A DNA stretch of 64,000 nt. It comes from Alphaproteobacteria bacterium. GTDB lineage: Bacteria; Pseudomonadota; Alphaproteobacteria; UBA7985; JAUIBT01. How positions within the stretch are numbered: the first letter of the stretch is position 1; every line of letters starts with the position of its first letter. A program made the position numbers and the translations under genes. The stretch spans positions 1 to 64,000 of the forward strand of contig JAUIBT010000013.1 of NCBI GenBank assembly GCA_030428255.1. The letters run 5' to 3'. Below the pieces are notes generated by a model. It saw only the letters and a list, made by a program, of their open reading frames with translations. It made no database searches and was not told the DNA's origin. Of this stretch, positions 1-64,000 are shown piece by piece.

Positions 1-2
1 CC

Positions 3-125
3 TACCTAAAGGCAACCCTTGAGGCAATCGCCGCGGGCCACCCCGCTAGCAGGCTTGACGAATTGCTGCCTTGGAACTTCCAGCAGTCAAGATGAAATCC
101 CTGTGGGACCCAGGCAACGCATACA
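3..125 (+). mobile_element. Right end of an IS66-family insertion sequence (transposase C-terminus, partial)
   Basis: In the frame starting at base 3 the window opens inside a coding region that stops at 93-95 (TGA). The peptide ends in HPASRLDELLPWNF followed by QQSR. The pattern 'HP..R.DELLPW' is the characteristic extreme C-terminus of IS66-family transposases (family knowledge). About 30 nt after the stop the sequence GGACCCAGGCAACGCATAC (106-124) looks like an IS66-type terminal inverted repeat read outward; its complement begins GTATGCGTTGCC, and IS66 ends usually begin GTAAGC. I place the element boundary at about 124/125. The left end and the 8-bp target duplication lie outside the window, so the boundary is an estimate. 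The element abuts the giant repeat-protein gene and probably interrupts it. Confidence 0.8.
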
Positions 126-3100
126 TTTTAGCAGCTACACGGGTGCAAAAGCCGGCTTGATCCAGTGGTCCGGTCAGAACTCGACAACGGGCAGCAACAT
201 TTTTCGCGAGCTGCCCTTGCGCGACGCCAATTTGAATGTGCAAAGCAGCTTTTTGTCTGAAAATTATGACAGTCTGCTGGCGACCAATTATGGGCCTGAG
301 AACCGAGAGTTCAGCACCGGTACGCGGCCGGAAGAAGCGCAGCTCTTCTTGAACGAAATCATCCTTGGCGGCTCAAGCTATACGGCGCAAAGGAAGTCGA
401 GCACAACTGGGCGTCGGGCTGACGCCTCACAATTGGTGGTGTTCTTGACCCAAGCCAGTGGCAACGAGTTTGCTGACACCTGGGCGACCAATGCAGAAAT
501 CCTGCGCGACAACCTCGACAACTCCTATCTGATGATGGTGTTGATCGACAAGGCCGAAACCGCCTATCGAAACGCCGAGTCCGGCAACGATGGTTTTGGG
601 ACAAACACTGCTGCCGACGGCGCAACTGCAACCCAGATTTTGAACGGTGTTGTGGGGCTGCCAGAAGGGACCACCGTCGCTGCGGCAAATGCCTCTGGGC
701 TCATACAGGGCCGCGAGGGCGGGATCTACTTTGCAGGCGACTATGCGAGCTTGGACGGGGTGGCGCTGGCCAATATCCTGTGCGAAACCGCTGTGCAGAT
801 CGCACCGATTACGGTCAACAACGTGACGGTGTCTGAGGCCTCAGATTACATGGTCTTTACGCTGCAAGCCCAGGCAGGTCGCATCATTGATGCCATTGAG
901 GTCACCGGCCAAAGCGCAACGCTTGGCGTGGACACCAGCAGCGGGATGCAGGTCTACGTCGGCGGTGCCTGGCAGGACTATGACGGCACCAGCGATCTGA
1001 CAGTCGATAGCTCCGATGTGCTCTACATTCGCATGGCGGTGAACAATGACGAGGTGCCGGAAGGCTCCGAGAACCTAAGGCTCACGGTTATTCCGGCTTT
1101 AGGCACCGAAACCAGCGGCATTGGAACAATCGTTGACGATGGCAGTTCGGACGAGGTGTTTGCGGGCGATGATCGCACCAGCTCAACGGGAACAAAAGAC
1201 GACGACTATGTCGTTGGCGATGTGCATGTCAGCGAGGCCTCGCCCTACCTGGTGTTCAAGATCTCAGGGCATGCTAACCGCAACTTGACCGGTTTGACGC
1301 TGTCGGACGGGCCCGGCACCGGCAGCGCGCGTGCAGTGGTTGGTGTCGATACCCACAACCCGGACACCACGGCCTTGCAGTATTATGACAGCGATGGTGG
1401 TGGCAGCTGGCAGAACTATGCCACCGGCGATACCGTGAGCATTATGAGCGACGGAACGCTCTACCTGCGCACCGCTGTGACCCAGGACGATGACTTCGAG
1501 GGCCCGCACGCTTTGACCCTAGAGGTGACGCCGCGCGTCGGAGTGGTCAAGCAAGGCATCGGTACGATCTATGACGACGGCAGCCTTGGAACGCAATTTA
1601 GCGGTGACAGCAGGCAGCCGTCTTCCGGCACCAAGGACGATGACCGGCGCATTGCGATCAACGATGTGCGCGTGTCTGAGGCCTCGACCTATTTGGTGTT
1701 CCAGGTCACAAGTCCTGACGATGTAACCAGCGATCGCTTGGTAAAAGACTTTGCCTTGAGCGATGGCCCTGACAGCGGTTCCAGCACCGGCAAAGGGATT
1801 GCCGTTGTTGGTACAGATACTCAGAACCCGGGCAGCGGAGCGCTGCAATACTACGACGCTCTTGCCTCCGCGTGGCGCGACTACACCAGCGGCCAAACCC
1901 TCACCATACCGGCCGGTGGAACGCTCTATATGCGCACCGCTGTGACCCAGGACGATGACTTCGAGGGCCCGCACAATTTCAGTTTGACGGCCAAGTCCGT
2001 CGAAGACGCCGCGCGCACGGGCAGCGGCGTCGGAACACTTGTCGATGATGGCAGCGAAGACGCAGTCTTCAACGATGATGACCGCAGTTCGAGCCCTGGG
2101 TCTGTGGACGATGATCGGCCTTTGGCGGTCAACGATGTCCAGGTCTCTGAAACCTCGCCCTACATCGTGTGGCAGGTGACCTCGTCCGCAGGGCGCAACT
2201 TGTCTAGCATTGCCTTGGCCTCCGGCACCAGCGGTACAGCGGCAACCCCTGGTATCGACACCGCCGACGCCTCGGGCAGCACGCAGTTTCAGATCTACGA
2301 TGGCAGCACTTGGGTGAATTACAGCGGCAGCGGCTCGATCACGGTGCCCAGCTCTGGCAGCCTCTTTGTGCGCACCAAGGTGCAGCAAGACAGCGTGTAC
2401 GAAGGCCCTGAGACCCTTGAGCTCAGCGTGACGCCAAGCGTGGGCAGTGGCGCCACGGGCACCGGCACAATCTATGACGATGGCAGCGTGGACACAGAGT
2501 TTCCAGCCTCTGGACCCGGCGAGACCAGCGGAGAGTCCAAGGACGCTGACGACGACCGGCCCTTGGCGGTCAACAATGTCAGCGTTTCGGAGGGCTCGCC
2601 CTATATCGTCTTCAAAGTGACGAGCGGGCAGGGGCGGGTCTTGACTGATTTGGCTCTGTCAGATGGCCCGGGAACCGGGGACGCCAAGGCGGTCATTGGA
2701 ACGGATACCAGCAACGCTGGAACGGGCGTGCCCCTGCAAACCTACGTGAGCGGCACCGGCTGGACGGACTACACGCCCGCGAGCCAGATCACGGTAGATT
2801 CCAGCGGGCTGCTGTATGTCCGCACGGCCATTGTTGACGACGCCCCCTATGAAGGCCCGCACGTCTTCACCTTGACAGCAACGCCCCTAACCGGCACCGC
2901 TGCGACTGGTCAAGGCACCATCTATGACGATGGCAGCGAGCGCCCGACCTTTGGTGAAACGGACACCAGCTCCGCAAGTACTTTGGTCAACGATGACAGG
3001 CCAATCACGGTCAACGATGTCTCCGTTTCCGAAGCCTCGAGCTATATCGTCTTCACCCTGACTGGCACAGCGGGACAGGTGATCAATGGGCTTGGCCTCA

Positions 3101-6100
3101 CCAGCGGCACGGCAAGCGTTGGCGTTGACACCAACCATCTCAACGCCTCCAGCGGGCTTCAGGTCTATGACCCGGTTTTGGTGCAGTGGAACGACTACAC
3201 GATTGCCAGCGAAGTAACGATCCCCAGCTCTGGCCTGCTCTATCTGCGCACGGGCATCGCTCAGGACAGCCAGTTCGAAACCGACCCAGACCCAGAGGCC
3301 TTCACCGTCACCGCAACCAGCAAGGGTGGCTTGTCTGCTACGGGTACAGGCCGCATCTATGATGACGGCAGAGAAGACACGGTCTTTACCGATCCAAGCC
3401 CCCAGCCAACCGTTGGCACCAAGGACGACGACCGCCCCTTGAGCGTCAATGACGTATCGGTCTCAGAATCGTCCAGCTACATTGTCTTTAAGATCAGCGG
3501 CGACGCGGGTCGTCTGCTGAGCGATCTCAGCCTGGCGGACGGAACGGCGACCATTGGCGTTGATACGCAAAACGCTGGGACCACACCGCTGCAATACTGG
3601 GATGGCGCGGCCTGGAAAGATTACGCCTCTGGCATGACCTTGCCCCTGCTGAGCGATGGGTCCGGCGGCGGCGAGATGTATGTGCGCACGGGCATTGTGC
3701 AAGACAATGCCTTCGAGACCGACCCAGACCCAGAGACCTTTACGCTGGTGGTCACGCCAGATGGCGGCGCGGCTCCAAGCTCGGGCACTGGCAGCATTTA
3801 TGACGATGGCAGCGTTAATACGACTTTTCCAGATCCCGATCGCTTGCCGTCGCCTGGCCCTGCTGACGACGACCGTCCCATTGCGGTGGGCGATGTCTCG
3901 GTGTCTGAATCGTCCGCTTATATCGTGTTCAACGTGACAGGCCCGGTTGGTCGGGCCATCACCACCGCCGGTCTCGGCTGGACGGCAAGCGGCAGCAAGC
4001 CGCTGACGCTGGGCGGAGATGTTGGCACCACCCTCAAGTGCTACAATCCTGACTCCGGCAGTTGGAATTCGAACACCGCCTGCGATGCCCTGTATGACGA
4101 TGGCGCGGGCGGCGGCGAGATGTACCTGCGCACCACGGTGATCCAAGATACGCCCTACGAAGGCCCGGAGACCGCGACGCTGACCGTAACACCGGTGACC
4201 GGAGCGGCAGTCAGTGGCATCGGCACAGTCTACGATGATGGCAGCGAGGACACCGAATTCCCCGCCACCGGACCAGGAGAGACCGACGGAACACCGGGCA
4301 CAGCCGACGATGATCGCCCCTTTGAGGTCAACTCGGTGTCGGTCTCAGAACTCTCGCCCTACCTTGTTTTTGAAGTCCACGGCATCGGCGGCTTTGAGCT
4401 GGACAGCCTGAGCCTGGCCAGCGGAACATCGGGCAGTGGCGATGCTCAAGTGGCGTCTAGCGCAAGCTTTGCTGCGGGCGATGATACCCAGTATCCGGGC
4501 AGCTATGAGCTGCAATATTATCAAGAGACGGGCGGCTGGACCGACTACAACGGCAGCGACAACCTTAATCTTCCAACCAATGGCATCTTGTACGTGCGTA
4601 CGGCTGTCTACAACGACAACGACAGCCCGGTTTATGAAGGTCCAGAGAGCTTTACTCTGACGGCAGTTGCCGCGTCCGGCGGCACCAGTAAGGTCGGCAC
4701 CGGCACCATTTACGACGACGGCAGCGAAGACACGGTCTTTGGCGAGGCCGATCACCAAGCACAGATCGGCACGGCAGACGACGACCGAAGCTTGGCCGTC
4801 AACAACGTCACGGTGTCCGAGGCATCGCCCTACATTGTCTTTGAGGTGAGCGACAACAGTAAGCGCGACGTCACCAGCTTCTCCTTGACCAGTGGCACGG
4901 CAACGGTAGGCACCGACACGAGCGCCATTGGAACCTTTGGGGTCGGCTATTATGACGGCAGCGCTTGGCAGGTGTTTGATGGCACGGCGATCAGCTTCCC
5001 CGCCAGCGGACCGCTCTATGTGCGCACCGGCGTGACCCAAGACAGCGCTCTTGAGTATTCTGAGAGTTTCACCATAACCGTCACCTCAGGGACCGCCAGC
5101 GCCACCGGTCGCGGAACCATTGTTGATGATGGCAGCAACGGCACGACCTTTTCGGCCGACGATACCACGCCGCTATCAGGCGTCGCCGACGATGATCGTG
5201 GCATTCAGGTCAACGATGTCACCGTGTCTGAGGCATCCCCGCATATCGTCTTTCAAATCACCAGCCCGGACGACAGCAGCCAGCCGCGTGCCATCTCCAG
5301 CTTGGTGTTGAGCGATGGTGATGCGGGCGATGGTGCCTGTACGGGCACCTGCGTTGCGACCACCTCAGGCGCTGACGCGGACACGGGCACCTCGGTAGAT
5401 CTGGAGTACTACAACGGGACCACTTGGGTTGACGTCGCGGGGGCCAACCTCAGCATTCCGGCGGCAGGCACGCTCTTTGTGCGCACGACGGTGGTGCAAG
5501 ACGATACGCTGGAATTTGCGCACAAGTTCACCCTAAGCGCGACGCCAGCGACCGGCAGCAGCGCGCAGGGCATCGGAACGATTGTTGATGACGGCAGCGA
5601 ACCGCGCGTCTTTGCCGGAGGCAGCCGCACGGCGACCAACGGCCTTGCCGATGATGATCGCGCTTTAAGCGTCAATGATGTCTGCGTATCGGAAAACTCC
5701 ACCTACATCATTTGGACCATCAACGGCGGCACGGACAGCGCCAACCGCAAGCTCACCGGCATCAGCCTTAAAGGCAGCAGCACCGGCACCGCCGCGATTG
5801 TCGGTGTCGATACGCAAGACGCGAAGACGGACTATCGGTTCAAAACGAGCAAGGCGGGAACGACGGGAACTTGGGCCTTCTATAACGGTGTCGGCGAGGT
5901 CACGCTGAGCAGTTCCGGCTTGCTCTATGTCTATACCTTGATCGAAGACGACGACGACCTGGAAGGTGTGGAGGGCTTGACCTTGATCGCCTCGCCAGTG
6001 ACCGGCGGCGCTGCATCCGGCCAAGGTTACATCTTCGATGATGGCAGCACCACAACCAGCCTGTGTGACGACATCCGCATTTTTAATTCTAAAGATGTAC

Positions 6101-9100
6101 CAGGGACGGTCGTTGATGAGACCAACGTTGATGACGATCGCAACCTGTCGATTAACGATGTGAGCGTGTCTGAAAGCTCGAAATACATTGTGTTTCAGCT
6201 CACAGCGCAAAGCGGGCGGGTGATCTCTGGCTTGGCGCTCAGCAATGGATCGGCGACCGTTGGCACGGACACAAGCGACGCTGGGACGGGCGTTGCGTTG
6301 CAGTACTACGACAGCGCTACCAGCGGCTGGCTGGACTTTGTGGCTGGCACAACCAGCATCACAGTCGATGCCTCGGGCCTGTTGCATATGCGCACGAAGA
6401 TTGTTCAGGACGCTGAAGACGAGGGCGCGCATGACTTTACCCTGACCGTCACGCCGCAATCGGGCTCGCCTGTTACCGGCACCGGCACGATCTATGATGA
6501 CGGCAGTCTGCGCCCGGTATTCGGCGACGACAGCAGGGCCGCAACCGGCACGGCACGCGATGACGACAGACCAATTTCGGTCAACGATGTTAGCGTCTCT
6601 GAGGCGTCGCCCTACCTTGTCTTTGAGCTGCGCTGTGGGACCAGCGGAACATGCAGTGCTGACCGCGATTTGGGCGGAGCCAGCTTGGCCGGTGCGCTGG
6701 AAGACAGCAATCAAACCGCGACCTTGGAGGCGGACACCCGCGATCCTGGCAGCTCAGCGCTGCAAGTCTATGATGGCGATAGCAAGACTTGGGTGGATTA
6801 CGATGGCAGCAGCCTGCTGACAATCCCGGCAGGGTCACCCCTTTATATGCGAACCGGCATCGTCCAGGACAGCACCTTGGAGATGGATCAGACGACCACA
6901 CCTTGGAGCCCGGAAACCTTTACCTTAACGGCGACCGCAGCTTACTCGGACGCTGAGGCGACGGGTACAGGCAGCATTTATGATGATGGCTCCCAGGATC
7001 AAGTCTTCGAAGGCAACAGCACGCAAAGCACGGCAGGCTTGGCGGATGATGACCGGCCCTTGCAGATCAACAATGTTTCGGTCTCAGAGGCATCGCCCTA
7101 TATCGTCTTTGCTCTGACCAGCCCCGGGGGCAATGGTCGCAAGATACGTGGTTTGACCCTGGCGGATGGGACTGCAGCGCCGACCGCCACCATCGGCACC
7201 GATACCAGCAATGCGGGCAGCCAGACGGCTCTGCAAGTTTATTTACGTGGGGCCTGGGAGGACTATGTGCCCGGCAGCATCGTCGCCTTGGAGAACGACA
7301 GCGGCGACGGCGTGTTGTACCTGCGCACTGCCATCGTCCAGGATGACACCCTGGAAACTGACATCAGCCAGTCGCCTTCGGTGCCCGAGACCTTTACCTT
7401 GACCGCGACCCCCCAGGCGGGCTCGGCCGTTGTGGGCATCGGCAGCATCTACGACGATGGCAGCGAAGATACGGTTTTCGGCGCTGGTGACACCACGCCC
7501 CAAACCGGAACCGCAGACGATGACAGAGACATAGCGGTCAACTCGATATCGGTGTCAGAGGCTTCGCCCTTTGCGGTGTTCGAGGTGACGGGCCACGCGG
7601 GGCGTCTGGTGAGCGGTCTCGGGCTGACCAGCGGGACGGCGAACGCAGACACATCTGCCGCGCAAAGCGATCTGACAAAGGCGGGCAGCACGGATCTGCA
7701 AGTGTGGAGCGGCACGGCTTGGGTCGATTTTGATGGATCAATGCCGGTGGCAATCCCGAACATCGGCAAGCTGTATGTCCGCGTTGGCATCAGGAACGAC
7801 ACCCCCGCGGTTTTTGAAGGGCCGGAGACCTTTACTTTGACTGCGACCCCGCTTGCTGGGCGCCAGGCGGCAGGCACTGGTACGATCTATGATGATGGCA
7901 CCCCGGCACCGAGCTTCCCTGACCAAGATCCCAGTGTTCCGCCGACGAGTGTCATCGAGGATGATCGCGACCTTGCGGTTAATGATGTGTCCGTATCTGA
8001 ATCCTCGCCTTTCATCGTTTTCAAGGTTAGCGGACCTGCCGGGCGCACCCTTAAGGACATGGCGCTGAGCAGTGGCTCAGGCGCAGGCGCTGCGGCGCTG
8101 GGCACTGACACGCGCAACGCGGGCGCGACTGCGCTGCAATACTTCGACGAGACAAGCGGCGCTTGGACCGACTACGAGCCAGGCACCAATGTCACTATTC
8201 CCGAAGGCGGCACCTTGTATGTGCGCACCGGCATCAGCAACGACGACACCTATGAAGGCCCGGAAAGCTTCAATCTGGACGTGACATCTCTTGAGGGCGC
8301 TCGGGCCAGCGGGACGGGCACGATCAAGGACGATGGCACCGAAACCAGTGTCTTTGACGATGAGGACAAGGAGCCCAAGCGGGGCAGCTTGGATCACGAT
8401 CTTGCCATCGCCGATGTCACCGTTGCAGAGACCGCTGGGCATATCGTGTTCACCGTCACCAGCGGTGCCAGCACGCGCGTGAGCCGCATCCTCGTGACCG
8501 AGGGAACCGCGCAGGCTGCAGTTGATTATGGCGTTGACATAGAGGTCAGCACTGATGGCACCAACTGGACCAGCTATGAGACCGGCGTTGACGCACAGCT
8601 GAGCAACGAAGGCGATGGCACGGGCAAGCTCTATGTTCGCATGGCGGTGATCAACGACCAGCGCAAAGAAGGCGCGGAGACCTTGACCGTAACCGTGACC
8701 AGCCAAAGCGAAACCGCCTCGCAAGCGCTGGGCACAATAACGGACGAAGAAGACCAGGGCGGCGACCCCGCGACCTCGACCTGTCGTGTGGTGTCAGCGA
8801 CGACACAAACCGGTGCAGCCGCCACCACCGTTGTCGTTTCTCTGCAGTCGCGTGACGCAGGCGGCAACGCGATCAACGGCGGCGGGGAGCTTGTCACCTG
8901 GGCCTCAAGTCCGGCTACCACCTTGATCAAACAGACCGATAACGGCGACGGCAGCTATTACGCTTACCTCAGTGTGCCCACCACCTACTCGGAAGTGCTT
9001 GTGACGCCCACGCTTGGCGGCGAGCCCGCCTGTGCCGGGTTCACAATCACCCTCACACCCTTGCTGTCGATCACCCAAGAGGTTGGCGTGCCAGTGAACG

Positions 9101-12100
9101 ATTTTGTGCGTTACTGCAAACTTGCCGAGTTTCGCTTCACCGTGACCAACACCGGTTCGGTCGATCTGTCCGAAATCAGCATCCAGAACGATCTGTTCCA
9201 AACCTTTGGCATTCGCTTGGTCGCGGTGGACGCGGTGCGCATGACGACCAGCAGAAGCGCCACCAACAAGGTCAATGTTGATGGCAGCGGTGCCTTGCTG
9301 TTCGACGGCGATACGGACGTTGAGATCATCCAGACTCCAGACACGACCTTGCTGGTGTCAAATGCTTTGATGCAGCCCGGTGAGAGCATGAATTTTGCCA
9401 TGGACGTGTGTTTTCGCACCTTTAGCAACTTCACCTACCGGCCAACCTATGAGTTTGAGAATGTAATCTCAGTTGTTGGCAAGGCGTTTTCCGGCCTTGG
9501 CACAGAAAGCCAAACGCCTGTAGCTAGGCCGCGAGCCCGCAGCTTGAGCGCGGACGCCATCGCTGCCGACCCTGTGGTCACAATCGCAACCGCAGCTGAC
9601 GCTACACCGGCGTTGGTTGACCCGACCGGTATCATTTTCGACGGCGTGACCTCTCAGCCCGTTGCAGGCGCGCTGGTGCAGCTTTGGACGCAAGCGGGCC
9701 AGGTGTCCGAGTCCTGCCTCATGCCCGGCCAGTACAACCAGACAACCGACCTGGATGGCAAATACGGCTTTGACATCAACCCAGGCTGCTACCCAAATCA
9801 GACGCAGTTTGAAATCAAGATCGTGCCTCCGCCGGGCTATTCGTTCCCGTCAAATGCGCGACGTGATGAGGCCATCGCTGGCGGCGAAAACATCCCGACA
9901 GCGGCGAGCCAGGCCAACGGGATCTATTCGATCGGCAATGACAAAGCGCCGCCAACCCCGGATCGCGATGGCGTCTATGCGCTGAGCTACACCTGGGGCA
10001 GTGGCGATGCACTGGTCATTGACAATCACATTCCGATTGATCCAACCGGGGACTCCGACACCATTGTTGTGACCAAGAAGGCCCTGACCACCAAAGCGGC
10101 GTTGGGCGATATTGTCCAGTACGAGCTGACGGCGACCAACGTCGGCACCAGCCCCATCTCTGGCTTTCGCATCAAAGATACGCTGCCCCAACAGCTAGGC
10201 TACATCAAGGGCTCGTCCAAGATCAGCTTGAGCGACGCCACCTACCAAGTCATCCAAAGCGAGCCGAACATCGATAAGTATAACGTCATGACCTGGAAGA
10301 TCGAGGGCGGGAACGGCGCGGCAATCGGTGCTTTGGTCTCTGGCTCAAGCATGACCGTGCGCTATGCGGCTCAAGTTGTAGACACAGCCAGCCTTGATGC
10401 GCTGACCAACGTCGTTGGGATAACCACCACGCTGGATGAGCCCATTGGCAACACGGCCAAAGCCACGATTGCGCTTGGCGACCAACCCTTCTTCGAGTGC
10501 TCCTCGGTGCTGGGGCGGGTGTTTGACGATACCAACGGCAATGGCATTCAAGACAGCCCAGAAGAGGCCGTGGCGGCGTCAAGCAGGACGACATCGGGCG
10601 GCTTTTGGTCGTGGCTGATGGGTGAGGCCGCTCAGCCCGGCCAACAGCAGCCAAGCGAGCGCGCTATCTCTCCAGGAGAGCGCGGACTTGCGGGTGTGAA
10701 GCTGTTTACGGTCAACGGGACTTGGGTCACAACTGATGAAGACGGGCGCTTTAGCATTCCTTGTGCTGACGTTCCCAAGTCGGCCTTTGGCACCAACTAC
10801 CCGATCAAGGTCTTTGAGCGCAGCTTGCCTGTAGGCTACCGCGTCAGCGGTGGCAATCCAAAACTGGTTCGTTTGACCCGCGGCCTGTCTCAGCAACTCA
10901 GCATCGCGGTGAGCAAGTCGTCTGGCGGGCGCTTGGCCAGTGGTGGTGCGGGCAATTCTGCCATGACCTTGTTTGGCGTCCCCATCAGCGGGCCCGAGGA
11001 CGCCGCGGGCGGCGGCGCGGCACAGGGTAAGTCTGGACCGGTCTATCTGGGCCTTGTCGATCTGCGCGCAGGCCTGATCGAAAGCAATTTGGCGAGCGTG
11101 CAAAAGCCGTCTGACGTCGGTGTTAGCGGCAGACTTGCGGTCTACCTGAAAGGTATGATTGCTGGCGAGGTTCTGCTGACCTTGATGGCCGACACGGGCT
11201 TGGGCGACGTCGACGGCTTGATCTCTGGCTTTGAGCAGAAGACTGCGCGCGAGATGCTCAAGCGGATCGACCCCGACGGCTATTACCCCGTATTCGGCGA
11301 CGGCTCATCGCTGTACGAGGACGCCCCGACCTCCGGCAAGCTCTATGTGCGCTTGCAGCGTGAAGCCTCTTCGATCACCTGGGGCAACACGCAGTTGGGC
11401 CTGGAATACAGCCCCTTTGTTGCGGACCACCAGACAATCTATGGCGCACAGCTTGACCTCAATTCCTCCGCCAAGGCCGAAGACAGCGGCACCACGAGCC
11501 GCGGCGACCCCAAGCAGGCCCTGCGCGCCTACTACGCGCCACATCAGACCGGGCACACGACCGAGCTGCTGCACGGCACAAATGGGTCGGTCTACTTCTT
11601 GCGCAATACGGATATTCAGATCGGCTCGGAGCTGATCGAGCGCCAGTGGCGCGACCCCATTTCGGATCGCGTGGTCCGCAGGCAGGTCTTGGTTCGCGGC
11701 GATGATTATGAGCTTAACTATATGGCCGGGCGCCTGTTGCTAACCGCGCCTATGGCATCGGTTGAGCTTGATCCGCAAACCGGCACCCAGCTCAATCACC
11801 TCCTGTTTGTCTCCTATTCCTTTGCCCTCAACGATGTCTTGACTCAACACGCGCTCTATGGCGGTGAGGCCAGTTTGTGGGTGTCCGACAGCGTGCAACT
11901 GCGCGGCTATATCCAAAATAAACAGCAACAGGACGGCGGCCTGAATGTCACCGGGGCGGGGGTGACCTTGGCACCCTTTGATCAGACGCGGCTGTCGTTG
12001 GATTTGGCCTATAGCAAGAGCCTGGGCGTTGAGCAGTTCCGCTCACACGATGGCGGTTACACCTGGCAATCGAACCTGAAGCCTGGCAGCCAGCGGATGA

Positions 12101-13656
12101 ACGCGCGCGGCTTCATGTCGAGCTACGAGACCCAATTTGGCGAGTGGACCGGCGATGACCGGCCGGGCTCTTTGTCGGCCTATTTCAACAGCTTTGAAGC
12201 AGGCTTCCGCGACGCACAGCGCAGCGTTGAGCGCGATCGCAACGAGTATGGGGCACGGCTGTCTGCGGCGATCAACCAGGAATGGGGCCTGAATTTGGGC
12301 TTCAGCGCCGTGAGCGATTCCGACAAACAGCAAAGCCGTGGCAGCTTGGATGCGGGCTTAAGTTTCCAGCTCAGCCCCGAAATTTCGACCGCGTTTGGCG
12401 CCAGCCGCAACTGGAGCGGGGATGAGGCCAGCAGCGGGCTCTATGGCAGTATGGCGCTTGCTGTGAGTCCCGATCTGCGGCTCGGCGTTTCAGGCGACAT
12501 CGATTTGGGCAGTGGCGCATTCGGCGTTGGCGCGACGCTGGGCTTACAGCTCACCTCAGACATCAGCCTTGATGTCGGGTTGGGTGCGGCAGACGGGCAG
12601 GTCGGTCTAACCTCCAGCCAAATCCAGCAAGTGGGAGCGGACGGCAACGCCGCCTACCTGCGCTGGGCGGGAGGGCAGCCCAGCTCGCGGCGCCACGGAG
12701 CGACCGGATTTGAAACCGGGCAAATCGTCTTGGGCAATCGCTCCATCTTGGAGGACGGCAGCACGGTCTTCAGCGAAACCGCCTTCTATACCAAAGACGG
12801 GCAGGCGAGTGGCACCACCAACAGCTCGGGCTACAGTTTCGAGCCGTTCGACGATTTCCACCTGGACCTGTCGCTGGAATTCGGAGAAGTGGACGCCAAC
12901 CGTCGTCAGGCGGTCTCTGCTTCTGGGCAGTGGCAAACCCCAGTGTTTGCGATGCATCCGCGCCTGGAATACCGCCGGGATCGCGACCTTGGCACGGGCG
13001 AACTGCGCCAAACCCTGCTCAACAGCCTGCGACTGACTGAGACCAATTCAGACGATTGGGCGCTTGAGGCCTATGCGCAAAGCATTCTGTCCTACGACAA
13101 CTACGCCAATGGCAGCAGCGATCAAGTCGGCTATGATCAGATCTTGTTTGAAGGCGGGGTGTCGGCGGCCTATCGACCCGTGACCAACGACGCATTCAAC
13201 GCCCTGTTGACTTATGACTTTGTCTACGAACTGCCCCCAGACTCGCAGGCCGCGCGCGATGTGATGCGGCGCAGGGAGCACCAGTTCGCCACCGAAATGT
13301 TCTGGAACGCCAGCGCCGATCTCAAACTGTCGGGCAAGTATGCCTTTAAGGTTGGGAAGATCAGCACCGATCGCAGCAGCGATATTTGGTTCGATAGCTC
13401 GGCCCAGTTGGCAATTGCACGCATGGAACTGTTTGGCGATCAGACTTTCTCTGTCTCCGTCGAGGGCCGCGCAATGCACTTTACCGCCAGCGATCTTTGG
13501 AACGTCGGCGCGGTGCCCTACCTCTACACCAAAATTCCAGGTCAGGACGCCTTGCGTCTGGGGCTGGGCTATAACTTTGGGGGAATCGGGGACGATCTGT
13601 TTGCCGCCGAATACGATCAATCGGGCTTCTTGGTAAACCTAGTCGGCGCCTGGTAG
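126..13656 (+). pseudogene. Giant repeat surface protein with C-terminal outer-membrane beta-barrel, 5' end cut by IS66
   Basis: About 4,500 codons are open with no internal stop. A formal TTG start exists at base 19, but it lies inside the IS66 element and no signal peptide follows, so I treat the gene as a 5'-truncated remnant. Residue numbers below count from base 19. Residues ~40-255 resemble the later part of a von Willebrand A domain (strand AGLIQWS, strand LVVFLT, strand YLMMVLID); the first strand with the DxSxS MIDAS motif is missing. Residues ~264-2910 hold 18 Calx-beta-like repeats. An invasin/filamin-like Ig module follows (~2920-3010), then DUF11-like modules (~3015-3160 and ~3346-3490) and SdrD-B/carboxypeptidase-regulatory-like modules (from ~3200 and ~3494, GRVFDDTNGNGIQD). 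The last ~850 residues are a probable beta-barrel: a YYPVFGDGS motif near 3755, alternating hydrophobic strands, and a terminal Trp typical of outer-membrane proteins. The intact protein would be a cell-surface adhesin or fibre. Whether the truncated gene is expressed cannot be told. Confidence 0.75.
809..8750 (+). repeat. 18 tandem Calx-beta-like protein repeats (~147 codons each)
   Basis: Eighteen units begin with variants of VNDVSVSEASPYIVF (units start near 809, 1209 and 1650, and the last near 8400). Each continues through a TxxVGxDTxN segment, a Y(D)..W.(D)Y segment, LYVRT.I.(Q)D and GTGTIYDDGS. Units are joined by Asp-rich linkers of the form DDGSEDTVF...DDDR. Acidic linkers and DD motifs suggest calcium-stabilised beta-sandwiches, as in Calx-beta domains (inference). 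Units 2 and 3 share an identical 44-nt stretch (1466-1509 and 1931-1974), a sign of recent duplication or gene conversion. Units 6 and 7 share the FETDPDPE insert. Confidence 0.9.
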
Positions 13657-13725
13657 GGCTGCGTTTCACAAAGTGATCGGCAAGGGCTTGTCAAATGCGC
13701 CAGCCAGGCCAATCTTGAGGGCTCG

Positions 13726-13746
13726 GCAGCCAGAGTTCCTGGCTGC
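13726..13746 (+). promoter_or_regulatory. 8-bp perfect hairpin just upstream of the pirin ribosome binding site
   Basis: GCAGCCAG and CTGGCTGC form a perfect 8-bp stem around a 5-nt loop. The hairpin ends a few bases before the AAGGAGG ribosome binding site (13752-13758) of the pirin gene. There is no following T tract, so it is not a classical terminator for the giant gene. It could be a weak terminator or an mRNA element near the pirin start. Confidence 0.35.
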
Positions 13747-13767
13747 GTCCCAAGGAGGAGGCTCGCC

Positions 13768-14679
13768 ATGTCGATCAGACCCGCAATTGCTACCAGACCC
13801 GCTCAGGCGACGATGGAGGGTGCTGGCGTCCACCTGCATCGTGCCTTTGGTTTTCAAAATCCCGAGGCGCACGACCCCTTCTTGCTGTTCGACGATTTTC
13901 GCAACGATGACCCGCGCGCCTATCAAGCTGGATTTCCCTGGCATCCGCACCGTGGGATTGAAACCATTACCTACGTCTTAGCCGGCGAAGTGGATCACGC
14001 AGATTCCTTGGGCAACCAGGGCAGCCTGGGCGCTGGCGACGTGCAATGGATGACCGCAGGCTCTGGCATTTTGCACCAAGAAATGCCGCGCGGAAACGCC
14101 CGTGGTCAGATGCACGGATTCCAGCTTTGGGCTAACTTGCCGGGCAGCCTTAAGATGACCGCGCCGCGCTATCAGGATATAGAAAGCAAGGATATTCCCG
14201 AGGTGATCGACGACGACGGCACGCGCGTCAAGGTGATCGTCGGCGACTTTTGGGGCAAGGCTGGACCGGTTGACGGGGTTGCTGCCGAGCCTTTGTACCT
14301 GGATATCTTCGTGCCTGCGGGTCTGCGCAAGCGCTTTCGCGTCGATACTTACCGCAACACCTTCGCCTATATCTTCGACGGTGCGGGCAAGTTCACCGAC
14401 GCTTCAGCGCCGCGCGGCGTGCTGTTGGAAAAAGAGGTGGCGGGCGAAGAGTTGAATATCCGCGACCTGTCCGGCAACCGCACGTTGGTGCAGTTTGGCA
14501 CCGGCGACGAAATTGAGGTCCAAGCAGGCGAAACTGGAATTCGTTTCCTGTTGGTCGCTGGCGCGCCGATCCGCGAGCCCATCGCTTGGCACGGCCCCAT
14601 CGTCATGAACACACGCCAAGAGCTGATGCAAGCCTTCGAAGACTTGCGCAACGACCGCTTTATCAAATCGCCGATCTAA
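13768..14679 (+). CDS. Pirin family protein
   Basis: This 303-residue bicupin matches pirin. The N-terminal cupin carries the metal-ligand pattern HPHRGIETITY (residues ~52-62), followed by the second conserved block GSGILHQEMP (~98-107). Bacterial pirins are Fe-dependent proteins; some have quercetin 2,3-dioxygenase activity and others modulate pyruvate dehydrogenase or act as redox sensors, so the substrate here is unknown. The length is typical. The start is supported by AAGGAGG nine bases upstream of the ATG. The gene stands alone, between the giant surface protein and the convergent SPFH gene. Confidence 0.93.
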   Translation: MSIRPAIATRPAQATMEGAGVHLHRAFGFQNPEAHDPFLLFDDFRNDDPRAYQAGFPWHPHRGIETITYVLAGEVDHADSLGNQGSLGAGDVQWMTAGSGILHQEMPRGNARGQMHGFQLWANLPGSLKMTAPRYQDIESKDIPEVIDDDGTRVKVIVGDFWGKAGPVDGVAAEPLYLDIFVPAGLRKRFRVDTYRNTFAYIFDGAGKFTDASAPRGVLLEKEVAGEELNIRDLSGNRTLVQFGTGDEIEVQAGETGIRFLLVAGAPIREPIAWHGPIVMNTRQELMQAFEDLRNDRFIKSPI

Positions 14680-14720
14680 GACAGGCTCGGAGGCAGCCGA
14701 GCCCCCGAGTCCGCCGATTA

Positions 14721-14772
14721 GACCCGTGTCACTGTTTAGACCCGTGTCACTGTTTAGGCCCGTGTCACTGTG
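14721..14772. repeat. Three-copy 18-bp tandem repeat overlapping the SPFH gene stop
   Basis: GACCCGTGTCACTGTTTA occurs twice in perfect tandem (14721-14738 and 14739-14756). A third, diverged and slightly shortened copy (GGCCCGTGTCACTGTG, 14757-14772) contains the stop codon of the SPFH gene, read on the minus strand at 14765-14767. It lies between two convergent genes. It may have arisen by slippage duplicating the end of the SPFH coding sequence. Confidence 0.95.
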
Positions 14773-16174
14773 GCGCGACGTTGCGATCGTAGTCCAGGCG
14801 CTTGGCGTACTCCATGGTCAGAAGCTGTTGCAGCAGCATGCCTTCATTGTCCGCACCGACGGGCGCGCCAGCTTGATTGCCCGAAGCACCACCAAAGACG
14901 TAGAGCGGCACATTGCGCTTGGCGAAGGCTTGAGCCCACAAGCGCTGGATCGCAATTTCGGTATCCAGTTTTTGCTGCAAGGCGTTGTCTGAGTCCAAGC
15001 GAGCCTTGCGGGCAAAAGCCTCGGCTTCTGCCGCCACCCTCAAAGCGTCGGCGTCGATCTTGGCCTTTTCCAGCAAGACCTGAGCCGTGGTGCGCTCGAT
15101 CTCGGCTTGCTCTTTCAGCTTGTTGGCCTCGGTGATGGCCAACTGCTTCTCGGTTTCAGCATCGGTTGTGCGTTCGATTTGGGTTACGCGGGCTTTGGCC
15201 TGGCGCTGAGCGACTTCGCGCTCGCCCTTGGCAATGGCCAGCAAGCGCTGCTCTTCTTCTTGAATACGTTGCTCGCGGGCGATGCCGCGCGCGGTGGCGG
15301 CGTCCTGCTTTTGTTGCATGCGTTCGCGGAAGCGCTGATTGGGCTGCACGCCGGTTACGCGCGCTGAGACAACCGAGATTCCGAATTTTGCGAAGTTCTG
15401 GGTTTTGCGGATCGGCAATCCGGTTTCGTCCAAGAGCTTCTCTACTTTGAAGACCACCTGCTTGTCGTCGCCAAAGTCCTGCTGGGCGTCCAAAGACGCG
15501 TTGGCAGTGGAGCGTTGGGTGCGCGATGTGCTCTCGATCACCTCGCGGCGTTCAACCAGGTAGACGCCGTTTTCCATCTGGTTCTGGAACTCAGAGGTAA
15601 AGCCGGTTCGCCCGCCGGAGAAGTACTCCTCCGCCCCCATCAGTGAGGCGGTCGCGCCCAAGGTCTCACGAAAAGCCGGGACCAGCTCTGTGCGCAACAG
15701 GTTGTCAGGCGTGCGGAACTGACGGGCCATGCGCAGGAAGGAAGCCTCATCGCTAGGCAGTTGAAAGCGCGCTGTGGCCGAGACCAAGGCATCGACTTGA
15801 TCCAAAAACACCAACTGCTGCTGGTTGAGGTTTGCCGACATCTCACTGGAATCAAATTCGGCGCGCAGGTTGCCGCTGAGCCCTTCGGCGGCCTGGACCG
15901 ACATAGCGTTCTTCCAAGCATTGATGCGCCCAAACCAATGCGGAGCATAGCCGACCGTGTCGACCATTTTCTCCTCACCAAAGATGGTGCGCACATGGTA
16001 CTTAAAGCCAGGCTCGGCATAAAAGAACACCGAATTAAAGCTGCTGGCGGCCAGGATCGCCAGGCCGATCAACATGCCGACTGCTCGCACCAAGGGCGGG
16101 GCAATCGGACTGCGGTGAGCCATGGTCAAGGCAGCGAGCAGGACAACAATTCCAACAACAGCAAGAGCGAGCAT
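14765..16174 (-). CDS. SPFH/band-7 (prohibitin-like) membrane protein
   Basis: A protein of about 469 residues. The N-terminus has two hydrophobic segments (LALAVVGIVVLLAALTMA, then GMLIGLAILAASSF). An SPFH domain follows (VFFYAEPGFKYHVRTIFGEE), then a long Glu/Gln/Arg/Ala-rich coiled coil and a Gln-rich C-terminus, the layout of prohibitin/flotillin-type scaffolds that organise membrane proteases or microdomains. The ATG at 16174 is preferred over an in-frame TTG at 16189 because a GGAG sits at a good distance upstream of it. No NfeD-type partner or FtsH is adjacent, so its client is unknown. It lies downstream of uvrA on the same strand with a ~200-bp gap. Its stop is embedded in the 18-bp tandem repeat. 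Confidence 0.85.
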   Translation of the reverse strand: MLALAVVGIVVLLAALTMAHRSPIAPPLVRAVGMLIGLAILAASSFNSVFFYAEPGFKYHVRTIFGEEKMVDTVGYAPHWFGRINAWKNAMSVQAAEGLSGNLRAEFDSSEMSANLNQQQLVFLDQVDALVSATARFQLPSDEASFLRMARQFRTPDNLLRTELVPAFRETLGATASLMGAEEYFSGGRTGFTSEFQNQMENGVYLVERREVIESTSRTQRSTANASLDAQQDFGDDKQVVFKVEKLLDETGLPIRKTQNFAKFGISVVSARVTGVQPNQRFRERMQQKQDAATARGIAREQRIQEEEQRLLAIAKGEREVAQRQAKARVTQIERTTDAETEKQLAITEANKLKEQAEIERTTAQVLLEKAKIDADALRVAAEAEAFARKARLDSDNALQQKLDTEIAIQRLWAQAFAKRNVPLYVFGGASGNQAGAPVGADNEGMLLQQLLTMEYAKRLDYDRNVAPQ

Positions 16175-16379
16175 GCGTCTAGTCTCCAAATAAAATGGAC
16201 CTTTGACGTAAGCTTATGCAAGGCGCGCGCCTAGGGCCTGGCTTTTCAGCGCGCGCTGGCAGATCGCAGGCCTGTCTTGCAAGCTGCAAAGATTTAGCGC
16301 CAATAGAACGTCTGTTTGCAGTTCTGCGGGCCTGTATCGGTCGCTCCAGGTCGCTTTGACGCTCGGAGTCGTTCGGGAC

Positions 16380-19262
16380 CTAGCCCGCTAAATAGCCGTT
16401 CAAATAGGCCCCGGTGTAGGAGCCTTTGGCCTTGGCAACCTGCTCGGGTGTGCCTTCGGCCACGACTTTGCCGCCGCCATCGCCGCCCTCAGGCCCCATG
16501 TCGATGATCCAATCGGCGGTCTTGATGACCTCCAGATTGTGCTCAATGACAAAGATGGAATTGCCGGTTTCAACCAACTGGTGCAGCACGTCCAACAGCT
16601 TGGCAACGTCGTCAAAATGCAAGCCGGTGGTGGGCTCGTCCAGGATGTAGATGGTGCGACCGGTAGGGCGCTTAGACAGCTCCTTGGCCAGCTTGACCCG
16701 CTGGGCCTCGCCGCCCGACAGGGTGGTGGCCGATTGACCGATTTTAACGTAGCCCAAGCCAACCCGGTCCAGCATCTCAAGCTTGTTGCGTATGGAGGGC
16801 ACAGCCTTGAAAAACTCCACGCCTTCTTCAACCGTCATGTCCAGCACGTTAGCGATGGATTTGTCCTTAAAGCGGACCTCGAGCGTCTCGCGGTTGTAGC
16901 GCTTGCCCTTGCAAACATCGCACTGCACGAAAATGTCGGGCAAGAAGTGCATCTCAATCTTGATCATGCCGTCGCCTTGGCAGGCCTCGCAGCGTCCGCC
17001 CTTGACGTTGAAGGAGAAGCGGCCGGGCTTGTAGCCCCGCGCCTTGGCGTCGGGCAGGCCCGCGAACCAGTCGCGGATCGGGCCGAAAGCGCCGGTATAG
17101 GTGGCGGGGTTCGATCGCGGGGTGCGGCCGATCGGCGACTGATCGATGTCGATGATCTTATCAACCTGCTCTAGGCCTGACAGAGCGGCGTGCTCGCCGG
17201 GCGTGATGCGGCTGCCGTTGAGGTGCTTGGCCAGGGCCTTATAGAGCGTTTCGATGGTCAAAGTGGACTTACCCGAGCCCGAAACACCCGTCACGCAGCA
17301 AAAGACGCCGAGCGGAAAATCGACATCCACCTGGTCCAGGTTGTTGGCGACGGCTCCCTTCAGACTGATGATGCGCTTGGGATTGACCGGGCGGCGCATC
17401 AAAGGCACGGGGATTTTCTGGCGCCCTGACAGGTAGGCACCGGTAATGCTGTCCGGGTGGGCCATCACCTCCTCAGGTCGTCCTTCAGCCACGATAGAGC
17501 CGCCGTGAACGCCCGCACGAGGGCCCATATCGATCAAGTAATCCGCCGTGCGAATGGCGTCTTCGTCGTGCTCGACGACGATGACGGTGTTGCCCAGATC
17601 ACGCAGCCGGGTCAGGGTCTCCAGCAGGCGATCGTTGTCGCGCTGGTGCAGGCCAATTGAGGGCTCGTCCAGCACATACAGCACGCCGGTCAGGCCAGAG
17701 CCGATCTGCGAAGCCAGGCGAATACGTTGGCTCTCGCCGCCGGACAGGGTGCCCGACGCGCGCGAAAGATTGAGGTAGTCCAGGCCGACGTTGTTTAGGA
17801 AGGACAGGCGCTCTTGGATTTCCTTTACGATGCGTTCGGCGATTTCCTGCTGGGTCGGGGTCAAGACAGCGGGCAGACCGCGGGCCCAATCCAAAGCCTG
17901 CTTGATGGAATAGTTCGAAACTTCGCCAATGTGCTGGTGGTTGATCTTAACCGCCAGGGCTTCGGGCTTCAGGCGCGCGCCCTTGCAGCTCTTACACGCG
18001 CGTTGGTTTTGGTACTTGGAGAACTCATCGCGCACCCAATCGCTGTCGGTCTCGCGATAGCGGCGCTCCATGTTGGGGATGATGCCTTCGAAGGGCTTCT
18101 TGGTCTCATAGCGGCGCAGGCCATCGTCGAACACCAGCTTGATCGCCGTGCGCCCTGAGCCGTTTAAGATCAAGTCGCGGGCTTGTTCTGGCAGGTCCTT
18201 CCAAGCCGTTGTCAGCTTAAAGTCAAAGTGGCGCCCCAGGGATTGCAGCGTTTGTTGATAGTATTTTGAGGAGGAATTCGCCCAGGGCGCGATGGCACCT
18301 TTGGCCAAGGTCAGATTGGCGTCAGGAACGATCAAATCGGGGTCGAAAAACAGAGTATGACCAAGGCCATCGCAGGCCGGGCAAGCACCAAAGGGATTGT
18401 TGAAGGAAAAAAGCCGCGGCTCGATTTCTTCGATGGTGAAGCCTGACTCAGGGCAGGCGAATTTAGCGCTGTAGGTCGCAATTTCGTTGGTCGCCGCATC
18501 CTCGGTTTGGGCGATGCCGTCGGCCAGCTCAAGGGCGGTCTCCAGGCTGTCGGCCAAGCGCTGTTCGATCCCGGCCTTGATCGCCAGGCGATCGACGACA
18601 ACGGCGATATCATGCTTGAACTTTTTGTCCAGGGCAGGGGCGTCGGCGATCTCATAGTAGTCGCCGTCGATCTTCACCCGCGCGAAGCCGCGTTTTTGCA
18701 GCTCCAACAGCTCCTTGCGATACTCGCCCTTTCGGCCGCGCACGATGGGCGCCAGCAAATAGATGCGGGTCTTTTCCGGCAGCGCCATGATGCGATCAAC
18801 CATCTGGCTGACGGTCTGGCTTTCAATCGGCAAGCCGGTGGCAGGCGAATAAGGAATACCGACCCGCGCGTACAAAAGGCGCAGGTAGTCGTATATCTCA
18901 GTGACTGTGCCGACGGTTGAGCGGGGGTTCTTCGAGGTGGTTTTTTGCTCGATCGAGATGGCAGGCGACAGGCCCTCGATGCTATCCACATCGGGCTTTT
19001 GCTGCATTTCCAGGAACTGGCGCGCGTAGGCCGACAGGCTCTCGACATAGCGCCGTTGGCCCTCGGCATAGATGGTGTCGAAGGCCAGCGATGATTTGCC
19101 CGAGCCCGAAAGGCCGGTGATCACCACGAGCTGATGGCGCGGGATCTCAACACTGACGTTCTTGAGATTGTGTTCGCGCGCGCCTCTGACCGAGATCGTT
19201 GGGCTCTCGATGGGGCTAAAGCCAGTGGCTGGCGAGCTTGATGCGATCTTGGGGTCGGTCAT
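16380..19262 (-). CDS. uvrA: Excinuclease ABC subunit A
   Basis: This 960-residue protein is the damage-recognition ATPase of nucleotide excision repair, working as a UvrA2 dimer with UvrB. Two ABC modules are visible: Walker [15 protein letters not shown] near residue 54, with [10 protein letters not shown] after it, and [10 protein letters not shown] near residue 660. Both signature sequences (LSGGE) are present. Zinc-binding Cys clusters are seen at CPESG...CPAC (about 280-310) and CEACQGDG...CDVCKG (about 760-790). Length and order are canonical. I found no alphaproteobacterial LexA box (GTTC-N7-GTTC) in the 140 bp upstream. Confidence 0.98.
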
Positions 19263-19399
19263 GCGTGCTTTCTTCGGAGCCGAGGTGAGCTCCTAAGATA
19301 GCTAGTCAGGCGCGCATTCCAAGCCCATATCCAGACAAGAATTGCCTGCCTTCGAAGACCAGGCAGGACCTACGCGCTCGACCCGCAACCTTTCGCGCC

Positions 19400-19816
19400 C
19401 TAGAGCGGGGCTTCTTCGGCTTCCATACCCTCAATGTTCAGCTCGCCAAGCTGATCACAAACGGTGGTCAGGCGCGTAATCGCACGCTCAATCCGCTCGC
19501 GGGCTTGCGCGTGGGCCTCAAGCGCTTGGGATAGCTCGGACTGGGCCAAACGCAGATCGTCAAGCGAAAACCCGCTGGTTGGGCCTTCCCCGCGTCCGGT
19601 TAAAATCCAAGCAGGCGAAACGCCCAAGAGGCCCGCAAGCATGACCAGCCGGTTGGCGCGCGGCTCTGAACGATCGGTCTCCCAATCGGACATGGTTTTG
19701 GTCTTTACACCAAGGCGACGAGCGAGCTGGCTCACGGACAGGCTTTGCGCCTCTCTAGCAGAGGTCAGGCGGCCGCCGATGGTATCGAAATCGTGGGGAG
19801 TAGGTGCTGTATTCAT
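19400..19816 (-). CDS. XRE-family helix-turn-helix regulator
   Basis: A protein of about 138 residues. An HTH-XRE domain occupies residues ~10-70 (GRLTSAREAQSLSVSQLARR, then VKTKTMSDWE and a SPAWILTGRGEG end). A C-terminal helix rich in Ala, Arg and Glu (~80-125) probably dimerises. The chosen ATG begins MNTAPTPHDF; an in-frame ATG four codons upstream (19828) is also possible, and a longer reading to 19918 would add a Cys-rich tail that does not fit the family. It is divergent from the LysR gene with a ~160-bp shared control region. Targets are unknown. Confidence 0.85.
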   Translation of the reverse strand: MNTAPTPHDFDTIGGRLTSAREAQSLSVSQLARRLGVKTKTMSDWETDRSEPRANRLVMLAGLLGVSPAWILTGRGEGPTSGFSLDDLRLAQSELSQALEAHAQARERIERAITRLTTVCDQLGELNIEGMEAEEAPL

Positions 19817-19930
19817 GATGTTACACATAGGCGTCAGCGCTGCTTCAGCACAGGGGGGAGCGGCGTATTTTCCCAATTTTGCGACTGCATGACCGGAATG
19901 ACAAATTTTCCTAAGCACTAAAAACGTTTA

Positions 19931-19958
19931 TTGACCTTTTCCTAAACCATGGTTTGAT
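19931..19958 (+). promoter_or_regulatory. Putative promoter with 12-bp palindromic operator for the LysR gene
   Basis: A TTGACC -35-like box (19931-19936) is followed by the perfect palindrome AAACCATGGTTT (19944-19955), which overlaps the spacer and -10 area (TTTGAT near 19953). A palindrome placed within the core promoter suggests repression, possibly by the divergent XRE protein or by autoregulation. Both are inference. Confidence 0.35.
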
Positions 19959-19985
19959 TCATATCAATCTAGGAGACTGGCCCCC

Positions 19986-21062
19986 ATGGACGAGATAATC
20001 AGACCCGCACTTGCGGACAGAAAGCGCGATGAACTAAACGAACGTGGCTCGACAAATGCTGAGTTCACACATCAGGATTCTGATGCTGCCCGGATCTATA
20101 GCCCGGCGGTGTGGTCCGAGCTGCGGGTCTTTCTAGCTGCTGCCAAAATGGGGAGCTTCAGCGGCGGTGCTAAACTGATCGGAACAAGCCAACCCTCTGT
20201 TTCTCGCCAGATTTCTTCGCTTGAAAAACATTTTGGCCGGCAGCTGTTTGTCCGCGAAGCCCAGGGCGTTCGTTTGACCGAAGCCGGTCGGGAGCTGGCT
20301 GCGCAGACCGCGCAACTTGACCTGATGATCTCGCGATTGACCTCAACTCAGGAAGGACGCCAAACAGCGGTTCGCGGAGAGGCAAGCCTCGCTGCAAGCG
20401 ATTCAATACTCTCAACTTGGGTCATTCCTTTCTTGCCGCGCTTGCAGCAAAACCATCCCCAGATTCGCCTAGAAGTCCACTCTAGCGACACTTTATTCGA
20501 CGGTCGCGTGCCCACGGCTGATATTGTTTTGACCACCCGCTACAATCAAAACTGTACCAAAGCTTGCAAAAAAGTCGGGTATTCACACCTCCTACCTTTT
20601 GTTTCGCGCAGCTATGCTCAGCGAAAAGGGCTTCCGCGCCGCGATCAGCTTGATCACCATCACTTCATCCAAAACCGACAGTTTGAAACCAACCCCGAGC
20701 GGTTTGAGGCTTGGGAGCACGCTCGCGCGCAGGCACATACGGCGGGCACCACCAAACTCAGCCTGTCCTACATCCAAATGGTGCGCGCTGGCTTGGGAAT
20801 CGGTTTGCTCGAGAATTATCACGCCCTGGATCCAGAACTCATGGCTTTGGATTGGAGCCTGTCTGTGCGCCAGGATCTCTATCTTTATTGCGCGCGAGAT
20901 GCGTCGAACCAGGCTTTGCACGCGGTCTGTGACTTCATGACGAAGATGTTCAGGGCAAACCCTTGGTTCCAAGAAACCATGGTGACCCACAGTCGCGACA
21001 TAGAGTATTCGCCGCTCGCGCGAAATGTGCTCAGCCGCAGCATGACACTGACCGCAGAGTAA
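19986..21062 (+). CDS. LysR-family transcriptional regulator
   Basis: This 358-residue protein has a LysR winged HTH at residues ~40-100 (VFLAAAKMGSFSGGAKLIG, then SQPSVSRQISSLEKHFGRQL and LTEAGREL). A substrate-binding domain follows. An N-terminal extension of about 35 residues is unusual for the family. An AGGAG lies about 12 bases upstream of the ATG, and no internal ATG sits closer to the HTH. The adjacent convergent gene is pobA, but pobA has its own AraC-type regulator, so the target of this LysR is unclear. Confidence 0.9.
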   Translation: MDEIIRPALADRKRDELNERGSTNAEFTHQDSDAARIYSPAVWSELRVFLAAAKMGSFSGGAKLIGTSQPSVSRQISSLEKHFGRQLFVREAQGVRLTEAGRELAAQTAQLDLMISRLTSTQEGRQTAVRGEASLAASDSILSTWVIPFLPRLQQNHPQIRLEVHSSDTLFDGRVPTADIVLTTRYNQNCTKACKKVGYSHLLPFVSRSYAQRKGLPRRDQLDHHHFIQNRQFETNPERFEAWEHARAQAHTAGTTKLSLSYIQMVRAGLGIGLLENYHALDPELMALDWSLSVRQDLYLYCARDASNQALHAVCDFMTKMFRANPWFQETMVTHSRDIEYSPLARNVLSRSMTLTAE

Positions 21063-21094
21063 CCGGCAGAAGTCGCACCTGGGCCGCGCCGCTT

Positions 21095-22267
21095 CTAATA
21101 GGGAAGCCCGACGTAGTTCTGGGCGAAGACCTTCTGCGCCGCTTCATTGTCGCGCAAGAAATGAATGTCCGCTACTTGCATCTTGAGATCAAAGTCATTC
21201 ATCTCGGGGAAGCGGTGCAACAGCATGGTGGTGGACCAGCTGAAGCGCTCGGCCTTCCAGATCCGCGCCAGTGCCTTTTGCGAGTAGGCTTCCAGCCCCG
21301 CGTCGTCCTTGTCTTGGTAGTGTTGCAACAGCGCGTGATAGAGATAGTGGATGTCCGAGGCAGCCGTGTTGAGCCCCTTTGCCCCGGTCGGCGGCACGAT
21401 ATGCGCCGCGTCGCCACACAAGAACAGGCGGCCCCATTGCATGGGCTCGCATACAAAGCTGCGCAAGGGCGCGATCGACTTTTCGATCGACGGGCCGGTG
21501 ACGATGGTCTCGGCAAACTGCTCAGGGATGCGCCGCTTCAATTCCTGCCAGAAAGCCGCATCGCTCCAATCGTCGGGGTTGTCGCTCAAAGAGCACTGGA
21601 TGTAGTAGCGAGACAGGTTGGCGTTGCGCATGGAGCAAAGCGCAAATCCTCGATCCGAGCCGCTATAAATCAGCTCGTGATGAACTGGCGGGGTTTCGGA
21701 CAAGACGCCCAGCCAACCGAAGGGGTAGAGCTTTTCGTATTCGCGGCGCACGTTGGTCGGAATGGTTTGGCGGCTGACACCGTGGAAGCCATCGCAGCCC
21801 GCGATGTAGTCACAGTCGATCCGCTGAGCATGGCCGTTACGGTCGATATAGGTCACGTAAGGTGCGTCGGTCTTGGCGGCGTGGATTTCAACCTGATCGA
21901 CCTCGAAATCAATGGGCGCACCATCGGCTTCCAGAGCGTCATACAGATCGCGGGTCAATTCAGTTTGGCCGTAAACCACCACCGGCGTGCCGGTGTGCTT
22001 TACGAAGTCCAGGTGGAAAACCTCGTTGTTCAGCGCGATGCTGGTGCCGCCGTGGGTGAAACCCTCTTTGTCCATACGCGCGGCAACGCCGGCCAGACGC
22101 ATCAGCTCGACAAAGCCGACCTCCAGCACGCCTGCTCGAATGCGACCCAACACGTATTCACGGGTCTTGCGTTCCAGCAAGCGCACCTCGATGCCCTGAT
22201 TGCGGAGTAACTTTGCCAAAAGCAGACCCGATGGGCCGCCGCCGATGATACAAATTTGAGTGCGCAT
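21095..22267 (-). CDS. pobA: 4-hydroxybenzoate 3-monooxygenase
   Basis: This flavoprotein hydroxylates 4-hydroxybenzoate to protocatechuate with NADPH and O2, feeding the beta-ketoadipate pathway. The 390-residue length matches PobA. The N-terminal FAD motif is CIIGGGPSGLLLAKLL, the DG motif is AGCDGFHGVSR (~160), and the GD motif is LFLCGDAAHIVPPTGAKGLN (~280). The start at 22267 is supported by AGGAAAGAG just upstream; the open frame runs to 22357 but the extra residues do not fit the family. It is divergent from an AraC-type regulator. No protocatechuate dioxygenase genes are in the window. Confidence 0.97.
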   Translation of the reverse strand: MRTQICIIGGGPSGLLLAKLLRNQGIEVRLLERKTREYVLGRIRAGVLEVGFVELMRLAGVAARMDKEGFTHGGTSIALNNEVFHLDFVKHTGTPVVVYGQTELTRDLYDALEADGAPIDFEVDQVEIHAAKTDAPYVTYIDRNGHAQRIDCDYIAGCDGFHGVSRQTIPTNVRREYEKLYPFGWLGVLSETPPVHHELIYSGSDRGFALCSMRNANLSRYYIQCSLSDNPDDWSDAAFWQELKRRIPEQFAETIVTGPSIEKSIAPLRSFVCEPMQWGRLFLCGDAAHIVPPTGAKGLNTAASDIHYLYHALLQHYQDKDDAGLEAYSQKALARIWKAERFSWSTTMLLHRFPEMNDFDLKMQVADIHFLRDNEAAQKVFAQNYVGLPY

Positions 22268-22292
22268 AGCTCTTTCCTGCGGTTTTGATAAA

Positions 22293-22356
22293 TGGTACTT
22301 ACAGTGCATATTTCGTTCTCGGAAGGCACTAACAGAGCTTTGACTGGTACTAATCA
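22293..22356. promoter_or_regulatory. Three phased direct repeats in the pobA-pobR intergenic region (putative PobR sites)
   Basis: TGGTACTTACAG (22293-22304), AGGCACTAACAG (22324-22335) and TGGTACTAATCA (22345-22356) follow the pattern WGGYACTWAYMR. Their starts are 31 and 21 bp apart, close to three and two helical turns, so all three face the same side of the DNA. AraC-type activators commonly bind direct repeats, and these lie between divergent pobA and its AraC-type regulator. The repeats are seen directly; the binding role is inferred. Confidence 0.55.
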
Positions 22357-22363
22357 ATCATTG

Positions 22364-23290
22364 ATGCAGACCGCTGCGCCTGGTCAAGACGCTGAGTCGG
22401 TCAGCGCGATCCCGGCTTACAACCTCTACGGCGAGCGCGGGGAGTTGCCAGATTTCCTGCACTGTGAGCGGATCGAGACCCGTGCCGCCAAACACGGCTG
22501 GTCGATTGAGCCGCACCGCCATACGCGCCTGCATCAGTTCTTTTGGGTCAAGGATCGCAGCCTGATCATGCGCCTTGACGGCCAGCGGTACCATTTGCCG
22601 CCAGGCCGGGTGATCTCCCTGCCCATCTATCGCGTTCACGGCTTTCACTTCGAGCCCAAGACCCATGGGCTTGTTGTGACCGTCGCCCAAGACGAGGTGG
22701 CACGTGTCACCGCCCAGCATCCGGCCGTCGCGGCCTGCCTAGAGCAGCCGCTGATTGTCAAGACAAGCGCCGCCCTAGACGGGGCTTTTGCTGGCATCGA
22801 GCAGCAATTTCGCTGTTACGATAGTTTGCGACCGGTCATGCTGCGTGCGCAATTCCTCAGCTTGCTGGGATGTTTGGCGCGAGCACGACAAACCAGGGCC
22901 TCAGCCAGTGGCCGCGCCGCAGAGATGGTGGCGCGCGTGTTGCAGCTTGCCCGCCAGTCCTTCGCCGAGGGCCGTGATGCCGAGGCCGCAGCGGTCGCGA
23001 CGCAAAAGGTCAGCGACTTTGCACGATCCTTGGGGATCTCGACAGCGCACCTCAACCGCCTGTGTCAGCAAGCCAGTGGCCAAAGCCCGCAAGCCTTGAT
23101 CGAAGCAGTGCGCATGCAGGAGGCCAAACGCCTGCTTGCCTATACGCGCATGACGGTGGCCGAGGTCGGATATCGCTTGGGCTATGACGATCCTTCATAT
23201 TTCACGCGCGCCTTTAAGCGCGGGCAGGGGCAGTCGCCCAAGGCCTACCGACAGCTCATCAACAGCGCCGACTCATCGCTGGAACGCTAG
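22364..23290 (+). CDS. pobR: AraC-family regulator of 4-hydroxybenzoate catabolism (PobR-like)
   Basis: A protein of about 308 residues with an N-terminal cupin-like sensor (IEPHRHTRLHQFFWV) and a C-terminal double AraC HTH (LGISTAHLNRLCQQASGQSP, then TVAEVGYRLGYDDPSYFTRA). Divergence from pobA and the general sequence type match the AraC-class PobR, which activates pobA in response to 4-hydroxybenzoate. The ATG at 22364 is preferred; an ATG at 22292 would place the start inside the putative operator repeats. The symbol rests on context as well as family. Confidence 0.85.
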   Translation: MQTAAPGQDAESVSAIPAYNLYGERGELPDFLHCERIETRAAKHGWSIEPHRHTRLHQFFWVKDRSLIMRLDGQRYHLPPGRVISLPIYRVHGFHFEPKTHGLVVTVAQDEVARVTAQHPAVAACLEQPLIVKTSAALDGAFAGIEQQFRCYDSLRPVMLRAQFLSLLGCLARARQTRASASGRAAEMVARVLQLARQSFAEGRDAEAAAVATQKVSDFARSLGISTAHLNRLCQQASGQSPQALIEAVRMQEAKRLLAYTRMTVAEVGYRLGYDDPSYFTRAFKRGQGQSPKAYRQLINSADSSLER

Positions 23291-23492
23291 ACCTTTGTCG
23301 CTCGTGCGGAGCGTGTCGCGGATGTGTGGCCACGACAGACCCAGCGTCTCGAGCTGGACCTCGGCCCCCCGGGCACCTGTGCCAGCTCAGTCGCGCAGCC
23401 TATTGCATGCTGCCCGACACACCGCACGTGCGGAGCTCCTATACAATTGCCCTAAATGCGACGATGTTGAGAACGTGTCCGACAATAAGGGC

Positions 23493-23534
23493 TTGACGTT
23501 CACCCAGTTCCGTGACACATAAAGATATCTTTAT
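23493..23534 (+). promoter_or_regulatory. metF-operon promoter with 16-bp perfect palindromic operator
   Basis: TTGACG (23493-23498) is a good -35 box, with ACATAA (23517-23522) 18 bases downstream as a possible -10. Overlapping the -10 is the perfect 16-bp palindrome ATAAAGATATCTTTAT (23519-23534), ending 17 bases before the MetF start codon. This placement indicates a repressor site. The sequence resembles, from memory, ArsR-type (SahR) operators described for proteobacterial methionine-cycle genes; that identification is unverified. The rest of the gap between pobR and this point (23291-23492) holds nothing else I can support. Confidence 0.6.
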
Positions 23535-23551
23535 ATTTCGAGTGAAATGCA

Positions 23552-24442
23552 ATGAACGTCTCAATCGAACTCTTTCCAGCCCGCACCCCAGAGGGCGGCG
23601 AACGACTTAAGGCCTTGCTTTCGGCTTTGCCGCGCTACGCGGTCGATAACCTGAGCGTGACCGAAGGCGCGCTGGCCTCGGACACCCAGGGCAGCATGGA
23701 GACCATCAACCTGGCGCAAAGGCTTTCAGGTCTACCTGTCACCAGCCATTTGGTGGCTTGGGGCAAGACCGAGGCCGAGCTAGAGTTACAGGTCGAGGCT
23801 TTGAGGGCGCGGAGTGTCAGCTCGATCTTGGCACTGCGCGGTGACCGTCGAGGAAGTCAGCATGGCGCGTTCGAGCGCGCTGATCAGCTTGTGTCGTACC
23901 TAAGGCAACACGCGCCAGACATCCAGGTCGGTGTGGCGGCCTACCCTGAAGGGCACCCAGAAGATCGTGACGCTCAGCAGACTCTCGACATTCTGGCGGC
24001 CAAGGCCGACGCCGGGGCGCGTTTTGCGGTCACTCAGTTCAGCTTTGATTTGGGCGCCCTGGAGCGTCTGCGTGATGGCTTGGCCCAGCGCGGCCTTGAC
24101 CTGCCTTTGCATGTCGGCGTGCTGCCTATTCGCGAGCTCGCCAGTGCTCAAAGGCTGGCAGATCGCTGCGGAGCCGCTTTGCCCGCATGGCTTGAGGCCT
24201 GGATCGCGACCTGGGAGCAAGAGACCGGGGCCCCTTGGAACGACCAAGGCGCAGCCGCCCTATGCCTGGATTGGTGCCAGCGGCTCCAGCGCAGCGGCTT
24301 CAACACTCTGCATCTCTATGCGCTGAACCAACCCGAGCCAAGTTTGTCAATCCTACGTGGCCTTGGCCTGCGGCGCGACTGGGGCCAAACCGCCGCGCTA
24401 TTTAGACCCAGCAGAGCCGAACTCATCAAGCGGGCTGCCTGA
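23552..24442 (+). CDS. metF: Methylenetetrahydrofolate reductase (MetF-like)
   Basis: A 296-residue TIM-barrel flavoprotein. The N-terminus reads VSIELFPARTPEG, corresponding to the catalytic 'SFE.FPP..' region, with ALRGDRRG near residue 95. Family members interconvert 5,10-methylene- and 5-methyl-H4folate. Placement at the head of a cluster encoding a methyl-H4folate:corrinoid methyltransferase suggests the reductase may run in the oxidative direction, returning methyl groups from the corrinoid pathway to methylene-H4folate. That direction is inference. It is likely the first gene of the operon, driven by the palindrome-marked promoter. Confidence 0.88.
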   Translation: MNVSIELFPARTPEGGERLKALLSALPRYAVDNLSVTEGALASDTQGSMETINLAQRLSGLPVTSHLVAWGKTEAELELQVEALRARSVSSILALRGDRRGSQHGAFERADQLVSYLRQHAPDIQVGVAAYPEGHPEDRDAQQTLDILAAKADAGARFAVTQFSFDLGALERLRDGLAQRGLDLPLHVGVLPIRELASAQRLADRCGAALPAWLEAWIATWEQETGAPWNDQGAAALCLDWCQRLQRSGFNTLHLYALNQPEPSLSILRGLGLRRDWGQTAALFRPSRAELIKRAA

Positions 24443-24496
24443 TATCCAAAGCCGCTGGAATCCACTTCAATTTAGACTCAAGTAAGGACCATTGTC

Positions 24497-24835
24497 ATGA
24501 CAAAGCACATCGACTTCTCAAACGAACCCAAAAGCTGGGCCCAAGTTATTGAGCTGCTGCCCACCGTCAAGGTCGCCCCTGAGGGCCATACCTTTGACTA
24601 TTGGACGGTTAACGAGCGCAATTTGAGCCCGCAAGAGGCAGCCAAGCTGGGCGTGGCCTTGGGCGAACAAACCCTAGAGGTGATCCAGCGTCACCCCGAA
24701 TCCGCCACCTGCCTGCGCCGCATTCTGCGCGCTCTGCCCGCAGAAAGCTTGGTCGCCGAAGGGTTTTTGTGCGCGATAGAAGATCGACTTGCACTGGGCA
24801 GCTCGACCCAGGTGCGCAACGCCTACGTCGCCTAA
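24497..24835 (+). CDS. Small conserved protein of the one-carbon cluster (possibly 'virulence factor' family PF13769)
   Basis: This 112-residue soluble protein has no signal peptide or membrane segment. The middle part carries LSPQEAAKLGVALGEQTLEV and a Cys at RHPESATCLRR. From memory, small proteins annotated 'virulence factor' (PF13769) accompany MetF-like and corrinoid methyltransferase genes in marine alphaproteobacteria, and this one fits that slot; I could not verify the family. Because it travels with folate/corrinoid genes, an accessory role in methyl transfer is more plausible than virulence. It lies 54 bp after metF and is followed by a large hairpin terminator. Confidence 0.7.
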   Translation: MTKHIDFSNEPKSWAQVIELLPTVKVAPEGHTFDYWTVNERNLSPQEAAKLGVALGEQTLEVIQRHPESATCLRRILRALPAESLVAEGFLCAIEDRLALGSSTQVRNAYVA

Positions 24836-24864
24836 CCGTCTTCCGTCAGCCTCAGGCCAACTTG

Positions 24865-24922
24865 GCGCTGGAGCAAGGCCATCACCTTCGCGGGTGAGGG
24901 ACTGGCTCCAGCGCACCTTTTT
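24865..24922 (+). terminator. Large rho-independent terminator or attenuator inside the one-carbon cluster
   Basis: GCGCTGGAGC (24865-24874) pairs perfectly with GCTCCAGCGC (24905-24914). A nested stem (TCACC/GGTGA) lies inside, and a T tract ends at 24922. It sits between the small protein and the methyltransferase gene, so those two halves are either separate transcripts or a processively attenuated operon. A distinct promoter for the second half would then lie in 24923-25010, where I see no convincing core elements. Confidence 0.8.
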
Positions 24923-25010
24923 ATGTCGGTCTTGCTACAGCCGACACCCGTGCTTGGCGGCCATACCATCCCAACTGAATTCCTAGATCCCGTCCAAGAG
25001 AGGCGCCCCT

Positions 25011-25922
25011 ATGGCTCGCACCATCCTTGCTTCCCCGAACAAAGAAGTCATCATGGGCTTCGACCAGCCCTTTTGCATCATTGGTGAGCGGTTGAACCCC
25101 ACCAACCGTAAGTCTTTCATGGCCGAGTTGCGCGCTGGCGACTTCTCTCGCGTTGAGCGTGACTGTATCGCTCAGGTCGAAGCGGGCGCGCACATGCTGG
25201 ACGTTAACGCAGGCGTACCCCTGGCCGACGAGCCCAAGTTGCTGGCACAGTGTATCGAGCTAGTCCAAAGCCTCTGCGACCTGCCGATCTGTATCGACTC
25301 TTCAATCATTGATGCTCTGGAAGCAGGTTTGGCGGTCTATAAGGGTCGTCCGCTGGTCAACTCTGTGACTGGAGAAGACGAGAGCCTGGAGCGCGTCCTG
25401 CCGCTGGTCAAAAAGTACGACGCCGCGGTTGTCGCGATTTCGAACGACGAGACCGGTATTTCCGTTGACCCCGAAGTGCGCTTTGCGGTTGCCAAGAAGA
25501 TCGTTGAGCGGGCGCAAGACCATGGCATCAAGCCTGAGGACGTGGTGGTTGACCCCCTGGTTATGCCTATCGGCGCTATGGGCACCGCTGGCCGTCAAGC
25601 CTTCGAAATCGTCTACAAGCTGCGCAAAGAGCTGGGCGTGAACACCACCTGCGGCGCGTCAAACGTCTCGTTCGGTCTGCCCAACCGCCACGCGCTGAAT
25701 GCGCACTTCTTGGCCATGGCTTCTGCTTGCGGCATGACCTCTGCGATCATGAACCCGCTGCACGAAGAGGAGATGGCTGGCATCAAAGCCGCTGACGTTC
25801 TGAACGGCAACGACCCCGACTGTATGCGCTGGATCATGAAGTATCGCGAGCCAGTCGAAGGTGGTGAAGACGGCGGTGCGGGTGGTCGCCGTGGCGGCCG
25901 TCGCCGTCGCTCGGCTGCTTAG
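25011..25922 (+). CDS. Methyltetrahydrofolate:corrinoid methyltransferase with Gly/Arg-rich tail
   Basis: This 303-residue DHPS-like pterin-binding TIM barrel contains IIGERLNPTNRKSF (residues ~22-35), GAHMLDVNAGVP, CIDSS and GASNVSFGLPNR, the hallmarks of the AcsE/MtgA/MtvA type. These enzymes move a methyl group between H4folate and the Co(I) of a corrinoid protein. The ending is unusual: about 20 residues rich in Gly then Arg (GGRRGGRRRRSAA), matched by a similar tail on the next gene's product. The start at 25011 is preceded by GAGAGG; an alternative ATG at 25053 begins MGFDQPFC, the conserved core. It is probably co-transcribed with the downstream ASKHA gene. Confidence 0.92.
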   Translation: MARTILASPNKEVIMGFDQPFCIIGERLNPTNRKSFMAELRAGDFSRVERDCIAQVEAGAHMLDVNAGVPLADEPKLLAQCIELVQSLCDLPICIDSSIIDALEAGLAVYKGRPLVNSVTGEDESLERVLPLVKKYDAAVVAISNDETGISVDPEVRFAVAKKIVERAQDHGIKPEDVVVDPLVMPIGAMGTAGRQAFEIVYKLRKELGVNTTCGASNVSFGLPNRHALNAHFLAMASACGMTSAIMNPLHEEEMAGIKAADVLNGNDPDCMRWIMKYREPVEGGEDGGAGGRRGGRRRRSAA

Positions 25923-26015
25923 GCCTTGAACCTTTCATCATAGTGCAGCAACACCAGCGGCTCAGAGCGGATGATCTCCAGCTCTTGGGCCGCTTTGTCA
26001 TTGGGGGAATGTAGC

Positions 26016-28052
26016 ATGTCTGACACTTTGACATCTGACGACGCTTTGGTTTTGTTCATGCCCACCGGCAAGCGCGGCCGCTTTGCCAAGGGCACCAAGA
26101 TATTGGACGCCGCGCGCGAGCTGGGGGTCGATATTGACAGCCTGTGCGGCGGGCGCGGTATGTGCGGGCGTTGCCAGGTCGAACCGCAGTTCGGCGAGTT
26201 CGCCAAGCACGGCATCCATTCGCGCGCTGAACACGTCTCTGCGCTCGGCGCGACCGAGGCGCGCTACGCTGATAAACGGGGCATGAAGCCGGGCCGCCGC
26301 CAGTCGTGCCAGTGCAGCTTGGAAGGCGATCTGTTGATCGATGTGCCGCCTGAAAGCCAAGTGCACCAACAGATCATCCGCAAAGCGCCAGATCAGCGCG
26401 ACATGCCTCTGGACCCGGCGCTCAAGCTCTATGTGGCGCAGGTCCGCGAGCCTGACATGCACGATCCCACCGGCGACCTGCAGCGCTTGAAAGAGGCGCT
26501 GAGCCAACAGCACGGCCTGCCCAAGCTGCGCTGCGATCTTCAGGTCATGCAGGGCCTGCAACCCGCCTTGCGCAAGGGCAAGTGGCAGGTGACAGTCGCG
26601 GTGTATGACGAGGAGATCATCACCGGCGTTTGGCCAGGCGTCATGGAAGAGGTCTATGGGCTGGCAGTTGACGTAGGCTCGACCACCATTGCGGCCCACC
26701 TGTGCAACCTGGCGACCGGTAAGGTGGTGGCCTCGACCGGCTTGATGAACCCGCAGATCCGCTATGGCGAAGATCTTATGTCGCGCGTCTCATATTCCAT
26801 GATGAACAAGGACGGCGCGGCTGTGATGCGCGATGCCATTTGGGACGCGCTCAACGGCTTGCTGCAAGCCGCCTGTAACGAGGCGCAGGTGCCCGCTGAA
26901 AAGGTGATGGATATCGTCTTGGTCGGCAATCCGGTCATGCACCACTTGTTCTTGGGCATTGATCCGGTTGAGCTGGGCGGTGCGCCCTTTGCCTTGGCCA
27001 GCGACGAAGGCTTGGTGCTGCGCGCGTCTGAAATTAAGATTTTGGCCCACCCAGGTGCGCGCCTGTACGTTCTGCCTTGCATTGCGGGTCACGTCGGCGC
27101 GGACTCAGCGGCGGTTGCTCTGGCCGAGCGTCCCGATTTTCAGGACGAACTGACCTTTGTGGTGGACGTGGGCACCAATGCCGAGATGCTGCTGGGCACC
27201 AAGGACAAGGTTCTGGCAGCCTCAAGCCCCACCGGCCCGGCTTTCGAGGGTGCTCAGATTTCGGCTGGCCAGCGCGCGGCAGCCGGTGCCATCGAACGCA
27301 TCCGCATCGACAAAGACACGCTGGAGCCGCGCTTTCGCGTCATCGGCTCTGAGCTGTGGTCTGACGAACCCGGCTTTGACGAGGCCGTGGCCAAGACTGG
27401 CATTACCGGCATTTGTGGCTCGGGCATTATCGAGGCTGTCGCCGAAATGTACCTGGCGGGTGTGATCAACGAGGACGGCTTGCTGCAAGGCGATTTGGCC
27501 GAGCGCAGCGCGCGCGTGCAAGCCGATGGCCGGACCTTCTCCTACATCGTGCGCGAGGGCGACAATCCCATCAAGATCACCCAGAACGACGTGCGGGCGA
27601 TCCAGCTCGCCAAGGCGGCGCTCTACGCGGGCTATCGCCTGTTGATGGATCGTTACGGCGCCCAGGAGGTGGAGCGCGTTGTGCTGGCCGGGGCCTTCGG
27701 TTCGCACATCGACACCAAGTACGCCATGGTGTTGGGCATGATCCCCGATTGCAGCCTGGACAAGGTTGTCTCAGCGGGCAATGCAGCGGGAACAGGCGCA
27801 CGTCTGGCGCTGGTCAACAAGGCCGCGCGCGGCGATGTTGAGGCACTGGTCAACCGCATCGAGAAGGTCGAGACCGCCCTGGAACCCAAGTTCCAAGAGC
27901 ACTTTGTCGGCGCGATGGCCATCCCGCACAAGGTGGATGCCTATCCCAAGCTGCGCAGCCAAATTGACATGCCTGCGCTGGTCGGTGGCGTATCGGCTCC
28001 GGGTGATGGCGGCGAGGGGCGCCGCAGACGCCGACGCTCGCGCGACGCTTAG
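26016..28052 (+). CDS. Ferredoxin-ASKHA corrinoid activation protein (RACo/RamA-like)
   Basis: A protein of about 678 residues. The N-terminal 2Fe-2S domain has Cys residues in LCGGRGMCGRC (~35-45) and QSCQC further on. A linker follows, then an ASKHA ATPase-like domain (GLAVDVGSTTIAAHL near 210; VVDVGTNAEMLLG near 380; CGSGIIEAVAEMY near 463; VVLAGAFGSHID near 555). Such proteins use ATP and a reductant to return inactive Co(II) corrinoid proteins to Co(I). The ATG at 26016 with GGGGGAA upstream is preferred over the open extension to 25971. The C-terminus ends EGRRRRRRSRDA, mirroring the Arg-rich tail of the methyltransferase upstream. No corrinoid protein is encoded nearby. Confidence 0.92.
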   Translation: MSDTLTSDDALVLFMPTGKRGRFAKGTKILDAARELGVDIDSLCGGRGMCGRCQVEPQFGEFAKHGIHSRAEHVSALGATEARYADKRGMKPGRRQSCQCSLEGDLLIDVPPESQVHQQIIRKAPDQRDMPLDPALKLYVAQVREPDMHDPTGDLQRLKEALSQQHGLPKLRCDLQVMQGLQPALRKGKWQVTVAVYDEEIITGVWPGVMEEVYGLAVDVGSTTIAAHLCNLATGKVVASTGLMNPQIRYGEDLMSRVSYSMMNKDGAAVMRDAIWDALNGLLQAACNEAQVPAEKVMDIVLVGNPVMHHLFLGIDPVELGGAPFALASDEGLVLRASEIKILAHPGARLYVLPCIAGHVGADSAAVALAERPDFQDELTFVVDVGTNAEMLLGTKDKVLAASSPTGPAFEGAQISAGQRAAAGAIERIRIDKDTLEPRFRVIGSELWSDEPGFDEAVAKTGITGICGSGIIEAVAEMYLAGVINEDGLLQGDLAERSARVQADGRTFSYIVREGDNPIKITQNDVRAIQLAKAALYAGYRLLMDRYGAQEVERVVLAGAFGSHIDTKYAMVLGMIPDCSLDKVVSAGNAAGTGARLALVNKAARGDVEALVNRIEKVETALEPKFQEHFVGAMAIPHKVDAYPKLRSQIDMPALVGGVSAPGDGGEGRRRRRRSRDA

Positions 28053-28072
28053 GAGTGCATAGGATGCAAGAC

Positions 28073-28106
28073 AAAAAGGGGCAAACCGGCAAGGTCTGCC
28101 CCTTTT
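28073..28106. terminator. Bidirectional rho-independent terminator
   Basis: AAAAAGGGGCA and TGCCCCTTTT form a strong stem with A/T tracts on both sides and a small inner ACC/GGT pairing. It separates the convergent one-carbon operon and sox operon and can serve both strands. Confidence 0.9.
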
Positions 28107-28133
28107 CCTTTGCGTTAATCTTACCAACAGGCC

Positions 28134-28700
28134 TCAACGATACTCGGCGCAACCGTGGTCGAAATAGTCCACCAAAGCCTGGGCAAAAGAAGTAGTGACG
28201 TAAAGGTCCGTCGTGTCCTCATCGACCGCCAGCAAGGTCACAGCAAGCTGCTCGACCTGGGTCATGATCACATCGCCGGGGCGGAAATGCAGAAAATCGA
28301 CGAAGCATGACTTGTTCAGGATGTCAAAGCGACGTTCGCCGGTCAGGCGTAGGCAGCAGCGGGCATGGCTCAGGTCGAGCATGGTGGCTTCCTCGGGGTC
28401 GATCAGGGCCGCGAACCGCTCGGCTAGGGCCTCTTGGCTCACAGCCTCAGAGGTGAGCCACCACTGATCGGGACCGGCCCACAGCAAACAGAAATCCTTG
28501 CTCGCAAGGGATCCGCCAGGCGCGGGCGTGTTACCGTCATTTAGGCCCGCCAGTTTAGCAGTCAGGCTGTCGCCGCAGCCTTTGAAGGCCGCGACTTGCC
28601 ACAAGGCAGCGATGGGCCGCTCATCCATGCTGAAACCGGGGCAGGCGGGTAATGGAGCGGACAGCAAGCCCGCGTCGGTCAGGCGAAGGGGCTTATCCAT
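28134..28700 (-). CDS. soxG: Sarcosine oxidase gamma subunit
   Basis: This 188-residue subunit belongs to heterotetrameric sarcosine oxidase. Its fold resembles part of the GcvT/YgfZ family (SHARCCLRLTGERRFDILNK, then FLHFRPGDVIMTQVEQLAVT). It is the last gene of soxBDAG; its start overlaps the end of soxA by 8 nt, indicating translational coupling. The length is typical. Confidence 0.93.
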   Translation of the reverse strand: MDKPLRLTDAGLLSAPLPACPGFSMDERPIAALWQVAAFKGCGDSLTAKLAGLNDGNTPAPGGSLASKDFCLLWAGPDQWWLTSEAVSQEALAERFAALIDPEEATMLDLSHARCCLRLTGERRFDILNKSCFVDFLHFRPGDVIMTQVEQLAVTLLAVDEDTTDLYVTTSFAQALVDYFDHGCAEYR

Positions 28701-31671
28701 GTTGGCGCTCTCCTTGCGGGTCGATCATGTGGGGTGAAACAAGGGTCACTGGTACGTGCAGACCATCCAAGGGTGAGGCCGCATAAAGCGTCTCACCATG
28801 CCGCCGATCACCGTTTTCAACAAAGCCCAGAGCGATCGTGCAGCCATGTTCTACGCTGAAGTGCGCCGAAGAGACCCAACCGAGCGACTTGGTGATCTGG
28901 CCAAAACCGCCGACGCTCTTAGCCTCGGTAAGCTGCGAACCTGCCACGAACTTGGACCGTCCATCGGCTGGCATGAGGCCCACGAGGCGCGGGCGGTCGT
29001 CGCGACTTAGGCCTTCCCGCATCAGGCCCAGGCGGCCGATAAAGTCCTTCTTCTTAGCCACCATTTTTCCCAAGCCCATGTCAGCGGGCGTGGTGCGACC
29101 GTCCAGCTCGCCACCTGCAACGTGGCCTTTTTCGATCCGCAGCGCGCCCAGAGCTTCGGTGCCGTAGGCCATGAGGCCAAAATCTTGGCCGACCTGCTCC
29201 AGCACTTGCCAGACCTGCGGGCCGAAACGGCTTGGCGTGTGAACCTCGTAGGCCAACTCGCCTGAGAAGGAAATGCGCAGCAAGCGGATCGGCAGGCCGT
29301 TCAGTTCTGTATCCAGGAAGCCCATGAAAGGCAGACCTTCGTTGGACAGATCCAGACCGGGCAGGGCGGCTTGCAGCATCTCGCGCGAGCGCGGACCCGC
29401 AATTGACATGCCTGCCCACTGATCGGTGATGCTGGCGACCCGCACCTTCAGGTCAGGCCAGACCACATCCAAATGATACTCCATGTGGGCTAGCACGGCT
29501 GCGGCTTTGGCCGTCGTGGTGGTCATATAGTAGTGCTGATCAGCCAGGCGCGCCACCGTGCCGTCGTCGAACACCATGCCGTCGTCGCGCAGCATGAGGC
29601 CATAGCGCACCTTGCCGACCGGCAACGTCTTCATGCCATTGCAGTAGAGGCGTTGGATAAACTCCTGGGCATCCGGGCCTTGCACGTCGATTTTGCCCAG
29701 CGTCGAGACATCACACATGCCGACGGCTTGGCGCACGTTTAGGGCCTCGCGCTTGATCGAGGCCCACATGTCTTCGCCCGGGCGGCTGTACCACTCGGCG
29801 CGATACCAGAGGCCCGCCTCAACGAATGAGGCTCCGGCTGCTGCGTGTAGCGCCTGCATGGGCGTGCGTCGGATGGGTGCGAAGGCCATGCCAGTGTGCG
29901 GGCCGCCGAAAGCCCCCAGAGTGACGGGCGAATAGGGAGGGCGGAAGGTGGTGGTGCCCACCTCTGCGATCGCCCGGCCCTGTGCTTCAGCCAACAGTGC
30001 GTGGCCGTTGATGTTCGAGGTCTTGCCCTGGTCGGTGCCCATACCAAGTGTAGTGTAGCGCTTCAGGTGCTCGACCGAGCGGTAGCCTTCTTGGTTGGCC
30101 ATAGCCACATCGCTGGCGCTGGCATCGTTCTGGAAATCCACAAAGGCCTTGCCCTTGAGTATCTTGGGCTTGGGACAGCTCCAAAGCGGCATGATCGTGG
30201 TTGTTGGCGCCTCGGCCAGCTCCAGACGCGGAGCCTCGCCGCTCGCCTGATGGTGCCCCAAGTCTTGCGCAGCGGCTAGGCCTTGCTGCCAGCCCGAGGC
30301 CAGCGCGTCTTGGGCACCGAACAGGCCCGCAGCCGCACCCACAGTCACGCCTTCTTGCAGGCGCTTGCCCGCAACAAAGGCCTGCAGGTCGTCACGCCAC
30401 TCGGCCTTGCCGCCGGTGTGGCTGTGCAGGTGGATGGATGGCGACCAACCGCCCGAACTGGCGATGGCGTCGCAGTCGATCAGGCTGGAAGATTTACCGT
30501 CCAGAGCGCCGATTTCCGCAGCGCTTGGCCCCGCCTTGCCTGCTTTAGCCGCCAATACGGTCTGCCCCAGGCGCAAATCGACCTGTGCAGCTTTGGCCTG
30601 CGCAGTGAGCGCGGCGCTGACCGCGCTGCGTGCGTCGAGCAAAGTCACCTCAGCGCCCGCTTGGGCCAAGATCGATGCATGTGCGTAGCTGTCGTCGTTG
30701 TTGGTGGCCAGCAGAATGCGCTTGCCGATCAGAACACCGAACTTGGACGCAAAGCTGCCCGCCGCGTGCGCCAGCATGACGCCCGGTCGGTCGTTGTTTG
30801 CAAAGACCAGCGGACGCTCTATCGCCCCGGTGGCGTAGATAACGCGCTGGGCGCGCATGTGCCAGGCCCGTGCGCGCGGTTGATGCGGCGCCAGGGGCGC
30901 ACCGGGATCGCCTTCGATCTGGATGCAGGCCACCATGTTGTCGTCGTAGTGTCCCCAGGCGGTGGTACGGGTCAGAACTTTGATCTTGGGGTTCGCCTCA
31001 AGCTCGCTCAAAGCGGCATCAACAAAGACGCGTTCTTCTGCGTTGCGCCACAGACCTTGGCCGCCCAAGCGCGCGTGTTCGTCCACGATGACGACGCTGG
31101 CTCCAGAGCGGGCGGCAGCCAAAGCGGCAGCCAAGCCCGACGTTCCGCCGCCAGCCACCAGGACATCGCAGTGCTGGTAGTGGTGCTGGAAGTCGTCTTC
31201 GTTATCCAGAGCGTTGGGATAGCCCAGGCCCGCAGCGCGGCGGATGAAGTATTCCGGCAACAGCCAAAAGTTCGCCGAGCCCAAGAAGATCTTGTAGTAA
31301 AAACCAGCAGGCAAGAAGGCGCTGATCATGCTGTTGGCCGACAAAAGGTCCAGGTTCAGCGACGGCCAAGCGTTCTGCGAGCGCGCGTCCAGGCCGTCGT
31401 AGAGATCGACCATAGTGGCGCGCAGGTTGCTTTCCTCTTCTTGGCCCCGGCCCAGGGTCATGAGCGCGTTGGGCTCTTCGCTGCCACTGCCGTAGACGCC
31501 GCGCGGGCGGTGGTACTTAAAAGAGCGACCCATGAGCTGCACGCCATTGGCCAGCAAAGCTGAGGCCAGCGTGTCGCCTGCAAAGCCTGACATGGACTTG
31601 CCGTCAAAACGGAAGTTCAGCGGGGTGCTGCGGTCAATCAGGCCGCCTTGCTCTAAACGAAAGCCGGGCAT
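28693..31671 (-). CDS. soxA: Sarcosine oxidase alpha subunit
   Basis: At 992 residues this is the usual size. The N-terminal region has the 2Fe-2S-like fold found in TSOX alpha (RFDGKSMSGFAGDTLASAL) without an iron-sulfur cluster. A dinucleotide-binding domain follows (CDVLVAGGGTSGLAAALAAA near residue 170), and the C-terminal ~400 residues form an aminomethyltransferase-like (GcvT) H4folate-binding domain. The enzyme demethylates sarcosine to glycine, giving H2O2 and 5,10-methylene-H4folate (or formaldehyde). The soxD stop TAA immediately precedes its ATG. Confidence 0.97.
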   Translation of the reverse strand: MPGFRLEQGGLIDRSTPLNFRFDGKSMSGFAGDTLASALLANGVQLMGRSFKYHRPRGVYGSGSEEPNALMTLGRGQEEESNLRATMVDLYDGLDARSQNAWPSLNLDLLSANSMISAFLPAGFYYKIFLGSANFWLLPEYFIRRAAGLGYPNALDNEDDFQHHYQHCDVLVAGGGTSGLAAALAAARSGASVVIVDEHARLGGQGLWRNAEERVFVDAALSELEANPKIKVLTRTTAWGHYDDNMVACIQIEGDPGAPLAPHQPRARAWHMRAQRVIYATGAIERPLVFANNDRPGVMLAHAAGSFASKFGVLIGKRILLATNNDDSYAHASILAQAGAEVTLLDARSAVSAALTAQAKAAQVDLRLGQTVLAAKAGKAGPSAAEIGALDGKSSSLIDCDAIASSGGWSPSIHLHSHTGGKAEWRDDLQAFVAGKRLQEGVTVGAAAGLFGAQDALASGWQQGLAAAQDLGHHQASGEAPRLELAEAPTTTIMPLWSCPKPKILKGKAFVDFQNDASASDVAMANQEGYRSVEHLKRYTTLGMGTDQGKTSNINGHALLAEAQGRAIAEVGTTTFRPPYSPVTLGAFGGPHTGMAFAPIRRTPMQALHAAAGASFVEAGLWYRAEWYSRPGEDMWASIKREALNVRQAVGMCDVSTLGKIDVQGPDAQEFIQRLYCNGMKTLPVGKVRYGLMLRDDGMVFDDGTVARLADQHYYMTTTTAKAAAVLAHMEYHLDVVWPDLKVRVASITDQWAGMSIAGPRSREMLQAALPGLDLSNEGLPFMGFLDTELNGLPIRLLRISFSGELAYEVHTPSRFGPQVWQVLEQVGQDFGLMAYGTEALGALRIEKGHVAGGELDGRTTPADMGLGKMVAKKKDFIGRLGLMREGLSRDDRPRLVGLMPADGRSKFVAGSQLTEAKSVGGFGQITKSLGWVSSAHFSVEHGCTIALGFVENGDRRHGETLYAASPLDGLHVPVTLVSPHMIDPQGERQHG

Positions 31672-31971
31672 TTAGCGGCCCTCCGGGAAACTGGGCAACG
31701 CTTCGTCCGCTTTGACCGAGGCGCGAATACGGTGATCGACCACGTTGCGCTCGACCTTCAAATGCGCCCGGCAGCCACTGCTGTGCTGCCAGTATTCCTG
31801 GTGCCAACCTTTAGGGTTATCGCGCAGATAGACGTAGTCGCTGTGCGCTTGCAGCGCTTCAGGAGAGACCTCCAGCGCGCTGGTATCCGGGCGCTGACGG
31901 CGCGCGTCACCGATGTAGGTGAATTCGCTTTCGGCGCGTGGGCCGCACCAGGGGCAGGGGATGAGCATCAT
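31672..31971 (-). CDS. soxD: Sarcosine oxidase delta subunit
   Basis: This 99-residue small subunit has the zinc-binding pattern CPWCG near the N-terminus and a later conserved His/Cys region (WQHSSGCRAHL). It is sandwiched between soxB and soxA with no spacing to soxA. The size and motif are diagnostic for the family. Confidence 0.95.
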   Translation of the reverse strand: MMLIPCPWCGPRAESEFTYIGDARRQRPDTSALEVSPEALQAHSDYVYLRDNPKGWHQEYWQHSSGCRAHLKVERNVVDHRIRASVKADEALPSFPEGR

Positions 31972-32028
31972 GGCAATAGGTCCTGCTTGTATCGTTTTTG
32001 CATGCTGGGCATTGAAGGCTCTTGGCGC

Positions 32029-33285
32029 TTAGTGGGCTTTGGGAACCGGGCCCGCACCGCGCTCGTCGATGGCATAGCCGCGTTCAAAACGGTCCAGTGT
32101 AAAGCCAGCGTTGAGCGGGTGAGGCTCGCCGGTTGCGATGGTATGGGCAAAGCACCAGCCTGACGCCGGGGTGGCCTTAAAGCCCCCGTAGCACCAGCCA
32201 CCGTTCAAGAACAGCCCATCGCGCGGGGTCTTGGAGATGATGGGGCTACCGTCCATGCTCATATCCATGATGCCGCCCCAGTGGCGTAGCAAGCGCAGCT
32301 TGGCGTAGCGTGGAAACAAGGAGATCATGGCCGCCGTGACGTGCTCCAGCGTGCGGGTACCGCCGCGCTGGCTGAAGGAGTTATAAAACTCCAGGTCGCC
32401 GCCGAACACCAGGCCGCCCTTGTCCGACTGCGACACATACAGGTGGGCCGCACCCGAGGTAACAACGTAGTCCAGCGTCGGCTTGATGGCTTCAGAGACC
32501 ATGGCTTGCAGTACGTGGCTCTCGATGGGCGCGGTCAGGCCAGCCATGTTGAGCAGTTGGGTGGTGTGACCAGCCACAGCTATGCCGACCTTGCCCGCCC
32601 GGATCGGGCCGCGCGTTGTCTCGACACCAACGATGCGGTTGCCGTCTTGAATCATGCCAGTGACTTCGCACTGCTGGATGATATCTACGCCGCGCGCGTC
32701 GGCCGCACGGGCATAGCCCCAGGCCACCGCATCGTGGCGCGCCGTACCAGCGCGCTTTTGCATCAGCCCGCCCTTGACTGGATAGCGGGCGTCTTTGGAG
32801 ACGTTGAGATCCGGTAGCTTCTTGGCGATGGTCGCCAGATCCCAATACTCAGAATCGATCCCATTGAGACGCATAGCGTTGCCGCGCCGCTTGGCAGCAT
32901 CGCGGTCGGCATCCGAGTGCAGCAGGTTCAGTACGCCGCGCGGCGAGAACATAACATTGTAGTTCAGATCCTTGGTCAGATCGTGCCACAGCTTGAGGCC
33001 ATGTTCATAGAAATGCGCGTTCTCGTCGTGCATGTAGTTTGAGCGCACAATGGTGGTATTGCGCCCGGTGTTGCCGCCGCCCAGGTAGCCCTTTTCAATC
33101 ACCGCCACATTGGTGATGCCGTGCTCCTTAGCGAGGTAGTAGGCGGTCGCGAGCCCGTGACCGCCGCCGCCAACGATTATCACATCGTAAGCAGGTTTGG
33201 GTTCGGGGTGCCGCCAGGCGGCTTGCCAGTTCTTGTGGCCAGTCATGGCGTTGCGGGCCAGTGACCAGATCGAGTAGCGCTGCAT
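32029..33285 (-). CDS. soxB: Sarcosine oxidase beta subunit
   Basis: A 418-residue FAD/FMN subunit that carries the sarcosine-oxidising site. It shows the dinucleotide-binding motif VIIVGGGGHGLATAYYLA near residue 35 and the His-containing segment ARHDAVAWGYA near residue 170, the site where family members attach FMN covalently. The ATG at 33285 (MQRYSIWSLARNAMTGH) has AAAGAGA upstream; the open reading frame to 33447 adds sequence unlike the family. First gene of soxBDAG. The usual folate partners (glyA, purU, folD) are absent from this locus. Confidence 0.96.
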   Translation of the reverse strand: MQRYSIWSLARNAMTGHKNWQAAWRHPEPKPAYDVIIVGGGGHGLATAYYLAKEHGITNVAVIEKGYLGGGNTGRNTTIVRSNYMHDENAHFYEHGLKLWHDLTKDLNYNVMFSPRGVLNLLHSDADRDAAKRRGNAMRLNGIDSEYWDLATIAKKLPDLNVSKDARYPVKGGLMQKRAGTARHDAVAWGYARAADARGVDIIQQCEVTGMIQDGNRIVGVETTRGPIRAGKVGIAVAGHTTQLLNMAGLTAPIESHVLQAMVSEAIKPTLDYVVTSGAAHLYVSQSDKGGLVFGGDLEFYNSFSQRGGTRTLEHVTAAMISLFPRYAKLRLLRHWGGIMDMSMDGSPIISKTPRDGLFLNGGWCYGGFKATPASGWCFAHTIATGEPHPLNAGFTLDRFERGYAIDERGAGPVPKAH

Positions 33286-33512
33286 AGGGGTCTCTTTCGT
33301 CGCGATCTTACCTGTTTGTAGGCGCTTTGCCCGTGTTTGTTCGGCCCCAATCCGACATTTTGTGACGAATTTCGCCACCCAAAGGAATTCACGCCCACAG
33401 AGCTGTCTGCAACGCATGCCAAGTCGGCACCCTGTGACCCTCGCCACACCGCAGCGTCAGCGAAGAGTGTCAGGCTCCTACAGGACGGTCGTCTACTGAG
33501 TAGAGGTGAGAG

Positions 33513-33547
33513 CAAAAAAAAGGCGCTTGAAGCCGTACTTCAAGCGC
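33513..33547 (-). terminator. Perfect 11-bp stem terminator (minus strand)
   Basis: On the minus strand GGCGCTTGAAG, a 4-nt loop and CTTCAAGCGCC are followed by an uninterrupted tract of eight T (plus-strand A tract 33514-33521). It terminates transcription coming from the right, well over 450 bp beyond the lutC stop, and insulates the soxB promoter. The distance suggests it belongs to a separate short transcript. Confidence 0.9.
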
Positions 33548-33639
33548 CCGAAAGAAACCACTCGTCAAGTTGTGGATCTTGGTGTGCTACACGGGGCCAG
33601 CTCGTGGAGCACAAATCGCAATATTGCATATAACCAATT

Positions 33640-33653
33640 TGAAAGCGCTTTCA
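33640..33653. promoter_or_regulatory. 14-bp perfect palindrome of the LacI/GalR operator type
   Basis: TGAAAGCGCTTTCA is a perfect palindrome with a central CG and matches the general operator form of LacI/GalR-family repressors (TGWAANCGNTNWCA). It is upstream of the strong minus-strand terminator and inside an AT-rich gap, not next to a recognisable gene start. No LacI-family regulator is encoded in the window. Confidence 0.5.
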
Positions 33654-34021
33654 CTTTCCGACGATCAAATTCACGCAATCACAACCATCTTTGTAGATAG
33701 TTGACCCATCAATAACAAGAGAAATTATGAACTGATTTAATCAACTAAACATTTGTATTGTCTCTATCGCATATGTAACCAATGCGTGAATTATCAAAAG
33801 TATAGAAATCGAAAAGTTACTTACTTGCGAAAATTTGGTTTCCCATTTAATCGAGAAAAATGGGAAATTTGTTCGGGGGCGATTTACGATTATTGTCATC
33901 GTTAAGCCCGAATCCAGATGGTTTATTTTCAATTGCAACCAGTTTAATATCTAGATCATTTGCTCTACCCAAGTAAACGGGATCGCACCTGGTCTGCCTG
34001 TCGATCTCTGGGTGGCAATAT
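33654..34021. other. AT-rich intergenic island
   Basis: By eye this stretch is much more AT-rich than its surroundings. I see no convincing gene in it. A 65-codon minus-strand frame (33741-33938) has a hydrophobic C-terminal half but lacks a ribosome binding site and similarity. Between it and the terminator a 29-codon minus-strand frame (33540-33629, MQYCDLCSTSWPRV...) ends inside the hairpin. The stretch may hold a small RNA, a transferred remnant, or the lut operon trailer. Confidence 0.5.
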
Positions 34022-34678
34022 TTAGGTGTCTTCTAACAAGACAACATGCAGATAGCGGGGGCCGTGGGCACCGCGCACGTTTTTCGCTTCGATGTCGGCT
34101 GTTCCGCTGGTCCCCGTTAGGAACATGAGGCTGCGGGGCATAGCAATTTGCTCGTGCGCAAGGCAAGCCCAGAGATCCTCTGAGTAAGACAAAAGGCTTG
34201 TCCGGCGGACGACGCAGATATGATGCAAAGGCAGCATGTTGTACAGTAGGGGCGCGGTCGGGCTAGATAACAAAACCAAGGAGCCAGTTTCGGCGACGGC
34301 ATAATCCGCCCATGTGACGGCAGCCTCTTGGTCCATCGATAGCGCGCTGCTGGTCTCCATTCCCGCCCAATCCAAAGCGCATAGGGGCGAACCGTCAGCA
34401 ATCGCGAGCTCGGACGTTATGGCATGCTGGTCCAAATAGGCCTTGATCGCAGCGGGAATGGCACCAGTGCTGCTCAGCCGCTGCACGGTGGCCGTCAGCC
34501 TCTCGGAGGTCAGCTTGGCCAAGAAGTGCTCGACAGGGTTGCCGTCCAAGGGCATGCGCGGGGCCACCGCCGGGCGTTCGAGCGCCGTTGGCGTCTGCAC
34601 GGGGCCAAGCCGCTCGAATATACTGGTGCGTGACGCCGAAGAGCTTGCTTTCAGGTCTTTAAATTCAATTTGGCTCAT
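34022..34678 (-). CDS. lutC: Lactate utilisation protein C (LUD domain)
   Basis: A 218-residue LUD-domain protein (formerly DUF162). VAETGSLVLLSSPTAPLLYN is the conserved core and the C-terminus reads LTGTSGTADIEAKNVRGAHG. LutC acts with LutA and LutB in oxidation of L-lactate to pyruvate. Its ATG overlaps the lutB stop in an ATGA arrangement, so translation is coupled. Last gene of lutABC. Confidence 0.93.
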   Translation of the reverse strand: MSQIEFKDLKASSSASRTSIFERLGPVQTPTALERPAVAPRMPLDGNPVEHFLAKLTSERLTATVQRLSSTGAIPAAIKAYLDQHAITSELAIADGSPLCALDWAGMETSSALSMDQEAAVTWADYAVAETGSLVLLSSPTAPLLYNMLPLHHICVVRRTSLLSYSEDLWACLAHEQIAMPRSLMFLTGTSGTADIEAKNVRGAHGPRYLHVVLLEDT

Positions 34679-36129
34679 ACATCGATCTCCGAGCGCCTGG
34701 CTTGTTTCTTGGACCTTCGCTTGGTCTGCTGTTTGTATTGACCAAGGAAGGTTTGCGCGGGGGGAGCCAAGAGGTCCCGGCTGCGGCTCCAGGCTCCCGC
34801 AAACGGCAGGCCAGCGATGTGCCCACGCCCGGCAGCCAAAAGTCGCAGCACCAATGTCGAGCCAAACTCGACGCAGCGATAGACCCAAGGGCGCGCAGCA
34901 GCCTTGCTCCACAGCCCCAGACCCAGGCGCCAGCCAAGGCTGGTCATGCCGGCGTCGGTCACGTCTTGGCGCAGCTCGCGGATCATGTCGGCCAAGGGGA
35001 TTTTGACCGGGCAGACATCCTGGCAGCGACCGTTCAAAGTACAGGCTTGCGGCAGGTCCTTTGCGCTCTCAAGCCCGCGCAGAGTCGGGGTCAGAATGGC
35101 CCCCATGGGCCCAGGATAGACAGCGGAATAAGAGTGCCCGCCGACCTCGCCATAGACCGGGCAATGGTTCATGCAGGCCCCGCAACGAATGCAACGCAGC
35201 ATGTCGCGATAAGGCGTTTGGGCCAGCGCAGAACGCCCCGCATCCACAAGAATGATGTGCATGTGCTTGGGGCCGCTGGTCTCGCCGTCGCGGCGCGGTC
35301 CAGTATAGAAGGTGGTGTACTGCGTAAACTCAGTGCCCAGGGCAGATCGCGACAGCAAGCGCAGCAAAAGGCTGGCATCTTCAAGGCGTGGTACGATCTT
35401 TTCAATGCCAACGGTGACAATGTGCAAGTCGGGCAGCTCACAGGTCAACTCGCCATTGCCCTCGTTGGTTACTGTGGCGATGGAGCCGGTCTCCGCGACC
35501 AGGAAATTGGCTCCTGATATGCCGACGTCAGCAGAGCCAAACTTGAGCCTTAGTTCTCTGCGGGCGCTGCCCACCAGGTCCTCGACCTTCAGGCTGTCCG
35601 GCGGCGTTTGGTGCTGAGCCTGAAACAGCGCTGCCACTTCTTCTTGGCGCTTGTGCATGGCCGGAATGATGATGTGCGATGGCGGCTCTTTGGCGAGCTG
35701 GATAATGTGCTCCGCCAGATCGGTTTCGACCGATTCGATGCCTGCGGCCTCCAGCGCGCGCGGCAAGCTAATCTCCTCGCCCAACATGGACTTGACCCGC
35801 GTCGCCCGCTTGGCGTCGTGGGCCTGGCAAATCGCGACAGCAATGGCCGACGCCTGCTCAGCGGTTTCGGCCCAGTGAACATGCGAGCCCGCAGCCGTCG
35901 CGCGCTGCTCGAACTGTTCCAAATAGAATGCCCAGTTGTCGAGGGTATGGGCTTTGATTGCCGCAGCCTGATCACGCGCGGCGGCATAGTCCGCAAAGCT
36001 CTCAAGGATGGCCGCGCGCCTGGTTTTCAAGAGCCCTGTCGTGCGATCCAGCGCGATCTTTAAGTTAGCATCGGCAACCGCCTTACGCGCGCCCTGTCGA
36101 AATGGCTTTGGAATGATGTGCGCACCCAT
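34675..36129 (-). CDS. lutB: Lactate utilisation protein B (iron-sulfur, LUD domain)
   Basis: A 484-residue protein. An N-terminal LUD domain (VKSMLGEEISLPRALEAAG; FLVAETGSIATVTNEGNG) is followed by two 4Fe-4S motifs, CIRCGACMNHCPVYG near residue 317 and CTLNGRCQDVCPVKIP near 370. It is the electron-transfer component of the LutABC lactate oxidase. Order and overlap with lutC and the 3-bp gap from lutA show one operon. Confidence 0.96.
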   Translation of the reverse strand: MGAHIIPKPFRQGARKAVADANLKIALDRTTGLLKTRRAAILESFADYAAARDQAAAIKAHTLDNWAFYLEQFEQRATAAGSHVHWAETAEQASAIAVAICQAHDAKRATRVKSMLGEEISLPRALEAAGIESVETDLAEHIIQLAKEPPSHIIIPAMHKRQEEVAALFQAQHQTPPDSLKVEDLVGSARRELRLKFGSADVGISGANFLVAETGSIATVTNEGNGELTCELPDLHIVTVGIEKIVPRLEDASLLLRLLSRSALGTEFTQYTTFYTGPRRDGETSGPKHMHIILVDAGRSALAQTPYRDMLRCIRCGACMNHCPVYGEVGGHSYSAVYPGPMGAILTPTLRGLESAKDLPQACTLNGRCQDVCPVKIPLADMIRELRQDVTDAGMTSLGWRLGLGLWSKAAARPWVYRCVEFGSTLVLRLLAAGRGHIAGLPFAGAWSRSRDLLAPPAQTFLGQYKQQTKRRSKKQARRSEIDV

Positions 36130-36132
36130 AGT

Positions 36133-37005
36133 CTAGGCTCCTTGGCTTGGGACGGGGGCGTCGTCATCGCCTGTGTCACAAATGCTGCCATCTTGCAGGC
36201 GTCCGGCCAGCAGTTCAGCAGCGTGATAGACCGCCAGCGGCTTGTTTTGGCGTTTGATACGGCCCGCCAAGTGCATGAGGCAGCCAAGGTCGCCTGCAAC
36301 CAGTGTATCCGCTCCACTTGCCTCGACCTTGCGGATTTTTTCATCAGCAATGGCAGTGGAGACTTCGGGTTGCTTGATGCAAAATGTACCGCCGAACCCA
36401 CAGCAAGCATCGCGATCGCCAAGCTCCAACACCTCAAGACCGGCGCGTTCAGCAAGCAGCTTGCGGGGTTGCTCCCGGACGCCGAGTTCACGCAGGCCCG
36501 AGCAGGAGTCATGGTAGGCCACCTTGCGCGCAGCTAGGGCGTCTCGCGCGGTCTGAGAGGGCTGCGACCACTGCAATATATCGCTCAAAAAGCTCATGAG
36601 CTCATAGCTGCGTGAAGCAAGCGCCTCAGCCTCGGCCAATCGCTCTGGGCGATGCTTAGCGATGAGCTGGGGCAGGTGGCAGCGAATCATGCCCGCACAC
36701 GAGCCTGATGGCGCGACCAAATAGTCAACGTCGTCGAAGGCGTCCAGCAGCCCAAGCGCCACCGGCAAGGCGGCGGCCTCGTCACCCGAGTTAAAGGCTG
36801 GCTGACCGCAACAGGTTTGTTGCATGGGGACCCGCACCTCGCAGCCTGCTTCTTCCAACAAGTCCAGAGCGGACCAGCCAATGTTGGGACGAAACTGGTT
36901 CACCAAGCAGGTCACAAACAGACCGACCCGCGGTCCTGCGCTCGCACCTGCATCGAGATTCGAGGTCAGGCCGCTCGACGCGGATTCGGAAGTGTCTGGG
37001 GACAT
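36133..37005 (-). CDS. lutA: Lactate utilisation protein A (CCG-domain Fe-S protein)
   Basis: A 290-residue protein with two cysteine-rich CCG domains, CCGQPAFNSG near residue 65 and CCGFGGTFCIK near 200, as in LutA/GlpC/HdrB iron-sulfur subunits. It heads the lutABC operon. The first ~25 residues are low-complexity Ser/Ala and may be an over-long start; no better ATG is evident. Confidence 0.95.
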   Translation of the reverse strand: MSPDTSESASSGLTSNLDAGASAGPRVGLFVTCLVNQFRPNIGWSALDLLEEAGCEVRVPMQQTCCGQPAFNSGDEAAALPVALGLLDAFDDVDYLVAPSGSCAGMIRCHLPQLIAKHRPERLAEAEALASRSYELMSFLSDILQWSQPSQTARDALAARKVAYHDSCSGLRELGVREQPRKLLAERAGLEVLELGDRDACCGFGGTFCIKQPEVSTAIADEKIRKVEASGADTLVAGDLGCLMHLAGRIKRQNKPLAVYHAAELLAGRLQDGSICDTGDDDAPVPSQGA

Positions 37006-37312
37006 GGCTCATCTCAGTTTGGTAAAAGAATCTTACCGAGCCACATTAGCAGGGCCCGAGCCCGCCTCACAAGTGCAAAGCCATGGCCCATGGCGTCGCG
37101 GGGCAGGCATGGGCGTAGGTTTGCGAGCGCGTACTCTTCACGGATGGGCTCGCAAGAGGGCGTTCATCCACAGGCAAGTGCCAGTCATCACAAGGGTCCC
37201 GGGCGAGGGGCCAAGTCAATGGTATTGCTTGGTACTACAATGTTTGCGTGAAGCCCCAACATCGTCCTATAACTCCAGTCTTGAAAAGCTCCGGTAGAAG
37301 GGATGTTCACGG
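37006..37312. other. Divergent control region between lutA and the vWA gene
   Basis: Contains a perfect -10-like TACAAT (37236-37241) on the plus strand without a good -35, and a direct repeat TGGTATTGC/TGGTACTAC just upstream of it. I see no LldR-type inverted TGGT...ACCA operator. An AAGGGA lies at a workable distance upstream of the GTG start at 37313. Confidence 0.35.
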
Positions 37313-39757
37313 GTGCGTACACGACTCGCTCAATTTGAAGGCGGCGCCGCAACCAGGCAGGGCGGGGGTGCTGGAAGTTTGCCGCATGGCCGCATGGCAA
37401 GGCCCCTGTCAGGAACCTCGCCAGGAACCTCATCAGGAGCCACTTTAGGAACCTCGCTAGGAACCCTGCCGAGAACCCTGTGCTTGGCTTTATGCCTGCT
37501 GGCGTCGGGAGTGTTCAGTGTCTGGCTGGGGACAGGCGACGCTCTGGCTCAGGCCGATCAAAGCTTGGCTCCGGCGCCTGCTGAACCTGTAAGGGCACCG
37601 ATCTTTGACCGTCCGCAAACCTACTTGCTGCTGGACGGATCGGGCAGCATGTGGGGCGCGTTTCCTGGTGCTACATCCCGACTGACCGCCATGCGCGCGA
37701 CCACCATTGATTTGGCCAATCGCTGGAAATATCAAAGCAGCACCCTGGGGCTCGCTGCTTATGGTTCGCGCCGCGAGGGGGATTGCAGCGACGCGGGCAT
37801 AATCATTCCACCCGGCGAGGATGCCGCGCGCCTGGGGCGCAATATTACCGCGATTAAGGGGCGAGGCCGAACCGCGATAGCCACCGCCGTCGAGCAAATC
37901 GGCCAATCGATGATCACCGCGCCTGGCCCCAGCGGCATTATCTTAGTTACCGATGGCCCCGAGAATTGCGAGCGCGATGTCTGTGCCGTGGCTGATGCGC
38001 TGCGCATCCAAGGGAATGTCTCGGTCCATGTCATAACCATGAGTATGACAGATGAGCAGACCAAGGGCCTGGCGTGTTTGGCAGAGCGCACAGCGGGCAG
38101 CATCCAATCCACGCAGACCACAACAGAGTTGCGGCGCGCGATCTTGCGTGCTCAATCACTAATTGAGACCAAAATCGCAACCTTGGGTGTGCAACCTGTT
38201 TCGGTCACGGTCGGGGATCAAAGCTTGGCGATCAGCAAGGACTCCTTGATCGACACAGATCAGTTTGATCTGACGGTGGACGAGCAGAGGGCTCTTGAGG
38301 ACCTGCAAGCCACAGCGAGCGCCATTGCGCAAGACGCGGAAGAAAATCGTGATTTCACCGCCGGGCAAACCGGTGCCAAGCTAGACCAAAACAGTACAAG
38401 CAGCATCTTGCGGGCGCTGACGAAACCGGTCAGCGGGCGGGGCGAGACAAACCAAGACGCCAACGCCGCCTCTACACAGGCCAGTGAACTTCAGCGCTTG
38501 GGCGGCCTTTTGTCGGACCAAGAACCAGAGCGCCAAGCCGAAATTCAGGCGCTCATCACTGCGCGTTTGGAGGCCGAGAGCAGGTTTGAACAAGCGCTTG
38601 ATGATTTGAAAGCGCGCTATGCAGCCCGCGACAAGCAGTTGCGCGACCAGATGCGCAGCACCATGGATGAGGCTGCGCGCCAGTTGGAGCGCGAGCGGCA
38701 GGCCCGGCTGAAACTCACCGAGCTCAACACCGCGCAGGAATCGACCATCGAAGAGCAGAGCGCCATTCTCGCCAATCTGCGCGCCACCCTGAGCGATGAA
38801 ACCCGTAACAAGGTCGAATTGGCCTCGGAGTTGGCGAACGAGCGCTTGGAACTGCGGCGGCGCCTGGAAACTCTTAAAGAGTTGCAAGCGGCCAACACGC
38901 GGCTCACACTTCAGATTGAGAACGCCGAGAGCGAGATCGCGCGCATGAGCGACGAATATGCGGCGCTCAAGAAGGGCACGGCAGATACGCGCCGCGATGG
39001 CGAACAAGCCATCCGCCGCTATGACGAACTCGAGCGTATTCTGGAACGAGCCCTGACCGATTTGGAGACCATGAAGAACGAGCGCAACGACCTGGTTATT
39101 CGCGTTGATGCGCTCAGCTTGCGCGAAATTGAGGCCGCCGAAACCAGCAAGCAGCTTGCCGCGACCTTGATCGAGGCCGACGCGCTAAAGCAGGACAAGC
39201 AAAAGCTGCAACGATCGCTGGTTACAGGCCAAAGCGAGAAGCTGCGCCTTAAGGCGGATTTCGACGCGCTTTCAACCCGCGCGGCCTCGCTGGAGAGCCA
39301 AAACCGCAAACTTGCGCAGCAGATCTTGGACACCCAGGAGCGGTTTCGTGCTTCGCAGGACGCTTTGGCCGCGGCCAATGAGCAAATCGCACGCGGCGAA
39401 GACGCTTTGCGGGCCGAACAAGAGCGAAGCCAGCGCTTGTCCCAGGAATTGGCCGGGCTGCGAAAAGACTACCAAGTCGCGCGCGAGCGGCTGCGCCACC
39501 TGCGACAACGCGAGCGTGATGCTCTGGCAAAACTGGGCGCGCAAGATCAGCGCATCGCGACCCTGGAGCTCTTGCTAAGCAGAGCAGAGGCCGAACGGCG
39601 GTCTTCACGGCAGCGCAATCAGCAGTTGCAGCAAAACCAGGCTGCTCTCAGCTTGGTGTTAGATGACGTTTCGACGCAAATGCAGAGCTTGGAGAATACT
39701 TTGGCCTGTCCCGAAGTCGGCCGAAAAGATGGCCGGGTTGTCTGTCTGTCCAACTAG
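37313..39757 (+). CDS. Secreted von Willebrand A domain protein with long coiled coil
   Basis: An 814-residue protein. A hydrophobic signal segment (LCLALCLLASGVFSVWL, cleavage plausible after ALAQA) follows an N-terminal region generated by a 12-nt repeat. A vWA domain spans ~100-290 with an intact MIDAS (LLLDGSGSMWG near 107; later GRGRTAIATA and ILVTDGPENC). From ~390 to ~785 is an almost continuous Glu/Arg/Leu-rich coiled coil. The C-terminus holds a Cys pair (CPEVGRKDGRVVCLSN). The vWA resembles those of secreted TerY/YfbK-like proteins, with role unknown; periplasmic anchoring or scaffolding is a guess. Start choice GTG 37313 has an AAGGGA upstream; ATG 37394 is an alternative with a shorter signal n-region. 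Stands alone as a transcription unit. Confidence 0.8.
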   Translation: MRTRLAQFEGGAATRQGGGAGSLPHGRMARPLSGTSPGTSSGATLGTSLGTLPRTLCLALCLLASGVFSVWLGTGDALAQADQSLAPAPAEPVRAPIFDRPQTYLLLDGSGSMWGAFPGATSRLTAMRATTIDLANRWKYQSSTLGLAAYGSRREGDCSDAGIIIPPGEDAARLGRNITAIKGRGRTAIATAVEQIGQSMITAPGPSGIILVTDGPENCERDVCAVADALRIQGNVSVHVITMSMTDEQTKGLACLAERTAGSIQSTQTTTELRRAILRAQSLIETKIATLGVQPVSVTVGDQSLAISKDSLIDTDQFDLTVDEQRALEDLQATASAIAQDAEENRDFTAGQTGAKLDQNSTSSILRALTKPVSGRGETNQDANAASTQASELQRLGGLLSDQEPERQAEIQALITARLEAESRFEQALDDLKARYAARDKQLRDQMRSTMDEAARQLERERQARLKLTELNTAQESTIEEQSAILANLRATLSDETRNKVELASELANERLELRRRLETLKELQAANTRLTLQIENAESEIARMSDEYAALKKGTADTRRDGEQAIRRYDELERILERALTDLETMKNERNDLVIRVDALSLREIEAAETSKQLAATLIEADALKQDKQKLQRSLVTGQSEKLRLKADFDALSTRAASLESQNRKLAQQILDTQERFRASQDALAAANEQIARGEDALRAEQERSQRLSQELAGLRKDYQVARERLRHLRQRERDALAKLGAQDQRIATLELLLSRAEAERRSSRQRNQQLQQNQAALSLVLDDVSTQMQSLENTLACPEVGRKDGRVVCLSN
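37411..37482 (+). repeat. Six-copy degenerate 12-nt tandem repeat in the signal region of the vWA gene
   Basis: Units AGGAACCTCGCC, AGGAACCTCATC, AGGAGCCACTTT, AGGAACCTCGCT, AGGAACCCTGCC and GAGAACCCTGTG run head to tail. They encode the GTSx-type peptide repeat before the hydrophobic signal core. Because 12 is a multiple of three, copy number changes keep the frame but would vary the length of the signal n-region. Confidence 0.85.
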
Positions 39758-39966
39758 GCTAAGACGGATGGATCGCTAGAACTTGGAGCAGCTCGCCCTT
39801 GATAGCGGGGCACATTGATCATGGAACGACCATCGCATCAGTCGATTTCGCGTTTTCCATAATATCCCTTATGCGACTGACGGAATGAGCCGTAGGCGGC
39901 TTATCATTCATGTGAGAGCTGCCGTGTGAGAGCTGCTAAACACCTGGCAAACGCATCGCTCCACCG

Positions 39967-40992
39967 CTAGGCCCAGAGCTCCGCCAGAGCCAGGGCGTCG
40001 GTCAGGACACGCTTTGGATGCTGTTGCGGGTCACTTTGATAGAGCTGGTCAGGACTGACTTGCCAGCGCGCGCATTGCTGCAAGGCTATGGCGAACCAGC
40101 GCATCTGCGCTTGAAGTTGTCCCAAGCCCAACGACCGTCGATCCATACCGCTTCCACCAAGCGCCTCGTAGTTATCAAGCAGCCAGGCACTTTCTATGTC
40201 TAAGCCGGGTGTGGCCCAACACGGTGCTGTTAGCCAAGCCAGGTCCGCAACGGCGGGCCCCATGCCAGCAAAATCCAGGTCCAACAAGGTGACATCCGCA
40301 GCTTGCTCCATGGGCTCCCAGGTCCAAATATTGGCCGCACGAAAGTCGCCGTGCAGAGCCGTCAATGCCGACGTGCAATCTTGGGCGGCGCTGTCGCCTA
40401 CCTGCTGGAGCACAAGATAGAGGTTCAGGCACTCCTGGCCCAAGGCCCCCTCAGCGAGCCGCGGGTCGACCTCCGGCACCGGTGGAGGCGCAAATTGCTG
40501 CCTTGGCGGCGGCACCAATGTGTGCAGGGCCACCAACTGCGATAAGGCCGCACGAAGGTAGGTGCGCTGAAGCTCCAACGGCAAGCTGGAGCAGTCGCTC
40601 AATCGCGGCTTCTGCGACCCCAAATCCTCAAGCAGGATCGCCGGGCCTAGCGCGTCTAAAAACACAACACCAAAGCTTTCGGGCACCCGCACACCCGCAG
40701 AGCGCGCCCAACTGTGCCACTGGTGCTGGCGCAGCATGTCATTTAAGTTCTTGTCAGGAAAAGCCGCGTCACAGCCTATACCAGCGCGCGTGCGCAAGAC
40801 GAGTGTCTCCGGCGTACCCGCCGGGGCGCTCAGGAAAAGCCGAAAGTGATGATTGATCGCACCTTGCCGATTCAAAGCTGCAACGGACGTTATTTTGATC
40901 GCCCGCTCCAGCAAGCATGAAACCTGCCGAGCACAGGCTAGCCGGTCTGGTTCGCCCCAAATCGAACGGTCAAGCGCGTGATTTTGGCTCAT
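39967..40992 (-). CDS. Aminoglycoside-phosphotransferase-family kinase (possibly AmgK-like sugar kinase)
   Basis: A 341-residue protein-kinase-like fold. Visible motifs are the Brenner catalytic loop HGDFRAANIW near residue 220 and the metal-binding LLDLDFAGMGP near 243. The N-terminus has the NRQGAINHHFRL nucleotide-loop region and VLRTR with a candidate lysine-substituting Arg. Alphaproteobacterial relatives include AmgK, which phosphorylates MurNAc/GlcNAc at the anomeric position, usually beside murU; no murU is adjacent here. Substrate unknown. The ATG at 40992 is chosen over TTG 41001. Confidence 0.75.
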   Translation of the reverse strand: MSQNHALDRSIWGEPDRLACARQVSCLLERAIKITSVAALNRQGAINHHFRLFLSAPAGTPETLVLRTRAGIGCDAAFPDKNLNDMLRQHQWHSWARSAGVRVPESFGVVFLDALGPAILLEDLGSQKPRLSDCSSLPLELQRTYLRAALSQLVALHTLVPPPRQQFAPPPVPEVDPRLAEGALGQECLNLYLVLQQVGDSAAQDCTSALTALHGDFRAANIWTWEPMEQAADVTLLDLDFAGMGPAVADLAWLTAPCWATPGLDIESAWLLDNYEALGGSGMDRRSLGLGQLQAQMRWFAIALQQCARWQVSPDQLYQSDPQQHPKRVLTDALALAELWA

Positions 40993-41106
40993 TCGGGCCA
41001 ACTATCAACAGTTTTCAAGATCATCATCTTGCCACAGCCATTATTTTTCGACAGATAGAAGGGCCGGCCCTAGGCCCCTACCCGCCACTGTATAGGTGAT
41101 CAAACC

Positions 41107-41973
41107 TTGCAAGACGACCAACGCCCTGCGGTCACAAGCGACGACGACGCACGGTCAATCGTAGACGATTTGATCGAAGAACGCGCGCGCCAACTTCGCG
41201 ACCGGCCCATCGTTTGGCGGATCGTGCGTGCCTTTATGTATCCCATTTTGCAGTATCGGCAAGCTGTGAAATTGGCTCGCAAGATCAAGAATGCCGATGG
41301 ACACAAGGTCATGGCCTATGCGTCACGCGTTCTGTCTATGCAGCTTAAAGTGACGGGCCTGGAGAATATACCGACATCAGGACGCGCCATCTTGATTTCG
41401 AACCACCCGACCGGATTGGCCGACGGTATCGTGGTGCGCGATCTGCTGATCAAGCGGCGGCGCGACTTCATGATCTACGCCAACTCAGACGCATTTCGCG
41501 TTGTTAAAGGCTTTGGCGACATTCTTATACCCGTCGATCTGGGGCAGCACATCGGCAAGATGAGTCGAAGCTCTCGGCGCGCGTTTGTCATGACCGACCA
41601 AGCATTTCGCGAAGAAAAGCTGGTGGTTGTCTTCCCTTCCGGGCGCCTGTCTTACTTAACTTGGCGCGGGTTGACAGAGCGCCCATGGCAATCATCGTTC
41701 TTAAAGTTCGTACGCAAATACGAGACGCCAGTCATTCCGGTGACCATGCGTGCCCGCAACTCGTTTTTGTTCTACATCTTTTCGATGATCAACACCGAGC
41801 TGCGCGACATCTCCTTGTTCTATGAACTCTTGAACAAAAAGGGCACCAGCTTTGAGGTCAAGGTCGGCAAGCCTCTGATGCCCGATGATTTTCCCATCGG
41901 CGATTTGGATGACCAGGCCGTGCGTCTCAAACGATTTATTGAGCGCGGCCAAACCGGCCACCCCTTCGACTAA
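41107..41973 (+). CDS. Lysophospholipid/1-acylglycerol-phosphate acyltransferase family protein
   Basis: A 288-residue PlsC-like acyltransferase with the catalytic block NHPTGLADG near residue 98 (His followed by Asp six residues later), FMIYANSDAFRVVKGFGDI, and the substrate-binding block VVFPSGRLSY near 178. No clear membrane-spanning helix is present apart from amphipathic stretches. It probably acylates a lysolipid at the membrane. The TTG start is supported by AGGTGA seven bases upstream. The pxpA gene follows after 47 bp, so the two may be co-transcribed, though no functional link is obvious. Confidence 0.82.
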   Translation: MQDDQRPAVTSDDDARSIVDDLIEERARQLRDRPIVWRIVRAFMYPILQYRQAVKLARKIKNADGHKVMAYASRVLSMQLKVTGLENIPTSGRAILISNHPTGLADGIVVRDLLIKRRRDFMIYANSDAFRVVKGFGDILIPVDLGQHIGKMSRSSRRAFVMTDQAFREEKLVVVFPSGRLSYLTWRGLTERPWQSSFLKFVRKYETPVIPVTMRARNSFLFYIFSMINTELRDISLFYELLNKKGTSFEVKVGKPLMPDDFPIGDLDDQAVRLKRFIERGQTGHPFD

Positions 41974-42020
41974 CGCGCCCTCGCCTGCCCCCTTGCTGGG
42001 GCCTCACCTGGAGACAGCCA

Positions 42021-42800
42021 ATGACCAGCATCAATCTCAACGCGGACATGGGCGAGAGTTTCGGTGCCTACACCATCGGCAACGACGCGGCAATCATGCC
42101 CCTAATCCAGTCAGCCAACCTGGCCTGTGGCTTTCATGGCGGCGATCCCATGGTCATGCAACACAGCTTGGAGTTGGCCAAGGCACAAGGCGTGAGCGTC
42201 GGAGCCCACCCCGGTTACCCTGACCTCCAGGGGTTTGGGCGGAGGCCCATGACAATCCCCAACGCTGAGGTCGAGGCGCTTGTCGCCTATCAAATTGGGG
42301 CCTTGATGGGTTTGGCGGCCAAGGTCGGCTGGCCGATTACCCACGTCAAGCCCCACGGGGCGCTCAACAATTTTGCTTGTGAAAACCAGCCGGCAGCCGC
42401 CGCCATAGTGAGGGCGATCAAGGCAGTGGACGCCAGCTTGGTTCTGGTGGCACCGGTCTTATCGGAGCTTGAAAACGAAGGTCACAAGCAAGGCCTTGTG
42501 ACCGCAGGCGAAATTTTCGCTGATCGCGCCTATACCTCAAAAGGCACCTTGGTGACGCGCGGACAGCCCGGAGCCATGATCCACGAGCCGCACGATGCCC
42601 TGGCCCATATCCTGCGCATTCTTGAGACCTCTTGCCTGCACCCTTTGGACGGCAGCCCTGCCCTGCCGTGTCAGCCCAAAACCATCTGTGTGCATGGGGA
42701 TGGCGAACAAGCGCTGGCGACTGCGAGCCTACTTTCGGACACGCTTAAGCAGGCTGGATATCAGCTTGAGACACTCGCAACACTCCGAGCGAACCAATAA
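42021..42800 (+). CDS. pxpA: 5-oxoprolinase subunit A (LamB/YcsF family)
   Basis: A 259-residue LamB/YcsF protein with NLNADMGESFGAYTIGNDAA at the N-terminus, ANLACGFHGGDP near residue 34, and THVKPHGALNN near 107. PxpA cleaves 5-oxoproline to glutamate with PxpB/PxpC, which activate the substrate with ATP. The partner genes pxpB and pxpC are not beside it, which is unusual because the three normally cluster. A good ribosome binding site (GGAGA) precedes the ATG. Confidence 0.93.
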   Translation: MTSINLNADMGESFGAYTIGNDAAIMPLIQSANLACGFHGGDPMVMQHSLELAKAQGVSVGAHPGYPDLQGFGRRPMTIPNAEVEALVAYQIGALMGLAAKVGWPITHVKPHGALNNFACENQPAAAAIVRAIKAVDASLVLVAPVLSELENEGHKQGLVTAGEIFADRAYTSKGTLVTRGQPGAMIHEPHDALAHILRILETSCLHPLDGSPALPCQPKTICVHGDGEQALATASLLSDTLKQAGYQLETLATLRANQ

Positions 42801-42938
42801 ACAACTCAATTTCAGGCGGTTGAGCGCATTATATAATCTTTTGCGTCATTTTTCAATCTTAGGTAGTGACAATCAAAACAAAATGTGCCATGAAAGAGGC
42901 TAGCAATTTGCGCTGCTCTATTTTGCGTGGGAAAAATT

Positions 42939-43295
42939 ATGAAAACCAAAGTGATTTGCTCAGTCTTGATCTGTGTGTCTGTCTTAACGATTGCGAGCTG
43001 CTCGCGCCGCAACAAGGTCGATAATGCGGTCAACGATGATGACATTCTAGCTCCCCTTCCGGCCCCTGTGTCGCAAACCAACGTTCCGGCTATCCCAGTC
43101 GCTGATACCGGTTTGCCGCCAAGCGTGCCCGTTGGAGTGCCGCAGCAGGTGGTTCGAGCGCCTGTCCCGGCCCCAATCAATCAAACGGTGATTAGCCAAC
43201 CTGGACTTGCGCCCCTGCCAGCGCCAAGCGGCAATTGTGATGTCGTGCCGACCAGTAAATCCGGGCTGGTTCAGTTCCGCCGCAATTGCCTGTAG
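42939..43295 (+). CDS. Small Pro-rich lipoprotein (paralogue 1, C-terminal PTSKSGL motif)
   Basis: A 118-residue predicted lipoprotein. The signal peptide MKTKVICSVLICVSVLTIAS is followed by the lipobox cysteine (ASC). The body is low-complexity and rich in Pro, Val and Ala. The C-terminal 19 residues carry CDVVPTSKSGLVQFRRNCL, closely matched by the gene at 43673. The two Cys could form a disulfide in the periplasm. I do not recognise the family. The ATG at 42939 is preferred to GTG 42927 because it starts directly at the charged signal n-region. Confidence 0.75.
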   Translation: MKTKVICSVLICVSVLTIASCSRRNKVDNAVNDDDILAPLPAPVSQTNVPAIPVADTGLPPSVPVGVPQQVVRAPVPAPINQTVISQPGLAPLPAPSGNCDVVPTSKSGLVQFRRNCL

Positions 43296-43359
43296 CGGCC
43301 CTTAAAACATCGATTCAAAATAGAGTATTCGGGCCGCCAGGCCCATATGCACCCCACGG

Positions 43360-43398
43360 CCCTGCCGAGCTGACTTGCAAGTCAGCTCTGCGGGGTTT
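43360..43398 (+). terminator. Rho-independent terminator after lipoprotein 1
   Basis: A 22-nt perfect palindrome (GAGCTGACTTG and its complement, 43367-43388) is extended by a CCC.GC/GCGGGG outer stem and ends in TTTT. It closes the lipoprotein 1 transcript. The remaining sequence up to 43672 probably carries the promoter of lipoprotein 2; I see nothing else there. Confidence 0.9.
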
Positions 43399-43672
43399 TG
43401 GCGGCTGCCGTCCTACAGGTGCTCAACCTTGAGCGATGATCACTCGGCACGGCCTGGCCCTGGCTCGCTCAGCCGACCAGCGATGCGCCCCACTCCCTGA
43501 CCGCAGAACAGGAACGCCTTGACCACAAAACGCCTGTCAGCTTCATAACAAAGTGCAGGTCTTGCCAACTTTAGGTCGAGTTTCCCTGTTTAAACTCTCT
43601 TTATTGCCGGACCGCAGCCCTCTGGACAGCAGCCCTGTCGTCCCACTGTTAATGCAATTTGAGATAGATTTT

Positions 43673-44104
43673 ATGGTTAAGAGATATTTGGTCGGCGGTC
43701 TTGTTACTGCCGCTGTTTTCGCTGGCGTTACGGGCTGCTCTCGCACCCCCGCACAAACCGCGACCAACGACATTTTTGCACCGACAAGCGTGCCAATGGC
43801 GAGTACGCCGGTGAGTGAGCCCATCATCGCAGCCATTCCGGTCGCAGGTGCGTCTAATGTGGATTATGCACCGACGCCTGTGCCGACCGAGATGTATCAA
43901 CCTGGCGTATATCAAGCCGACGTGTATCAGCCTGTGGTGGTGCCGCCTGCACAGCACGCTCAAGTTGCGCCGCTGCAGCCCGCTCCCCTGGTAGCGCCTC
44001 CGCTAGTTTCCTCAGAAGCTCCTTTGGCTCCGCCCAGCTTTGATTGTAACAATATTCCGACATCAAAATCAGGCCTGACCCGCTATCGCGAATCCTGCCT
44101 GTAG
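43673..44104 (+). CDS. Small Pro-rich lipoprotein (paralogue 2, C-terminal PTSKSGL motif)
   Basis: A 143-residue predicted lipoprotein. MVKRYLVGGLVTAAVFAGVTGC forms a signal peptide with lipobox VTGC. A Pro/Val/Ala-rich middle contains a short MYQPGVYQADVYQPV repeat. It ends CNNIPTSKSGLTRYRESCL, the same 19-residue motif with paired Cys as paralogue 1. The ATG at 43673 starts the signal peptide; the open frame upstream to 43553 is discounted. Tandem duplication with conserved tail and divergent body implies the tail is the functional part. Confidence 0.75.
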   Translation: MVKRYLVGGLVTAAVFAGVTGCSRTPAQTATNDIFAPTSVPMASTPVSEPIIAAIPVAGASNVDYAPTPVPTEMYQPGVYQADVYQPVVVPPAQHAQVAPLQPAPLVAPPLVSSEAPLAPPSFDCNNIPTSKSGLTRYRESCL

Positions 44105-44133
44105 ACGCGAGCCAAGCGCTCGAGTCCCTTTTA

Positions 44134-44162
44134 GACGCCTTGGTTTTCAGCCAGGGCGTTTT
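44134..44162 (+). terminator. Rho-independent terminator after lipoprotein 2
   Basis: ACGCCTTGG and CCAGGGCGT pair with one G-T wobble around a 6-nt loop, followed by TTTT. From here to the permease start (44453) I see no further structure I can name and no recognisable riboswitch. Confidence 0.75.
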
Positions 44163-44452
44163 GCGTTTGGGGACCCGTCGCCACGGGACGGTCATTGTGC
44201 GTCCACGATGTAGAATTCCAGCCCGTTTGGCATGGCTTCTCCACAGAAGTTTCTTTGCGCCGTCTGAACAGCGCTTGCCAGGTCAAATATAGCCGTTCAA
44301 CTAGAGGCAACCCAGTCTCAATTGGGGGAAACTGTGCTCTCGATTTCTCCTCTCCTTAGAGGGCGAGGCGCAAAAAAGTGTCATTTCGCACGGTGTTCGC
44401 TTGGCTTATGTGCTGTGCACCGTCGGAAAAGACCGCTCTAGGAAGGAATACA

Positions 44453-45871
44453 ATGTCAAACTTGGCAGAGAACTTAAAAGACCCGAATTATACGCCGGGG
44501 ATCACCAAACTGGTTCCGCTTGGAATTCAACATGTCATGGCAATGTTCATTGCCAACGTAACGCCTGCGATCATCATTGCTGGGGCCGCAGGCTTCGGGT
44601 TTGGTTCGGATGCGGGGGCCAAAGGCTTCCCCGACATGACCTACATGATCCAGATGTCCATGCTGTTCGCCGGTATCGCGACACTGTTCCAAACGATTGG
44701 CATGGGCCCGGTCGGCGCTCGACTGCCGATCGTGCAGGGCACCAGCTTTGCGTTCGTTCCGATTATGATCCCAATTGTTGCAGGCCAAGGTACGGCGGCC
44801 CTGCCTGCCCTATTTACGGCCGTCTTCGTCGGTGGACTATTCCATACCTGCATCGGTTTCTTCATCGGTCGCATCCGCTTTGCCTTGCCGCCCCTTGTTA
44901 CCGGCCTGGTGGTTTTGATGATCGGTCTCGCGTTGGTCAAGGTTGGCATTCAATACGCTGCCGGTGGTGTGCCCTTGATTGGTAAGCCTGAATACGGCTC
45001 CCTGGCCAAGTGGGCTCCAGCCTTGGTGGTGATCTTCGTAACGCTTGGCGTGAAGTTCTACGCACGCGGCACGCTGTCGATTGCAGCAGTTTTGATCGGT
45101 TTGATCGCCGGTTATCTGTTCGCTTTGATTATGCCCGGCGGCCTCACCGTTGCAGGTATTGCCTCGCAATGGGATCGTGCTGCGACCTTCGCACGCCCCG
45201 AGTTTTCTCCTTACGGTTGGGATTTTTCGACAGCAGCCATTGGTGGCATCATCGGAATGTGCCTGATGGCCATCGTTTCCGCGGTTGAGACAGTAGGCGA
45301 CGTTTCAGGGATCACCAAGGGCGGCGCTCAGCGCGAAGCCACCGACAAAGAAATCCGTGGCGCGACCTTCGCAGACGGCCTTGGTACAGCTGTTTCGGGC
45401 CTGTTTGGTGGCTTGCCGAATACCTCCTTTAGCCAAAACGTAGGCCTGATTGCTCTGACTGGCGTCATGAGCCGTCACGTCGTGACCGTTGGTGGCCTGT
45501 TCCTAATCCTTTGCGGTTTGGTGCCCAAGGTGGGCGCGATCATTCGCACCATTCCGATTGAGGTGCTGGGCGGCGGCGTGATCGTCATGTTCGGCATGGT
45601 TGTCGCCGCAGGCGTCTCGATCCTGTCGGATGTGAAGTGGAACCGTCGCAACATGGTGATCTTCGCAATCTCCTTGTCAATTGGCCTGGGTCTGCAACTC
45701 GAGCCGGGCGCGCTTCAGCACGTTCCGACCTTGCTCAAGAACCTGTTGACCACAGGACTGCTGCCTGCTGCTCTGCTAGCGATCTTTCTCAATCTGATCT
45801 TGCCCGCCGAGTTGGCTGGCGAGGCCACTGAGGAGGTCTCGGGCGGTATGGCTGGTCACGACGACGACTAA
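44453..45871 (+). CDS. NCS2-family purine permease (xanthine/uric acid type)
   Basis: A 472-residue multi-pass membrane protein of the nucleobase:cation symporter 2 family. Key motifs are QGTSFAFVPIM (near residue 103), AVETVGDVSGITKGG, and the signature QNVGLIALTG, whose QN.G....T pattern is typical of xanthine/uric acid carriers rather than uracil carriers. It imports purines with protons or sodium. The ATG at 44453 has GGAAGGA immediately upstream; the open frame to 44378 is discounted. Monocistronic, with a strong terminator after it. Confidence 0.9.
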   Translation: MSNLAENLKDPNYTPGITKLVPLGIQHVMAMFIANVTPAIIIAGAAGFGFGSDAGAKGFPDMTYMIQMSMLFAGIATLFQTIGMGPVGARLPIVQGTSFAFVPIMIPIVAGQGTAALPALFTAVFVGGLFHTCIGFFIGRIRFALPPLVTGLVVLMIGLALVKVGIQYAAGGVPLIGKPEYGSLAKWAPALVVIFVTLGVKFYARGTLSIAAVLIGLIAGYLFALIMPGGLTVAGIASQWDRAATFARPEFSPYGWDFSTAAIGGIIGMCLMAIVSAVETVGDVSGITKGGAQREATDKEIRGATFADGLGTAVSGLFGGLPNTSFSQNVGLIALTGVMSRHVVTVGGLFLILCGLVPKVGAIIRTIPIEVLGGGVIVMFGMVVAAGVSILSDVKWNRRNMVIFAISLSIGLGLQLEPGALQHVPTLLKNLLTTGLLPAALLAIFLNLILPAELAGEATEEVSGGMAGHDDD

Positions 45872-45917
45872 GATTGAGGCCTAGGGTCTCTCAGACCCAA
45901 GTTTGCCTACACACACC

Positions 45918-45950
45918 AAGGGCCCCTGCATCGCTGTAGGGGCCCTTTTT
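45918..45950. terminator. Rho-independent terminator after the purine permease
   Basis: AAGGGCCCCTGCA and TGTAGGGGCCCTT form a long stem with a 4-nt loop and end in TTTTT. It separates the permease from the convergent MBL hydrolase gene. Confidence 0.93.
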
Positions 45951-45992
45951 CTAAAGGCGCAAATAAGAGAGGACGCCCCGGCTCCAGGAGCT

Positions 45993-46772
45993 CTAGGTCG
46001 CGGGGCTCTCCAGCTCGATCACCAGGCCGTCATAAGCCGGGCGCACTTGCGCAGGCAAGTGATCACACAGCCAGCGATAGTCCATGTCGTTGCTCATGTG
46101 GGTCAGGAAGGCCATCTTCGGCTTCAGTCGCTCGATCCACTCCAGCGCCATGTCCAGGTGCGCGTGGGCTGGGTGCGGCTTGCGGCGCACCGCGTCAACC
46201 ATCAAGACCTCCAAGCCTTGCAGCTTGGCGAAGTGCGTCTCGTCCAGGTCTACACAGTCCGTACAATAGGCAAAATCGCCGATGCGCATGCCCAGCGAGT
46301 CGATGCGCCCGTGCGGCTGGCGAAAGAACTCGAGCCGCTGACCTGCCAATTCGAAATAGCCGCGCTGTTCGTCCAGCGGCATGGCCTTCATAAAGGGATC
46401 GTACATGCCGAACCCACGAAAGACATGCACGAAGCTGGTATCAATGCTCTCCAACACCTCGGCGGTTGAATAGACCGGCAGCGAGCCACTGCCTTGCGCC
46501 ATGGGGATCAGACGCAGCTCATCAATCCCCATGATGTGATCGGCGTGGGTGTGGGTATAAAAGACCCCGTCAATGTGGCTCCAGTCGGCGTCCAACAGTT
46601 GCAGACGGATGTCTGGGCCTGAGTCCACCAAGAGACAATACCCGTTGAATTCGAGCAGGATCGACGAGCGTCGCCGCTGGTTTCGCGGCTCGTTGGGGTC
46701 ACACTGTCCCCAACCCCCAAGCAGCGTTGGAACGCCGGTTGATCCGCCACAGCCAAGAACTTGAATCTTCAT
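45993..46772 (-). CDS. MBL-fold metallo-hydrolase (PhnP-like)
   Basis: A 259-residue metallo-beta-lactamase-fold hydrolase with the metal motif THTHADHIMGIDELR near residue 75, an N-terminal LGCGGSTGVP loop, and the later His LTHMSND. The closest named type is PhnP, a phosphoribosyl cyclic phosphodiesterase, but in alphaproteobacteria a PhnP-like gene regularly ends the holB-metG-tatD cluster without phn genes, so phosphonate metabolism is unlikely. It overlaps the tatD stop by 4 nt (ATGA). Confidence 0.88.
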   Translation of the reverse strand: MKIQVLGCGGSTGVPTLLGGWGQCDPNEPRNQRRRSSILLEFNGYCLLVDSGPDIRLQLLDADWSHIDGVFYTHTHADHIMGIDELRLIPMAQGSGSLPVYSTAEVLESIDTSFVHVFRGFGMYDPFMKAMPLDEQRGYFELAGQRLEFFRQPHGRIDSLGMRIGDFAYCTDCVDLDETHFAKLQGLEVLMVDAVRRKPHPAHAHLDMALEWIERLKPKMAFLTHMSNDMDYRWLCDHLPAQVRPAYDGLVIELESPAT

Positions 46773-47590
46773 GCAACCTGCCTAAAGGCGCTCTCGACCT
46801 GATGACGCGGCACCTTAGCGAAGAGGCGAAAAAAGTTTTCGCAGGTCAAATCAGCAAAGTCCTGGAAACTCTGCCCCAGGTAGTCGGCCATATAGCGCGC
46901 CGTATGGGCTACATAGGCGGGCTCGTTGGGTTTGCCGCGATGGGGTGCGGGTGCCAGGTAGGGCGAGTCTGTTTCGACCAACAGGCGTTCAGGCGGGACT
47001 TGCGCAAAGATTTGGCGCAGGTCTTCGGACTTCTTGAAGGTCGCAATGCCAGATATCGAAATGTAGTGGCCCATGTCCACGCAGCCGCGCATCAGCTCTA
47101 GGCCGCCAGTGAAACAGTGAATAACGCAAGGAAATGCGCCGTCTTGGTGGCCTTCGCGCAATATCGCCAGGGTATCGTCATCCGCATCGCGGGTGTGAAC
47201 AACCAGCGGCAACTGGGTTTGGCGGGCCGCCGCGATATGAGCGCGAAAGCTGCGCTGCTGGTCCTCTCTTGGGGCGTGCTGATAGAAGTAGTCGAGCCCA
47301 CTTTCGCCAATCGCCACCACCTTGTCACGCCTGGCGAAGTCCAACAAAGGCCCCGGCTCGCTCAGCCCTTCCTTGCCCGCTTCGTGGGGATGCACGCCGA
47401 CCGCTGCATAGATTTCTGCATGGTCTTGCGTCAGTTGATAGACCCGTTCAAACTGGCTCAACCGCACGCCGATCGACACCATACAGCCAACACCGGCCTG
47501 CCGCGCGCGCGCTAGAATGGCACCGCGCTCTTGGTCCAGCTCAGGGTAGTCAAGGTGGCAATGACTATCGACCAACATAGGCCCAGACAT
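46769..47590 (-). CDS. tatD: TatD-family 3'-5' deoxyribonuclease/metal-dependent hydrolase
   Basis: About 273 residues. TatD metal ligands are visible: DSHCHLD near the N-terminus, GESGLDY, VVHTRD, IHCFTG and ETDSPYLAP. TatD proteins are DNA exonucleases with proposed roles in repair and fragmentation. The start MSGPMLVDSH at 47590, 4 bp after the metG stop, is preferred to the longer open frame to 47716, which would overlap metG extensively. Confidence 0.93.
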   Translation of the reverse strand: MSGPMLVDSHCHLDYPELDQERGAILARARQAGVGCMVSIGVRLSQFERVYQLTQDHAEIYAAVGVHPHEAGKEGLSEPGPLLDFARRDKVVAIGESGLDYFYQHAPREDQQRSFRAHIAAARQTQLPLVVHTRDADDDTLAILREGHQDGAFPCVIHCFTGGLELMRGCVDMGHYISISGIATFKKSEDLRQIFAQVPPERLLVETDSPYLAPAPHRGKPNEPAYVAHTARYMADYLGQSFQDFADLTCENFFRLFAKVPRHQVESAFRQVA

Positions 47591-47594
47591 GTCT

Positions 47595-49157
47595 TTAGGC
47601 CTCACTTTCCGGTGCCACATAGCGCGGGAAGACGCCGCTCGGCTTGTCAATTGCGATACCTGGCTCAAGCATGGCGTCGAAGGAGGCCAAAGCGTAGCCG
47701 CCCTCACCGGTTTCACTCAAGAAAGACAGCAGCTTTGCCGTGCTTGTCGGCATGAAAGGATGCGCCAGCAAAGTGATGCGGCGAATGACATTGGCCATGA
47801 CATAGAGCACGGTCCGCATGCGCGCGGGGTCGGTCTTCTTCAGGGTCCAGGGCGCTTGCTCATCGACATAGACGTTGGCCTCACTCACCAGGCCCCAAAT
47901 CGCCTCCAGAGCGCGGTGAAAAGCCTGTTGCTCCATCTGGGCAGCCACCTTTTCGAGCACCGCCCCGCTGCTCGCGAGGATCGCCTCATCGGCGTCAGTC
48001 AGCGTTCCCGGGGTCGGTATTGCGCCGTCGCAATTCTTGAAGATCATCGACAAAACGCGCTGAGCCAGGTTGCCGTATGCATTGGCCAAGTCAGCGTTCA
48101 TGCGCGTTTCCATGGCCGAGGCAGAGAAGTCGCCGTCGTTGCCAAACGGCACCTCGCGCATCAGGAAATAACGGGTTTGATCCAGGCCGTACTTTTCGAC
48201 CAAAGCGTAGGGGTCGATGACATTGCCCAGGGACTTGGAGATCTTCTGCCCCTCATTGGTCCACCAGCCATGCGCAAAAACGCGCTTGGGCAGCGGCAGG
48301 CCTGCCGCCATCAAGAAGGCAGGCCAATAGACAGCGTGGAAGCGCAGGATGTCCTTGCCGACCATGTGCAGATCAGCGGGCCAAAAGCGCCCGTACTGGC
48401 TGTCTTTCTCTTCGTTCGGGAAGCCCAATGCGGTGATATAGTTCGCCAGAGCGTCCAGCCAGACGTACATGACGTGCTTTTCATCGCCTGGCACGGGGAT
48501 GCCCCAGCTAAAGGTTGTGCGAGAAATCGACAGGTCGCGCAGCCCGCCTTTGACAAAGCTCATCACCTCATTGCGTCGGCTGGCGGGCAAAATGAAATCC
48601 GGTTGGCTTTCATAGAGCTCAATCAGCTTGTCTTGAAAGGCTGAGAGCTTGAAGAAATAGGACGGCTCAACCACCCACTCGACTTCCTTGCCCGAGGCCA
48701 CAGCATAGCGCTTGCCATCGTCCCGAACCTCGGTTTCGTCCTCATTATAGAAGGCCTCGTCAGAGACCGCATACCAGCCCTCGTAGCCGCCTTCATAGAT
48801 CGTTCCGGCCTGCTCTAGGCGGCGCCACAGCTCCTGCACACCGGACTTGTGGCGGGCTTCGGTGGTGCGGATGAAATCGTTGTGCGAGAAGCCCATGTCA
48901 TCGGCAAGATCGCGAAAGCTGACCGAAACTTGGTCGGTGAAGTCTTGCGGCGCGATACCGGCCTTGGTTGCAGCTTGCTCGATTTTCTGACCATGCTCGT
49001 CGGTACCGGTCAGGAAATGCACATCAAAGCCCTGCATACGCTTGAACCGCGCCATAACATCACAGGCCAAACTGGTATAGGCGTGACCGATATGCGGCTT
49101 ATCGTTCACGTAGTAGATGGGCGTTGTGATGTAGTAGGTGGGGCGGCTCACAAGCAA
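47595..49157 (-). CDS. metG: Methionine--tRNA ligase
   Basis: A class I synthetase of about 520 residues. The signatures are YYVNDKPHIGHAY (HIGH motif, residues ~14-26) and KISKSLGNVIDP (KMSKS-equivalent, ~306). The short form lacks both a zinc-knuckle Cys cluster and the C-terminal EMAP/tRBD domain, as is common in alphaproteobacteria. The start is TTG 49157 or, more likely, GTG 49151 (giving MSRPTYYIT). It is part of the holB-metG-tatD-MBL operon. Confidence 0.97.
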   Translation of the reverse strand: MLVSRPTYYITTPIYYVNDKPHIGHAYTSLACDVMARFKRMQGFDVHFLTGTDEHGQKIEQAATKAGIAPQDFTDQVSVSFRDLADDMGFSHNDFIRTTEARHKSGVQELWRRLEQAGTIYEGGYEGWYAVSDEAFYNEDETEVRDDGKRYAVASGKEVEWVVEPSYFFKLSAFQDKLIELYESQPDFILPASRRNEVMSFVKGGLRDLSISRTTFSWGIPVPGDEKHVMYVWLDALANYITALGFPNEEKDSQYGRFWPADLHMVGKDILRFHAVYWPAFLMAAGLPLPKRVFAHGWWTNEGQKISKSLGNVIDPYALVEKYGLDQTRYFLMREVPFGNDGDFSASAMETRMNADLANAYGNLAQRVLSMIFKNCDGAIPTPGTLTDADEAILASSGAVLEKVAAQMEQQAFHRALEAIWGLVSEANVYVDEQAPWTLKKTDPARMRTVLYVMANVIRRITLLAHPFMPTSTAKLLSFLSETGEGGYALASFDAMLEPGIAIDKPSGVFPRYVAPESEA

Positions 49158-49245
49158 AATCTTTTCGTCGCAAGGGTTGGCTGGGATTTGACGGCACGTC
49201 CGGCCGCCTAAGACAGCCTTCTTTTAAGGCCGCCTACGTAGAACA

Positions 49246-50184
49246 TCAACGACTCTGCTGTGTTTTCACGCATTTCTTGATGGTCGTCAGATAGTCGAGC
49301 CAGCATGCTTGGGCGTCCAAATTGTAAGACTGGCGTTTTTGTTCCAGCTCAGCGATGGCAAAATAGGCGTCGCTGAAACTTGAGCTGGCAGTTTGGCGCC
49401 CGTGCTGACTGATCGCGCGCAAGACTTGTGCCAGCGCCAGATCCGGGTTTGCCAGGCACCAAGCCAACAACTCGCCTTGCTGAGCGGGCTCCAATCGTCC
49501 CGCTAGGAGGCGCTGAATATGACCGAGCGCATCGCGGGCCTTGGCGTCGCTAAGCTGGCGGGCGATGTCCAACGAGCCCCCACTGGCGTCCAGGGCTTCG
49601 GGGCTCAGGTTCATGCCTTGCTGTTGGACGATGGTCTGCATCACGCTGGGCGACAAAGGCGCAAAGGGCAACGCGGTGACGCGCGAGCGGATGGTTGGCA
49701 GAACCTGTTCCAGATCGCTCACCAGCAAGATGATGATGGCCGATGTGGGCGGCTCTTCCAGTACCTTCAAGATACCATTGGCAGCCTGCCGGTTGAGCTT
49801 TTCGGCCTGCTCTACAACTGCGACCCGCCAGGGCGAGCGCGAGGGCGTTTGTTGCATGAAGTTCACCAGCCGCCGCGCCGATTCGACCTTGATCTCGGGC
49901 TTGGCCATGCTGTCATCCGGCGACAAATCCAAGAAATCCGGGTGCGCCCGATCGCTCATAAGGCGCTGTTCCTGCGCCCAATCCTGCGGACTTGAGCCCT
50001 CGCCACCAGCCAAGAGCCAAGCCGCCAGTCGCTTGGCAGTCAGGGCACGACCAATGCCGCTTGGGCCGACACACGCCAAGGCGTGGGGCAAGCGATTGCT
50101 CGCCAGGCTGGTCTCCAGTTGGTCGATGGCGCGGTCCTGGCCCAGAATGCCATCAAACAAGCTTGCGAAGGCCTTGGGCGTCAT
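49246..50184 (-). CDS. holB: DNA polymerase III subunit delta'
   Basis: A 312-residue AAA+ clamp-loader subunit. The fold is recognised from GILGQDRAIDQLETSL, GPSGIGRALTAKRLA (a P-loop with Arg replacing the usual Lys), VVEQAEKLNRQAANGILKVLEEPP and PTIRSRV (SRC-like motif). Delta' is the non-catalytic stator of the clamp loader, so loss of the P-loop lysine is tolerable. It lacks the four-Cys zinc module of the E. coli protein. In most alphaproteobacteria tmk lies directly upstream; here only an 81-bp gap separates it from the carboxypeptidase gene. Confidence 0.9.
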   Translation of the reverse strand: MTPKAFASLFDGILGQDRAIDQLETSLASNRLPHALACVGPSGIGRALTAKRLAAWLLAGGEGSSPQDWAQEQRLMSDRAHPDFLDLSPDDSMAKPEIKVESARRLVNFMQQTPSRSPWRVAVVEQAEKLNRQAANGILKVLEEPPTSAIIILLVSDLEQVLPTIRSRVTALPFAPLSPSVMQTIVQQQGMNLSPEALDASGGSLDIARQLSDAKARDALGHIQRLLAGRLEPAQQGELLAWCLANPDLALAQVLRAISQHGRQTASSSFSDAYFAIAELEQKRQSYNLDAQACWLDYLTTIKKCVKTQQSR

Positions 50185-50265
50185 GGCTGCCGGGCGCTTG
50201 GGGCTGCGGCTGCTGGTGTCCTTGTGCTGGCAATGGGGCTGATTTTGGGCATGACGGCGCGCGAT

Positions 50266-51465
50266 CTAACGAATTATGCCCGCAGGGTCGCCCAAGGGGT
50301 CGCCCCAGATGCTGTCGCGCAGGCTGCGCGTCACGGCAACGAAGCGATTGACCCGCGGAATGTCATAGGCGGCCTTCAAACTGATGCGCTGTGTTTCAAG
50401 GCCGGGCCCAGAGATCACCAGCTCACCCACCACGTCACCCGCTTTGATCGGGGCATCGACCGGGCCATCATACATGACCTTTGCAGACAGTTTGTGCTCG
50501 TCGGCTTTGCGAATGGTCAGCGTGAGGCCGCTCGACACCTTCAAAGGCACATAGGGTTTGGTCCCCAGCCAGACCCGGGCGTGCTCGACGATCTGGTTGT
50601 CATGCACGACGGCGAAGGTCGAGAAGGTTCGCAGCGCCCAATCCATCACGCGCCGCCCCTCTTTGGCGCGTTGAACCTTCGAGTCCATGCCGTTCAGGAC
50701 CATGACAACCCGGCGATTGCCCTGCTTGGCCGATCCTGCCAAGCCGTAGCCGCCCAGTTCTGTATGACCGGTTTTTAGGCCATCGGCTCCCAAATTATCG
50801 TCTAACAACGGATTACGGTTTGCCTGCTCAACGCCACCCCACTTGAAGGAGCGCGTTTGGAACATTTGGTATTCATCAGGAAACTCTTGGATCAACGCCG
50901 CACTGACCAAAGCGATATCGCGCGCTGTAGACACGTGGCCCGGATCGGGCCAGCCGCTGGCGTTGACAAAATGGGTGTTGCGCATGCCCAGTTGTTCGGC
51001 CGCCTGGTTCATCAGGATGCTAAATGCTTCTTCTGATCCCGCGATGCCTTCGGCTATGGCAATGGCCGCATCATTACCTGAGACAATCATCAAGCCCGTC
51101 AAGAGGTCGCGATAAGACACCCGTTCGCCTTCAACCAGGAACATGGTCGAGCCCGGCTTGTCGGCAGCTTTCTTACTGATTTTGACTTTGTCATCCAGGC
51201 TAATCTCACCAATGCTGGCCATGCGATAGGTCACATAGGCAGTCATGATTTTGGTCAGGGACGAGGGCGCCATGGGCTCGTCTGCGCGGCGCTCATACAA
51301 GATTGTGTTGGTGGACAGATCAACGACGAACGCCTGCGAGGCGACCGAGCTGAACGCCAGCGCTGAGCCAGCCCATGCCAAGAGCAAGGCCACAAGCAGG
51401 CAGAGGCCACCTAGCATGCGGCGAACAGAAATGGAAGCGTGCAATAAGAGCAGTCGTGAGGGCAT
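50266..51465 (-). CDS. dacA: D-alanyl-D-alanine carboxypeptidase (PBP5/6 type)
   Basis: About 399 residues with a signal peptide (LGGLCLLVALLLAWAGSALA). The three penicillin-binding motifs are SSLTKIM (SxxK), SGN (SxN) and KTG, plus a C-terminal PBP5-C domain and amphipathic end for membrane attachment. It trims the terminal D-Ala of peptidoglycan pentapeptides. The ATG at 51465 (MPSRLLLL) is taken; an ATG just before LGGLC is an alternative, and the frame stays open to 51552. The symbol is by type, since dacA and dacC cannot be separated here. Confidence 0.93.
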   Translation of the reverse strand: MPSRLLLLHASISVRRMLGGLCLLVALLLAWAGSALAFSSVASQAFVVDLSTNTILYERRADEPMAPSSLTKIMTAYVTYRMASIGEISLDDKVKISKKAADKPGSTMFLVEGERVSYRDLLTGLMIVSGNDAAIAIAEGIAGSEEAFSILMNQAAEQLGMRNTHFVNASGWPDPGHVSTARDIALVSAALIQEFPDEYQMFQTRSFKWGGVEQANRNPLLDDNLGADGLKTGHTELGGYGLAGSAKQGNRRVVMVLNGMDSKVQRAKEGRRVMDWALRTFSTFAVVHDNQIVEHARVWLGTKPYVPLKVSSGLTLTIRKADEHKLSAKVMYDGPVDAPIKAGDVVGELVISGPGLETQRISLKAAYDIPRVNRFVAVTRSLRDSIWGDPLGDPAGIIR

Positions 51466-51595
51466 GAGGTCCAAGGTGAGCTGTGAAGGTCTAAGGTTGA
51501 GCTGCGGCTCTGGAGCCACGCTTTGATTACTGCGACAGAGCCGTGGCAGCAATTTGTTATTGATGCCTATCCACCGCTGGCAGTGGATGGCCGCC

Positions 51596-52255
51596 TTACT
51601 TCACCTCATCGGGCGGCGGAGCAAGCCCCTCTTGGCGAAGCTGGGCCTCCAGCACATCGATTTGAACATTCAGCGCGCGGGTTTGGCGCTCCGCCTTGCG
51701 CCGGCGAAAACTCGCAAACAGCTCTTGCAAACGCTGGCAGGTGCCTTCCAGCCGTTTGCGCGCGGCTTGATCATGACGCGCTCCGGCCTCTAGAGACTGC
51801 TCGAGCAAAGCTAGGACCTGCGGCAGGTAGTGCAAGAGCGCCCGTCGATCGTGGCGAAATTCTCCTGGTTGCGCTTCGGCCTCGCGCACCATAGCCTGGG
51901 CGTCAGCCAAGATCGCGTCAATCGCAGCACTGACGCTCCGCCCGTGTACCGAAAGCTTATCTCTCAGTTCGTGCAGCGCCATGAGCGTCTGGCGCACGGT
52001 TTGCATGTCCGCAGCGCTCGGATGCCCGCTTGTGTCTCCATCCCGCGCTGAACCCTTCATTGGGTTGTTTGCTGGGTTGCCTTTTTCCTTTGATTTGTAA
52101 GGGGCCAGGCTGAACCAAAGCGCCACCCAAATCGCCAGAGCAATGCCCATGGCCGTGATGGGGGGAACGCGCAGCGCAAACTCCAACACCAGCAAGCTCA
52201 GACCGGCAAAGGCTAGGGCAATCAAGTCGCGATTACGTTGCAGCCAAGATATCAT
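51596..52255 (-). CDS. XpaC-like membrane protein (5-bromo-4-chloroindolyl phosphate hydrolysis family)
   Basis: A 219-residue protein. Two adjacent N-terminal transmembrane helices (LIALAFAGLSLLVLEFAL; MGIALAIWVALWFSL) precede a cytoplasmic helical domain. The segment HDRRALLHYLPQVLALLEQS resembles the 'LxYYLPxxLxLLExY' block of the XpaC/Halogen_Hydrol family. XpaC genes normally pair with telA (toxic-anion resistance), but no telA is near. It follows btaB by 55 bp on the same strand and may be co-transcribed. Family assignment is moderate, function unknown. Confidence 0.6.
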   Translation of the reverse strand: MISWLQRNRDLIALAFAGLSLLVLEFALRVPPITAMGIALAIWVALWFSLAPYKSKEKGNPANNPMKGSARDGDTSGHPSAADMQTVRQTLMALHELRDKLSVHGRSVSAAIDAILADAQAMVREAEAQPGEFRHDRRALLHYLPQVLALLEQSLEAGARHDQAARKRLEGTCQRLQELFASFRRRKAERQTRALNVQIDVLEAQLRQEGLAPPPDEVK

Positions 52256-52310
52256 GCAGCGCTCTTCCTTTGGCTAGGGGATACATCGACGGCAGCAGGC
52301 AGCGGCGCTT

Positions 52311-52970
52311 CTAAAGTGGCTTCTTCTTCGCCAGCGTCAAGATTGCATAGCCACCAAAGATGCACGTCTGCTCGACCTCGGCGTCGGCCAACTCCAGTGC
52401 CCAAGCGTGAATGCCGGGGTCTGGGCGAACATGAAAGGCCGCCAGAAAAGCGAAAAATGCGCGCCGCAAGGGTGCTGGCCAAGCGGCGAGATCGCCAAAA
52501 TCGACCACCGAGAGACCGCCCCCGTTCGGCAGCATGGCCCAAGCGCGATCTAGCGCCGCGCGCCAGTCGGGAATCATGGTCAGGCAATAGGAAAAGACAA
52601 AGCGATCCAAGGGGGCATAGTCGGCAGGCAACATGCGCTCAGGGTCAAAGTCCTCGGCGTAGGCCTGGACCAGGGGAATGCCTGTCATCTTGGCGCGCGC
52701 CAAGTTGGCCGCCGCTGTCTCCAGCATGGCACTCGAGGCGTCGAATCCGCACACCTTGGCCTCTGGGTATCGCCGCGCTAGCACGATCAAGTTTCGGGCA
52801 GTGCCGCAGCCGACCTCGCACACCCGCTCCCCCGGCTTGAGCGCCAACTCGCGCAACAAACGGTCGCGGCCAAACAGGAAAAACTTGCGGCTCAGATCGT
52901 AAATGTGGCGGGTGTGTTGATAGATCTGATCCATCAATGCACCGTGGTCCTTGCGCAAGTTCTCGCTCAT
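52311..52970 (-). CDS. btaB: S-adenosylmethionine-dependent diacylglyceryl-homoserine N-methyltransferase
   Basis: A 219-residue class I methyltransferase with motif I VCEVGCGTARNLIVLA near residue 50, VCGFDASSAML, and a YDLSRKFFLFGRD N-terminal segment typical of BtaB. It adds three methyl groups to diacylglyceryl-homoserine to give the betaine lipid DGTS. Its ATG overlaps the btaA stop by 4 nt, so the two are translationally coupled, which strongly supports the pair assignment. Confidence 0.92.
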   Translation of the reverse strand: MSENLRKDHGALMDQIYQHTRHIYDLSRKFFLFGRDRLLRELALKPGERVCEVGCGTARNLIVLARRYPEAKVCGFDASSAMLETAAANLARAKMTGIPLVQAYAEDFDPERMLPADYAPLDRFVFSYCLTMIPDWRAALDRAWAMLPNGGGLSVVDFGDLAAWPAPLRRAFFAFLAAFHVRPDPGIHAWALELADAEVEQTCIFGGYAILTLAKKKPL

Positions 52971-54205
52971 GCGCTGGTCTTCTCATAGGCGTGAAAGCCG
53001 CCATAGATGGATGAACGATCGCGCTTATGCCAGCCCTGGGACTCGTGCTCCAGGTAGCGCCATTTGGTCAATATGTCCCCTGGAATGCGGCCCGGTAAAA
53101 TCGTGTCAGCCCCCGCTGTTCTGAAGATAACGCGCGCGCCAGGTTTGGCGCTGCGGTCAATTTGCTGCCAAAGCGCGGTCAACTGCGCATCGTTCATCCA
53201 GTCTTGCGCATCCAACAGCACAAAGCCGTCCAGGCTGTGGTCGCCCTCGCCTTCCAGGTGTTGGCCGAAATTGGAGTGCTTGATCGTTACGTTGTCCGCG
53301 CGCTGTTGCAGCTTGGTGTAGTGGCGCTCTTCGAGATAGCGTGGAATGGCACGACGGTGCTTGGTGTCATACTTGCGCCCGAAGGCCTGCCAGGCAAAGT
53401 AGTTGCTGGATATCTCGTAATCGCAGGCCAAGTGCTTTAGCCTCTGGTCCAGCACGTCCACCATGTGGCCAGAGCTGCTGGCGTCTTTCAGGGCTTCGAA
53501 CTGCGCAGGCGGAATGCCGAGGCCGTAGAGCGACACCGGCAAATTGCAGAGCCAGCGGACGACGGGCGACTTGAAGACCAACCCCAAGGTGTTTTCATAC
53601 AGCCAAAGCTGTTCGGCGCTGGTTTGAGCCTCTAGCAAGCGTTTGGGGTTCTTGCCGTGCAAATAGGCCATCAGGTGGACCAGGCCGATATAGCGTCCCA
53701 GCAAGCCAAAGCGGTAAAAATTGCGCTGGAACATAGAAATGCGGCGGTTGCCAACTAAGGTGCGCCCTTCCCAATAGCGGCGCGTTGTCTCGTCCAGATG
53801 GGGCATGATGAAGCTCTGGTAGGCCTGCTTATTGGCCTTTTCATCAGCGCACCCAAAATAGCGAAAGAAGGCTTCGTGGCTCGGTAGGTGCTTCAAAGCT
53901 GCCAACTTAAGCCGATTGAGCGCGACGTGGGTCTCATTGATATCGACCGCCGTTATGGTCACGTCTTCTGCGGTCAGGTAGTTCAGGACGTTGCAGCCGC
54001 CAGAGGCGATGGTGACAATCTTTGCCCCAGGTTTGAAGGCCAAAGCTTCAATATCGACTTCCGGGTCTTCCCAAATTTGCGGATAGACCAGGTTCTTGAA
54101 GAGCTGGGCGAACAATCCATCCAGCAGGCTCTTTTTCGAGCGCATGAGCGATGCAGCGTTCAAATCTGGGTCCAGGGCGTCGGTCACAAGGCTGGCGTCG
54201 GCCAT
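52967..54205 (-). CDS. btaA: S-adenosylmethionine:diacylglycerol 3-amino-3-carboxypropyltransferase
   Basis: A 412-residue DUF3419 protein. The N-terminus has LVYPQIWEDPEVDIEALA and the SAM-binding block IVTIASGGCNVLNYL near residue 63; the end contains VIFRTAGADTILPGRIP. BtaA transfers the aminocarboxypropyl group of SAM to diacylglycerol, the first step to DGTS. In several alphaproteobacteria this is induced by phosphate starvation. I looked for a Pho box (CTGTCAT repeats) in the 123 bp upstream and saw none. It follows mfd on the same strand. Confidence 0.95.
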   Translation of the reverse strand: MADASLVTDALDPDLNAASLMRSKKSLLDGLFAQLFKNLVYPQIWEDPEVDIEALAFKPGAKIVTIASGGCNVLNYLTAEDVTITAVDINETHVALNRLKLAALKHLPSHEAFFRYFGCADEKANKQAYQSFIMPHLDETTRRYWEGRTLVGNRRISMFQRNFYRFGLLGRYIGLVHLMAYLHGKNPKRLLEAQTSAEQLWLYENTLGLVFKSPVVRWLCNLPVSLYGLGIPPAQFEALKDASSSGHMVDVLDQRLKHLACDYEISSNYFAWQAFGRKYDTKHRRAIPRYLEERHYTKLQQRADNVTIKHSNFGQHLEGEGDHSLDGFVLLDAQDWMNDAQLTALWQQIDRSAKPGARVIFRTAGADTILPGRIPGDILTKWRYLEHESQGWHKRDRSSIYGGFHAYEKTSA

Positions 54206-54286
54206 AAGGTATCCTTTGGTTGTTTGCGGCAGGGTAAGCGAGCGGCGGCGCTAGGCCAAGGCCAAGCTGTGGTTTGCGTCAGTATG

Positions 54287-54302
54287 CCGAGCGCGCGCTC
54301 GG
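54287..54302. other. 16-bp GC palindrome between mfd and btaA
   Basis: CCGAGCGCGCGCTCGG is a perfect palindrome between the mfd stop and the btaA start. There is no T tract, so it is not a standard terminator. It might be an operator or a weak mRNA hairpin separating the two genes. Confidence 0.4.
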
Positions 54303-54328
54303 TAGTGCCACCTTGGACGAAGCACTGC

Positions 54329-57300
54329 CTAGCTCGCCAGTGCCGCCATATTCTTGACCAGGGTCTTGACCGATTTGATACGCTCTTGCTCGCTGTCCAG
54401 GCGGCGTTTGTAGACCAGGCGCATGTCAGCGCGCACCGTGATCAGCTTCTGGTTCTTTTCAACCCAAGCCAGCAATTTGTCCGGATTGGCAAAGGTGTTG
54501 CCCCGGAACTGCAAAACGATCCCTTTCGGGCCGACATCGACCTTTTCGATGCCCGCGCGCTTACACATCAGCTTGATAGCCACGACGCTCATCAGATTTT
54601 CTACTTCGTCTGGTAGAGCGCCAAAGCGGTCGATCAACTCTGAAGCAAAGGCCTCAAGCTCGCGCGGTGTGCCCAAATCGGACAAGCGACGATACAAGGA
54701 CATACGCACATTCAAGTCCTCAACATAGGACTCAGGGATCAGAACCGCCGTGCCCAAATTGATCTGCGGTGACCAGTTGGTGTCGCCGTCGCTTTCGGCC
54801 TGGGTGTTGACCTGGGTAATGGCCTCTTCAAGCATCTGCTGGTACAGCTCGACACCGACCTCTTTAATGTGGCCGGACTGCTCTTCGCCCACCAAGTTAC
54901 CCGCACCGCGAATGTCCATGTCGTGCGAGGCCAGTTGGAAGCCTGCACCCAAGTTGTCGAGCGTCTGCAAGACCTCCAGGCGCTTAGTGGCCTGCGCGGT
55001 CAAGGGCTTGTCGGTGGGATAGGTCAAATAGGCATAGCCGCGCTGCTTGCCGCGCCCGACGCGCCCGCGCAATTGGTAGAGCGAGGCCAAGCCAAAGCGG
55101 TCGGCGCGGTGGACAATCAGCGTATTGACGTTGGGAATATCAAGCCCGGCCTCGACAATATTGGTGGCCAGCAACACATCGAATTTGTGATCATAGAAAT
55201 CGTTCATGGTCTGCTCCAGCTCGCCAGCAGCCACCTGACCGGTCGCGCTGCGCACCTTGAGCTCAGGAGCAACTTTTTGCAGGCGCTCCATCATCTTGTC
55301 GATATCGCGGACCTGCGGGCAGACGACGAAGGACTGGCCGCCTCGGAAGTGCTCACGCATCAAGGCCTCGCGCACGATCATCGAATCCCAAGGCGACACG
55401 AAGGTGCGCACCGCCAAGCGATCCACCGGCGGCGTGGTGATGAGCGACAGCTCCTTGACGCCCGACATGGCCATAGACAGGGTTCGCGGAATGGGCGTGG
55501 CCGAGAGCGTCAGCACGTGCACATCTGACTTCAGAGCCTTCAGGCGTTCCTTTTGCTTGACGCCAAATTTTTGTTCCTCATCGACAATCAGCAGACCCAG
55601 TTGCTTGAAGCTGATCGACTGAGCCAGCAGTGCGTGGGTGCCGATCACCACATCGGCCTTACCGCTCGCCAGCTCGTCCTTGATCAAGCTTGCGTCCTTG
55701 CCGGTGACCAAACGCGAGAGCTGGTGCACGCGAATGGGCCAGCCTTCGAAGCGCTGCTTGAAGGTGTTGTAGTGCTGACGCGCGAGTAAGGTCGTGGGGC
55801 AAACCAACGCCACTTGCACGCCCGACATGGCGGCGATGAAGGCCGCGCGGATTGCCACCTCGGTCTTGCCGAAACCAACGTCACCGCAGACCAGGCGATC
55901 CATGGGCCGCCCAGAGCACAAATCTTCCAACGTATCGTCGATCGCGTTGAGCTGGTCTTCGGTCTCCGTATAAGGGAAGCGCGCCGAAAATTCGTTAACC
56001 AGGGCCTCGGGCTGTTCCAAGACGTCGGCCTTCTTCATCAGGCGCTGAGCCGCGATCTTGATCAGTTGGGCTGCGATGTCCTTCAGGCGCTTTTTGACCT
56101 TGGCGCGGCGCAGTTGCCAAGCCGCTCCGCCCAGTTTGTCCAGGGCAACGCCCGCGTCCTCACCGCCGAACCGCGACAGAACCTCGATATTTTCAACCGG
56201 GATATAGAGCTTGTCGTCGCCCGCATATTTGAGCTGCAAGACATCGTGCGGCGCGCCGCCAATCTCGATGGTCTCCAACCCGATGTACTGGCCGATGCCG
56301 TGGTCTAAGTGCACCACCAAATCGCCGGTCGAGAGCGCTGACACCTCGGCCAGGAAGTTTTCGGCCCGCTTCTTGCGCCGCCCTCCTCTGGCGATTTTCT
56401 CACCCAACAAGTCCTGTTCGCTGACCACCGCCAAGTTGGGCGTAACAAAGCCCCGTTCAATCGGCAGGACCGCCAAACCCAAGGTCTTTTTCGGCATGGC
56501 CTCGATCTCAGCCAAGCTGGCGACGCTCTGGCGGATCAGGATGTCATTTTCGCCCAGCAGGCCCGCCAGGCGGGTCTTGGAGCCTTCGCTGAGGCCCGCC
56601 AGCACCACGCGCCGCCCCTGCCCTTGCAAGCCGCGCATATGGTCACGAAAGGCCTTGTAAAGGTCGGTGTCGGGATCTTTGCGCTGGGCTTCAAAGTTCA
56701 AGCCGGGCTGACCTTCGGCGGATATCTGCGGCACCCCCGGCGTCTCAGGCGCGTCGAAGGGGCTGAGCTGCCAAACCGCGCGCCTGAGCGCCAAGCTCTC
56801 CCACTCCTGATCCGCCAAATAGAGAGCCTCGGGCGCAAGCGGTTTATAGACGCTCTCCCCCTGGCCGCTGGCGTCCAGCAAACTGCGGCGCGCCTGATAG
56901 AAGTCGCGCAGGTTTTCCATGCGCGCATTACGCGCCTCTTGCACCTGGTGCTCGAACACAAGACCGGCGTCGGGCATGTAGTCAAGCAAGCTGTCCAAAC
57001 GGTCATAGAACAAGGGCAGCCAGTGCTCCATACCCGGAAAGCGCCGCGCTTCTGAGATACTGGCATACAGCGGGTCGTCGTCCTGCACTGTGCCAAAAGT
57101 GGCCCGATAGCCCGAGCGAAAACGCGCGACGGCATCGCCCGACAGCATTACCTCGGACACTGGCAGCAAGGAAATGCTGGCGATTTCCTTGATGCTTCGT
57201 TGGCTTAGGGCATCGAAACGGCGCAGCTTTTCGACCTCATCGCCGAACAGGTCGATGCGCACGGGATTGGTCGAGCCCATGGGGAAGACATCAATCAGAC

Positions 57301-57820
57301 CGCCGCGAATGGCGTACTCGCCGGGATCGTTGACAGTGCCGACGCGCGCGTAGCCGTTGGCCACCAAGTAGGCGTTGAAGGCCGCTTCGTCCAAACTATC
57401 ACCCGCAACGATGCGAAAGCTGGATTGGCGCACCTGCTCGCGCGGTGGCAGGCGCTGCAGCAGGGCGTTGACGGTGGTGAAGACCACCCGCGGCCCCTTG
57501 GCCGGGCGCAGCAACTTAACTAAAGAGCGCAGGCGTTTGCCCAGCACCTCGGCATTGGGCGAGACGCGATCATAGGGCAAGCAGTCCCAGGCCGGCAGTT
57601 GGATACAGTCCGCATCTGGCTGGCAAAAGCGGAACACCTGTTCGGTGATAGCCAGCTCTGAATCGTTGCGTGCGACGAAGATGAGCTGCTGCTTGGCGTG
57701 CGACTTTAGCAAGTCTGCCAATACCAGGCCTTCCATGCCATTGGGCACACGGCCCACAAGCACCAAACCGCTGTTCGAATTGGCATCGGCGGAAGATGAA
57801 GCGGGCGTGGTCACGGGCAA
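54329..57820 (-). CDS. mfd: Transcription-repair coupling factor
   Basis: A 1163-residue SF2 translocase that removes stalled RNA polymerase and recruits UvrA. The order is canonical: UvrB-homology N-terminus, RNAP-interaction domain (GDLVVHLDHGIGQYIGLETI), RecG-like motor with Walker A CGDVGFGKTEVAIRAAF and DEEQ box LIVDEEQKFGVKQ, and the C-terminal TRCF domain. uvrA is in the same window but far away. The frame appears intact. Confidence 0.98.
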   Translation of the reverse strand: MPVTTPASSSADANSNSGLVLVGRVPNGMEGLVLADLLKSHAKQQLIFVARNDSELAITEQVFRFCQPDADCIQLPAWDCLPYDRVSPNAEVLGKRLRSLVKLLRPAKGPRVVFTTVNALLQRLPPREQVRQSSFRIVAGDSLDEAAFNAYLVANGYARVGTVNDPGEYAIRGGLIDVFPMGSTNPVRIDLFGDEVEKLRRFDALSQRSIKEIASISLLPVSEVMLSGDAVARFRSGYRATFGTVQDDDPLYASISEARRFPGMEHWLPLFYDRLDSLLDYMPDAGLVFEHQVQEARNARMENLRDFYQARRSLLDASGQGESVYKPLAPEALYLADQEWESLALRRAVWQLSPFDAPETPGVPQISAEGQPGLNFEAQRKDPDTDLYKAFRDHMRGLQGQGRRVVLAGLSEGSKTRLAGLLGENDILIRQSVASLAEIEAMPKKTLGLAVLPIERGFVTPNLAVVSEQDLLGEKIARGGRRKKRAENFLAEVSALSTGDLVVHLDHGIGQYIGLETIEIGGAPHDVLQLKYAGDDKLYIPVENIEVLSRFGGEDAGVALDKLGGAAWQLRRAKVKKRLKDIAAQLIKIAAQRLMKKADVLEQPEALVNEFSARFPYTETEDQLNAIDDTLEDLCSGRPMDRLVCGDVGFGKTEVAIRAAFIAAMSGVQVALVCPTTLLARQHYNTFKQRFEGWPIRVHQLSRLVTGKDASLIKDELASGKADVVIGTHALLAQSISFKQLGLLIVDEEQKFGVKQKERLKALKSDVHVLTLSATPIPRTLSMAMSGVKELSLITTPPVDRLAVRTFVSPWDSMIVREALMREHFRGGQSFVVCPQVRDIDKMMERLQKVAPELKVRSATGQVAAGELEQTMNDFYDHKFDVLLATNIVEAGLDIPNVNTLIVHRADRFGLASLYQLRGRVGRGKQRGYAYLTYPTDKPLTAQATKRLEVLQTLDNLGAGFQLASHDMDIRGAGNLVGEEQSGHIKEVGVELYQQMLEEAITQVNTQAESDGDTNWSPQINLGTAVLIPESYVEDLNVRMSLYRRLSDLGTPRELEAFASELIDRFGALPDEVENLMSVVAIKLMCKRAGIEKVDVGPKGIVLQFRGNTFANPDKLLAWVEKNQKLITVRADMRLVYKRRLDSEQERIKSVKTLVKNMAALAS

Positions 57821-57929
57821 GCGAGCCTTTTAATCGCAGGTGAGGAGGCCAGCAGGTATCAGCGCTCTCACAAGGAAGGTCAAGCGCCTTTCCCCTCTTG
57901 TGCTAACCCGCTCGCCCCGCCGCCGTGTG

Positions 57930-58256
57930 CTAGCGCTGGAGTTGGATTTGGCGCTCGACCAGGAAATCGTAGTTTTGGAACAAATCTGCGAGCACCTCGG
58001 GCACATCGCTTGGAAAGGGCTTGTCGCCTTGCAACCAGGCTTGGATCTCAGGATCTTCGGCCAGCATGAACAGTTCAAAATCGCGCAAGGTTTGCAGGTC
58101 CATCTGCTCTAAATAGCGGTCCGCAAAGGTGCCAAGCATGAGGTCCAGTTCCTGCGTGCCGCGATGCCAGGCGCGCCAACGCAGCTTCTTGCGCAAAATG
58201 ACAGCGTCTTCAGCGAGCTGTTCAACGTCGCTTGATGTGTTCCCTGGGTTGTTCAT
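57930..58256 (-). CDS. sdhE: FAD assembly factor SdhE (succinate dehydrogenase assembly factor 2)
   Basis: A 108-residue protein of the SdhE/SDH5/YgfY family with the key HRGTQELDLMLGTFAD segment (RGxxE), which binds the flavoprotein subunit during covalent FAD attachment to SdhA. An in-frame ATG at 58274 is an alternative start. Its position, divergent from recG and upstream of mfd, is the standard alphaproteobacterial arrangement. Confidence 0.93.
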   Translation of the reverse strand: MNNPGNTSSDVEQLAEDAVILRKKLRWRAWHRGTQELDLMLGTFADRYLEQMDLQTLRDFELFMLAEDPEIQAWLQGDKPFPSDVPEVLADLFQNYDFLVERQIQLQR

Positions 58257-58346
58257 AGCAGCAATCTTGTCCATAACTAGGGCCTGCGCCGAGCGCGAGG
58301 CGGGTTGCCCTGCATATAGCGCGCTCAAGGCCACCACTCCAACGGG

Positions 58347-60443
58347 ATGAATGATCGCATGTCCGCGCGACGCCCTTCACAGCTTGATCCGCTTTTCCGT
58401 TCGGTTGAAAGCCTGCCGGGCATTGGACCCAAAATCGCGGCGGCTTTGAAAAAGCTAACCGGTCCTTATGTGCTGAATTTGCTGTTTCATGCGCCTTCGC
58501 ATGTGCAGGAACGCAGCGTGCTGCAGGCCCCGGACCTTGGGCATCTAAACCGTCTGGTCACCCTGCCCTTTCAAGCGCGCGAGCACCACCCACCCGCGAC
58601 CAAACGCATGCCCTATCGCATCGTCGGCGACAGCGGCGGCGAGACGCTGGAGGTCGCCTTTTTCCACGCCTCGCGGGACTATTTGCACCGCCAATTGCCG
58701 ACAGGAATGCCGCGTTGGTTGTCGGGTGAACTCGGCCAGTACAACAGCCGCTTTCGCATGCTTCACCCGGATTATATCGTCGCCCAAGACGATCTGGCGG
58801 CCATCCCCAGGTTTGAGCCGCGCTATGCGCTGACCCAGGGCCTAACCACGCAGCGCTTGCACAAGGCCATGCTAGCAGCCTTGGAGTTGTTGCCTGACAT
58901 GCCCGAGTGGATCGAGCCGAGCCTGCTCCAAAAACGCGGCTGGCCAGGCTTTCAGGCCGCGCTGGAGGCCCTGCACGCCCCAGACGGCAAGGAGGCTTCG
59001 TTGGCGCGCGAACGCCTGGGGTATGACGAACTACTGGCCAACGCTCTGGCGCTGGCTTTGGTGCGCCAACAGGCGCGCAAGCGCCCGGCTCCGCCCTTGT
59101 CGGGCACGGGCAAATTGCAAGCAGAGCTGCGCCGGTTGCTGCCCTATAGCCTCACCGGCGATCAGGAGCGCGCTCTGGTCGAAATCGGTACTGACCTGTC
59201 CCAGCCGGAGCGCATGATGCGTTTGGTGCAAGGCGATGTCGGGGCAGGCAAGACCGTCGTCGCCTTGCTGGCCATGCTGCAAGCCATCGAGTCCGGCCGA
59301 CAAGCCGCGATCATGGCACCCACGGCGATCTTAGCGCAGCAGCACTTTGATTTCATCGCCCCTTTGGCGACCCGCCTCGGTCTGAAATGCGTGATGATGA
59401 CCGGCAAGGTCGGCGCAGCAGCTCAGCGCCAAGCCCGCCAAGCCATTGCCGAGGGCAGCGCTCACTTGGCTGTCGGCACCCACGCTTTGTTCCAAGAGGG
59501 CGTTGAGTTCCGCGACTTGGGGCTGGTGGTGATCGATGAGCAGCACCGCTTTGGCGTCGAGCAACGTTTGCGTCTGTCAGACAAAGGCCAAGGCACGCAC
59601 ATCCTGCTGATGACTGCTACGCCCATTCCGCGCACCTTGCTGTTGGCCGAGCAAGGCGATCTGGATACCTCGATCCTGCGCGAGAAGCCGCCCGGCCGTC
59701 TACCCATTACAACCATCGCCAAACCCGTCGAGCAACGAGGCGCTGTTGTCGATGCTTTGAAGCGGGCCTTGGACCAAGGCGCGCGCGCCTATTGGGTCTG
59801 CCCCTTGGTCGAAGAGTCCGAACTGATTGATATGGCCAACGCCGAAGAGCGCTATGACAGCTTGAAGCAGGTGTTTGGCGACCAGGTTGTGCTGGTCCAC
59901 GGACGCCAGTCGTCCGCAGAAAAAGACGCCGCCATGCTGGCCTTTGCCTCGGGTGCGGCAAAGATTCTGGTGGCGACAACGGTGATCGAGGTCGGGGTCA
60001 ATGTGCCCGAAGCGACAATCATGGTCATCGAACAAGCCGAGCGTTTTGGGCTGTCCCAGCTCCACCAATTGCGCGGGCGCATCGGCCGCGGTACCGGCAA
60101 ATCCACCTGCATCTTGCTCTATAAGCCGCCGCTCAATCAAACCAGCGAGAAGCGCTTGCAGACCCTGCGCGAGAGCGATGATGGCTTTGAAATCGCCGAA
60201 ATAGACTTGGAAATTCGCGGCGCGGGCGAGTTGTTGGGCACCCGTCAATCCGGTCTTCCAAATTTTCGCTTCGGCGGGATTGAAGACCATCCTGAACTGG
60301 TTGCGATCAGTCATAAGGACGCGCGCTTGCTGATGATGCAAGACCCAAGCCTCCGCGCAACCGAGCGCGGTCAAGCCGCCCGCTTGCTGCTCTATGTGTT
60401 CGAGCGTGATGAAGCCGCGCGCTATCTTGTGACGGCAGCTTAA
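58347..60443 (+). CDS. recG: ATP-dependent DNA helicase RecG
   Basis: A 698-residue SF2 helicase that remodels stalled replication forks and branched DNA. The wedge domain is N-terminal (LPGIGPKIAAALKKL near residue 25); Walker A is GDVGAGKTVVALLAML near 295; the DExH motif VIDEQHRFGVEQ near 393; and motif V/VI TTVIEVGVNVPEAT and QLRGRIGRG near 545-580. The length is typical. The start ATG is close to divergent sdhE, so both promoters lie within about 90 bp. Confidence 0.98.
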   Translation: MNDRMSARRPSQLDPLFRSVESLPGIGPKIAAALKKLTGPYVLNLLFHAPSHVQERSVLQAPDLGHLNRLVTLPFQAREHHPPATKRMPYRIVGDSGGETLEVAFFHASRDYLHRQLPTGMPRWLSGELGQYNSRFRMLHPDYIVAQDDLAAIPRFEPRYALTQGLTTQRLHKAMLAALELLPDMPEWIEPSLLQKRGWPGFQAALEALHAPDGKEASLARERLGYDELLANALALALVRQQARKRPAPPLSGTGKLQAELRRLLPYSLTGDQERALVEIGTDLSQPERMMRLVQGDVGAGKTVVALLAMLQAIESGRQAAIMAPTAILAQQHFDFIAPLATRLGLKCVMMTGKVGAAAQRQARQAIAEGSAHLAVGTHALFQEGVEFRDLGLVVIDEQHRFGVEQRLRLSDKGQGTHILLMTATPIPRTLLLAEQGDLDTSILREKPPGRLPITTIAKPVEQRGAVVDALKRALDQGARAYWVCPLVEESELIDMANAEERYDSLKQVFGDQVVLVHGRQSSAEKDAAMLAFASGAAKILVATTVIEVGVNVPEATIMVIEQAERFGLSQLHQLRGRIGRGTGKSTCILLYKPPLNQTSEKRLQTLRESDDGFEIAEIDLEIRGAGELLGTRQSGLPNFRFGGIEDHPELVAISHKDARLLMMQDPSLRATERGQAARLLLYVFERDEAARYLVTAA

Positions 60444-60454
60444 CTGCGTTGGCA

Positions 60455-60481
60455 CAAAAAAAGGGCCCCCGAAGGAGCCCC
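60455..60481 (-). terminator. Rho-independent terminator for the small secreted protein gene
   Basis: On the minus strand GGGCTCC and GGGGCCC pair (one G-T wobble) around a short TTCG loop, followed by an eight-base T run broken only once. It lies 20 bp beyond the stop of the minus-strand gene and just after the recG stop, so it may serve both. Confidence 0.8.
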
Positions 60482-60502
60482 ATTCTCGTCAACAGTTACA
60501 CC

Positions 60503-60889
60503 TCAGCGCATCGGCACAGCGTAAGGGTAAGTGGCTTGCGGCAGGTAGTTGTAAGCCGAGGCCGTGTTGGACCAATGCTGGCCCGCAACGCCGGGTGCGA
60601 TGGGCAGATAGACAGGCACGTTGCCCAATTGCGTAAAGATGCCCGCCGTCGGGGTCTGCCGGGCGTCCGACCACAAGCGCTGAGCCAACAAGGGATACTC
60701 AGAAGCAAAGAGCTGCGGGTTGGCTGCGTGCTCGGGGCGCAATTGGAAGGCGTCACCAGGGATATAGCCGTAGTCCACCACGCCATCAGCGCTCAGCGAA
60801 AATTCAGGCGTGTCGTACTCTTGAGCAGATTGCGCCAGCGCCGCACCCGAGGCTGACAGCAGTGCCATGGCGATAAGAATGGCCTTCAT
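60503..60889 (-). CDS. Small secreted protein of unknown function
   Basis: A 128-residue protein. A clear signal peptide (MKAILIAMALLSASGAALA, cleavage before QSAQ) precedes a mature part of about 108 residues with no Cys and many Tyr, Pro and Ala, including VDYGYIPGDAF and YNYLPQATYPYAVPM. I do not recognise it. The ATG at 60889 starts the signal peptide, with AGGAGATTTT-like spacing from TTGGAGATTTTC upstream. It is monocistronic with its own terminator. Confidence 0.7.
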   Translation of the reverse strand: MKAILIAMALLSASGAALAQSAQEYDTPEFSLSADGVVDYGYIPGDAFQLRPEHAANPQLFASEYPLLAQRLWSDARQTPTAGIFTQLGNVPVYLPIAPGVAGQHWSNTASAYNYLPQATYPYAVPMR

Positions 60890-61074
60890 GAAAATCTCCA
60901 AAGGAACGTGGCCGCCAAGGCGCGCTGGTGAGCGTGTCTCAACTGCCTAGAAATGTGCCGGGGCAGAAATATCGTTTGCCCGATGCTCAGACCATCGCTG
61001 AGATTTATGCCCTTCAGCCGCTCAAAATGTGGAGATTTCGTAATCGACCTACATATCCACGCTACCTAAACGCG

Positions 61075-61100
61075 AAAGAGCCGGGCGATCCCGGCTCTTT
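61075..61100. terminator. Perfect 11-bp stem terminator after ilvD
   Basis: AAAGAGCCGGG, CGAT and CCCGGCTCTTT form a perfect hairpin about 45 bp beyond the ilvD stop (minus strand). It can act in both directions. The stretch between it and the small secreted protein gene (60890-61074) should hold that gene's promoter; the open frame there on the plus strand has no support. Confidence 0.85.
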
Positions 61101-61142
61101 GCTGCTTTTTCATCCGCCTAGACGGGCGGCTTAACTGTCGGC

Positions 61143-62864
61143 CTAGATGTCGGCGAAGGCCTTGACCTCTTTTGCGCCGCCAGGGTGGGTCACCGCGCCA
61201 AACTCAGCTGAAGAGACAGTCTGAGCATACTTCCAGATCGCGCCGGATTGGAAATCGGTCTCGCGGGGCTTCCACTCTTTGCGGCGCGCCTCCAGCTCCT
61301 CGTCGCTCAGCTTGACCTCCATAGTGCCTTTGTCGGCGTCGATCGCGATGATATCGCCGTCCTTTAGCAGGCCGATGGGGCCGCCGACCGCCGCTTCAGG
61401 ACCGACGTGGCCGATGCAAAAGCCACGCGTCGCACCGGAAAAACGCCCGTCGGTGATCAGAGCCACCTTGTCGCCTCGGCCTTGCCCGTAAATGGCAGCG
61501 GTGGTTGCCAGCATTTCACGCATGCCGGGGCCGCCCTTGGGGCCTTCGTAGCGGATCACCAGAACTTCGCCGTCCTTGTAGTCGCCTTTGACCACGGCAT
61601 CGAAGCAAGCTTCCTCGGCGTCAAAGCAGCGGGCCGGGCCCTCGAAGACACGCTTTTCCATGCCCGCGACTTTAACGATCGCACCCTCAGGTGCCAGGTT
61701 GCCCTTCAAGCCGACCACGCCGCCGGTGGGTGAAATCGGAGCCTTGACAGGGAAAACGATGTCTTGGTTCTCAGGGAAGCGCACCCGCTCATGGTTCTCG
61801 GCCAGTGTTTTGCCGCTAACGGTAATGCAGTCGCCGTGCAGGATGTTGTTGTCCAACAGCTCCTTGATCACCACCGGAATGCCGCCGATTTCGAACAGGT
61901 CCTTCGCGACATAGGTGCCGCCAGGCTTCAGGTTGCCGATATAGGGCGTGTCTTTGAAGATGTCGGCCACATCGTGGATCGAAAACTCGATGCCGCACTC
62001 GTGTGCAATGGCCGGCAGGTGCAAAGCGGCGTTGGTTGATCCCCCGGTGGCGGCAACCACGCGCGCAGCGTTCTCCAGCGACTTGCGGGTCACGATATCG
62101 CGCGGACGCAGGCCCGTGCGCAGCAGGTCCATAACCGCCTCGCCAGACTTGTAGGCGAAGCTGTCGCGCAGCTCATAAGGTGCAGGTGCGCCGGCCGAGC
62201 CGGTCAGGGCCAATCCGATTCCTTCAGAGACCGAGGCCATGGTGTTGGCTGTGAACTGCGCGCCGCACGAACCCGCAGACGGGCAAGCAACGCACTCCAG
62301 TTCATGCAGCTCTTCATCGTTGATTTCGCCGGTGGCGTGCTGGCCAACGGCTTCGAACAGGTCTTGAACCGTAACGTCGCGATCCTTGTAGCGGCCGGGC
62401 AGGATCGAACCGCCATACATGAACACAGACGGCACATTCAGGCGCACCATGGCCATCATGATGCCGGGCAGCGACTTGTCACAGCCAGCCAAGCCCACCA
62501 TAGCGTCGTAGCAGTGACCTCGCATAGTCAGCTCAACCGAATCGGCAATGACCTCGCGCGAAACCAGCGAGGACTTCATGCCCTCGTGGCCCATGGCGAT
62601 TCCGTCTGTCACAGTGATGGTTGTGAACTCGCGCGGAGTACCGCCTGCCGCAGCAACGCCCTTTTTGGCGACCTGTGCTTGGCGCGCCAAGGAGATGTTA
62701 CAAGGCGCAGCTTCATTCCAAGTGGTGACAACGCCGACCAAGGGTGCCGCAATCTCCTCGTCAGACAGCCCCATGGCGTGCAGGTATGAACGATGCGGTG
62801 CGCGCTCAGGGCCAACGGTGGTATAGCGGCTGGGCAGATTGGACTTATCGAAAGGCTGGTTCAT
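61143..62864 (-). CDS. ilvD: Dihydroxy-acid dehydratase
   Basis: A 573-residue iron-sulfur dehydratase of valine, isoleucine and pantothenate synthesis. Cluster-binding Cys are visible in EAAPCNISL (~50), [11 protein letters not shown] (~122) and [15 protein letters not shown] (~195), the pattern of the IlvD/Edd family. The ATG at 62864 has AAGGAAAC upstream; the open extension to 63011 is low-complexity and discounted. Not linked to other ilv genes here. Confidence 0.97.
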
Positions 62865-63041
62865 GGGCGTGTTTCCTTGGTTCTTGTCACCGCCATGGGC
62901 GGCGTCACCGGCTCTAGTGTTGACAGCCATGCTTGCGGGCGCGAACATGACGCCTGCAGCCGTCGGGACCGCATCACCTGGTGAAGTTGGGCTCAGATCC
63001 TTGACAAGCATAGGGGCTGCAACAAATCAAGGAGCAATTCC

Positions 63042-63149
63042 ATGACCTGGCAGCAAAGCCACTGCGTATCAATGGGCTCCGGACCAGGCGTCGCTGCATC
63101 TCCATCAGCGACAAGCAAAGGATATGGCGCTGGACGTGACACAGTTTGA
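63042..63149 (+). CDS. Possible 35-codon upstream ORF overlapping bpt
   Basis: An ATG at 63042 has an excellent AAGGAGC ribosome binding site (63029-63035) and opens a 35-codon frame (MTWQQSHCVSMGSG...) ending in TGA at 63147-63149, inside the bpt reading frame. It has no recognisable similarity. It could be a translated leader coupling into bpt, or the ribosome binding site could be fortuitous. Confidence 0.2.
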   Translation: MTWQQSHCVSMGSGPGVAASPSATSKGYGAGRDTV

Positions 63150-64000
63150 GGCCAAATCATCGTCAAATCAGGCGCCTCTGCCCGCCCATGAACTTGGCGA
63201 GCAACAGGCCGAGCTTCGCAGCAATAGCAATGCCCGCAATGGTATGCCTTGCGGTGAGGACGGCGCGGAGGGTCTAGCGCGCCTTACCAATGCCCCCTTG
63301 TCCCATGTCAACTGGACCGGGATCGGAATCACATTTGTTTCCACGCGCAGCCAAGCTTGCCCCTATCTGGAAGGCAAGACCGAACGAAAGCTGATTGCCC
63401 CGATTACGCGCAGTGCCAGGCGACGCTTTTCCACTTTGAATGAAGCTGGCTTCAGGCGCTCAAACTCCTTTGTCTATCGCCCCATTTGCTCAGACTGCCA
63501 AGCTTGCATGGCTGCGCGCGTCAGAGTTGAGGATTTTGAGCCAAGCAAGACCCAAAGACGCATAGCGCGGCGCAATCAGGAGCTGAGCCTGAACATGGCC
63601 TCAGCCATGGCGACCGAGGAGCACTACGACTTGTTCCGCCGCTATTTGGATCAGCGACACTTCGACGGCGACATGGCCTTAATGGACGAAGACGACTTCG
63701 CGGCTATGATCGAGGAAACCTCGGTACGCACGAACTTGTTCGAATGGCGCGCTCCCGGCAGCAACCGCTTGATGGCCGCTTGCCTGGTCGATCACTTGGA
63801 CGACGGCTTTTCCATGGTCTATTCCTACTATGACCCAGACCAACCGAAGCGTAGCCTTGGAGTTGCCATGATTTTGTCGCTGATAGCGCTGGCGGCCAAG
63901 GCACAGTTGCCCCATGTCTACTTGGGCTATTGGGTGCAAGGCTCGAGGAAAATGAGCTATAAGCAGGACTATCACCCGCTTGAGATTTATTCCCAGGGTC
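63124..64000 (+). CDS. bpt: Aspartate/glutamate leucyltransferase (Bpt), 3' end outside window
   Basis: 292 codons are open to the window end. CPYLEGKTERKL, RPICSDCQACMAARV, RRYLDQRHFDGDM and YLGYWVQGSRKMSYKQDY are diagnostic of the bacterial Ate1-like transferase that puts Leu on N-terminal Asp/Glu, creating N-degrons for ClpS/ClpAP. The first ~60 residues are longer than usual and low-complexity; starts at 63136 (GTG) or 63244 (ATG) are possible. Divergent from ilvD. The gene is truncated only by the window edge. Confidence 0.93.
   Translation, partial: MALDVTQFEAKSSSNQAPLPAHELGEQQAELRSNSNARNGMPCGEDGAEGLARLTNAPLSHVNWTGIGITFVSTRSQACPYLEGKTERKLIAPITRSARRRFSTLNEAGFRRSNSFVYRPICSDCQACMAARVRVEDFEPSKTQRRIARRNQELSLNMASAMATEEHYDLFRRYLDQRHFDGDMALMDEDDFAAMIEETSVRTNLFEWRAPGSNRLMAACLVDHLDDGFSMVYSYYDPDQPKRSLGVAMILSLIALAAKAQLPHVYLGYWVQGSRKMSYKQDYHPLEIYSQG

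Follow-up and report, generated by a model that had tools for sequence, protein, structure and literature searches.

What are two adjacent small lipoproteins with almost the same C-terminus made for? The question is raised by the genes P0001 (42939..43295, + strand) and P0002 (43673..44104, + strand), which lie in a stretch of 64,000 nucleotides of an alphaproteobacterial genome that was analyzed as a whole and is called the window here. The reading of this locus as two neighboring small lipoproteins was confirmed. Both open reading frames are found at these positions and each product carries a signal peptide followed by a lipobox recognized by eye, IASC with the lipidated Cys21 in P0001 (118 aa) and VTGC with Cys22 in P0002 (143 aa). 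In the sequence of P0001 the lipobox cysteine, encoded at 42999..43001 (+), is followed by Ser at position +2 (IASC-S). A Pro-rich linker then leads to a single C-terminal module in both proteins.

The final 19 residues of P0001 (CDVVPTSKSGLVQFRRNCL) and P0002 (CNNIPTSKSGLTRYRESCL), described as nearly the same by the sequence-only reading, are indeed identical at 11 of 19 positions, above the best C-terminally aligned 19-residue identity of 8 that was reached by chance in 20,000 shuffles of both mature sequences. A search of the own genome with P0001 recovered P0002 (E 6.8e-6), and the PTSKSGL-like stretch, searched for as a degenerate codon pattern, turned up in the tails of P0001 and P0002 only (G000, the genome of the window, 58 contigs, 99% complete). 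The many differing synonymous codons in the two tails argue for a conserved protein and not for recently copied DNA. For P0001, the comparison of G000 with G002 gave a dN of 0.087 and a dS of 1.23, and in the tail 14 synonymous codon changes without any amino-acid change; dN/dS of the orthologues in G001 and G002 against G000 is about 0.07-0.09. Codon changes in P0002, counted as amino-acid versus synonymous, were 1 versus 14 in the tail and 31 versus 47 in the body. The P0002 orthologue in G002 shows 74% identity and full-length relatives in G004 and G006 show 44-45%. Both genes are real and under purifying selection.

Each gene had been credited with its own terminator, which is plausible. 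P0001 is followed by a hairpin at 43352..43404 (+; -36.8 kcal/mol, z -5.53) with TTTT directly after its inner stem, and P0002 by a hairpin and then a T-rich stretch at 44133..44161 (+; within a 67-nt stretch of -29.7 kcal/mol, z -3.49). A simple terminator scanner listed neither of these likely terminators and named 44108-44122. The pair is flanked by a LamB/YcsF-family gene and a xanthine/uracil permease gene, neighbors that give no hint of an envelope function. This order is kept in G002; in G001 the contig ends right after P0001.

A profile search with the tail, the check suggested at the outset, brought up more lipoproteins of this type. Profile A1 combines six tails, those of P0001 and P0002 and of relatives from G001, G002, G004 and G006. 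Across the 11 genomes of the order it found, beyond its own rows, a third, shorter paralogue in the same genome (YDCSVVPRSKSEIAEYREKCL, E 1.5e-5, G000:C22), present also in G001 and G002, and a G003 open frame of 311 residues that carries the tail three times (E 2e-8, 6e-7 and 1e-4). Weak matches (E 0.012 and 0.27) fell into a 387-residue open frame of G009, in which three copies are visible by eye and whose product is related to the triple-module protein of G003 (E 2e-24). A1 also gave matches of up to E 1 in other frames; these were at chance level and were dropped. The tail is a module of 21 residues with the consensus C-x3-P-T-S-K-S-x-L-x2-Y/F-R-x2-C and a C-x16-C spacing in every copy. 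Profile A3 (14 rows) counted 16 copies in 12 proteins from 7 of the 11 genomes, all with E below 1e-9; since these copies are in the profile or near-identical to its rows, the result should be read as a tally rather than as a test. The same holds for the module of P0001 (GNCDVVPTSKSGLVQFRRNCL, 43230..43292, +) at the extreme C-terminus, whose E values of 1.7e-17 and 3.9e-12 come from two profiles that both include its own row. The module of P0002 (FDCNNIPTSKSGLTRYRESCL, 44039..44101, +), identified by profile match, likewise forms the extreme C-terminus.

Two parts of the initial description had to be modified. The tail is terminal in P0001 and P0002, and the last copy reaches the C-terminus in all 12 proteins, which end with the second cysteine plus one residue, but the triple-copy proteins contain internal repeats of it. 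Modules 1 and 2 of these proteins exclude a C-terminal sorting tag as the sole reading. Similarly, the tail is conserved but it is not the only conserved part. Four of five representatives carry a box of the type [N/D]DI[F/L]AP (in two cases DIFAP alone), 10-13 residues downstream of the lipidated cysteine; sequence comparison places it at 43038..43055 (+) in P0001, as DDILAP, and at 43766..43783 (+) in P0002, as NDIFAP. Among the five representatives checked, the short paralogue (YDCSVVPRSKSEIAEYREKCL) is without it. Modules 1, 2 and 3 of the G003 protein (L068 8078-9001, -) align by position with modules 1, 2 and 3 of the G009 protein (L069 8626-9681, +), and the triplication therefore looks older than the split of the two.

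The two cysteines are the only invariant residues across the 14 rows, and downstream of the lipidated cysteine none of the 12 proteins has any cysteine other than the module pairs. AlphaFold2 modeled the last 31 aa of P0002 (16 aligned rows) with a mean pLDDT of 77 and a single helix at residues 20-30, which covers the second half of the module. The model of the triple-module protein was poor (pLDDT 39) and its helices at the modules carry no weight. Disulfides can form, given that 10 of the 11 genomes of the order have DsbB. The module is probably closed by a disulfide around a short helix. At the other end, a lipobox was found in 12/12 module proteins (pattern and eye). According to the sorting rules for lipoproteins, a residue other than Asp after the lipidated cysteine favors the outer membrane. 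In five proteins measured this residue is Ser, Gly or Leu and never Asp, so that by these rules an outer membrane location is favored. The linkers of the five proteins measured span 40-130 residues and are Pro-rich in P0001, P0002 and the G006 protein and acidic, with DDPFA-type repeats, in the G003 protein, which differs in this from its relatives.

The module was new to all resources searched. P0001, P0002 and four homologues remained far under the cut-offs of Pfam-A and NCBIfam, with the best scores on signal peptide or low-complexity parts. A PDB sequence search with the module returned nothing better than E 1.1, and a PDB fold search gave no match at E up to 10; the end of a known domain was rejected on these results. 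With further homologues found and no known domain end matched, neither of the objections foreseen against a new short motif applies. In 381 genomes of the class outside the order we found no credible module match (A3, E<=0.02; sample of 385, four of them from the order). At this threshold three genomes of the order and five others matched, and the five (E 0.0035 to 0.016) were dropped after frame-by-frame reading as partial and unconvincing. The best of them, L100 1123-1677 (-), contains a stretch PRSRSELRQFRWFCL that resembles the module (E 0.0035) in a protein that ends, by eye, in a J-domain; this likeness is probably convergent. In a sample of 398 genomes of the phylum, which overlaps with the class sample, G000 alone matched at E<=0.005. 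Profile matches at E<=0.1 outside the order were rejected as short or unlikely frames in the eight loci read, and no match was obtained in viral contigs. The string PTSKSGL was absent from the literature searched, which lay mostly outside subscription journals. The module proteins are a real, unnamed lipoprotein family, confined to one alphaproteobacterial order as far as searched.

A conserved neighbor of the family had been proposed as a further lead. No transpeptidase gene lies beside P0001 and P0002, but homologues elsewhere in the genome adjoin one. In 7/7 module-bearing genomes a module lipoprotein gene is convergent with an adjoining L,D-transpeptidase gene (G000:C22, G001:C142, G002:C19, G003:C20, G004:C22, G006:C392 and G009:C29); given this orientation, the two do not form one operon. 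In the genus of the window the enzyme-adjacent position is held by the short paralogue and not by P0001 or P0002. P0001 and P0002 are paralogues of the enzyme-adjacent lipoproteins at another locus, and P0002 is a full-length relative of those in G004 and G006. The transpeptidase is the sole gene of at least 100 aa that is common to the three families within 6 kb (E 1e-8), with only 35-40% identity of the enzyme among families and all other neighbors exchanged. Beyond 6 kb, an FMN-reductase-like protein of G006 resembles that of G003 and G009 (32-37%). A cysteine-pair pattern, run over 30 loci of other L,D-transpeptidases of the class, brought up no tail-like lipoprotein outside the order that convinced by eye. 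Near the short paralogue, the frame L070 2749-3918 (-) encodes a protein that matches the LprI family over cut-off and SH3_3 below threshold.

The partner enzymes have about 500 aa and combine YkuD and Scaffold domains (PF03734 and PF20142), over cut-off in the three of seven partners that were scanned. They match YcbB in the PDB by sequence (6ntw, 7aj9) and their HxxS...SSGCxR-type catalytic motifs are intact. By these sequence criteria they qualify as putative L,D-transpeptidases of the LdtD/YcbB type. They differ from known LdtD/YcbB enzymes in that the clade has diverged, and outside the order its best matches in the class are for the most part limited to the catalytic half. A relaxed pattern, His...SSGC[VI]R, is present in 34/34 L,D-transpeptidases of the order; matches to such transpeptidases number 2 to 6 per genome. 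In a quick tree of these 34 enzymes (the short or partial G000:C24, G001:C191, G002:C10 and G005:C12 were left out), the seven partners and three enzymes of the window's genus (G000:C42, G001:C182, G002:C101) formed one clade with an SH-aLRT of 98; eight of its ten members are in alignment A5. The latter three adjoin no module lipoprotein. The best tree does not unite the seven partners by themselves and implies two changes for them; a single clade was not rejected (p-AU 0.08), and the tree program warned of long branches. At L131 3069-6235 (G000:C42), the second clade transpeptidase of the genus adjoins a gene for an OmpA-like lipoprotein, as judged by eye, and another lipoprotein gene is near.

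Presence and absence of the two genes go together. All four genomes without the module (G005, G007, G008 and G010; drafts with a completeness of 94%, 82%, 79% and 72%) also lack the clade transpeptidase. In G003 and G009 lipoprotein and enzyme are both present at a site with genes for a hydrolase, an FMN-reductase, PEPCK and a ketoacyl synthase. In G005 and G008 the order of these flanking genes is kept, with about 55-82% identity to those of G003 and G009, and both cassette genes are gone. This empty site was seen in two of the four module-less genomes; the PEPCK marker was not found in G007 and G010. Between G003 and G009 the enzyme is 50% and the lipoprotein 29% identical, while, of five flanking genes compared, three share about 80% identity and the other two 54-60%. 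A transpeptidase pair outside the cassette shows 58%, so the fast evolution of the cassette is only partly special. We regard the functional link between the family and the transpeptidase clade as good but unproven. For the module, a loop that binds peptidoglycan or a partner protein had been suggested, and the neighboring enzyme points no less to a cell wall partner protein than to the wall.

Under stress, L,D-transpeptidases remodel the cell wall, and most beta-lactams have little effect on them. We propose, with a confidence that falls a little short of an even chance, that P0001 and P0002 are outer-membrane lipoproteins that work with this one LdtD/YcbB-type clade and position or stimulate the enzyme. 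The lipidated cysteine would anchor the protein in the outer membrane, and the Pro-rich or acidic linker would serve as a flexible, disordered tether. The terminal loop-helix module, putatively closed by its disulfide, could then dock on the transpeptidase and position or stimulate it near the outer membrane. The displaced pair of the window may serve the same enzymes in trans. This role is the best supported one, because the transpeptidase is the sole conserved neighbor and because both genes are jointly missing from a conserved site. Descriptions of outer-membrane lipoproteins that partner L,D-transpeptidases are few. DalA was the one found in the literature searched, mostly without subscription papers, in which nothing like the module surfaced. 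According to its description (PMC10470522), DalA (RSP_1200), a lipoprotein in the outer membrane of Rhodobacter sphaeroides, co-precipitates with the L,D-transpeptidase RSP_1199, its loss lowers 3-3 (tri-tri) cross-links, and the downstream gene RSP_1201 encodes another predicted L,D-transpeptidase. DalA, for which such a role has been proposed, is a precedent for a lipoprotein that would position or assist an L,D-transpeptidase. The likeness is one of description only, between alphaproteobacterial lipoproteins that are both assigned to the outer membrane, in our case by prediction. The locus tag of DalA is next to RSP_1199, whereas here the transpeptidase adjoins one paralogue in all seven genomes and not the window pair. 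DalA is reported in 93% of Rhodobacterales genomes (PMC10470522), while the module was found in the window's order only, among the genomes searched.

A lipid anchor, a tether and a small terminal module would also have the right geometry for a peptidoglycan-binding tag, that is, a non-covalent staple between outer membrane and wall that needs the transpeptidase only for the wall structure it recognizes. Avidity could come from the triple modules of G003 and G009, and DalA is described as binding peptidoglycan non-covalently (PMC10470522). Nevertheless, known wall-binding domains are unmatched, 21 residues are very small for a binder of glycan or stem peptides, and a general wall binder need not disappear together with one enzyme; we consider such a tag unlikely. 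Very doubtful, in our view, is that the lipoproteins are covalent, Braun-type substrates with a module lysine as acceptor. Lys follows PTS in 13 of 16 copies, at least once in each of the 12 proteins, and the attachment of lipoproteins to peptidoglycan is known for some L,D-transpeptidases (PMC12729407). Yet Arg or Gln takes this position in three of the six copies of the triple proteins, the ends of cysteine plus one residue offer no C-terminal Lys, and a partner with a Scaffold domain belongs to the YcbB/LdtD type, which is known for cross-linking rather than for lipoprotein attachment (PMC12729407).

The gene pair itself could have been inherited from a common ancestor without functional meaning, and the lipoproteins would then have another role in the envelope. 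With 11 genomes, all from one order, independent events are few; the two genes converge, and the copies in the window are located elsewhere. We find this reading improbable, as the pair was kept while all other neighbors were exchanged between families and the enzymes diverged to 35-40% identity, and as both genes are absent together at the conserved site. Finally, that nothing but the two cysteines is invariant would suit binding of a metal or cofactor, or redox chemistry, in place of a structural disulfide. Such a function appears highly improbable, with no conserved His or CxxC companion and DsbB in nearly all genomes.

The proposed positioning or stimulation of a transpeptidase can be compared with two further systems. 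LpoA and LpoB are lipoprotein activators of penicillin-binding proteins. They resemble the module proteins as outer-membrane lipoproteins with a flexible tether to a cell wall synthase, but their target is a PBP and they have a folded C-terminal domain, whereas the module proteins have no Pfam match. Braun's lipoprotein Lpp is likewise a small lipoprotein whose function is linked to L,D-transpeptidases. Lpp forms a coiled coil and ends in a Lys, in contrast to the low-complexity linkers and Cys-plus-one-residue ends of the 12 module proteins. LpoA and LpoB are also mentioned in the DalA study (PMC10470522). A bolder generalization, to which we give rather low credence, is a new class of dedicated lipoprotein cofactors of L,D-transpeptidases, with a minimal, disulfide-closed docking module of about 21 residues in single or triplicate form, gained and lost with the enzyme as a two-gene cassette. 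If true, lipoprotein control of 3-3 cross-linking would become directly testable, with single and triple modules and natural genomes without both genes at hand.

Elsewhere in the 64-kb window, no Rfam family or tRNA was detected. An open frame of 4545 aa (19-13656, +), with one DUF11 at about residues 3349-3482 as its sole Pfam match at E<=1e-5, probably encodes a giant surface protein.
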